Positions 1 to 36,169 of a stretch of DNA of 36,169 bases are shown in pieces. This DNA is from Gemmatimonadaceae bacterium (GTDB taxonomy: Bacteria; Gemmatimonadota; Gemmatimonadetes; Gemmatimonadales; Gemmatimonadaceae): NCBI GenBank assembly GCA_025453745.1, contig JALOPS010000003.1, positions 1 to 36,169 on the forward strand, in the 5' to 3' direction. The notes below the pieces were generated by a model that saw nothing but the letters and a program-made list of their open reading frames with translations, was not told the origin of the DNA and did not search any database. How positions within the stretch are numbered: position 1 is the first letter of the stretch; each line of letters begins with the position of its first letter. A program made the position numbers and the translations under genes.

Positions 1-585
1 ATCGAGGACGCGTGCCAGCGTTCGCTCGACGGGGCGCGATTCCTCGCGGTCGTCCCCGGTGATGTACGCAGGCTGCGCGATCAGATGCGGCACGCCACTC
101 GCGGCCAGCTCCGCCTCGATGCGCGCCCGCGCCGCGAGATACGGGTTCGAGACACCGGGTCGGACGCCCACGGCCGAGAGATAGATCACGCGTGGGGGCT
201 CGACGAGTGTGCGCACCGCGTCGAGCAGGAGGTGGGTCAGGCCGTAGTCGACGGTCGCATACGATTCCGTGACACCGCGCGACGCACTGGCCTGCACGCG
301 CTTGCGCGTGGTGCCGAGGAGTGCGAAGACGAGTTGCGGCGCGAGGCGCTGCATCGTGCGCAGCATGGCGTCCGCGGTCCATGCGGTGTCATCGGTGATC
401 GCGCCCTCGCCAGCAAAGCGGGCGCGCCAGTCCGCGAGCTGCCGTGAGTCCGGACGCACATGCGCATGGACCTCGAGCCCGTGCGCGCGCAGCTCGCGGA
501 CGACATGTCGCCCGACATAGCCGGTCGCGCCTGCGACGAAGGCGCGGCGTGGGGGCATCGGCGACGCGGCGCCTGGTGCGGTCAT
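1..585 (-). CDS. NAD(P)-binding SDR-like (NmrA/epimerase) protein, 3' end missing
   Basis: The reading frame is open from an ATG at 585 down to the window edge, so only the first 195 codons are present. Near the N-terminus (residues 19-25) it has the Rossmann motif GATGYVG, typical of extended or atypical short-chain dehydrogenases such as NmrA-like proteins and NAD-dependent epimerases. Further on, SAVGVRPGVSNPYLAARA resembles the segment around the SDR active site, but with no clear YxxxK, which favours an atypical SDR. An alternative ATG nine codons downstream (558) would begin closer to the Rossmann strand. The gene starts 7 nt after the stop of the alpha/beta hydrolase, so it is probably the last visible gene of a globin-hydrolase-SDR operon. 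Substrate and reaction cannot be told from the sequence. Confidence 0.8.
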   Translation of the reverse strand, partial: MTAPGAASPMPPRRAFVAGATGYVGRHVVRELRAHGLEVHAHVRPDSRQLADWRARFAGEGAITDDTAWTADAMLRTMQRLAPQLVFALLGTTRKRVQASASRGVTESYATVDYGLTHLLLDAVRTLVEPPRVIYLSAVGVRPGVSNPYLAARARIEAELAASGVPHLIAQPAYITGDDREESRPVERTLARVLD

Positions 586-592
586 GCGACCC

Positions 593-1477
593 TCAGTCGG
601 CGGGATGATCGAGCCATGCGATGACGCGCGCGGCGATCTCGTCGTGCGCATAGTCCACGGCGAGCACGTGTCCGCGCCCGGTGAACCATTCGAGGCGCTT
701 GGTCGCCGCACCGATACGCGCGAAGGTCTCCGCTGCGGTCGTCGGGGCAATGCGGTTGTCTTCGCGCGATTGCAGCACGAGGGTCGGGCTGGCGAGACGG
801 GGGAGCACGGCACGTGCGCCATCGCTCACGCGCCGCAGCTCGGCGAGTGCCGTTGCGCTCGTGGCGACGTGTGCGCGCGCGCGTGCCAACGCCGCGGGAT
901 CGTGAATCGATCGCGGCGGCGTACGCGACGTCCAGTACGGCACGACCGGCGCAAGAAGCTGCAGCAGGTGGCTGGTGCGCCAGATGGGCGCGGGCATCTG
1001 GAGATAGGGCGCCAGCAGTACCACGCCGGGCGGTGGTGCCTCGACCGCCAACTGTACCGCGAGCGCGCCGCCCATTGACTGGCCGACGAGCGCCACGTGT
1101 GTATGCGAGCGACGCAGTGCCGCATACGCGTCTCGTGCCGTCGCGAGCCAGTCGGCCGCGCCGTGCGTGGCCATCTCGCGCATGGAGCGGCCATGCCCCG
1201 CGAGCAGCGGGGCGCGCACGGTCCACCCGGCGATATGCAGCGCATGTGCGACCGGAGCGACGGACTGCGGCGTGTCGCCGAAGCCGTGCAGCACGAGTAC
1301 GGCGCGCGTGTCGCTCGCATCGAGTGACACCGCGTGGCCGCCGATGACGATGCCGTCCGGGCCACGGGGTCGGCGCGCGAGCAGGAGTTGCTCGTGATAC
1401 CGGCTCACCGTGGCGCGAACGGCAGCACCGGCCACGACACCGAGCGCGCCGGCGGCGACCCAGGATTCCGCGCGCAC
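593..1477 (-). CDS. alpha/beta hydrolase (carboxylesterase / monoacylglycerol lipase-like)
   Basis: A 294-residue serine hydrolase. An N-terminal hydrophobic stretch (about residues 6-20, AAGALGVVAGAAV) may be a membrane anchor or signal. The alpha/beta hydrolase core begins with LVLHGFGD (62-69, oxyanion region), then the nucleophile elbow GQSMGG with Ser134, Asp240 in SREDNRI and His270 in GRGHVLAVD. Spacing fits Est30-like carboxylesterases and monoacylglycerol lipases. I chose GTG at 1477 because it lies 8 nt after the globin stop codon; longer versions of this frame would overlap the globin gene and add an Arg/Ala-rich run without homology. It probably hydrolyses a small ester or acylglycerol; the substrate is unknown. 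Confidence 0.85.
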   Translation of the reverse strand: MRAESWVAAGALGVVAGAAVRATVSRYHEQLLLARRPRGPDGIVIGGHAVSLDASDTRAVLVLHGFGDTPQSVAPVAHALHIAGWTVRAPLLAGHGRSMREMATHGAADWLATARDAYAALRRSHTHVALVGQSMGGALAVQLAVEAPPPGVVLLAPYLQMPAPIWRTSHLLQLLAPVVPYWTSRTPPRSIHDPAALARARAHVATSATALAELRRVSDGARAVLPRLASPTLVLQSREDNRIAPTTAAETFARIGAATKRLEWFTGRGHVLAVDYAHDEIAARVIAWLDHPAD

Positions 1478-1485
1478 GGGCGGGG

Positions 1486-1869
1486 CTACCCGGGCTGGTT
1501 GCGCATGTGGTCGGCAAGGGCGTGCAACTTCTCGGTCAGCATGGCGCGGAGCGGGTCGGGCATGGGCTGCTCGGCGAGCGCGCGATCCATGCACCAGAGC
1601 CACTCATCGCGCTCACGCGCGCCGATGGGAAAGGGGAAGTGCCGCATGCGCAGGCGCGGGTGGCCGTACTCGGTCTCGTACAGTGGCGGGCCACCGAGCC
1701 AGCCGGAGAAGTACTTGTAGAGTTTGTCGCGGGAGACCTTGAGGGAGCGGGCGTGGAGGGCGCGGATGTGCGCGGCCTCGGGGGCCGTGTCCATGAGGTC
1801 GTAGAAGCGATCGACGAGAGCGCGGACCGCGGCATCGCCGCCGAGGGTGGAGTACGGGACGTCCTGCAT
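1486..1869 (-). CDS. group II (O-type) truncated haemoglobin
   Basis: A 127-residue single-domain globin with the 2-on-2 truncated fold. Visible group II features are the N-terminal LGG, Phe22-Tyr23 (Tyr B10 in the distal pocket), the segment FSGWLGGPPLY (54-64), GHPRLRMRH with the proximal heme ligand His77, and Trp90/Trp92 in DEWLWCM, the region of the conserved Trp G8. Proteins of this family bind O2, NO or peroxide; the physiological role is usually redox or NO protection rather than storage. The length is normal for the family. The ATG at 1869 is the natural N-terminus. It is the first gene after a large inverted-repeat element and is followed 8 nt later by the hydrolase gene, so it may lead a three-gene operon. 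Confidence 0.93.
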   Translation of the reverse strand: MQDVPYSTLGGDAAVRALVDRFYDLMDTAPEAAHIRALHARSLKVSRDKLYKYFSGWLGGPPLYETEYGHPRLRMRHFPFPIGARERDEWLWCMDRALAEQPMPDPLRAMLTEKLHALADHMRNQPG

Positions 1870-1883
1870 GGGGACAACATAGC

Positions 1884-2155
1884 AGCCGGGCAGCTCTCAG
1901 CTCTCAGCGTGCTGCTGAAGTCCAGCCGACGGCTGTCAGCTGACAGCTCTCAGCTGCTCTCGCGAGGCGTACGCGCGTCGGGGCTGGTGCTGCCAGCACG
2001 ACACGAGCTCTCAGCCGCAGCTCCGGCGCATTCACCTCGTGCGAAGGTCCGCGACATCGATCGTAGGCACGACCTGCGAGAGCCGCTGACCGCTGAGAGC
2101 TGACAGCCGTCAGCTGGACTTCAGCGGCCAGCGCTCAGCTGAGAGCTGCCCGGCT
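1884..2155. repeat. long imperfect inverted-repeat element rich in AGCTCTCAG
   Basis: Arms at about 1884-1968 and 2067-2154 are imperfect reverse complements. The outermost 19 nt (AGCCGGGCAGCTCTCAGCT) match exactly, as does GCTGAAGTCCAG further in and GACGGCTGTCA after one mismatch. The 9-mer AGCTCTCAG occurs on the plus strand at 1892, 1899, 1945 and 2006, and inverted at 2093 and 2139. The element fills the gap between the MoeB-rhodanese stop and the globin start. No frame in it looks coding. It could be a non-autonomous (MITE/REP-like) repeat or a very long RNA hairpin. I see no target-site duplication. Confidence 0.75.
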
Positions 2156-2179
2156 ACTGCCCTTCGCTCCCCTATACCA

Positions 2180-3316
2180 TCAATACCTCGGCACCGACGG
2201 ATCGATCTCGATGCTCCACGCATCGATCCCCCCATCGAAGTTGCTCACGTTCGTGAACCCCTGCCCCGCGAGAAAGTGCGCGACCTGATTCGACCGGCCG
2301 CCATGATGACACTGGATGATGAGTGCCGTGTCTCTCGGCAGCTCCGCGAGCGCACCACCCGGTTGTACGGCGAGCGGAATCCCGCCCATCGGCATCAGCT
2401 CGGCGCCCTCGATGTGCGCCGTCTCGTACTCCCACGGCTCCCGCACATCGATGAGGCGCGGCGGGTGCTCGCCGCGCAGGGCGTAGTGCACGTCGGATGC
2501 AGTCAATTGCGGAATCGCCATGTGCGGTGTCGAGGAAGGGGTCATGGCCGCCGTCCATGCCGCACGGGCAGCGACGGCAGCGGGTGCGCGGCACGCACAG
2601 TCGGTACGCGCCGCAATCATGAATTCATGAAACACGCCACGCGAAAGATCGGCGTGCAATAGCCGACCCGCGAGCGGGGTGCCAAGACCGCTCAGCACCT
2701 TGAGCGCCTCGGTGGCTTGCAGCAGCGCGATCACGCCGGGCACCACCCCGAGCACGCCCTGCTCCGCGCAGCTCGGCGCGAGCGCGGCATCGGGCATCTC
2801 GGGAAAGAGGCACCGGTAGCACGGCCCGTTACCCAGGCCGAACACGCTCATCTGCCCTTCGAGTCGCGACACGCTACCGTAGACCAGCGGCACTCCGGCC
2901 CGCACGCACGCGTCGGTAAGCGCATAGCGCGTGGGCAGCGTATCGGTGCCGTCGAGTACGAGGTCGTGTCCGGTGACGATGGCATCGGCATTGCTCGCCG
3001 TGACGCGCGCCGCGCGGGGTACGATCGTGATCGTGCCGTTGCGCGCACGGAGCGCCGTCGCTGCGCATTCCACCTTGGCACGCCCTACATCGGCTTCGGT
3101 GTAGAGCGGCTGCCGGTGCAGGTTGTGCAGCGCTACGACATCATCGTCGACGAGTGTGAGGTGACCCACACCGGCTCCGGCGAGATACGTCGCGATAGGC
3201 GCGCCGAGCCCGCCGACGCCAACGATCACCACGCGCGCGCGCGCCAGGCGTGCCTGCCCATGCACACCAAACTCGGGCAGCGTGAGCTGCCGGGCGTACC
3301 GCGACGTCTCCGACAT
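2180..3316 (-). CDS. MoeB/ThiF-type adenylyltransferase fused to a rhodanese domain
   Basis: A 378-residue E1-like enzyme. Residues 1-250 are the ThiF/MoeB domain: ATP-binding GVGGLG (33-38), the LDGTD segment (121-125), catalytic-loop Cys183 in SCAEQGVLG, and zinc-ligand candidates C166xxC169 and C240-A-C242. Residues about 268-378 are a rhodanese domain with active-site Cys336 in CHHGGRS. This MoeZ/UBA4-like layout adenylates the C-terminal Gly-Gly of a small sulfur-carrier protein (MoaD- or ThiS-type) and sulfurates it through the rhodanese, for molybdopterin, thiamin or cysteine synthesis. Which carrier is served is unknown. ATG at 3316 starts the conserved N-terminus (RYARQ...LPEFG), 14 nt after the peptidase stop. 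The second zinc pair is CxC rather than the usual CxxC. Confidence 0.9.
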   Translation of the reverse strand: MSETSRYARQLTLPEFGVHGQARLARARVVIVGVGGLGAPIATYLAGAGVGHLTLVDDDVVALHNLHRQPLYTEADVGRAKVECAATALRARNGTITIVPRAARVTASNADAIVTGHDLVLDGTDTLPTRYALTDACVRAGVPLVYGSVSRLEGQMSVFGLGNGPCYRCLFPEMPDAALAPSCAEQGVLGVVPGVIALLQATEALKVLSGLGTPLAGRLLHADLSRGVFHEFMIAARTDCACRAPAAVAARAAWTAAMTPSSTPHMAIPQLTASDVHYALRGEHPPRLIDVREPWEYETAHIEGAELMPMGGIPLAVQPGGALAELPRDTALIIQCHHGGRSNQVAHFLAGQGFTNVSNFDGGIDAWSIEIDPSVPRY

Positions 3317-3330
3317 CCCGAACGCGCGCG

Positions 3331-5457
3331 CTACCGGCCGCGGCCCTGCACGGCCGCCGTGGCGGCGTCGACCGTACGCGCGGCAGCGCGAAAGCGCTCC
3401 GCGAGATCGCGCGCTTCCGCCGCCGCTCGCGTCGCGTCGCCCGCACGCAGCGCTTCGCCAATCCCCGGCAAGGGCATCGTCGAGTACCCATTGTCCACGT
3501 CGGATGCATAGATGAGCGTGCGATACCATGGCCGCGACGCCAACCCGCTCGGGCGCACGAAGGCACGCTCCACCTTGCGCAGTTCGGCATTCGTCGCCTC
3601 CTGCACGCTGCGTGGCAGTGCATTCGCCAGCACACGATCACGCGCAGCAGCGAACTGCGTCGCCGATGTCTCCAACGCGTCGATGGCCAAGGCCAGCGAG
3701 TCGAGCGGCGTCACGCTCCACCCACGCGGACCGAATGCGCGCGCGAGCGACGCGACATACGGGCGCATCGTGCGCGCGAACTCGCGGTAGTCGTAGGGGA
3801 GGATCTCCGCATTGGCCAGTCGCAGCGCCATCGCCGCACCGATGCGCCCCGCCGCCGCGTGGAAGAAGAAGCCGGGATCGCCGAAGCGCGTCATCCAATC
3901 GTACGAATCGTACGCGGAGTGATACACGCCGCCCGGCCCGCCAAAGCCCCAGTCGGCGTGCGGGATACCGAGATGATTGTAGAAGCCGGCGAAGTCGCTG
4001 CCACCGCCGGGATCACCCATGGGCGGCTCGAGCGAATCGGGCAAGGCCACCTGCCGTCGCCAGACATCGTACACGGTACCGCGTCCCTTCGGATCGGGAA
4101 CATCGCGCACCACGCTGCGCAGCAATGCCCGCAGCGATGGCGAACCACCGCCACCAAACGCCGTGCCCGATGCGGCGCCATCCTGATTGAGGTACGCCAC
4201 ACCACCACTCGAGAGACGGAGCGAATCCTCCTCGACGTACTCGCTCGACCCCACGAGCCCCCACTCTTCCGCATCCCACGTGGCAAAGACGATCGTGCGC
4301 TTGGGGCGCTTGCCGACCTTGATGCCTGCGGCCACGGCACGCGCCGCCTCGATCACGCTCACCACACCGCTGACATTGTCGGCCGCACCGGGGCCCCACG
4401 CGTCGCGATGTGCACCGATGACGATGATTTCGTCGGGGTACTCGGTGCCGCGCACCGTCGCGAGCGTGTTGTGAATGCTCTTGAAGCCCTTGGTCGCTGC
4501 ATCTGTTTCGACCTGCAACCGCGCCTGCATGGGTCCCGGTCCCACGTGATAGCGCACCGGCATGCCACCCTGCCAACCGCGCGGCAACGCGGCACCGCGA
4601 ATCCCGTCCATGAGCGCTTGCGCGTTGGCGTACGCAATCGGCACCACCGGGATCTTGGGCACCGGCGTCTCGGCGAGCGGCACACGCTTCGCGCCCTTCA
4701 CACTCGGCCAGCCGGGCGTCGTCGGGTCACCTGCACCGTTGAACACGCTGCCGCGCTGCACGCCACGCGCGGGACGCATGGGGCCTTCGGGATACACATC
4801 ACCTTGCGTGAAGCCGTCATCCAGCGGATCGCTGTAGATGAGCACGCCCACCGCACCGCGCTTCTCCGCCTCGCGCGCCTTGATGCCCCGAAACGATCGA
4901 CCGTATCGCGCGAGCACGATCTTCCCCTGTACCGAGACGCCGAGCGAGTCGAGCACGGCGTAGTCTTCGATGAGGCCGTAGTTCACGAAAACGACCTCGG
5001 CGGTCACGTCACCGGCGGCCGTCTGCCCATTGGCGGTGACGTACTGCGGCAGGCCACTCGTGGGATCACTCGGCACGCCGGGCTCGCTCAGGTCGAGCGC
5101 CACGGTATCGCGCCAGAGCCGCCAGAGCTTGACCGTCGTGGCGTGCGGCAGCCACACGTCGTACGTCTTCGTGGTCACGTCGAAGCCGAGCGCCTTGAGC
5201 TGGCGATTCACATAGTCGCGGGTGCGCTCCTGGGCGGGCGTGCCGGCGACGTGCGTCTCGGTGGTGAGCGCCTTCATGTGTGTGCCCGCGCTGACGGGAT
5301 TGGGGATCCCGAGGACTGCTTGCTCGAGCGCGCGCTGCTCTCGCGTGGTGCCGGTGGAGAATCCCGGAAGGCGGAGCGCCGACGCGGCGGGCTGCGCCGA
5401 GAGCGTGGCGGACTGGACCGTGAATGCGAGCGCGACGGCGCGGCCGAGTGTCTTCAT
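3331..5457 (-). CDS. secreted M28 metallopeptidase, PSMA/NAALADase-like
   Basis: A 708-residue exported peptidase of the glutamate carboxypeptidase II type. Residues 1-22 form a signal peptide ending ATLSAQ. A protease-associated (PA) domain occupies about 120-320. The M28 catalytic domain (about 325-560) carries a two-zinc site: His350 in GAHRDAWGPGAADN, Asp360, Glu397/Glu398 in WDAEEWG, Asp426 and His513 in VYHSAYDS. A helical C-terminal region (about 580-700) matches the transferrin-receptor-like dimerisation domain. It would cleave peptides in the periplasm or outside the cell. The ATG at 5457 was chosen because it opens directly on the signal peptide; an upstream extension of this frame is Arg/Pro-rich and not convincing. 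It is followed 14 nt later by the MoeB-rhodanese gene. Confidence 0.92.
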   Translation of the reverse strand: MKTLGRAVALAFTVQSATLSAQPAASALRLPGFSTGTTREQRALEQAVLGIPNPVSAGTHMKALTTETHVAGTPAQERTRDYVNRQLKALGFDVTTKTYDVWLPHATTVKLWRLWRDTVALDLSEPGVPSDPTSGLPQYVTANGQTAAGDVTAEVVFVNYGLIEDYAVLDSLGVSVQGKIVLARYGRSFRGIKAREAEKRGAVGVLIYSDPLDDGFTQGDVYPEGPMRPARGVQRGSVFNGAGDPTTPGWPSVKGAKRVPLAETPVPKIPVVPIAYANAQALMDGIRGAALPRGWQGGMPVRYHVGPGPMQARLQVETDAATKGFKSIHNTLATVRGTEYPDEIIVIGAHRDAWGPGAADNVSGVVSVIEAARAVAAGIKVGKRPKRTIVFATWDAEEWGLVGSSEYVEEDSLRLSSGGVAYLNQDGAASGTAFGGGGSPSLRALLRSVVRDVPDPKGRGTVYDVWRRQVALPDSLEPPMGDPGGGSDFAGFYNHLGIPHADWGFGGPGGVYHSAYDSYDWMTRFGDPGFFFHAAAGRIGAAMALRLANAEILPYDYREFARTMRPYVASLARAFGPRGWSVTPLDSLALAIDALETSATQFAAARDRVLANALPRSVQEATNAELRKVERAFVRPSGLASRPWYRTLIYASDVDNGYSTMPLPGIGEALRAGDATRAAAEARDLAERFRAAARTVDAATAAVQGRGR

Positions 5458-5660
5458 GAAGTGGGCGGGAGGGGGGAAGCACCCGGAATGTACGGCGTGG
5501 GCCCGCGGCTGCCCGCCGCGGGGTCGCCTGGGAGAGAACCGCGCCGCGCAGGGGCGTACGGTCGAAGCCGGTCGGTACGTGATCCGCCGTAGTTGCACCG
5601 GGGCTGGCGATCCGCCGGTCCGGACCACACCGTCCGCCCGACCCCACCATGAGAGGGACC
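5458..5660. other. divergent intergenic region, M28 peptidase / PEP-CTERM protein
   Basis: About 200 nt between two outward-facing genes, so both promoters should lie here. I see no clear -10/-35 pair. GAGAGGG at 5651-5657 is a good ribosome binding site for an ATG at 5661. Confidence 0.5.
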
Positions 5661-6266
5661 ATGCAGCTCGCTCGACGGATTGGCGCGATACTCGGCGCGG
5701 TCACCATCGCGCACACCTCGCAGGCGCAGTCGATCAACTTCGACAACGTCACCGCGCCTTGCAACTTCAACCAGACCACGCAGCTCACCAACCTCTACGC
5801 GGGCCTTGGCGTGACGTTCGGGGGAGCGGGGGGCGGCGCCATTCTGAACCAGTGCGGCAACTTCGGCATCAACGCACGCAGCGGCGTCAATTTCCTGGCG
5901 TTCAACACCGTCACCTACGCTACCGGGCCGCAGGAGATCTTTTTCGCCGGGACGGGCAACAGCTTCTCCCTGTTTGTCGGCGCGCGCGAGGCGGGCAGCT
6001 TCACTGCACGTGCATTCGACCAGTCGAACACGCAGATCGGCATTCAGACAGTGAATGCGGCCGCCGCGACTTGGACTGCGCTGACCCTCAACGTGGCGGG
6101 TACACGACGCATCCAGCTCTCGTCCGATCGCGCGGATTGGGTCGCCGATGATCTGTCGTTCCAGCAGACGACGGTCATCCCGGAGCCACACAGCTACGCG
6201 CTGCTCGCCGCCGGCATGGTCGGGCTCGGCATCGCGACACGACGTCGTCGTCGCGCGCACGGCTGA
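5661..6266 (+). CDS. PEP-CTERM sorted secreted protein of unknown function
   Basis: A 201-residue exported protein. The signal peptide ends near HTSQAQ. The mature part is small, beta-rich and Asn/Gly/Thr-rich, with two Cys, and begins SINFDNVTAPCNFNQ, recalling other PEP-CTERM proteins whose mature region starts with an FD-type motif. The C-terminus is a canonical PEP-CTERM tail: PEPHSYALLAAG, a short transmembrane helix and a run of arginines. An exosortase would recognise this tail; none is encoded in the window. ATG at 5661 is preferred since GAGAGGG lies just upstream; an in-frame ATG at 5649 would add four residues. A strong hairpin follows the stop. Confidence 0.85.
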   Translation: MQLARRIGAILGAVTIAHTSQAQSINFDNVTAPCNFNQTTQLTNLYAGLGVTFGGAGGGAILNQCGNFGINARSGVNFLAFNTVTYATGPQEIFFAGTGNSFSLFVGAREAGSFTARAFDQSNTQIGIQTVNAAAATWTALTLNVAGTRRIQLSSDRADWVADDLSFQQTTVIPEPHSYALLAAGMVGLGIATRRRRRAHG

Positions 6267-6287
6267 ACCAATCCCATCAACGTGCCC

Positions 6288-6323
6288 GACCCCCCGCGAA
6301 CCGCACCGTGTCCGCGGGGGGTC
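6288..6323 (+). terminator. hairpin terminator after the first PEP-CTERM gene
   Basis: GACCCCCCGCG (6288-6298) and CGCGGGGGGTC (6313-6323) form a perfect 11-bp GC stem with a 14-nt loop, 21 nt after the stop codon. There is no clear U tract, only GTGTC. Likely intrinsic-like terminator of the upstream gene. Confidence 0.75.
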
Positions 6324-6467
6324 GTGTCATGTCACGGGGTGCACTCGCCCTGGTCACGCGTGGGGGCGACACATCGGGGCACGACGACGCAGTGGTGTCG
6401 CCCCCTCGTGGCGCACTTCCCGCGTCGCATCGATCGATGGGTCTTCCACCCAACACCAGGAGCACGA

Positions 6468-7064
6468 ATGCGGCACTGGGTTCGCACAATCACGCTGGGC
6501 ACGGCGCTGCTCGCAGGCACGGCACTGCCCGCCAGCGCACAACAGTGGTTCGCCCGATTCTCCGGGCTCACGGAGCCGACGCCCAACACGTCGCCGGGCA
6601 CGGGCTTCGCGCTGCTGACGCTCACGGGCAACTTCATGCGCGTGGAGGCGTCGTTCAGCGGGCTGCTCGGTCCGTCTACGGTGGCCCATGTGCACTGCTG
6701 CACGGCCACTCCGGGCACGGGCGCTGCCGGCGTCGCGACCCCGACGCCGAGTTTCCCAGGCTTTCCGACGGGCGTCACCTCGGGGAGCTACGATCAGACC
6801 TTCGATCTCACGCTCGCCTCGTCGTGGAATGCGGCGTTCATCACGGCCAACGGTGGCACCACAGACGGTGCGCGCGCGGCGTACCTCGCTGGCCTCAACC
6901 AGCGCCGCGCGTACTTCAATGTGCACAGCTCCACGTTCCCCGGTGGCGAGATCAACGGCTACTTGACCGCAGTACCCGAGCCCTCCACCTATGCGCTGCT
7001 GGGCACGGGGCTCCTGGCGGTGGGCATGATCGCGCGAAGGTCCAGAGGTCGCGCGCGCGTCTGA
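6468..7064 (+). CDS. CHRD-domain protein with PEP-CTERM tail
   Basis: A 198-residue exported protein. Residues 1-25 are a signal peptide ending PASAQ. The body (about 26-167) resembles the CHRD domain named after chordin: VAHVHCC (73-78) and the closing motif RAYFNVHSSTFPGGEINGYL (147-166) are diagnostic. The tail PEPSTYALLGTG, a helix and Arg/Lys-free basic residues form a PEP-CTERM sorting signal. Bacterial CHRD proteins are surface or secreted, and their function is largely unknown. The ATG at 6468 follows AGGAG (6458-6462); the longer upstream frame is not plausible because it would precede the signal peptide. The gene lies between two hairpin terminators and is probably monocistronic. 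Confidence 0.9.
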   Translation: MRHWVRTITLGTALLAGTALPASAQQWFARFSGLTEPTPNTSPGTGFALLTLTGNFMRVEASFSGLLGPSTVAHVHCCTATPGTGAAGVATPTPSFPGFPTGVTSGSYDQTFDLTLASSWNAAFITANGGTTDGARAAYLAGLNQRRAYFNVHSSTFPGGEINGYLTAVPEPSTYALLGTGLLAVGMIARRSRGRARV

Positions 7065-7096
7065 ATTCCGCACCACGCGGTACGCACCGCAGACGC

Positions 7097-7130
7097 GACG
7101 CCCCGTCGCCGACTTCGGCGGCGGGGCGTC
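7097..7130. terminator. bidirectional hairpin terminator
   Basis: The 34 nt form an almost perfect palindrome (one G-T wobble): GACGCCCCGTCGCC pairs with the segment ending GGCGGGGCGTC around a CTTCGG-type loop. It lies between the convergent CHRD gene (ends 7064) and the serine protease gene (ends 7152), so it can serve both. GTTGT follows on the plus strand. Confidence 0.85.
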
Positions 7131-7151
7131 GTTGTCACTCCAGGAACGCTC

Positions 7152-8354
7152 TCACGCGCGCCGTCGGCGCGCCATCACGCCGAGCAGCACCAGCCCCGTC
7201 GCCACCATCGCGTACGTGCCCGGCTCCGGCACTATCTGCGCATTGATCCAATTGCGATTCTCGGCGAAGCTCACGTCGACATGCCCGTTGAGCGCACCGA
7301 AACAACCGATGCCGCGCGCCTCAGGCGGCGTGCCCGGGGCCGCGCAGAAGCCCGTCGTCACCCACGACGCCACGCCAGCGATCCGCCCGTTGATGAACGC
7401 TGCGCCGCCGGAGTCACCGCGGCCGAGCCCGACCTCGTCGAGCCCATTGCCGGTGTTGCACAGCAAGCCGTTGAACGGGGCCGGCACCGTGGTCGGACCG
7501 CCGAAGATGTTGCACGGCGTGTCGCGGTCCTGAAATCCGTTGTCGAAGTCCGAGACGAGGATCCCATCCGAGAAGTTATTGGCCGGATTGCCGACGACGA
7601 ACTGTGTCCCCACCCAATTGAAGCCGCTGGTGGTACGGGTCAGCTCGATACGGTTGGTACCGCGCAGGCGCCGCCGCGTGCCGCCCTGCGTGAAGCCGTC
7701 TCCGGTATTGCCGTCGCCGATCGTTCCCCACCCCACCACTTCCGTCGACTGCCCGAACGGCGTGGGCCCGTCGAAGAGCGAGTAGCTCTGCGCCCACAGC
7801 GGCGCATCTTCGCCGAGATCGACGATCGCGAGATCGTTCTTGTTGGCGACCGAGCCGGTGTAGAGGTTGTGCACGCGGATATCGGTGCGATTGCTCAGCA
7901 CCACGTCACTCGCGCCCGTGATTTCATCCGCCGCGGCCCCCGACGGACGGAATCGCACGTTGGCGCTCGTCGCGCGACGTGTGCCCCAGATCGGGTTGAC
8001 CGCACCCGGGTTCGTCGCCGGTTGCAGATTCGACACGCAGTGCGCGGCCGTGAGGATGTGCCGACGTGTGTTGAGCAACGAACCGGTGCAACTGCCGATG
8101 CCCGTGGTGTTCTCGAACAGATCGAGTCGCACGGTGCCCGTGTGAAACGCCGACTGCGCGCGGTAGCGCGCGAGGTCCGCGCGCGTGCCGAGCCCCGGCA
8201 GTCGCGGCCCCGGCGTGCTCAGCGTTTCGGGGACGACGACGATCGGATGGTCCTGCGTGGTGGCGGCGACGGAGAGCGTTTGCGCGCTCGCCACGCGAGC
8301 AGTGATCGCGACGACGCACGTCGCCGCGATCACTGTGGTCAATCGAAACTGCAT
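7152..8354 (-). CDS. trypsin-like serine protease with PEP-CTERM tail
   Basis: A 400-residue exported S1-family protease. The signal peptide ends RVASAQ (about residue 25). The catalytic triad is visible: His105 in LTAAHC, Asp174 in NKNDLAIVD and Ser315 in GRGDSGGAAF. Several Cys suggest disulfides. Residues 376-400 (PEPGTYAMVATG, helix, ARRRRA) form a PEP-CTERM tail, so the enzyme is probably sorted and released or anchored at the surface by an exosortase encoded elsewhere. Autolytic or target specificity is unknown. The GGGGGG run just upstream of the ATG at 8354 may act as ribosome binding site. It shares a terminator with the convergent CHRD gene. Confidence 0.92.
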   Translation of the reverse strand: MQFRLTTVIAATCVVAITARVASAQTLSVAATTQDHPIVVVPETLSTPGPRLPGLGTRADLARYRAQSAFHTGTVRLDLFENTTGIGSCTGSLLNTRRHILTAAHCVSNLQPATNPGAVNPIWGTRRATSANVRFRPSGAAADEITGASDVVLSNRTDIRVHNLYTGSVANKNDLAIVDLGEDAPLWAQSYSLFDGPTPFGQSTEVVGWGTIGDGNTGDGFTQGGTRRRLRGTNRIELTRTTSGFNWVGTQFVVGNPANNFSDGILVSDFDNGFQDRDTPCNIFGGPTTVPAPFNGLLCNTGNGLDEVGLGRGDSGGAAFINGRIAGVASWVTTGFCAAPGTPPEARGIGCFGALNGHVDVSFAENRNWINAQIVPEPGTYAMVATGLVLLGVMARRRRA

Positions 8355-8483
8355 GGGATCCCCCCAAGGAAGTGAATGGCAGGGAGTCCGTCACGTCATG
8401 TCGCGTGTACCGTTGCCGTGTCGGCGTCGCACGCCGGTTGCACTCGGACCGCGCGTCGCGTCATTGCGCGACGTGTGAGAGTG

Positions 8484-9098
8484 TTACCGCCCCATCTCCG
8501 CAAGCGCGCGGTCGATCGCGGCGCGAAGAAACGCATCGGGGTCGACGTCAGTCGGCACCGCACGCGCGAGCTGCGCGAACTGCTTGGTCATCTCGTCGTC
8601 GATCATCGCACGCGTGGGTGAGACGACGCCGAGATCATCGATGACGCTCTCCGCCAGCCGGCGGAGTTGTGCGAGTGTCTCGGGCGACAGCGCCGCCAGT
8701 GTGGGCGCGACCGTGGGCACGCTCGACGGCGTCGCCCGCTCTCTCCGGCGCGGCGCGGTGTCAAAGAGTTGCCCCAGCGTCGCCAGCGTCACCACGAACG
8801 AGCCGGGCGTGTGCTCGCCGTAGTGTGCGATGACATTGCGCCGGCGCAGCGACGGCAACAGGCGCACGATCGCTTCGCGCACCGGCGAGTAGTCCTCGGC
8901 GCTCTGGTTGCCGCGTCCGGTGATCACCAGCACCTCCTCGCTCCCCTGCGCCTGGTGCATGCGCAGCCACTGCTCGCACTGCACGGCGGCCTGCACGGCC
9001 GTCGGCTGCTGCGCGCGGAGATTGAGCGTCCGGAGCGGGCCGAAGCGGGCTTCGTCGAACGCCCGATGGACGGGGTCGAGCGACCGGGAGCGGGGCAT
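8484..9098 (-). CDS. Smr-domain protein
   Basis: A 204-residue cytosolic protein. Residues about 24-104 match the Smr (small MutS-related) domain: TLNLRAQ replaces the usual LDLHG start, followed by a helix and VLVITGRGN, then YSPVREAIVRLL, the conserved TGxGxxS-PVR block. Smr domains nick or bind DNA or RNA, and stand-alone forms have been linked to ribosome rescue and recombination control. The D-L-H-G motif is changed to N-L-R-A, so nuclease activity may be lost. The C-terminal half (about 110-204) is helical with no recognised domain. ATG 9098 precedes the domain sensibly. It is divergent from fumC. Confidence 0.78.
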   Translation of the reverse strand: MPRSRSLDPVHRAFDEARFGPLRTLNLRAQQPTAVQAAVQCEQWLRMHQAQGSEEVLVITGRGNQSAEDYSPVREAIVRLLPSLRRRNVIAHYGEHTPGSFVVTLATLGQLFDTAPRRRERATPSSVPTVAPTLAALSPETLAQLRRLAESVIDDLGVVSPTRAMIDDEMTKQFAQLARAVPTDVDPDAFLRAAIDRALAEMGR

Positions 9099-9181
9099 GC
9101 CGAAGCATAGCGCCGGTCGCCCCCTAGATTCGAGCGCGTGCCGCGCACGTCGCACGGTGCGACCTTCTCCCGTTCCTGCGC

Positions 9182-10567
9182 ATGTCCACCCGTACCGAAA
9201 CCGATACCTTCGGCCCGATCGACGTACCCTCGGACCGCTACTGGGGCGCCCAGGCCCAACGCTCCCTCGGCAACTTCAAGATCGGCTGGGAGAAGCAACC
9301 CGCCTCCATCGTCCGGGCGCTCGGCATCGTCAAGCAGGCCTCGGCGATCACCAACATGAAGCTCGGCAAGCTCGATCCCTCCATCGGCGACGTGATCGTC
9401 AAGGCCGCGCAGGAAGTGATCGACGGGAAGCTCAACGATCACTTCCCGCTCGTCGTCTGGCAGACGGGCTCGGGCACGCAGTCGAACATGAACGCGAACG
9501 AGGTGATCTCGAATCGCGCCATCGAGATGCTCGGCGGAGTGATGGGCTCTAAGAAGCCCGTGCATCCGAACGATCACGTGAACATGAGCCAGAGCTCCAA
9601 CGACACCTTCCCCACGGCCATGCACATCGCGTGCGCCGAAGAAGTGGTCGTCCGGCTCATCCCCGCACTCGAGCACCTGCACCGCGCCCTCGACGCCAAG
9701 GCCACGGCGTGGGCCGACATCATCAAGATCGGGCGCACGCACACACAAGACGCCACGCCGGTCACGCTCGGCCAGGAGTTCTCCGGCTACGCGCAGCAGA
9801 TTGCCAACGGCATCGCCCGACTCAAGCTCTCGCTGCCGATGCTCATGGAGCTGGCACAGGGCGGCACCGCCGTCGGCACTGGCCTCGCCTCGCCGGTGGG
9901 CTTTGCCGAGGCCGTCGCCAAGGAGATCGCCACGCTCACCGGGCTGCCCTTCACGAGCGCGCCCAACAAGTTCGAGGCGCTCGCCGCACACGATGCGATG
10001 GTCTTCACGCACGGCGCCATTACCACCGTCGCGATGTCGTGCTTCAAGATCGCCAACGATATCCGCTTCCTGGGCTCGGGCCCGCGCGCAGGCCTGGGCG
10101 AACTGGCCCTGCCGGAAAACGAACCGGGCAGCTCGATCATGCCTGGCAAGGTGAACCCCACGCAGTGCGAGGCGATCACGCAGGTGGCCGCGCACATCCT
10201 CGGCAACAATGCGGCGATCGCCTTTGCCGGCAGTCAGGGACACTTCGAGTTGAACGTGTTCAACCCGATGATGGCGTACAACTTCCTGCAGTCGGTGCAA
10301 CTGCTGGCCGACGCGGCGATCAGCTTCACCGACAACTGCGTCGTCGGCATCGAGCCGCGCCTCGACAACATCGCACGCGGGCTCGCCAACTCGCTGATGC
10401 TGGTTACGCCGCTCAAGGAGAAGTACGGCTACGATCGTGCCGCGAAGATCGCCAAGACCGCGCACAAGCACGGCACGACATTGCGCGAAGAAGCGATCGC
10501 CGATGGGATTCCTGCCGACGACTTCGATACCATCGTGCGCCCCGAACTGATGATCGGGCCGGGATGA
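9182..10567 (+). CDS. fumC: class II fumarate hydratase
   Basis: A 461-residue enzyme interconverting fumarate and (S)-malate in the TCA cycle; cytosolic homotetramer in known members. The sequence starts [21 protein letters not shown], typical of FumC. It has the substrate segments [15 protein letters not shown] (94-108) and the SSNDTFPTA block (138-146), the [10 protein letters not shown] region with His187, and the flexible catalytic loop [11 protein letters not shown] (316-326) with Ser318. Length and N-terminus are normal. Fumarase rather than aspartase or adenylosuccinate lyase is supported by overall similarity of all conserved blocks to FumC. The stop codon overlaps the start of the following cyclase-like gene (ATGA). 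Confidence 0.97.
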
Positions 10568-11319
10568 CGCGCGCGATCTGGTGCGTGCTGCTGCTCGTCG
10601 CCTGCGGTGCTCCGCCGCAGGCGACGAGCGACTCGGCGACGTCGATGGCCGCCGCCATGCGGCTGCCGACCGACGGGTGGATCGATGTCACCGCCGTGCT
10701 CGCCCCCGGACGCACGCCCGTGTACGAGGGCGACGCCCCGCTGCGCGTGGAGCAACTCAAGGACATGCGCCGCGGTGACGCGCTGACACTCTCCAAGCTC
10801 GACATGGGGGCGCACAGTGGCACCCACGTCGATGCGCCGCGCCACTTCGTGCGGGATGGTGTGGGAATCGACTCGATTCCGCTCGAGCGCCTGATCGGCG
10901 CCGCGCGTGTCATCGTCATCGACGACAGCGTGCAGGCCATCACGCGCGCCGAACTCGACCGGCACGACTGGCGTGGGGCGCCGCGGCTGCTCTTCCGCAC
11001 GCGCAGCTCCGCGCGCGGGTGGATGGACTCGGTGCAGTTCCATCGCGATTTCGCCTATCTCGCACCCGACGCGGCGGACGCGCTCGTCGACGCGGCGGTC
11101 CAGTTGGTGGGGATCGACTACATCAGCGCAGAGCAGTTTGGCGCGAGCGCGCCCGAGACGCATCGGCGACTGTTGGGGCGCGGCATCCCCATTGTGGAGG
11201 GGCTCGATCTCCGCGGTGCGCCGGCCGGCGATTGTGACGTGATCATCCTGCCACTTCGCGTTGCCGGCGCCGACGGCGCGCCGGCCCGGGCGCTGCTCCG
11301 GCCGCGGGCGAGACGGTGA
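10564..11319 (+). CDS. cyclase-family lipoprotein (kynurenine formamidase-like)
   Basis: A 251-residue predicted lipoprotein: the N-terminal sequence [14 protein letters not shown] has a lipobox LVAC with Cys14. The remainder matches the cyclase / kynurenine formamidase superfamily, with the metal-binding signature [12 protein letters not shown] (HxGTHxDxPxHF) and [11 protein letters not shown] plus a late [17 protein letters not shown] block, typical of these Zn or Mn hydrolases. Family members hydrolyse N-formylkynurenine or other amides and lactones; a periplasmic lipoprotein version suggests an extracytoplasmic substrate that cannot be named. It overlaps fumC by 4 nt (ATGA), so the two are translationally coupled. 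Confidence 0.88.
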
Positions 11320-11453
11320 GCGTTCGCCCGAGGCCACGCGACGCGTGACGCTCCGGGCCCAACTGATCAGACGATCCAGCGCTGGCCCGCGTCACGCGGT
11401 GTAGCGGGCTCGGCCGGCGGCCGATGCTCTCCGTACCGTCAGTGCAATTAGTC

Positions 11454-11465
11454 CGCCATATGGCG
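11454..11465. promoter_or_regulatory. 12-bp perfect palindrome, possible operator
   Basis: CGCCATATGGCG is a perfect 12-bp palindrome 45 nt upstream of the histidine kinase start, in an AT-richer patch (GCAATTAG just before). A dimeric regulator could bind here; none is identified. Confidence 0.35.
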
Positions 11466-11480
11466 TGACCAGCATGGGCG

Positions 11481-11499
11481 TGATCCGTCTCACGGATCA
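11481..11499 (+). promoter_or_regulatory. perfect 8-bp inverted repeat before the kinase start codon
   Basis: TGATCCGT-CTC-ACGGATCA ends 11 nt before the ATG at 11511, where a ribosome binding site would normally lie. It could be an operator or an RNA hairpin that limits translation. The only Shine-Dalgarno-like bases left are AGAAG. Confidence 0.4.
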
Positions 11500-11510
11500 G
11501 AAGATTCCGT

Positions 11511-14157
<2,647 letters not shown>

Positions 14158-14165
<8 letters not shown>

Positions 14166-15279
14166 GTTTGCCATCGCGTCCGACGCGACCCCGCTGATCG
14201 CCATCGTCGATGACGATCCGATGGTGCGCGTGGTGCTGACCCGCGTGCTCGCCCGTCTGGGTGCCGTGCGCTGCCACGACTTCGGCACCCCCGATGCCTT
14301 TCTCGCCTGGCTGGGCGATCATCTGCCCGATGTGGTGATCACCGATCACGACATGGGGGAGATGACCGGCACCGAGCTCATTGGCATCCTCCGCAGCATC
14401 CCCCGCTGCGTCGATGTGCCGACACTCATGATCACCGCGCACGACGATCGGGCGATCCGGCACGCCGCATTGCAAGCGGGCGCCAGCGACTTCCTGGCCA
14501 AGCCGATCGATGCGGAAGAGGTGTTGCTGCGCACCCGGAACATGCTCACCGTCAGCGCCAGCCGTCGCCTCCTCGCACAGCGCGCCGACGACCTGGAGCG
14601 TGAGGTGGCCCGCGCCACCGCGATGCTCGCGGCACGGGAGCGCGAGATCGTGCTCCGGCTCTCGCGCGCCGCCGAGCAGCGCGACGAAGAGACGGGCCTG
14701 CACGTACAGCGCATCGCCGAGTACTCGCGCGTGCTCGCGCGGGAGTTGGGGCTCCCGGCCGACGCGCAGCAGCGGCTCTGGCTGGCCGCACCCATGCACG
14801 ACGTGGGCAAGATCGGCGTGCCGGACGCCATTCTGCGCAAACCCGGCAGCCTCACCGCCGCCGAGCGACGCATCATGCAGGAGCACGTACGCATTGGCCA
14901 CGACCTGCTCGCCGGCAGCGGCATCGCACTCCTCGATGCGGCCGCGCAGATCGCCCTGCGCCATCACGAGCGTTTCGATGGCAGCGGCTATCCCGATGGC
15001 CTCGTCGGCGAGGCGACGCCGCTCGATGCACGCATTGTCTCGGTGGCCGATGTCTTCGACGCGCTGACGACCGCGCGCTCGTACAAGGCGGCGTGGCCGA
15101 TCGACGCCGCCATCGAGCACATCCGCCGGGCCGCCGGCACGCAGTTCGATCCCACCGTCGTCGACGCGTTTCTCTCGGCGGAATCGCAGATCAGTGCCAC
15201 CGCGCGGCGACTCGCCGAGCCGCGGCTGCTTCGACCGACTCCCACCTCCTCTCCCCGTGTGGCCGTGAGCGCGGCCTGA
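14158..15279 (+). CDS. response regulator with HD-GYP c-di-GMP phosphodiesterase output
   Basis: A 373-residue two-domain protein. The receiver (about 12-130) has the acidic patch VDDD (17-20), phospho-acceptor Asp63 in VITDHDMG and Lys115 in LAKPID. A coiled-coil-like linker (about 135-165) leads to the HD-GYP domain: HDVGKIG (214-220) supplies the HD pair and HHERFDGSGYPDGL (269-282) the GYP motif, all canonical, so it should be an active phosphodiesterase hydrolysing cyclic di-GMP. The ATG at 14158 overlaps the kinase stop by 8 nt, which strongly suggests that the kinase Hpt passes phosphate to Asp63. Longer upstream starts would lie inside the kinase gene. Confidence 0.95.
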
Positions 15280-15311
15280 TGCCGCTCGCGTCCCCCTCTT
15301 ACCTCGCAGTC

Positions 15312-16553
15312 ATGAAGCGTTCTCTGTTCCTCCTCATTGCCGCGACTGTGCGCCTCAGCGCGCAGTCCGGTGAAGGCTCCGGTGCCACCTTCGGTGGACT
15401 CGGCAGCGTGGCCGGTGGCGTCACCAACCGTGGTGTCTATCAGGCCGGCACGCCCGACGGCTCGTACCAGAATTCGCAGTTCGGGCTGCGCACCACCGTT
15501 CCCTTCGGCGATCGGCTGGCCGTGTCAGCGCTGGTCAACTGGCGCGAAGAGGGACAAGGCCTCGGGGCACCGCGCACGGACATCACCTATCTGTTCGCGA
15601 CGTATCGGCTCTCGCCAGCGTGGGACCTGCGGCTCGGCAAGGTGAAGTTCCCCAACAATCTCTACAGCGAAGTATTCGATATTGGCACGCTGCGCCCATT
15701 CTTGTCACTGCCGCAGGGGATCTATGGCGGTACGGGCAACGCGTTCACGAGCTACACGGGCATCGGTGTCAACGGCACCGCCTATCTCGGCGACTGGCAG
15801 CTTGGCGTGGCCGCCAACGTCAGCGGCGGCACGTTCCGCTACTCGTCGCCGCGCGGCGCGCTCATTCCCGGTGCGCCCACGGGGGACATCGACGTCAACA
15901 TCACGCGCTCGATCGGAGGGCGCGTCTTCGTGCGGCCCCCTGTGCCGGGCCTGCTCATCGGCTTCTCCGGCGCGGCGCCCAGCTTCTTCACCTGTCCGGG
16001 CAACGGTACCATCCTCACCTGTCCGATCGGCGTGACGGGACGTCAGGGGTCGGTGCAGCTCGAGTACGTCAACAGCCGGCTCTGGCTCCGCAGTGAGTAC
16101 GCGTTGCTGCGCGCCCAAGGCTTCATTCGCACGCGCGCGGGCTACGCGCAGGCCGCGTGGTTTCTCACGAAGCAGTGGCAGATCGCCGCGCAGTACGACA
16201 TGCTGCGCGAGACGTTTGAGATCGACGTACCGCTGTCCCCGGCGTCCACGCTGCCACCCGGCGCGATGTCTCCGATCGCCCCCCCGCCGGGGGCGACCGT
16301 GCCTCCCACGCAGATGCTGCCGCCGAACCTCGGCCAACTGCTGCCGAACACACTCGACCGGCATCGGGACGTGGCGCTGGGACTCAACTACTGGTTCTCG
16401 CCCGATATCGTCGCCAAGCTCTCCGTGCACGATGTGGACGGCTGGCGCTTCTCGCGGCCGGGGACGTCGGCGTTGATCGGTGGCATCATGACTCGGCAGT
16501 TCCCCCCATCGCGCTCGCGCCTCCTGCAGGCCGGCATTCAGTTCAACTTCTGA
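15312..16553 (+). CDS. outer-membrane beta-barrel, porin-like
   Basis: A 413-residue exported protein with signal peptide MKRSLFLLIAATVRLSAQ and alternating hydrophobic/polar strands across its length, such as LRLGKVKFPNNLYSE, rich in Gly, Tyr and aromatic pairs. It ends LQAGIQFNF, with the terminal Phe expected for barrel insertion. The region is similar in style to proteins annotated as porins or DcaP-like channels, but I cannot name the family. A Pro-rich insert at about 315-340 (PPPGATVPPTQMLPP) probably forms a loop. An earlier in-frame ATG at 15279 overlaps the HD-GYP stop (TGATG) and would add 11 residues before the signal peptide. Its stop overlaps the next gene. Confidence 0.78.
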   Translation: MKRSLFLLIAATVRLSAQSGEGSGATFGGLGSVAGGVTNRGVYQAGTPDGSYQNSQFGLRTTVPFGDRLAVSALVNWREEGQGLGAPRTDITYLFATYRLSPAWDLRLGKVKFPNNLYSEVFDIGTLRPFLSLPQGIYGGTGNAFTSYTGIGVNGTAYLGDWQLGVAANVSGGTFRYSSPRGALIPGAPTGDIDVNITRSIGGRVFVRPPVPGLLIGFSGAAPSFFTCPGNGTILTCPIGVTGRQGSVQLEYVNSRLWLRSEYALLRAQGFIRTRAGYAQAAWFLTKQWQIAAQYDMLRETFEIDVPLSPASTLPPGAMSPIAPPPGATVPPTQMLPPNLGQLLPNTLDRHRDVALGLNYWFSPDIVAKLSVHDVDGWRFSRPGTSALIGGIMTRQFPPSRSRLLQAGIQFNF

Positions 16554-17038
16554 TGCCGATGCCCAGGATGACCCTCGAGCGCACCGCTCCGCCGCGGTGG
16601 CTGCAACTCGGCGCGCTCTGCGTCGCGCTCGCCATGCCTGCCGCCCTGTCCGCACAACTGCGCGTGATCGCGCACCCGAGCTACCCCGAGTCCGACATCT
16701 CGGTGCGCGACCTCGGCCGCCTCTATCGTGGCGAGTACTCCGCGCTCGTCAGCGGGCAGCGCGCCGTACTCGCCGAGCAGGGGCCGGCGCGCGTGCGCTA
16801 CGTGCGCACCGTCACCGGCATGGATGACGATCAGTTCCGGCGCCATTGGATCCGCATCGTGTTCGCGGGTACGCCGGTGCAACCACCGCGCGGGTTTTCC
16901 GACGCCGACGCCGTGTGCGCCTTTGTCGCGCGCACGCCCGGTGCGATGGCGATTGTCGACGGGCGGTGTGATGGGTCGGTCAAGACGCTCTCCGTCAACG
17001 GCAAGAGCGTCGGCGACGCGCAGTACCCGTTGCGGTAG
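16553..17038 (+). CDS. small periplasmic phosphate-binding-like protein
   Basis: A 161-residue exported protein; the signal peptide ends PAALSAQ (about residue 35). The mature part resembles the short PstS-like (PBP-like) domain family: VIAHPSYPESDISVRDLGRL, YRGEYSALVSGQRAV, then FRRHWIRIVFAGTPVQPPRGF and VARTPGAMAIVDG, matching the usual (I/L)xxIFxG, FxG...PP and PGAIGY positions. These short proteins are often found beside two-component or c-di-GMP genes and could act as a ligand-sensing partner of a membrane sensor. Start at 16553 overlaps the barrel stop (TGATG); ATGs at 16559 and 16568 are alternatives. Ligand is unknown. Confidence 0.8.
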   Translation: MPMPRMTLERTAPPRWLQLGALCVALAMPAALSAQLRVIAHPSYPESDISVRDLGRLYRGEYSALVSGQRAVLAEQGPARVRYVRTVTGMDDDQFRRHWIRIVFAGTPVQPPRGFSDADAVCAFVARTPGAMAIVDGRCDGSVKTLSVNGKSVGDAQYPLR

Positions 17039-17081
17039 GGCATGGCGTGGGGCGACGCGTTGCGCGTCGCCTCACCATGCC
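17039..17081. terminator. bidirectional hairpin between convergent genes
   Basis: GGCATGG...GGGGCGACGCG pairs with GCGTCGCCTC...CCATGCC around a TTGCG-type loop, giving about 18 paired bases with a 2-nt bulge and one wobble. It fills the 48 nt between the periplasmic binding protein (+) and alkaline phosphatase (-) stops. Confidence 0.8.
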
Positions 17082-17086
17082 GCGTG

Positions 17087-18742
17087 CTACCGGATCGCGC
17101 GGCGCAGCACGACGCCGTCGAGAGGCTCGGTCGGCGGCACGCCGAGCACTGCGGCCAGCGTGGGGGCCAGATCGACGGTGCGGACATAGCCGCCGAATCG
17201 CCCGCTCGTGAACGGGACTCCCCAGAAGAGCAGCGGCACGCGCGTGTCATAGTCGTGTGGCGAGCCGTGCGTCGCGTAGCGCGTCTGCGCCCAATAGCCA
17301 TACGGCTGCAGCGTCACCGTGGCGATCACGGGCAAGTCGGCCGGCATGCTGTGCAGCCACCGACGCGCGATCTTGTCGCCGCGCGCCGCCATCGCCGGCA
17401 GTCGCTCGGCGCGATCGACGCGCCAGACGCCGGGCAGTTTCGCGAGGTCCGCGAGTAACCGCGTCACGACTGCCGTGGCCTTGGGCCCCACACGTGCGAC
17501 CGCTGCACGGTCGAGCAGCACCATGCCGCTTTCGAAGTCGAGCGTGTCGGTGACACCGAGCGCGAGCAGCGCCGAACGCGCTGCGCTGATCGTGGGCACG
17601 ACGTTGGTGCGACCGCGCTCCGGGTCGCTGCCGGCAAAGTGCAGTTCGGGAAAGGGGGCCACACCATGGTCGGCCGTGAGTGCGATGAGCACCCGCGTGG
17701 AGTCGACGCGCGTAAAGAGACTGTCGAGAAACGCGCCCATCGCCCGATCGAGTCGCACCACCTGATCGTGCAGCTCGCGCGAATCCGGCCCGAAGCGGTG
17801 CCCGATCGCGTCCGTCGTCGAAAGCGATACGGCCAGCAGGTCCGTGTGTCCCATGCGCCCGAGCGTGAGCGCGTCGACGCCCGCGAGTGCGAAGCGCAGC
17901 GTCAGCTCGTCCATCCATGGGAAGTCCGTGTACGTGCGTGCCGCCTCGGCGGTGTCTTGTGCGGCAACATGCGGAAAGGTGAAGTCCCTCCCTTGGTATT
18001 CGACAGGAACGCTGTCCGGCTCGGGATACGCCGATGCAGGGAGCAGCAGCGACCACGTCTGTCCCGCCGAGCGGTGCGGAATGCGCAGTGCATTGAAGCG
18101 CTGCACCCAGGTCGGCAGCGTATCGGCGTAGTACGTGCTGGTGGTGAAGCGTCCGTCGTTGGCGTACCAATAGATCGACTGCTTCGCGCGCCCGAGCGGC
18201 AGGATCGCGCCCCGATCCTTGCGTGAGACCGAGAGCGCACGCGCGAGCGGGTCGCGCGTCCGCATCCAGTCGATCAACGCCGAGCCACGAAAGCGGAACG
18301 GTGACGCGCCCTGCCCGCCGCCACCGAGCAACGGTGCCTGCGGATCGAGCACGCCGGCGTTGTTGCGCACAATGCCGGTATGCGAGGGAAAGCGACCGGC
18401 AAGAGTGGTCGCATGCCCCGGCGCCGTCTCGGACGTGGCGTGATCGTGGTGCGCGTCGGTGAAGAAGGCACCACCGCGCGCCAGGCGTCCGAGCCCGCCG
18501 GTGAGCTGCACGCCAAAGCGGTCGAAGTAGTCCGGGCGGAGCTGGTCCACCGTGAAGAGCACGACGAGCGCGGGTGGCGCGACCGTGGGGGACGCCGGGC
18601 GCGACTGCGCGAGCAGCGGCGCTCGCAGCGACACGCACGTCATGGTACCCACGACCGTGCCGATGAGGACGGCCAGCCGACGTTCGGCGTGGCGGATGCA
18701 ACGAGGCGCACGACGCGATGCGCGCGGGAGGGCGGCGATCAT
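17087..18742 (-). CDS. alkaline phosphatase family protein (PafA-like)
   Basis: A 551-residue exported enzyme of the alkaline phosphatase superfamily. An N-terminal hydrophobic stretch (about 22-46, ending PLLAQ) looks like a signal peptide after a basic n-region. The metal and nucleophile sites fit PafA / type I phosphodiesterases: Asp66 in FTVDQLRPDYFDRF, SETAPGHATT with nucleophile Thr106, then SLSTTDAIGHRFGPDS (Asp/His ligands), TADHGVAPF and a late GSPHDYDTRVPLLFWG. It hydrolyses phosphate monoesters or diesters in the periplasm. The start may instead be 18793, adding 17 residues; 18742 gives a shorter and more usual n-region. It is divergent from an outer-membrane barrel gene and convergent with the phosphate-binding-like protein. 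Confidence 0.9.
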   Translation of the reverse strand: MIAALPRASRRAPRCIRHAERRLAVLIGTVVGTMTCVSLRAPLLAQSRPASPTVAPPALVVLFTVDQLRPDYFDRFGVQLTGGLGRLARGGAFFTDAHHDHATSETAPGHATTLAGRFPSHTGIVRNNAGVLDPQAPLLGGGGQGASPFRFRGSALIDWMRTRDPLARALSVSRKDRGAILPLGRAKQSIYWYANDGRFTTSTYYADTLPTWVQRFNALRIPHRSAGQTWSLLLPASAYPEPDSVPVEYQGRDFTFPHVAAQDTAEAARTYTDFPWMDELTLRFALAGVDALTLGRMGHTDLLAVSLSTTDAIGHRFGPDSRELHDQVVRLDRAMGAFLDSLFTRVDSTRVLIALTADHGVAPFPELHFAGSDPERGRTNVVPTISAARSALLALGVTDTLDFESGMVLLDRAAVARVGPKATAVVTRLLADLAKLPGVWRVDRAERLPAMAARGDKIARRWLHSMPADLPVIATVTLQPYGYWAQTRYATHGSPHDYDTRVPLLFWGVPFTSGRFGGYVRTVDLAPTLAAVLGVPPTEPLDGVVLRRAIR

Positions 18743-18888
18743 GGGCGCAAAGCTACGGGACCCCGACGTGAGCGCCATCGCGCCGAGGGTCATGGGGTGG
18801 TCACAAGCTTCCGCGCGGGCGTTATCGTCCCTGCTGGTCGCGCGCGCACGGTGACGCGGCGACTCCCCCTCAGTCGGAGTGTGGTCCG

Positions 18889-19530
18889 ATGGTCCGTTCG
18901 GTCGTTCGCAGCACCATGACGCTGATCGCGTGTGGTGTCCTCTCGACAGTGCTCGCGCCCACGGCGGAGGCGCAGAACCGCGAGCGGCTCGTCCGCATCG
19001 GGTTTTCCGGCGGCGCCGCCGTGCCCATCGGCGACATCGCCGACTATGCCAACGCCGGCGCTGCCGTGCAGGGCTTCCTGCAGATCGCGCCTGCCAACTG
19101 GCCGACCACCTTTCGATTGGGCGCCCTCTACTCGCGCTTCGCCGGCAAGGATGGCGCGAGCCTGACGCTCCCGCCGACGCCGGTCGGCAGCGGCATTCCT
19201 ACGCAGCAGGCGCTCGTCGACGGCACACAACTGCTCGGTGGACTCGCGCAGGTGCGTTACGAACTGGCGAAGGGCTCGAGCGTGCGGCCCTACGTGATCG
19301 GCGGCGCGGGCGCCTTCAACGTCCGGCAGACGTTCGCCGATCTGCGCTCCGGCAACAGCGTCGACAAGGTGCGCTTCGCGCTCGACGGCGGCGCGGGCTT
19401 CACCTTCGCGTTTGCCGGTGCCGACGCCTTCGTCGAAGCGCGCATCAGCAATCTCTTTGGCGCCGATGGCGTCGCGCGCGAACTCAGCTCGCTGCGCGTG
19501 GTGCCGATCTCCTTCGGCGTCGTGTTCTGA
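18889..19530 (+). CDS. small outer-membrane beta-barrel protein
   Basis: A 213-residue exported protein. The signal peptide ends APTAEAQ (about residue 29). The remainder has eight-strand-barrel character: LVRIGFSGGAAVPIGD at the start, repeated Gly/aromatic alternation, VRPYVIGGAGAFN in the middle, and a C-terminal strand ending ISFGVVF with a terminal Phe. This is typical of OmpA/OmpX-size outer membrane proteins with a beta-barrel domain; the exact function cannot be told. An internal ATG at 18916 would start directly at MTLIACG and is an alternative. The gene is divergent from the alkaline phosphatase and convergent with the CBM48 operon. Confidence 0.78.
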   Translation: MVRSVVRSTMTLIACGVLSTVLAPTAEAQNRERLVRIGFSGGAAVPIGDIADYANAGAAVQGFLQIAPANWPTTFRLGALYSRFAGKDGASLTLPPTPVGSGIPTQQALVDGTQLLGGLAQVRYELAKGSSVRPYVIGGAGAFNVRQTFADLRSGNSVDKVRFALDGGAGFTFAFAGADAFVEARISNLFGADGVARELSSLRVVPISFGVVF

Positions 19531-19532
19531 TC

Positions 19533-19559
19533 GCGTCGGCGTCGGCCCCGCGCCAACGC
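19533..19559. terminator. short hairpin between convergent genes
   Basis: GCGTCGGCG (19533-19541) and CGCCAACGC (19551-19559) form a 9-bp stem with one mismatch and a 9-nt loop, reaching the end of the next gene. It fills the 28-nt gap between convergent stops, with no U tract. Confidence 0.5.
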
Positions 19560-20665
19560 TACGGAATCACCAGCAGTCCCGACTCGCCACCGAATTCATC
19601 GGTGACGCGCGGGAGTCCGTCCGGCGCCTTCCAGGCTCCACCATCGCGCCGGACGGCCAGGCGATGGGTACCACTCGGCAGGCGGAGTCGCAGCATGTAT
19701 CCGCGCCCGTCGCGCGTCATCGCGCGTGGCTCCCAATCGGCAAAACTTCCCGTCAGTTCGGCAGCGGTGCCGCCACGTACGCGCACCACGACCTCGGCGC
19801 CGCCGTCCACCGCCTGCCACGTCACGGCGCGTGCGCCACGCCCGCTGCGCTGTACGCGCAACAACAGCGACGTCACGCGTGCCTCGGGCGCACCACGCAA
19901 CGGGTCGGCGAGCGAGACCCCGTGGCTGGCTTCGGCGGAGAGCATCGAGGCGAGCGTGACGATCACGCGCGCATCGGCCGCCGTGCGCACCGCCGCACCG
20001 TCGGGCGCGATGGGCGGTACGCCGTCGCGACGCCGCGCACTCACGATCACGTCGACGCGCGGCAGTTGTGCCACGACACCGGCAGACCAGTCGTCGTAGC
20101 GGATCGGCCGTCCCGGTGCGATGCGCAAGCTCTGTGGCCCGAAGAGCACGGGCCCGTCGGTCGACCACGCGCGCTGCCAACCGCTCCAGAGCTGGACGCG
20201 CCCGAGCTGGGTCCACGCCACACCGCCCAGCGCATCCGAGAGGAACGAGCTGCGCAACCGTTCGGTGGTGGCGCGGTCGCCCTGCAGCCAGGCACCGGCG
20301 CGCGCGCCCCACTGCACATGCTGCCGCACGGTGGCGCTCTGCGTGAAGCCCAGCCCCTGCCGCTCGAACTCCACGCGTGTGCTGCTGAACGCGGTTTCGG
20401 TGCGCAGCCACGCGCTCGGCATCACGCTGGCCAGGCCAACGAACTGCCGTGCGCCCACGCTGTCGGCCAATGTGCCGGTCACGTCGCCGCCCAGGAGCCA
20501 CCACGTTCCGCCAAGCCGCGCGCGGAGGGAACCGATGGTGGCCGGTCGTGATGGGGACTCCACCTGTTGCACGCGTGCGCTGCCGAGCTCGATCGCAAGC
20601 GTCCCCTCCTGCGCGCCGAGCGACGCGCAGGAACCCACGACACACGCGAGCAGCCGGCGAATCAC
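19559..20665 (-). CDS. exported barrel-like protein with C-terminal glycogen-binding (CBM48/AMPK-beta-like) domain
   Basis: A 368-residue protein starting at GTG 20665. The signal peptide (MIRRLLACVVGSCASLGAQ) is followed by a 260-residue region of amphipathic beta strands (SLRARLGGTWWLLGGDVTG, VQLWSGWQRAW), suggesting an outer-membrane barrel. Residues about 290-368 match a CBM48/AMPK-beta glycogen-binding fold: ELTGSFADWEP carries the first binding Trp, PSGTHRLAVRRDGGAW the HxYxFxVDGxW block with the second Trp. The Lys of the AMPK-beta site is Ala here. The gene begins 3 nt after the stop of its neighbour and is last in the sigma-factor operon. A barrel carrying this domain is unusual; glycan binding is inference. 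Confidence 0.72.
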   Translation of the reverse strand: MIRRLLACVVGSCASLGAQEGTLAIELGSARVQQVESPSRPATIGSLRARLGGTWWLLGGDVTGTLADSVGARQFVGLASVMPSAWLRTETAFSSTRVEFERQGLGFTQSATVRQHVQWGARAGAWLQGDRATTERLRSSFLSDALGGVAWTQLGRVQLWSGWQRAWSTDGPVLFGPQSLRIAPGRPIRYDDWSAGVVAQLPRVDVIVSARRRDGVPPIAPDGAAVRTAADARVIVTLASMLSAEASHGVSLADPLRGAPEARVTSLLLRVQRSGRGARAVTWQAVDGGAEVVVRVRGGTAAELTGSFADWEPRAMTRDGRGYMLRLRLPSGTHRLAVRRDGGAWKAPDGLPRVTDEFGGESGLLVIP

Positions 20666-20668
20666 ACG

Positions 20669-21274
20669 CTACGGACGCGCCGGTATGGCCGTCGATCCTG
20701 CCGGCGCCGGCAGCAGCGATCCCATCAGACCGCGCACGCGCACATCGAGCGCGGCATGCGCGCCCTGGCCACGGCGCACATCGTTGCTGACGTCGTAGCC
20801 GAGTTGAATCAACTGCTGCGGCGTCGCACGGCGGTTGAGCAGGTTGATCACTTCACGCGTCGCGAGCTTGGGCTCCACGCCGCGCGTGACGAGTTCGGTG
20901 AGTACGCCGATGGGGAGCGCGATCGATCGCTCGGGCCACATGCGACGCAGCGCCGCCAGTGCATCGGGCGAGACGCCCGCCGCGAGCGCATCGGCACCGG
21001 CGACGAGTTCCGGTTCGGTCGCGCTGCCGAGTTTCGTTTTGACGAGCTCCATGCGCGCGGTGAGGGCCTTGAGCGCCATCGCGATGCGTGGAGCCGGCGC
21101 CTGCTTGAGCTGCCCTTCGAGCGTCTTGGCGATGAGCGGAGCGGTGGGCAGTCCCTTTTGCACGGCGGCGCGCAGCTCCGTCTGCGCCAGCGTGCGCAGT
21201 TGCGGATCGCGTACGCCCAGGAGCGGATCGGGCTGACCGGTGCCCATCGTCAGCGCCAGCAACAGCGTGATCAT
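20669..21274 (-). CDS. exported helical protein of unknown function
   Basis: I do not recognise a family. The 201 residues begin with a short hydrophobic segment (MITLLLALTMGTG), which is either a brief signal peptide or anchor. The rest is strongly helical and Ala/Leu/Arg-rich, with regular helix-turn units (TAPLIAKTLEGQLKQAP, ATREVINLLNRRATPQQ) that could be a small HEAT-like or helical-bundle domain. There are no Cys. The start overlaps the stop of the CBM48 membrane protein by 4 nt (ATGA) and the CBM48 barrel gene follows 3 nt later, so it is co-translated with both and probably acts in the same envelope process. Confidence 0.7.
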   Translation of the reverse strand: MITLLLALTMGTGQPDPLLGVRDPQLRTLAQTELRAAVQKGLPTAPLIAKTLEGQLKQAPAPRIAMALKALTARMELVKTKLGSATEPELVAGADALAAGVSPDALAALRRMWPERSIALPIGVLTELVTRGVEPKLATREVINLLNRRATPQQLIQLGYDVSNDVRRGQGAHAALDVRVRGLMGSLLPAPAGSTAIPARP

Positions 21275-21861
21275 GGCACGCGCACCATCAGCACCGAGCC
21301 ACCCTGCCCGAAGTCATCATCGCTCGCGCGCGGCGCGTGCGGATCGGTGAGCCACTGCGTGCCATCGACGACAAACGCGTACACGTGGCGGCCGGGCGCA
21401 AGCGCGACATCGCTCACCCAGCGCCCGTCGCCAGCGCGCTGCATGGGCGTAGCGGTGGCGTCCCACCCGTTGAAGTCACCGACCAGGTGCACGGTCGTGG
21501 CCGCTGCGGCGTCGAACGCAAAGCGCACGGGTACCGTGGCGGGCAGCACGCCGTCGCCCGATGCCACTGGCGCGACCGGTGATGCGGGCGCCACGCGCGT
21601 CGGCTGCACCGAGTCTGTTCCACTCGTCGCGACGGCGGGCACCATCGGCGTCGCCGCCTCGCGACGCCAGACCATGATCGTCGCAGCCAGCGTCGCCATC
21701 GCGAACGCGGGCACCGTCCAGCGCTGCCACCACGGGCGACGCACCGGCGTGGCCGTCGCCGCGAGAATGCGTGCGACGAGCGCGGGGTTGCGATCGGGCA
21801 GTTGCCGCGCCGTCTCCACGAGCGGGCGCAACACGGGGTCGTGCATCACTTCGTCACGCAT
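21271..21861 (-). CDS. membrane protein with CBM48-like domain, in anti-sigma position
   Basis: 196 residues. Residues 1-48 are cytoplasmic and charged, without the HxxxCxxC zinc motif of classical anti-sigma domains. One transmembrane helix follows (about 49-66, VPAFAMATLAATIMV). The outer part (about 108-196) is a CBM48/AMPK-beta-like domain: VHLVGDFNGWDATATP has the first binding Trp, PGRHVYAFVVDGTQWLTDP the second; Lys of the AMPK site is Ala. The gene overlaps the sigma gene by 8 nt (ATGCGTGA), with GGAGGT at 21868-21873 as ribosome binding site. The position argues for a sigma regulator that senses a periplasmic glycan or partner protein; the anti-sigma role is inference. Confidence 0.78.
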   Translation of the reverse strand: MRDEVMHDPVLRPLVETARQLPDRNPALVARILAATATPVRRPWWQRWTVPAFAMATLAATIMVWRREAATPMVPAVATSGTDSVQPTRVAPASPVAPVASGDGVLPATVPVRFAFDAAAATTVHLVGDFNGWDATATPMQRAGDGRWVSDVALAPGRHVYAFVVDGTQWLTDPHAPRASDDDFGQGGSVLMVRVP

Positions 21862-22381
21862 GCGTGACCTCCACCAAACGGGCGCGCAGGGTATCCATGG
21901 CGCGTTTCACGCGCATGCGGAGCGCCGAGAGGCCGGCGCCCGTGACCTGCGCAATCTCTTCGTACGACAGTCCTTCCACGTGATAGAGCAGAAAGGCCTC
22001 GCGCTGCTCTGCCGGCAGTCGGGCGAGCACGCGATGCACATCGTCGAGCTGGTACGGATCGGGCGCGGCCGCTTCCGCGGCCAGCTCCGGTTCGAGCGTC
22101 TCGGTCATGTCGCGTCGCCGCTTCTCGAGTGCGGTGCGACAGCGGTTGCCGAGGATCTTGAAGAACCACGGGTCGAATGGTGAGCCCACCCGAAAGCGCG
22201 GCAGCGCTTTCCACACGCGAATGAAGGTGTCCTGCACGGCATCGTCCGCGTCTGGCGAGTCGCCGAGCATGCGATGCGCAAAGCGCAGCGCGCGCGGGTG
22301 CAGACGTTCGACCAGTTCGGCGAACGCCTGACGGTCGCCGTCGACAGCACGGGCGATCAGGCCGGGGTCCAGGGCATCCAC
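21854..22381 (-). CDS. ECF-type RNA polymerase sigma factor
   Basis: 175 residues with sigma-70 regions 2 and 4 only. Region 2 is at about 10-80: FAELVERLHPRALRFAHRML, then DADDAVQDTFIRVWKAL, the conserved 2.2-2.4 segment, and FDPWFFKILGNRCRTAL. Region 4 is at about 115-170: LPAEQREAFLLYHVEGLSYEEIAQ with its helix-turn-helix and SALRMRVKRAM. It starts at GTG 22381, three nt after the stop of a lipoprotein gene. It directs transcription of a specific regulon, probably including its own operon. Group assignment within ECF sigma factors cannot be made by eye. Confidence 0.95.
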   Translation of the reverse strand: MDALDPGLIARAVDGDRQAFAELVERLHPRALRFAHRMLGDSPDADDAVQDTFIRVWKALPRFRVGSPFDPWFFKILGNRCRTALEKRRRDMTETLEPELAAEAAAPDPYQLDDVHRVLARLPAEQREAFLLYHVEGLSYEEIAQVTGAGLSALRMRVKRAMDTLRARLVEVTHA

Positions 22382-22384
22382 GCG

Positions 22385-22804
22385 TTAGAGGGTCGCGCGC
22401 GCGGTTTCTCCGGGAAGGCTGGGAATCAACTGACCATCGCGCCCCGGAATCATGCGCCAGAACGGGACGATGACTTCACGAGCCTGCGGGTGCCACCCCA
22501 CCACATTCGTGAGGGGTACGCGCGCCTCCTCGCCCTGCCGGAGCGTGGGGCACGACTCGATGGTGCACACCGGAAAGAGCGCGCGCGTGATCGTCTCCGC
22601 TTCGAAGAGGCGATAGGACACGACCTGTGCGGTCGTGTTGCGCAGGATGAGCGTGCCGCTGACGAGTCGCGCGTCGAGCGTGCCGGCCGCGAGTCCGCCT
22701 GGCGCCTGGGTGGGCGCCGGATCAGGGTCCGTCGTCGCGCGCGAGTCGCCACAGGCGGTCGCGAGCGTCAGCACGGCAAGGAGGGCAGGAAGGAGTCGCG
22801 TCAT
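22385..22804 (-). CDS. small lipoprotein, paralogue of the one at 22904-23317
   Basis: A 139-residue lipoprotein with a signal peptide and lipobox LATAC (Cys18). The mature domain is a small beta-sandwich-like fold (TLILRNTTAQVVSYRLFEA) resembling an envelope beta domain, with a Cys pair in CTIESC. About half its positions can be aligned with the next upstream protein, including the motif ...RN..a......R..E..t..r..C....C.....GE.r....t..vGW...ar. I know no named family. The stop is 3 nt from the sigma gene start, so it is co-transcribed with the CBM48 operon. Confidence 0.75.
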   Translation of the reverse strand: MTRLLPALLAVLTLATACGDSRATTDPDPAPTQAPGGLAAGTLDARLVSGTLILRNTTAQVVSYRLFEAETITRALFPVCTIESCPTLRQGEEARVPLTNVVGWHPQAREVIVPFWRMIPGRDGQLIPSLPGETARATL

Positions 22805-22903
22805 GTTGGGGGCACCACGGCATCGTGGGGGTTTGAGAGCCGTACCCCGCAGCGCGGAGCGGCGTCACAGGTTTTGGGCGCTGTTCGGTCGTGCGTCCGA
22901 TTG

Positions 22904-23317
22904 CTACGCGCCGGGGCGGATCATCACGGTCTCGAGCTGGTCGGCGACCAAGGTGCCGTCGGGGCCGGGCTTCATCGTCCAGACGTGCACCACCACGTCG
23001 CGCGCGTTGGCCGACCAGCCGATGGCGTCGGTCGCGGGGAATGCGCGTCGTTCGCCTGGGGGCACCGTCGCGCAGGTCGCAACCGTGCATGGCGCAAGGC
23101 GCACGCGCGTGGAGGCCTCGAACTCGACGAGGCGGATCGCGATGGTGTGCGGGGCGGTGTTGCGCACGGTGATGGCGCCGCGGGCGACGCTGATCTGCAC
23201 GCGACCGTCGCTGGTCTGCACGTCGGTCGTGCGGGGTGGCGTGCTGTCGATCGCGGTGGCGTGAGTGCACGCCGCGGCGAGCGCGAGCATGAGGAGCAGC
23301 GACAGGTGTCTTCTCAT
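22904..23317 (-). CDS. small lipoprotein, tandem paralogue
   Basis: A 137-residue lipoprotein with signal peptide and lipobox LAAAC (Cys17). The mature domain has the same layout as the following lipoprotein: GAITVRNTAPHTIAIRLVEF, the Cys pair in CTVATC, GERRAFPATDAIGWSANARD and a similar length tail. It thus arose by tandem duplication, with considerable divergence. No named family is recognised. A GGAAC-N15-CGT element lies upstream of the start, so it may be the first gene of the sigma operon; a 99-nt gap separates it from the next lipoprotein. Confidence 0.72.
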   Translation of the reverse strand: MRRHLSLLLMLALAAACTHATAIDSTPPRTTDVQTSDGRVQISVARGAITVRNTAPHTIAIRLVEFEASTRVRLAPCTVATCATVPPGERRAFPATDAIGWSANARDVVVHVWTMKPGPDGTLVADQLETVMIRPGA

Positions 23318-23362
23318 GCTCGCACTACCCGTTCGTGCGCGGCGCGCGTCACCGCATGGTGC

Positions 23363-23387
23363 TCACGATACGCAGCGAATGCGTTCC
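23363..23387 (-). promoter_or_regulatory. candidate ECF-sigma promoter
   Basis: On the minus strand GGAAC, 15 nt, then CGTGA sits 46 nt upstream of the first lipoprotein start. GGAAC and CGT with 15-17 nt spacing is the common ECF promoter pattern. Its position ahead of the sigma operon suggests autoregulation; not tested. Confidence 0.4.
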
Positions 23388-23433
23388 GACTGCACGCGCG
23401 TCGCAGCGTGCGACACGCGTCGATGTCGGCTGC

Positions 23434-24645
23434 TCACCCCGCGGTGAGCGCCGCCTCCAACCGCGCGAGCCCGCGCGAGAGCACCTCACGATCCGCCACC
23501 AACGGCGGAATCACGCGGATCGTGTGCTCCCCGGCCCCCACGAGCAGCAAGCCACCACTGAACGCGCGCCCCACCACCGCGGCCGCGGGCTCGTGCGTAT
23601 CGATCCCCCACATGAAGCCGGTGCCACGCACTTCGCGCAGGGCACCGGTGCGCGCGCCGATTGCGCGCAGCTCGTCGCCCAACCAGGCACCCACCTCGCG
23701 CACGTGCGCGAGCATCGCCGGGTCGCTCAACCGACCGAGCACATACTGCGCCGCGCTCGCCACCAGCGGGCCACCACCGTACGTCGTGCCATGATCGCCC
23801 GGCGCGATGGTCGCGGCGATCGGTGCCGACACAAGAATCGCGCCCATCGGCAGTCCGCCCGCCAGCGGCTTGGCCAGTGTCACCATGTCGGGGACAACGC
23901 CCGCCCATTCGTACGCAAAGAAGTGCCCCGTACGCCCGAGCCCGCACTGGATCTCATCGAAAATGAGTGCCACGCGCCGCTCGGTGCACAGCGCACGCAA
24001 CCCTTCGAGGAATTCGCGCGGCATCGGTCGCACACCACCTTCGCCCTGAATGGGCTCGACGATCACCGCGGCCACGCGATCGGGGTCCATCGTTGCGGCG
24101 AGATCGTCGAGATCACGCTCCGCGATCGAGATGCCGCCGGCGAGCGGGAGGAACGGCGTGCGATACTGCGCGCGATCGGTGGCGGCGAGCGTCATGCCGA
24201 GGCGCCCGTGAAACGCACCACGCACCGAAATGATCTCGCACTTCTCCACCGGTCCGAACGAGCGCGCCCACTTTCGCGCGAACTTGAACGCGCCTTCGTT
24301 GGCCTCCGCGCCACTATTGGAGAAGAACACGTTCGACGCGAACGAGCGTTCGACGAGCCAGTTCGCGAGCGCTTCACCCGGCGCGTTGCGATAGAGGTTC
24401 GAGAGATGAATGAGCCCCGAGGCGAGTGATTGCGTGATCGTCGCCGCGAGCCCCGGGTCGGCGTAGCCGAGCGCGTTGGTGGCGATGCCGGCGCAGAAGT
24501 CGATGTAGACCTTGCCGGCATCATCGACCAGTTCGCAGCCACAGCCGGAGACGAAGAGCGCCGGCGCGCGCTTGTACGTGCCAAGCAGCCCGGTTGCGGG
24601 CGCGGTGGGCGTGGCGGCGGTCTCGGGAGCAAGCGTGCTGGCCAT
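23434..24645 (-). CDS. argD: acetylornithine aminotransferase
   Basis: A 403-residue class III PLP-dependent aminotransferase. SNSGAEANEGAFKFARKW (109-126) is the phosphate-binding block, IFDEIQCGLGRTG (228-240) contains the cofactor Asp230, and LAKPLAGGLPMGA carries the PLP Lys259. It transfers an amino group from glutamate to N-acetylglutamate semialdehyde, making N-acetylornithine. Place after argC and argB supports ArgD rather than another class III enzyme (e.g. GABA aminotransferase); it may also serve in lysine synthesis, as some ArgD do. ATG at 24645 was chosen over an earlier one at 24681 because it precedes a normal-length N-terminus. It is 69 nt downstream of argB. Confidence 0.93.
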   Translation of the reverse strand: MASTLAPETAATPTAPATGLLGTYKRAPALFVSGCGCELVDDAGKVYIDFCAGIATNALGYADPGLAATITQSLASGLIHLSNLYRNAPGEALANWLVERSFASNVFFSNSGAEANEGAFKFARKWARSFGPVEKCEIISVRGAFHGRLGMTLAATDRAQYRTPFLPLAGGISIAERDLDDLAATMDPDRVAAVIVEPIQGEGGVRPMPREFLEGLRALCTERRVALIFDEIQCGLGRTGHFFAYEWAGVVPDMVTLAKPLAGGLPMGAILVSAPIAATIAPGDHGTTYGGGPLVASAAQYVLGRLSDPAMLAHVREVGAWLGDELRAIGARTGALREVRGTGFMWGIDTHEPAAAVVGRAFSGGLLLVGAGEHTIRVIPPLVADREVLSRGLARLEAALTAG

Positions 24646-24714
24646 CGAACGATCCGGAGGAATGGGGACGACGCATCGCAAATGCGACGCGCTGCTGCAG
24701 AGTGCGCCGCGCGC

Positions 24715-25488
24715 TCAGCGCGCGACGGAGAGCGACGGGACGATTGCGGTGCCTCGGCGATGCACGAGCGCATCGCGATCGCCGATACGGACGACACTCA
24801 CGCCCCCGTCGATTGCCACACCGGCCGCCTCGAGTTTGGCGGCCATGCCACCGACGGCGATGCCGCGATCGATGTAGGACTGGCATTCGTCGCGTGCGAT
24901 CGTCGCAATCGGTGCCTTGTCCGCATCGAGCACGGCCGGTACGTCTGCGAGAAAGAAGAGCTCGTCCGCATGCATCGCCACGGCGATCGCGGCGGCTGCA
25001 TCATCGCCATTGACGTTGAGCGCGTCGGGGTCCGACGTATCGGTCGAGACACCCACAGGCGACAACACCGGGCACCAGCCGCCGTCGAGTAGCGTGCGCA
25101 GCAGGCGCGCATCTATGTCCGCCGGCGCACCCACGCGACCGAACTGCGCCGGATCCACGGGCGCCGCACGCAACATCGCCCCGTCTTCACCCGAGAGCCC
25201 CACCGCATTCACTCCCGCCACACGCAGCGCGCCAACGAGCGTCTTGTTGACGCTGCCGGAGAGCACCATGCGAATGAGCTCGATGTCCTTGGCGTGCGTG
25301 ACACGCCGCCCACCCACGAACACCGGCTCATCGCCGCGCAGGCGCTGCCACGTGCTCACCTGATCGCCGCCGCCATGCACGATCACGAGCTGGCCGCCGG
25401 TCGCCTGCCACACACTGGCCAGCGCCGCGGGCAGTGCCGGATCCGCCTGCGCCCGTCCACCGAGCTTCACCACCACCACGCCGCTCAC
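24715..25488 (-). CDS. argB: acetylglutamate kinase
   Basis: A 257-residue amino-acid kinase. KLGGRA (8-13) and VHGGGDQV match the phosphate-binding and substrate glycines, FVGGRRVTHAKD the conserved GxRxT block, VNKTLVGAL the next, and LNVNGDDAAAAIAVA the nucleotide-binding region. It phosphorylates N-acetylglutamate at the gamma-carboxyl, the second step of arginine synthesis. The related [LysW]-aminoadipate kinase is possible in principle, but ArgC, ArgD, ArgR and ArgH in the same locus favour ArgB. The start (GTG) overlaps the argC stop by 4 nt. The enzyme lacks a long N-terminal extension seen in arginine-inhibited forms, so allosteric control may be absent. Confidence 0.93.
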   Translation of the reverse strand: MSGVVVVKLGGRAQADPALPAALASVWQATGGQLVIVHGGGDQVSTWQRLRGDEPVFVGGRRVTHAKDIELIRMVLSGSVNKTLVGALRVAGVNAVGLSGEDGAMLRAAPVDPAQFGRVGAPADIDARLLRTLLDGGWCPVLSPVGVSTDTSDPDALNVNGDDAAAAIAVAMHADELFFLADVPAVLDADKAPIATIARDECQSYIDRGIAVGGMAAKLEAAGVAIDGGVSVVRIGDRDALVHRRGTAIVPSLSVAR

Positions 25489-26594
25489 CGCGGCAGCCCG
25501 TCCGTCTCGGCCAAGCCGAGCATGAGGTTGGCGTTCTGCACCGCCTGCCCCGCGGCGCCCTTCACGAGATTGTCGAGCGCGGTGAAGAGCTGCAGCGTCG
25601 GCTGACGCACACCCTTCGGCGTCATCGCCGAGACGCGCACGACGTTGCGACGCTGTACGTCGCGCAGCGTGGGCGCCGTCGCGGCGACCTCGACGAACGG
25701 CTCGCCCTCGTACATCGCATGAAACGGCGCGAGCGGATCGGTGAGCGGCTCCACCAACGGGACAGTCATCGTCGCAAGAATGCCACGCGCGACCGGCAAC
25801 AGATGCGGTGTGAACAGCACGTCGAAATCCGCGTGCGGCGTGCGCTCCACCGTGGCTGTGCCAATGCGCCCGGCGATCACCGCGTCGCCCGTGCTCGTCA
25901 CATGCGCACGCGCCGCGGCGTGCGCGACCGCATCGAGTGTCGCACGCACCTCGAAGAGATGGCGATGCGTGTTGCCCGTGGCATACGCCGAGTAGTTCTC
26001 CGTGACTTCGCCGTGGAGGAGGTCGATGCGCGGCGTGAGTCCCGCACCGGTGACGCCGCTCGCCGCAGCAACCGTGACGGCGGCGCCAGTCGCGATCAGC
26101 CCCTGCGCGGCGAGCGGTGCCAAGCCGGCGAGGATCGCCGTGGCGTAGCAGCCGGGATTGGCCACCACGTTGGCGCCACGAATCGCGTCGCGATGGAACT
26201 CGGGGAGACCAAAGGGCGCCGCCGCGAGTTCAGGCGTGAGCAGCTCCTCGTGTGCGGCTTCGCCCGTCGCCGCGAGCCGCGCGGCACGGCCGGCGCGCAA
26301 GTCGTGCGAGAGATCCACCACCTTGGCCCCCGCCCCGCGCGCGCGTGCGACCCACGCGAGCGATGCGCCGTGCGGCAGCGCACAGAAGACGAGCGCGACG
26401 TCACCGAGCGGTGCGTCATCGGTGGCGAGGAAGGTGATCGAGCGACCACCGGGCAGCCGCAGCGACTCCCCGCGTTGCTGATTGGCGGTGGCGAAGGCCA
26501 GCGAGAGCCCGGGATGGTCGGCAATGAGGGCGCAGAGCTCGCGCCCCGCGTACCCCGAGGCGCCGAGCACGCCGACTGGAATTTTATGCACCAT
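25485..26594 (-). CDS. argC: N-acetyl-gamma-glutamyl-phosphate reductase
   Basis: A 369-residue NADPH-dependent dehydrogenase. GVLGASGYAGRE (8-19) is the Rossmann loop, FCALPHGASLA and VVDLSHDLR follow, and NPGCYATA contains catalytic Cys149. Late conserved blocks include ASGVTGAGLTPRIDLLHGEVTEN and NTHRHLFEV with the catalytic His. It reduces N-acetylglutamyl phosphate to the semialdehyde. It is the first gene of argC-argB-argD. The ATG at 26594 overlaps an ARG-box-like site shared with the divergent argR, so repression by arginine-bound ArgR is likely. Confidence 0.95.
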   Translation of the reverse strand: MVHKIPVGVLGASGYAGRELCALIADHPGLSLAFATANQQRGESLRLPGGRSITFLATDDAPLGDVALVFCALPHGASLAWVARARGAGAKVVDLSHDLRAGRAARLAATGEAAHEELLTPELAAAPFGLPEFHRDAIRGANVVANPGCYATAILAGLAPLAAQGLIATGAAVTVAAASGVTGAGLTPRIDLLHGEVTENYSAYATGNTHRHLFEVRATLDAVAHAAARAHVTSTGDAVIAGRIGTATVERTPHADFDVLFTPHLLPVARGILATMTVPLVEPLTDPLAPFHAMYEGEPFVEVAATAPTLRDVQRRNVVRVSAMTPKGVRQPTLQLFTALDNLVKGAAGQAVQNANLMLGLAETDGLPR

Positions 26595-26609
26595 GAATGC
26601 ATATTGATG
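26592..26609. promoter_or_regulatory. ARG-box-like operator for ArgR
   Basis: TGAAT-GCAT-ATTGA at 26594-26607 differs by one base from the TGAAT-N4-ATTCA core of ArgR sites. It lies in the only AT-rich patch between argC and argR and overlaps the argC start codon. Three ATGCA copies (26586, 26598, 26607) also occur here. Confidence 0.6.
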
Positions 26610-26665
26610 CAGTGCCCCCCTGTCAATGCCGACGAGGGGCTCGTGACGCCCTCCCGACCGTCCGC

Positions 26666-27199
26666 ATGTCGCCCGCCAAGACCCGACGACACCAGGCCAT
26701 CCGCACCCTCGTGCAGCAGCACCAGGTCGCCAGCCAGGAAGAGCTGCGCGCCCTGCTCGCCGAGCGGGGCTTCGACGTCACGCAGTCCACGCTCTCGCGC
26801 GATATCTCGGAGCTCGGCCTCGCCCGTGTGGCCGGAGAGACGGGCGCCGTCTGGGCGCTGCTCGAGCCGACACCGCGCGCGACCGCCGTGCCCGGCGAGC
26901 CCACACTCTCCGCGCTGCTCCCGCAGCTCTTCGCGAGCGTCGAGGGGACGGGCGTGCTCTCCGTCATTCGCACACTGCGCGGCAGCGCGCAGCCGATCGC
27001 CGAAGCGCTCGACACCGAACGGTGGCCCGAGATCCTCGGTACCATCGCCGGCGATGACACCGTGCTCGTGATCTGTCGCACCGACGCGGCCCGGCTTCGC
27101 ATCGAACGGCAACTCCGCGAGCTTGCGCGCGGGGCGGTGCGTCGCGCCACGCCACGCCCGCTCGCTCCGTCCACCGCCCGCTCCCGCCGCGTCGGCTGA
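26666..27199 (+). CDS. argR: arginine repressor
   Basis: A 177-residue ArgR/AhrC-family regulator. The N-terminal winged helix (about 5-70) reads KTRRHQAIRTLVQQHQVASQ, then LLAERGFDVTQSTLSRDISELGL, the recognition helix with its typical TQSTLSRDI motif. The C-terminal half (about 90-155) has the arginine-binding hexamerisation fold, with GTGVLSVIRTLRGSAQPIAEALD and IAGDDTVLVICR, where GDD binds arginine. It should repress the divergent argCBD genes and perhaps argRH when arginine is plentiful. The ATG at 26666 was chosen over 26597 because the earlier frame runs across the operator and adds a non-homologous segment. argH follows 19 nt later. Confidence 0.95.
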   Translation: MSPAKTRRHQAIRTLVQQHQVASQEELRALLAERGFDVTQSTLSRDISELGLARVAGETGAVWALLEPTPRATAVPGEPTLSALLPQLFASVEGTGVLSVIRTLRGSAQPIAEALDTERWPEILGTIAGDDTVLVICRTDAARLRIERQLRELARGAVRRATPRPLAPSTARSRRVG

Positions 27200-27218
27200 C
27201 GCGCTTCCGCCCCCGCCC

Positions 27219-28664
27219 ATGACTCCTCCGACGTCTGCCGCCACGCCCGCATCGGGCGTTCACAAGCTCTGGGGCGGCCGCTTTGCCGGCGGCCCGGCCG
27301 TTGAAATGGATGCGCTCAATCGCTCCATCGGCACCGACATCCGCCTCTGGCCGCACGACATCCGCCTCTCCAAGGCATGGGCACTCGCGCTCTGGAACGC
27401 GGGCGTCCTCACGCTCGACGAGTCGGAGGCCATCTCCAAGGGGCTCGACGCAGTCGCTGAGCGCTTTGCAGCGGGCGAGTCTCCCATCGCGACCGATGAA
27501 GACGTGCACACGATGATCGATCGCCTGCTGCACGATGCGGCGGGGTCGGTCGCGTCCAAGCTGCACACCGGTCGCAGTCGGAACGACCAGGTGGCGACGG
27601 CCACGCGCTTGTGGACGATGAGTGCGTGCGGCGCGCTCGACGATGCGGTGCGACTGCTGCAGGAGGTGCTGCTCGCACGGGCGACCGAGATGGCCGACGC
27701 GCTGATGCCCGCCTACACGCACCTGCAGCGCGCACAGCCGGTGAGTGCGGCGCATTGGCTGCTCTCGCACTTCTGGGCGCTCGATCGTGATCGGCAGCGA
27801 CTCGCGCAGGCACAACGTGCGGCAAGCGTGTTGCCGTTGGGCTCCGGCGCCATCGCGGGTTCGGCGTTTCCGGTTTCGCGCGTGCTGCTCAAGGAGTCGC
27901 TCGGCTTTCACGCCGTCTCACCCAACTCCATCGACGCGGTGGGCGACCGCGACTTCATCGCTGACCTGCTCTATACGGTGACGATGATCGGCGTGCACGT
28001 CTCGCGCATCGCCGAAGACGGGATCGTGTACGGCTCGAGCGAGTTCGGCTTCCTCAAGTTCGGCGACAAGTTCTCGACCGGGTCGAGCATGATGCCGCAG
28101 AAGCGCAATCCCGACGCGCTCGAGATCGCGCGCGGTTTTCCGGCGCGTGCGCTCGGCGACCTCGTGTCACTCGTCGGGACGCTCAAGGGGCTGCCGAGCG
28201 GCTACAACAAGGATCTGCAGGACGACAAGCGTGCACTGTTCGACGCGGTGGATACCGTGCTGCTCGTGTTGCCGGCGGTGGCGGGGACGTTTGCCGAGTT
28301 GCGGTTCGATCGTGCGCGCATGCGTGCGGCGGTGACGGCCGGGATGATGGCGACCGATCTGGCGGACTATCTCGTGCGCAAGGGGGCCACGTTCCGCGAG
28401 TCGCACGGCGCGGTGGGGTCGCTCGTGCGGCAGGCGGAAGAGGCGGGTGTGGAGCTCGATGCGCTACCGGTGGAGGCATTTGCAAAGGCGCACGCGCTGT
28501 TTGGTGCCGATGCGCGCGATGCGCTGGGCGCGGCGGCGAGCGTCGCGCATCGTGAAGTGGAGGGCGGCACGGGGCCGAATGCGATTGCCGAGCAACTGGA
28601 GAAGGCGCGCGCGGCGGTGATGCCGCGCGCGGAGCCGCCGGGGAATGCGATCGAGATTCGGTAA
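27219..28664 (+). CDS. argH: argininosuccinate lyase
   Basis: A 481-residue enzyme of the fumarase/aspartase superfamily. LWGGRFAGGPA (17-27) is the ArgH N-terminal signature, THLQRAQPVSAAHW (167-180) contains catalytic His168, SIGT and TGRSRNDQVATATRLW match ArgH-specific blocks, and GSSMMPQKRNPD (288-299) is the superfamily signature loop with the active serine. It splits argininosuccinate into arginine and fumarate; the fumarate can go to FumC. It follows argR in the same orientation. argG, which supplies argininosuccinate, is not in the window. The last 15 residues are the usual variable tail. Confidence 0.96.
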   Translation: MTPPTSAATPASGVHKLWGGRFAGGPAVEMDALNRSIGTDIRLWPHDIRLSKAWALALWNAGVLTLDESEAISKGLDAVAERFAAGESPIATDEDVHTMIDRLLHDAAGSVASKLHTGRSRNDQVATATRLWTMSACGALDDAVRLLQEVLLARATEMADALMPAYTHLQRAQPVSAAHWLLSHFWALDRDRQRLAQAQRAASVLPLGSGAIAGSAFPVSRVLLKESLGFHAVSPNSIDAVGDRDFIADLLYTVTMIGVHVSRIAEDGIVYGSSEFGFLKFGDKFSTGSSMMPQKRNPDALEIARGFPARALGDLVSLVGTLKGLPSGYNKDLQDDKRALFDAVDTVLLVLPAVAGTFAELRFDRARMRAAVTAGMMATDLADYLVRKGATFRESHGAVGSLVRQAEEAGVELDALPVEAFAKAHALFGADARDALGAAASVAHREVEGGTGPNAIAEQLEKARAAVMPRAEPPGNAIEIR

Positions 28665-29001
28665 ACTGGCGTCGTGAACGGAGTAGCGCGTTGCAAGGCG
28701 ACGATGGCGAGGCCCGTCGCTCGGCGTGCACGGATAGCTGTAAGGCGTACTGACAGTTCGAATGCTTTTGTCGCGTCGAGCGTTGCCCTGCCCTCCCGCC
28801 AGGGTGCCGTCCGCAATGATGGAGATGCGGACCAACACGGATCTTCAATTCGGTCCTGACCTCAGCGGCCTGAGTTTGTCCTACGCGGTTGTCGCTATGT
28901 TCGCCCCCCGCGTCTCGTAAATCGACTGCCCGTTTGCGCAGACAACCGCCAGAACCGGCTGCGTTCGTCTCGAGGCGCCGAGACGGACAAGTCAAGACGC
29001 G
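28665..29001. other. intergenic region of lower GC between argH and the accessory block
   Basis: About 337 nt with no convincing gene. Base use is less GC-rich than in argH. It contains a hairpin near 28964 and a short CCCTG...CAGGG repeat at about 28786-28804. No attC, tRNA or transposase remnant is evident. Confidence 0.45.
28964..28987. terminator. hairpin before the convergent stop
   Basis: CGTCTCG (28966-28972) pairs with CGAGACG (28979-28985) around AGGCGC, extendable by a T-G and a T-A pair. It lies just beyond the end of the 29002-29490 gene and could end its transcript. Confidence 0.5.
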
Positions 29002-29490
29002 CTACTGATGCAGTCTCTCGATTCGCCGAACTGCAAACGTCGAGTCCAGTATGGCTACCTGGTGAATCGACATTCCCTGTTCGTGAACTCTACCATCTGC
29101 CACATAGTATTTGTTCCCGAGACTGATGACGGCAACGGGAATCAGCGCCTGCGTTGTCCCAGGTTGCAGCGCCAGTCGAGCGTCACGATACCGTGTTGCA
29201 ATGAGCTGGCAGGTGACCGCCGAGAGCGGGGTTAGGCGGACGCTGTCTGCCGGCGCCGCCGGTATTCCCAGCCGCGTGCGCCATCGGTCGCTCGTCGAAT
29301 CGGCAACGATCTGGCGACCGATGTCGAGCAGCACATTGAGCGCTCCCGCCGTAAGTATGGCGCACGAATCCGTTGGCAACGATACCGTTGACGGCGGTCG
29401 AGAACCGCGGTTGGCGTTCACTTGGTCAACAGCGGCGACGGGCACCGATATCGCCAGTGCAAGCGCAGGAAGGTATGCGTATGGTCTCAT
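29002..29490 (-). CDS. small exported protein of unknown function, partner of the JAMM lipoprotein
   Basis: A 162-residue protein with a signal peptide (MRPYAYLPALALAISVPVAAV), then a soluble domain with two Cys (DSCAILTAGAL and AVTCQLIATRY), helices early and a beta-rich end (ALIPVAVISLGNKYYVADGR, HQVAILDSTFAVRRIE). This layout recalls small cystatin- or NTF2-like folds, but I do not recognise a family. The ATG at 29490 overlaps the stop of the JAMM lipoprotein gene by 4 nt (ATGA), so the two are co-translated. If the lipoprotein is a protease or toxin, this could be its periplasmic inhibitor; that is inference only. Codon use is less GC-rich than in the arg genes. Confidence 0.65.
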   Translation of the reverse strand: MRPYAYLPALALAISVPVAAVDQVNANRGSRPPSTVSLPTDSCAILTAGALNVLLDIGRQIVADSTSDRWRTRLGIPAAPADSVRLTPLSAVTCQLIATRYRDARLALQPGTTQALIPVAVISLGNKYYVADGRVHEQGMSIHQVAILDSTFAVRRIERLHQ

Positions 29491-31331
29491 GGTCTGGTGC
29501 ACTTGTTTGTCTTGCGCGGCCACTCACGATACTTCGATTTCATGTTGAACTGTTTCGGGCCTTGAATAGACACTTGATTTCCTTGCGGATCGACGCCCGT
29601 GTAGGTCGTATCGATTGGCGCCGGAGAGATTCTTGCGATTCTTGTTGAGTCGACAATGAGCTGCGGTATGCCCTGGCCATCTGCGATCTGCCAGTCGGGG
29701 AAACTCCCGATCTGGCCCAGTGGCGCCTGATATGTTCCTCCTAGGCACGTTGTGTCGCCGACCGCGTATGGATGCGAGTGCGCGCCCGCGATACGTCGAG
29801 TATTGGGCGGATCCTGAATAGTGAATTCGGATGAAGTGCACGTGTTGAGGCTGTTCATCGAATCGATGGCGAAGGTTCTTACCCCACTCGGGATGTGCTC
29901 GTACACGTATCCCCGGTACTCGCGCGGATTGGGTTGCGACAACCGCCACAGCTCTTTCAGAAGAGCCCGCACCACGGGATCGTCCATAAGCGGGTCCTTT
30001 GTCGGACATGGCACCGTGTCCACTCGCGCCTCACCCGCGACAGCGACGCCATTCACCAGCGCCTCCACCTGCTTCCGCATCGGCGACATCACGCGCCACT
30101 CGCAGAACGGACTTCCCGGCTGGCAGCCGCTGATCGCCATCCCGGCGCGTGCACCGACCTCTTCGACCTGCGAAGCGCGAAAGCCAAGCAACCCGTCGGG
30201 CGCCCTTAGTGCGCTCACCGCGCTCCAGGTCGGCTGAGTGATCGGGCGCGTCGGCTCCGACCGCAGCGTGAAGAGTACCGTGTCTCCCGCGCCAACCGAT
30301 CGCTCGTCCACTTCGACGATCAACCGTGGCCTGGGCGCCGTCACCCGCGCGTGCGCTGTCTCGATCCGATTGAGTTGCCCCCAGGGGACGACCCGTGCGC
30401 GCACGATCAAGAGCCCATCGCCCGGAATTCGCACGCGGCATGTGTTGCTGGTGCCGCAGTGCGACAGCACCTGCACCGGTTGCCCGGTATCGGCGGGAAT
30501 CCATCGCCACTGCCGCACCGTCCGTGGATGCGGCGACGTCGCCGTGAACGTGATCGTGTCCCCCGCCACGAAGCCGGTGTTTGGCACCGCCGTGATGGTC
30601 AACGATCGTGCAATGGGCACCACCGTCATGGACTGCGCACCCGCGTAGTCGAAACACTGCGGGAAGTTGTTCCACCCGCAGAATTGATGGATGTTCAGCT
30701 CGTAGCCGCCAAAGCGCCGAATGCGCGTTTGTCCCCAGATCACGCCCGTCGTGTCGAGCTGGTTCTGCCGCGGGGCATCGAGTGGCCGGTTGCGAATGCA
30801 GAAGAACGCCGCCCCGCCGAACGGCTGTCCGCCCACCATGCCTTCGAGCTGGATGTTGCCCTGACACCCCGATGAGTTGATCCAGTCGCCGGCTGCATCT
30901 TGTGGCATCCACGCTTGTCCGCCGATGGGCGTCGGTCGGCTGTTCCACGCGGGAATCTGCGCGTAGAAGCGCTGGCGAATGCCAGTCACGCGGGCCTGCA
31001 CGAGCGCGGTGTCGAGATACACGCGCTCGGGTTGCGTGAAAATCACCGACGTGAAGCTGCCGCGCGCGCCTTCGCTCCCATTGCTGCCATCGAGCCCGGC
31101 GCTCCAGCGTTCCGGATAGCGCGGGTAGGTAAACGGGTCGATCTGCGTGATGCTGCCCGTGGTTGACGACAACGGAGCGACCGAAACTGGAACCGATTCC
31201 GCCGGCCGCGGCGGCTCGACCGGAGTGCCCGGCGCCATCGGCACCTGGTCGCGACAGGCCGCAAACATGCCCCCTGCGCAGGTGACCCACACGACTGTCC
31301 ACCGGAACCACCGCTGCCGTCCACGTGCCAT
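29487..31331 (-). CDS. large lipoprotein with Ig-like regions and a C-terminal JAMM-like motif
   Basis: A 614-residue predicted lipoprotein: the signal peptide MARGRQRWFRWTVVWVTCAG ends with a lipobox MFAAC. The middle (about 240-420) consists of beta-sandwich-like repeats of PKD/Ig-like type (VAGDTITFTATSPHPRTVRQW, VGAGDTVLFTLRSEPTRP). Near the C-terminus is HSHP (518-521) and SFPD (Ser543, Asp546), matching the JAMM metal motif HxHP...SxxD; a Glu upstream in the same domain could be the catalytic residue. This also recalls DUF4329-like domains of polymorphic toxins. A metalloprotease or deamidase-like role is therefore possible. Start ATG 31331 opens the signal peptide. It overlaps the next gene, and the surrounding DNA looks accessory. 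Confidence 0.65.
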   Translation of the reverse strand: MARGRQRWFRWTVVWVTCAGGMFAACRDQVPMAPGTPVEPPRPAESVPVSVAPLSSTTGSITQIDPFTYPRYPERWSAGLDGSNGSEGARGSFTSVIFTQPERVYLDTALVQARVTGIRQRFYAQIPAWNSRPTPIGGQAWMPQDAAGDWINSSGCQGNIQLEGMVGGQPFGGAAFFCIRNRPLDAPRQNQLDTTGVIWGQTRIRRFGGYELNIHQFCGWNNFPQCFDYAGAQSMTVVPIARSLTITAVPNTGFVAGDTITFTATSPHPRTVRQWRWIPADTGQPVQVLSHCGTSNTCRVRIPGDGLLIVRARVVPWGQLNRIETAHARVTAPRPRLIVEVDERSVGAGDTVLFTLRSEPTRPITQPTWSAVSALRAPDGLLGFRASQVEEVGARAGMAISGCQPGSPFCEWRVMSPMRKQVEALVNGVAVAGEARVDTVPCPTKDPLMDDPVVRALLKELWRLSQPNPREYRGYVYEHIPSGVRTFAIDSMNSLNTCTSSEFTIQDPPNTRRIAGAHSHPYAVGDTTCLGGTYQAPLGQIGSFPDWQIADGQGIPQLIVDSTRIARISPAPIDTTYTGVDPQGNQVSIQGPKQFNMKSKYREWPRKTNKCTRP

Positions 31332-31544
31332 GCGCGGGCCTCTCGTTGATGCCGTCGGTGCGAGGCGTGCCCGCGTCGGCACGAATCAGCCGACAGCGTA
31401 ACGGGCCGAGTGGGGGGGGATGTCAACCCGGCATGTCGGTGATACGTGCGTCAGATCACCGATGCCCTCGGTGTTTCTTGAAAGGCCGACCAGAGGAGGT
31501 TTTCAGTTGGCGGGCCTTCCTGAGCATTCGGATGCAGGAGTCTG
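31332..31544. other. divergent intergenic region of the accessory block
   Basis: About 210 nt between the JAMM lipoprotein and the nucleotidyltransferase, both transcribed outward. It becomes AT-rich towards 31545. A perfect 8-bp inverted repeat (31436-31462) is the main feature. Confidence 0.5.
31436..31462. promoter_or_regulatory. 8-bp inverted repeat, possible operator
   Basis: TCGGTGAT (31436-31443) and ATCACCGA (31455-31462) with an 11-nt spacer lie about 80-110 nt before the nucleotidyltransferase start. The winged-helix protein encoded next to it is a candidate binder. Confidence 0.4.
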
Positions 31545-32213
31545 GTGTTGTCTTGTAGTAAACACTGTATTATCTTTTCCTCAACGTGGTGGTTCTACAC
31601 CGACACGATCGAGCGCGTGCTGAGAGACGGCGACATAGACCGTGCACTCCAAGCCGTCGGCGAACTCCTCGACGCCGACGGCGAGCGCGTTGGCGTCGTC
31701 CTCATCGGGGGCGCTGCCCTGCTCTTGCATGGCGTGATCGATCGGGCGACGCGAGATGTGGACGTGGTCGCATTCGGCACGACGGATGGCGACGCAACCT
31801 CGCTCTTCAGACCGCCCGACCCGCTCCCCCGCGCACTTGCAACCGCCATCGCCCAAGTAGCGCGCGACTTTGGCTTGCCATCGGACTGGATGAACAGAGG
31901 TCCTGCAAACCAATGGGACATCGGACTGCCACCAGGATTCGCTGATCGCATCGAGTGGCGACGCTACGCCGGGCTCGATGTCGGCCTCGCGCACCGCCTC
32001 GATCTCATCTTCTTCAAGCTCGAGGCCGCCGCCGACCAACCCACCTCGGATAGTCGCCACTTCCGCGACCTCGTGGCCCTCGAGCCCACGGATGACGAAC
32101 TCCACCGCGCGGCGACGTGGGCGCGCACCGTCAACGCCAGCACCATCTTCCATGACGTCCTCGATCGAGTCATTGCGCATGTCGCGCGCACGCGCCGCAG
32201 CAGCGGCGACTGA
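31545..32213 (+). CDS. AbiEii-like nucleotidyltransferase (toxin-like)
   Basis: 222 residues if started at GTG 31545, which has AGGAG four nt upstream. The DNA polymerase-beta type nucleotidyltransferase motif is clear: LIGGAALLLHG (GG 55-56), then RATRDVDVV with Asp71 and Asp73 as metal ligands, as in AbiEii/DUF6036 proteins. Later LAHRLDLIFFKLEAA matches the helical part. The first 24 residues (Cys/Trp-rich, AT-rich codons, with a -10-like TATTAT at 31568) may be untranslated; GTG 31617 would give 198 residues. Enzymes of this type inactivate tRNA or proteins by nucleotide transfer in several toxin-antitoxin systems. It overlaps the next gene by 35 nt. Confidence 0.72.
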   Translation: MLSCSKHCIIFSSTWWFYTDTIERVLRDGDIDRALQAVGELLDADGERVGVVLIGGAALLLHGVIDRATRDVDVVAFGTTDGDATSLFRPPDPLPRALATAIAQVARDFGLPSDWMNRGPANQWDIGLPPGFADRIEWRRYAGLDVGLAHRLDLIFFKLEAAADQPTSDSRHFRDLVALEPTDDELHRAATWARTVNASTIFHDVLDRVIAHVARTRRSSGD

Positions 32214-33126
32214 GCTCGAAACCCTGACGACTCGCGTGGCATGGAGCCAATGGCGAGCGATTGGCGGCTCTGCGGCAGCTCGGGGCGCGTGGACACCGAT
32301 CGTGGATCCCGAGGCGCTCGTGCTCGTCTCGCTCTTCCTGCGCGATCGCGAGCCGCGGCTGCGGGAGGTACTCGCCAGTTGGGTGTCGGAAAACGCGCCG
32401 TTGCTGAGCGTACAGCGACTCAAGAACCTGCGCTCCCGCTATCCGTCGGCCCTACACCAGCGCATTGCGGAGTTCTCGCAAGAGGCGCGTGCACTGTCGC
32501 GTCATCCCCGGTGGCAGAGTTTGGGCGACGGCGATGACGACGCGGAGCGCGCGCCACAGCTGCCAGCGATCCCGCGCGCCACCGCGCCGGCGCTGCATCA
32601 CGCTGCCGCGTTGCTCCTTCGTCTGCGCACCGCGATGGGCGTCGGCCTCAAGGCCGATGTGTTGACGCTCGCCCTCGGAACGGACGGGGTGCTGACCGTG
32701 CGAGAGATCGCCGATGCACTCGCGTACACGCTGGTCGGATCGCGAGCCGCAGCAACGGACCTTGCCAGCGCCGGCTTTCTGGTCGAGTCCCGCGGGAAGC
32801 CCTCGGCGTTCGCGGTGAACTACTCCGAGTGGGCCTCCCTCCTCCGACTGCCAGAACGACCGCGATGGTTCGGATGGCATCACTGGTTCACGCTCATCGT
32901 CGATCTGCTCACCTGGATCCACGACCCGCCAACGCGTGCCCTGAGCGACTACGCGTTCGACGTGAAGCTTCGACAGCTCTTCGAACGCCATCCGCTCTTC
33001 TTCCGATCAGTCGCTCACCAGATCGGCGGTCAGGCCTTTCTCACCGAACGCGGCGACTCTCTCGATGTGCTGGCCGCACTGGTGGCATGGGTGCAGGAGC
33101 AACACGTGCAGACGCTCGGTGCATAG
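32179..33126 (+). CDS. winged-helix DNA-binding protein, putative partner of the nucleotidyltransferase
   Basis: 315 residues; I do not recognise a named family. Residues 1-110 are helical and Arg/Ala-rich (DPEALVLVSLFLRDREPRLR). Residues about 155-215 look like a winged helix-turn-helix: LKADVLTLALGTDG, LTVREIADALAYT, SRAAATDLASAGFLV, then a wing ESRGKPSAFAV, as in MarR/ArsR-like regulators. The C-terminal part has two aromatic segments (RWFGWHHWFTLIVDLLTWI). The start at ATG 32179 lies 35 nt inside the nucleotidyltransferase gene, so the two are coupled. In AbiE systems the antitoxin is also a winged-helix protein, but there it comes first. Confidence 0.68.
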   Translation: MSRARAAAAATELETLTTRVAWSQWRAIGGSAAARGAWTPIVDPEALVLVSLFLRDREPRLREVLASWVSENAPLLSVQRLKNLRSRYPSALHQRIAEFSQEARALSRHPRWQSLGDGDDDAERAPQLPAIPRATAPALHHAAALLLRLRTAMGVGLKADVLTLALGTDGVLTVREIADALAYTLVGSRAAATDLASAGFLVESRGKPSAFAVNYSEWASLLRLPERPRWFGWHHWFTLIVDLLTWIHDPPTRALSDYAFDVKLRQLFERHPLFFRSVAHQIGGQAFLTERGDSLDVLAALVAWVQEQHVQTLGA

Positions 33127-33209
33127 CGCTCGTCGGTCCGCCGCACGACACGTCGTCAGCCGATGGCCACGTTGCTGCGAATGTGTGTCGCGCGTGGCGC
33201 CGCGCGGCC

Positions 33210-34160
33210 TCACACCCGAAACCGCACCCGCTCCGTGAGCAACCGCGAGGGCCGGTAGAATCGCTGCGGCCCGTACTGCCCCGGCGGGGCTGGTCGCTCT
33301 TCGTACTCCGCGAGCCCGAAGACGCGCAGCGGATACAGGACGCGTCGCTCGATCAGCAACGGCCCCGGGTCCCACAAGGCGTGCGTCGGCAACTCGTCAC
33401 GCATCGTCGAGGGCAGCAACCGTTCGAGCCACTCCTCGGCACGACGCCACGTCGCATCAGCGCGAGAGAACTGATACAGCGCAAAGCCGACGGCATGCTG
33501 CACGACCGGTGCCGGTCCCATGCGGTCAAGGTACGCGAGATTCATCTTCTTGAACTGTGCACGCAGCAGGTGCGTCCACAGCTCGCCGGCGTGCCCGTCG
33601 CGCGCAAGCATCGCGCCGCGCTTCGTGACGTGAAACACCCCTTTGCGCCGCGCGAGGAATCCGGCGAGCTGCAGCACGACGCGCGCGTGATGCAGTGGCC
33701 AGACATCGAGCTCATTGCGGAGCGCCATACCGTACGTCGTGATCGCCTCGAGCTCGGTGTTCCCGCCCCGCACGGGGAGATCGGCCAGAAACGCCGCCAC
33801 CGTCGCGCGCGAGAGGTTACCCGTCGCCGTCGCCTTGACCCCATCGCCAACGAGTCGCATGAGCGCACGCGCATCGTGCAGCAGCGTTGCCCCATCCAGC
33901 TCGGCGAGCGGCGTGGTCTCGTCGAGGTCGATGGCGCTCCCAGGCATCCAGTCCGCGTGGAAGAGCGCAAACGCCTGGTTGGGCGAGAGGCCGTTCAGCT
34001 CAGCCTGTGGCCGCGCATTGTACGCCTCGGTGACGCGATGCATCGCCGTCTGCGCATCGTCCATGGTGGCATAGATGCCGTTGGCGAGCGCGGCGCGCAG
34101 TTCATCCTGTACATCCCGCAGCGTATCCCGTGCGGACTCCGCCCGGTCGTTCTTGGTCAT
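33210..34160 (-). CDS. conserved hypothetical protein with KATATGNLSR motif
   Basis: A 316-residue cytosolic protein with no signal peptide. The recognisable conserved block is NGLSPNQAFALFHADW followed by KATATGNLSRATVAAFL, a pattern I know from hypothetical proteins often found in accessory regions, some with plasmid pRiA4b ORF-3-like neighbours. After it come a winged-helix-like segment (LQLAGFLARRKGVFHVTKRGAML) and a C-terminal helical part. No catalytic motif is evident. ATG 34160 is the natural start; six more residues are possible from 34178. It converges with the winged-helix gene and lies 83 nt from it. Function is unknown. Confidence 0.65.
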   Translation of the reverse strand: MTKNDRAESARDTLRDVQDELRAALANGIYATMDDAQTAMHRVTEAYNARPQAELNGLSPNQAFALFHADWMPGSAIDLDETTPLAELDGATLLHDARALMRLVGDGVKATATGNLSRATVAAFLADLPVRGGNTELEAITTYGMALRNELDVWPLHHARVVLQLAGFLARRKGVFHVTKRGAMLARDGHAGELWTHLLRAQFKKMNLAYLDRMGPAPVVQHAVGFALYQFSRADATWRRAEEWLERLLPSTMRDELPTHALWDPGPLLIERRVLYPLRVFGLAEYEERPAPPGQYGPQRFYRPSRLLTERVRFRV

Positions 34161-34190
34161 GGCTCGCTCCGCGGGCACTCGCTCACCAGC

Positions 34191-34835
34191 CTACGTCCCC
34201 AACAGCTTGAACGCATGCCCCCACCTGTTCTCGCGAAAACCGGGAATGCACCACAGCATGCACAACGGTTCGATCGCGCGCGCCGCGACGGCTGTCCCCA
34301 GGTCGAGCGTCTCCCAGCCGAACTGCGTGAGGATCTCGGTCGTGACGCCCTTCGCCGACGCATCATTGCCACAGATGAACATCGTTGGCGGTCCACCGGG
34401 CAATGCGGGGTTGACCATCAGATGCGCACCCACCGAGTTGAACACCTTCACGAAGTGCGTGGCGGGAAACTCCATCTGCAGTCGCTCCATGAGCGACTCG
34501 TTGGGGCCCGTGAAAAACGACAGCACGCCATCCACCGGCCCCGTGGTGTCACTGATGGGATTCGTCGCATCCAACACGGGCTTGCCCGCGAGGTTGGCCG
34601 CACCCGCGTTGTGCAGTGCCGCACTGGCGGCCGAGCCGCGCACGGCGAGCACCACGATGTCCCCGAATGCCGCCGCCTCGGCGGAACTGCCCACCGCCAC
34701 GGCCGGATGCCCGGCACGCCACTCCGCGAGCGTCTCCGGTGACCGCGTGCCGAGCATCACCTGATGCCCGTGTGTCGTGAAGCCCGCGCCAAGTGTCCTG
34801 GCGACGGACGATGCACCGAGGATGCCGACTCGCAT
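34191..34835 (-). CDS. NADPH-dependent F420 reductase-like Rossmann protein
   Basis: A 214-residue protein of the F420-dependent NADP oxidoreductase / 6-phosphogluconate-like family (COG2085 type). It begins VGILGASSVARTLGAGF, a variant of the family Rossmann motif (usually GxGNVG), followed by HGHQVMLGTRSP with the NADP-selecting Arg, ADIVVLAV-like strand FGDIVVLAVRG, and DATNPISD. The end has VKVFNSVGAHLM and FGWETLDLG, also family-typical. Whether it uses F420 or another acceptor is unknown; Gly-to-Ser/Ala changes in the first loop argue for a family member outside the F420 group. ATG 34835 opens the domain. It is divergent from the lytic transglycosylase. Confidence 0.85.
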   Translation of the reverse strand: MRVGILGASSVARTLGAGFTTHGHQVMLGTRSPETLAEWRAGHPAVAVGSSAEAAAFGDIVVLAVRGSAASAALHNAGAANLAGKPVLDATNPISDTTGPVDGVLSFFTGPNESLMERLQMEFPATHFVKVFNSVGAHLMVNPALPGGPPTMFICGNDASAKGVTTEILTQFGWETLDLGTAVAARAIEPLCMLWCIPGFRENRWGHAFKLLGT

Positions 34836-34956
34836 GTGACCACACTCCGCCAAGGAGTACAGAAGAACGCACGGTGACTCGTAGACTTGCTGTCCGTACG
34901 CGTCGCTCGCAAGCGGGGATGGCGCGATCCGGCACGGGCGATATCGTCCATCGACG

Positions 34957-36169
34957 ATGACCATTCTGGCGAACGTTCGCCGAACCGGCGGCGTCGCCGC
35001 GATGCTCCTTGCTACCCTGCTCGGTGCTCCCCGCGTCGTTGCGGCGCAACTGCCGCTCGCCACCTGCGTCGACTCGCTGCAGCGTACGCCACAGGGCGCA
35101 CGCCTCGCTCCAGACACGTGGGCGATGGTGCGCGAGCTCACTGCCGACAGTACAGTGCTCGCGCAGCTCGATGCACAACCGGAGTTCCGGCTAGCGCTGT
35201 GGGACTACCTCGCGGTGATGACCGATGACGAACGCGTGCGCGACGGACAGACCGCCATGCGCACGCATCGCTCGGCGATCGATTCGGTGGTCGCGCGGTT
35301 CAACGTCCCCGCGTCAGTGCTCGCTGCGATCTGGGGGATCGAGAGCAACTTCGGCAGCGGGAGCGGGCGATTCTCCGTGGTGCGCTCCGTTGCGACGCTG
35401 GCCTGCGTGGGCCGACGACAGCGCTACTTCCGCGAGGAGCTCTATGCAGCGCTCCGCATTCTCGAGCGGGGCGACATCACATCGGACCAGTTCCTGGGGT
35501 CGTGGGCCGGTGCGTTCGGGCAGGTGCAGTTCATGCCGCGCTCGTTCGAGTCGCGCGCAGTCGATCTCGATGGGGACGGACGGCGCGATCTCATCGGTCA
35601 TGTCGGCGATGCGCTCGCGTCGGCCGCGCGCTACCTGCGCGGCGCGGGATGGGTGCCCGGTGTGCCGTGGGGGATCGAGGTGATGCTGCCGCGCGCATTC
35701 ACCCTGCCGGCGAAGGGGCGTCGCGATCGGCGGACGCTTGCGCAGTGGGCGCGCGCTGGGGTGCGTCGCGTGGATGGCTCGCCGCTCGCGACGCGTGCAC
35801 TCCCGCCGACCACGCGTGCCGGGCTGCTCGTGCCCACCACGCCCGAGGGGCCGCTCTTCCTCGTGACGCACAACTTCGAGGCGATCCTCCGCTACAACGC
35901 CGCGATCGCCTACGCCCTCGCGGTCGCGCACCTCGCCGATCGGCTCGACGGAAAGGCGGCGACGTTCGCCACGCCATGGCCCACGGACGACGGTGGCCTC
36001 TCACGCGACGAGCGACGCGAACTGCAGGCGCTGCTGCGAGCTCGCGGACATGCAGTGGGTACGCCCACGGCACTGCTCACCCCGGAGATCATCGCTGCGG
36101 TTCGTGCAGAACAGGAGCGACTGGGCTGGCCGGTGACTGCACGACCCGGGCAACGGCTGCTCATCACGC
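34957..36169 (+). CDS. MltB-type lytic murein transglycosylase, 3' end missing
   Basis: At least 404 residues; the frame runs off the window. The signal peptide MTILANVRRTGGVAAMLL... ends PRVVAAQ. The SLT/MltB catalytic domain spans about 50-310: IWGIESNFG with catalytic Glu129, then GSWAGAFGQVQFMPRSF (181-197), the SLT motif 2 region, and DLDGDGRRDL (203-212), an EF-hand-like calcium loop as in Slt35/MltB. A C-terminal peptidoglycan-binding region (LSRDERRELQALLRARGH..., about 345-404) follows. It cleaves glycan strands to 1,6-anhydro-muropeptides during wall growth or recycling. ATG 34957 was chosen for the signal peptide; the frame opens earlier without a plausible start. Confidence 0.93.
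   Translation, partial: MTILANVRRTGGVAAMLLATLLGAPRVVAAQLPLATCVDSLQRTPQGARLAPDTWAMVRELTADSTVLAQLDAQPEFRLALWDYLAVMTDDERVRDGQTAMRTHRSAIDSVVARFNVPASVLAAIWGIESNFGSGSGRFSVVRSVATLACVGRRQRYFREELYAALRILERGDITSDQFLGSWAGAFGQVQFMPRSFESRAVDLDGDGRRDLIGHVGDALASAARYLRGAGWVPGVPWGIEVMLPRAFTLPAKGRRDRRTLAQWARAGVRRVDGSPLATRALPPTTRAGLLVPTTPEGPLFLVTHNFEAILRYNAAIAYALAVAHLADRLDGKAATFATPWPTDDGGLSRDERRELQALLRARGHAVGTPTALLTPEIIAAVRAEQERLGWPVTARPGQRLLIT

Follow-up and report, generated by a model that had tools for sequence, protein, structure and literature searches.

A recurrent ECF sigma factor cassette of Gemmatimonadota with CBM48 domains in a putative anti-sigma protein and in a predicted outer-membrane barrel

Gemmatimonadota are widespread soil bacteria, and CBM48 is a glycogen/starch module. 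In a 36,169-nt stretch of a Gemmatimonadaceae genome (assembly GCA_025453745.1, contig JALOPS010000003.1, positions 1 to 36,169; hereafter the window), two CBM48-like domains are encoded behind an ECF sigma factor, which raises the question of whether these domains govern the sigma factor and, if so, what they respond to. The four genes concerned, an ECF sigma factor (S), a one-helix CBM48 membrane protein (A), a helical exported protein (H) and a barrel protein (B), all lie on the minus strand (22381-19559) with intergenic gaps of -8, -4, and +3 nt (Table 1), exactly as an earlier sequence-only reading of this locus had placed them. That reading was right about these four genes and drew the unit too small, given that the small exported protein U1 ends 3 nt before S and that ECF-type promoter motifs precede both U1 and its paralogue U2; with these two upstream genes included, the unit extends to about 23350. 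U1 resembles U2 (E about 1e-20) and one gene adjoining a cassette in genome G021 (L098), and neither of the two paralogues showed a match to a known family. Relatives of the U1/U2 pair (22385-23317, minus strand) were found beside just that one further cassette, and each paralogue in the window has its own GTGAC/GGGTA promoter.

Table 1. Features of the cassette and its upstream genes in the window.
Feature	Position	Strand	Basis
S, ECF sigma factor, 175 aa	21854..22381	-	Pfam Sigma70_r2 + r4_2, NCBIfam TIGR02937
A, inner-membrane protein in anti-sigma position, 196 aa	21271..21861	-	
A residues 1-47, presumed cytoplasmic N-terminus, presumed sigma-binding, zinc motif absent	21721..21861	-	alignment; inference from zinc-finger relatives
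A transmembrane segment, residues 48-66	21664..21720	-	hydropathy
A periplasmic CBM48 / AMPK1_CBM domain, residues 110-195	21277..21534	-	
H, exported all-helical protein, 201 aa	20669..21274	-	
B, outer-membrane-type barrel protein with C-terminal CBM48, 368 aa	19559..20665	-	
B barrel, 14 strands, OmpG-like, residues 20-274	19844..20608	-	
B C-terminal CBM48-like domain, residues 279-367	19565..19831	-	
U1, small exported protein, 139 aa, ends 3 nt ahead of S	22385..22804	-	
U2, small exported protein, 137 aa, lipoprotein-like N-terminus, paralogue of U1	22904..23317	-	
ECF-type promoter motif (T)GTGAC-N16-GGGTA, 38 nt ahead of U1	22843..22868	-	
ECF-type promoter motif GTGAC-N17-GGGTA, 8 nt ahead of U2 start codon	23326..23352	-	

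The domain content of the four proteins agrees with what had been read from the letters alone. S is an ECF sigma factor consisting of sigma regions 2 and 4 only (Pfam Sigma70_r2, E 1e-19; r4_2, E 1e-15). A displayed a single hydrophobic segment in a hydropathy scan (residues 48-66), followed by a domain that two Pfam models score above their cut-offs (AMPK1_CBM, 39.9 bits; CBM_48, 34.4 bits), confirming the call of a one-helix membrane protein with a CBM48 domain. Both models were matched by 37/37 A proteins, and the A family profile, when compared with the PDB, matched AMPK-beta and branching enzymes, with AMPK-beta1 (E 1e-11) aligned across the whole domain. By the same hydropathy scan, which is a crude one, 24 of the 37 A homologues carry one hydrophobic segment and 11 carry two. 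No recognisable anti-sigma domain and no FecR model was detected in the A protein of the window by Pfam/NCBIfam profile scan.

H, taken previously for a helical exported protein, was indeed predicted to be all-helical (nine helices, pLDDT 93); it had no match in Pfam or NCBIfam, and no significant or convincing match among solved structures by sequence or by fold. B was predicted (pLDDT 88) to form a barrel of 14 strands with a small beta domain at its C-terminus, OmpG being the nearest PDB structure, and given the even number of strands both ends of B should be periplasmic. The profile scan of B revealed no plug and no TonB-receptor match. Its C-terminal domain falls just short of the CBM48 cut-off in the window (25.5 versus 26.8 bits by hmmscan; 28.8 bits in a six-frame search); 27 of 36 B relatives match CBM48 at E<=0.01, the profile of the B end domain matches that of the A CBM48 domain (98.6%, E 8e-16, profile-profile comparison), and it also matches AMPK-beta (E 0.002). 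Membership of the B end domain in CBM48 is secured, at the level of sequence profiles, by these matches among relatives and profile comparisons, and with it the earlier call of a barrel ending in a CBM48-like domain; the CBM48 assignment held for both proteins. In one relative, a second H-like gene follows B (L120:8421-9218).

The arrangement is not peculiar to the window. Among 59 relatives, A was present in 48 genomes, H in 45, and B in 43, and we retrieved 40 cassettes from the family and order of the window. Their genes, in every case on a single strand, are ordered S-A-H-B in 34 cassettes, B-S-A-H in five, and S-A-H in one; thirty-nine of the 40 carry all four genes, and the S/A (-8) and A/H (-4) overlaps recur. 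This gene order is far above chance and is conserved over genera, families, and the class; neither this check nor that of the CBM48 assignment refuted the sequence-only reading. Since these loci had been selected by their matches, an independent scan of the genome collection with A alone served as a check. In most Gemmatimonadota records, it again recovered S, A, H, and usually B, interrupted by contig ends alone; the exceptions were a locus with another order (L149), one without B (L155), and one containing CBM enzymes only (L156), and one record (L140) duplicated a contig already among the retrieved cassettes. H alone was found in 186 of the 298 genomes of a phylum sample, including families of the class beyond the order of the window, and many genomes hold two to five cassette copies. 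B appears dispensable, being absent from the L117 cassette, from L155, and apparently from a second phylum. Two candidate gene fusions were also inspected. An S-A fusion in L123 was rejected, as the sigma C-terminus reads as a frameshift, and in L124, where H and B share one open frame, a lost stop codon is as likely as a fusion, given a second signal-peptide-like stretch inside the frame.

A shared promoter motif indicates how the cassette may be switched on. We searched the regions upstream of the cassettes for spaced word pairs, with ten shuffles as a control, and found GTGAC...GGGT in 23/43 regions, compared to nine for the best pair of any shuffle. The resulting consensus, TGTGACG-N16/17-GGGTA, scored at p<=0.05 in 34/42 upstream regions (leave-one-out scoring). 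The window contains two matches (0.02 expected), which precede U1 and U2, with none directly before S. S probably recognises the shared motif, and the promoter would then be autoregulated. The -10 element varies by clade (GGGTA, GGGTT, or GGGTC), which perhaps keeps paralogous sigma factors apart. In several cassettes (e.g., L106, L109, L114, L116, and L129), it ends ~12 nt ahead of the start codon, a proximity that suggests leaderless or very-short-leader transcripts; the -10 element in this clade is GGGTTATA. A regulon beyond the operon found no backing in the genome of the window, where eight motif matches compare with 14 in the backwards control and only the two cassette matches are convincing. 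Two leads were noted there, a lipoprotein-like gene 8 nt behind a motif match (L243) and a sigma-like gene (L242). Given so few genome-wide matches, fewer than in the backwards control, the main target of S is probably its own operon, U2-U1-S-A-H-B.

We consider it probable that these genes constitute a self-regulating ECF sigma/anti-sigma cassette reporting on the cell envelope, and we hold with similar, measured confidence that A restrains S, that the CBM48 domain of A monitors, in the periplasm, which state H and B are in, and that S once released drives its operon up through positive feedback. In such a system, A would hold S at the inner membrane via its short cytoplasmic N-terminus and present its periplasmic CBM48 domain as the sensor end, and H together with the barrel B, whose CBM48 domain would hang into the periplasm, would make up the remainder of the sensing chain. 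The trigger would be an altered A-H-B contact, brought about by a ligand or shared glycan, or by a changed amount or assembly of B. A would then lose its activity, probably through proteolysis of the kind known from other membrane anti-sigma factors, and the freed S would transcribe from TGTGACG-N16/17-GGGTA, chiefly its own operon including U2 and U1 in the window. The observed basis of this proposal is the gene content and order, the profile-defined domains, the predicted barrel fold, and the promoter motif. A more specific form, namely TonB-independent surface signalling in which an OmpG-like barrel and an anti-sigma factor, each with a CBM48 domain, are coupled in the periplasm directly, via a glycan, or via H, and so gate an ECF sigma factor, is a serious possibility, if one that falls somewhat short of likely.

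The residues of the glycan platform (AMPK-beta1 numbering; 37 A and 36 B domains, 73 in total) bear on the alternatives and point in more than one direction. Trp100 is kept in 73/73 domains (37/37 A, 36/36 B), and Trp133 in 26/37 A and 34/36 B domains, being missing from 11/37 A. Lys126 occurs in none of the 73, and Asn150 in 18/37 A and 0/36 B domains. The alanine that had been reported as shared at the AMPK-beta Lys position is present in both domains of the window, and as a family trait it failed in B. The A domains of the five B-first cassettes form one clade in which all five lack Trp133; A is therefore without half of the canonical platform in these cassettes, which nevertheless persist.

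Control by a glycan is weakly favoured by such sequence features, and the invariant Trp100 and the frequent Trp133 would fit a reading in which the CBM48 domains of A and B share one glycan ligand, periplasmic or imported, and its binding is itself the signal, as for RsgI, which offers a precedent (PMC12203970). In two other genera, TGTGAC-N16-GGGTA also precedes SusC-like receptor genes (L267:539-565 and L273:1501-1527, in G011 and G022), a lead only that would point the same way. Against it, Lys126 is lost throughout, Asn150 is gone from every B, Trp133 is gone from the A proteins of the B-first clade, and no recurring carbohydrate-active genes were seen among the recurrent neighbours scanned beside the cassette (fadB-type beta-oxidation, zinc carboxypeptidase, proline dehydrogenase, helicase, and hydrolase genes); we give glycan binding as the signal some chance, though one well short of even. 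Nine of the retrieved loci share a fadB-type beta-oxidation gene cluster, and in the two of these that were checked the cassette lies directly downstream of the fadB-type gene (L112:3383-5737 and L126:8725-11010).

The second alternative takes the domains as protein-protein modules, by which the cassette would sense the assembly or amount of the barrel B. RseA senses unfolded porins, and the RseA/DegS route uses a free C-terminal barrel strand; B, which ends in its CBM48 domain, offers no free strand of this type, and the retention of Trp133 in nearly all B domains is odd for a pure protein contact. The cotranscription of B with the sigma factor, the position of B ahead of the sigma factor under the same promoter in the B-first cassettes, and the dispensability of the Trp pair of A in that whole clade are consistent with such a monitor, to which we give about the same chance as to glycan sensing. 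The histories of the domains were compared as well. A recent CBM48 duplication between A and B was rejected, as the domains fall into two separate groups (100/99 support) and appear to be old, separate lineages. In a comparison of trees, direct co-evolution of the A and B CBM48 domains (partial r 0.14, interval -0.09 to 0.32) had no support beyond that of the remaining pairs. With a partial r of 0.29 (interval 0.13 to 0.46) for the A domain and H, the trees hint, with wide and overlapping intervals, at pairings of the A domain with H and of H with the barrel, rather than of the two CBM48 domains.

The proposal that A restrains S draws on more distant relatives. One match fell in a record that carries the label Deltaproteobacteria (L150), and a search of its phylum returned more CBM48 membrane proteins beside an H relative. 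In six such stretches (Deltaproteobacteria and relatives), an ECF sigma factor is present in 5/6 and an H relative in 6/6, in the orders S-A-H and S-H-A, and no barrel protein was seen in any of the six. The H proteins are alike over a 64-residue core that surrounds K-x2-EG-x2-K, and one comparison with the second phylum (A3 versus A6) gave 96% and E 1e-9. The CBM48 proteins carry HxxxCxxC near the N-terminus in 6/6 aligned sequences, recognised by Pfam as zf-HC2 in 4/6. In loci L213, L217, L218, L220, and L221 of this phylum, an ECF sigma factor lies beside an anti-sigma protein that has both a zinc finger and CBM48, together with an exported protein of helical type. The core thus seems to be a sigma factor, a CBM48 anti-sigma factor, and H, with B and the short non-zinc N-terminus as features of the group of the window. 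Because CBM48 proteins beside an ECF sigma factor and an H relative carry a zinc anti-sigma finger in the second phylum, it is very probable that A acts as the anti-sigma factor of S; these proteins are the strongest evidence for this role, though the profile comparison (A1 versus A5) aligned the CBM48 part alone. With a cytoplasmic part of ~47 residues that lacks the zinc motif, sigma binding by A rests on position, on the distant relatives, and on analogy with the two-helix CnrY, and we infer it, like the periplasmic side of both CBM48 domains, from knowledge of these families. That S is instead controlled elsewhere, with A, H, and B merely an envelope structure that S produces, would suit the short cytoplasmic part that matches no anti-sigma model and is quite improbable, given that A directly follows S with a conserved translational overlap and that distant CBM48 homologues adjoining ECF genes bear zf-HC2. 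Taken as a whole, the sequence-only interpretation is partly borne out, and the route from envelope to sigma factor that it suggested has good support from the conserved order, the distant zinc fingers, the shared promoter, and the barrel fold of B.

Among known systems, FecI/FecR/FecA (PMC9249621) is alike in uniting in one cluster an ECF sigma factor, a one-helix regulator of the inner membrane whose periplasmic domain is C-terminal, and an outer-membrane barrel that bears a periplasmic domain. It differs in that FecA belongs to the TonB-dependent receptors and has its signalling domain at the N-terminus, whereas B resembles OmpG, has 14 strands, and bears its periplasmic domain at the C-terminus; CBM48 domains stand in place of the FecR and signalling domains, the helical H is additional, and the operon is apparently driven by its own sigma factor, in contrast to fecIR, which is transcribed by sigma-70 (PMC9249621). 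With no TonB receptor and no FecR domain, the cassette would work like FecIRA yet is not a member of that family. The RsgI anti-sigma-I factors of Clostridium thermocellum (PMC12203970) similarly are membrane anti-sigma factors with a CBM-type sensor outside the membrane and occur as several paralogous pairs per genome. The cassette differs in its ECF sigma factor (not sigma-I), its CBM48 (not CBM3, CBM42, or PA14), its Gram-negative envelope, and its partner barrel with a second CBM48 domain, and models of the RsgI N-terminal and periplasmic autocleavage domains are absent from the Pfam/NCBIfam matches of the cassette proteins; with these features it would work like RsgI and again is not a member.

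At the level of the sigma-binding part, the short N-terminal stretch of A, which precedes one membrane helix, resembles the class II anti-sigma factor CnrY, the two helices of which occupy the places of class I helices 1 and 4 (PMC7406223). The zinc-containing class I domains (PMC7406223) are represented by the Hx3Cx2C finger of the distant CBM48 relatives, unlike the A protein of the window, which has neither a zinc motif nor detectable sequence similarity to CnrY or class I domains. Class I anti-sigma domains adjoin about 79% of Gemmatimonadota ECF sigma factors, and CBM48 is unmentioned in that work (PMC7406223). The CBM48 domains of the cassette match those of AMPK-beta and isoamylase by profile over the entire domain and differ from them in that Lys126 is replaced, the location is periplasmic by prediction, and the second Trp is optional in A. 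In the literature searched, from which many journals are missing, we found no paper on this cassette and none linking an anti-sigma or sigma factor to CBM48, AMPK1_CBM, an isoamylase early set domain, or a glycogen-binding domain.

Since the cassette recurs, often several times within a genome, and has a predicted promoter, a single reporter strain could reveal its signal. If the proposal is true, CBM48 would join the sensors of transmembrane sigma control, and such control would have an outer-membrane partner beyond the TonB-receptor family.
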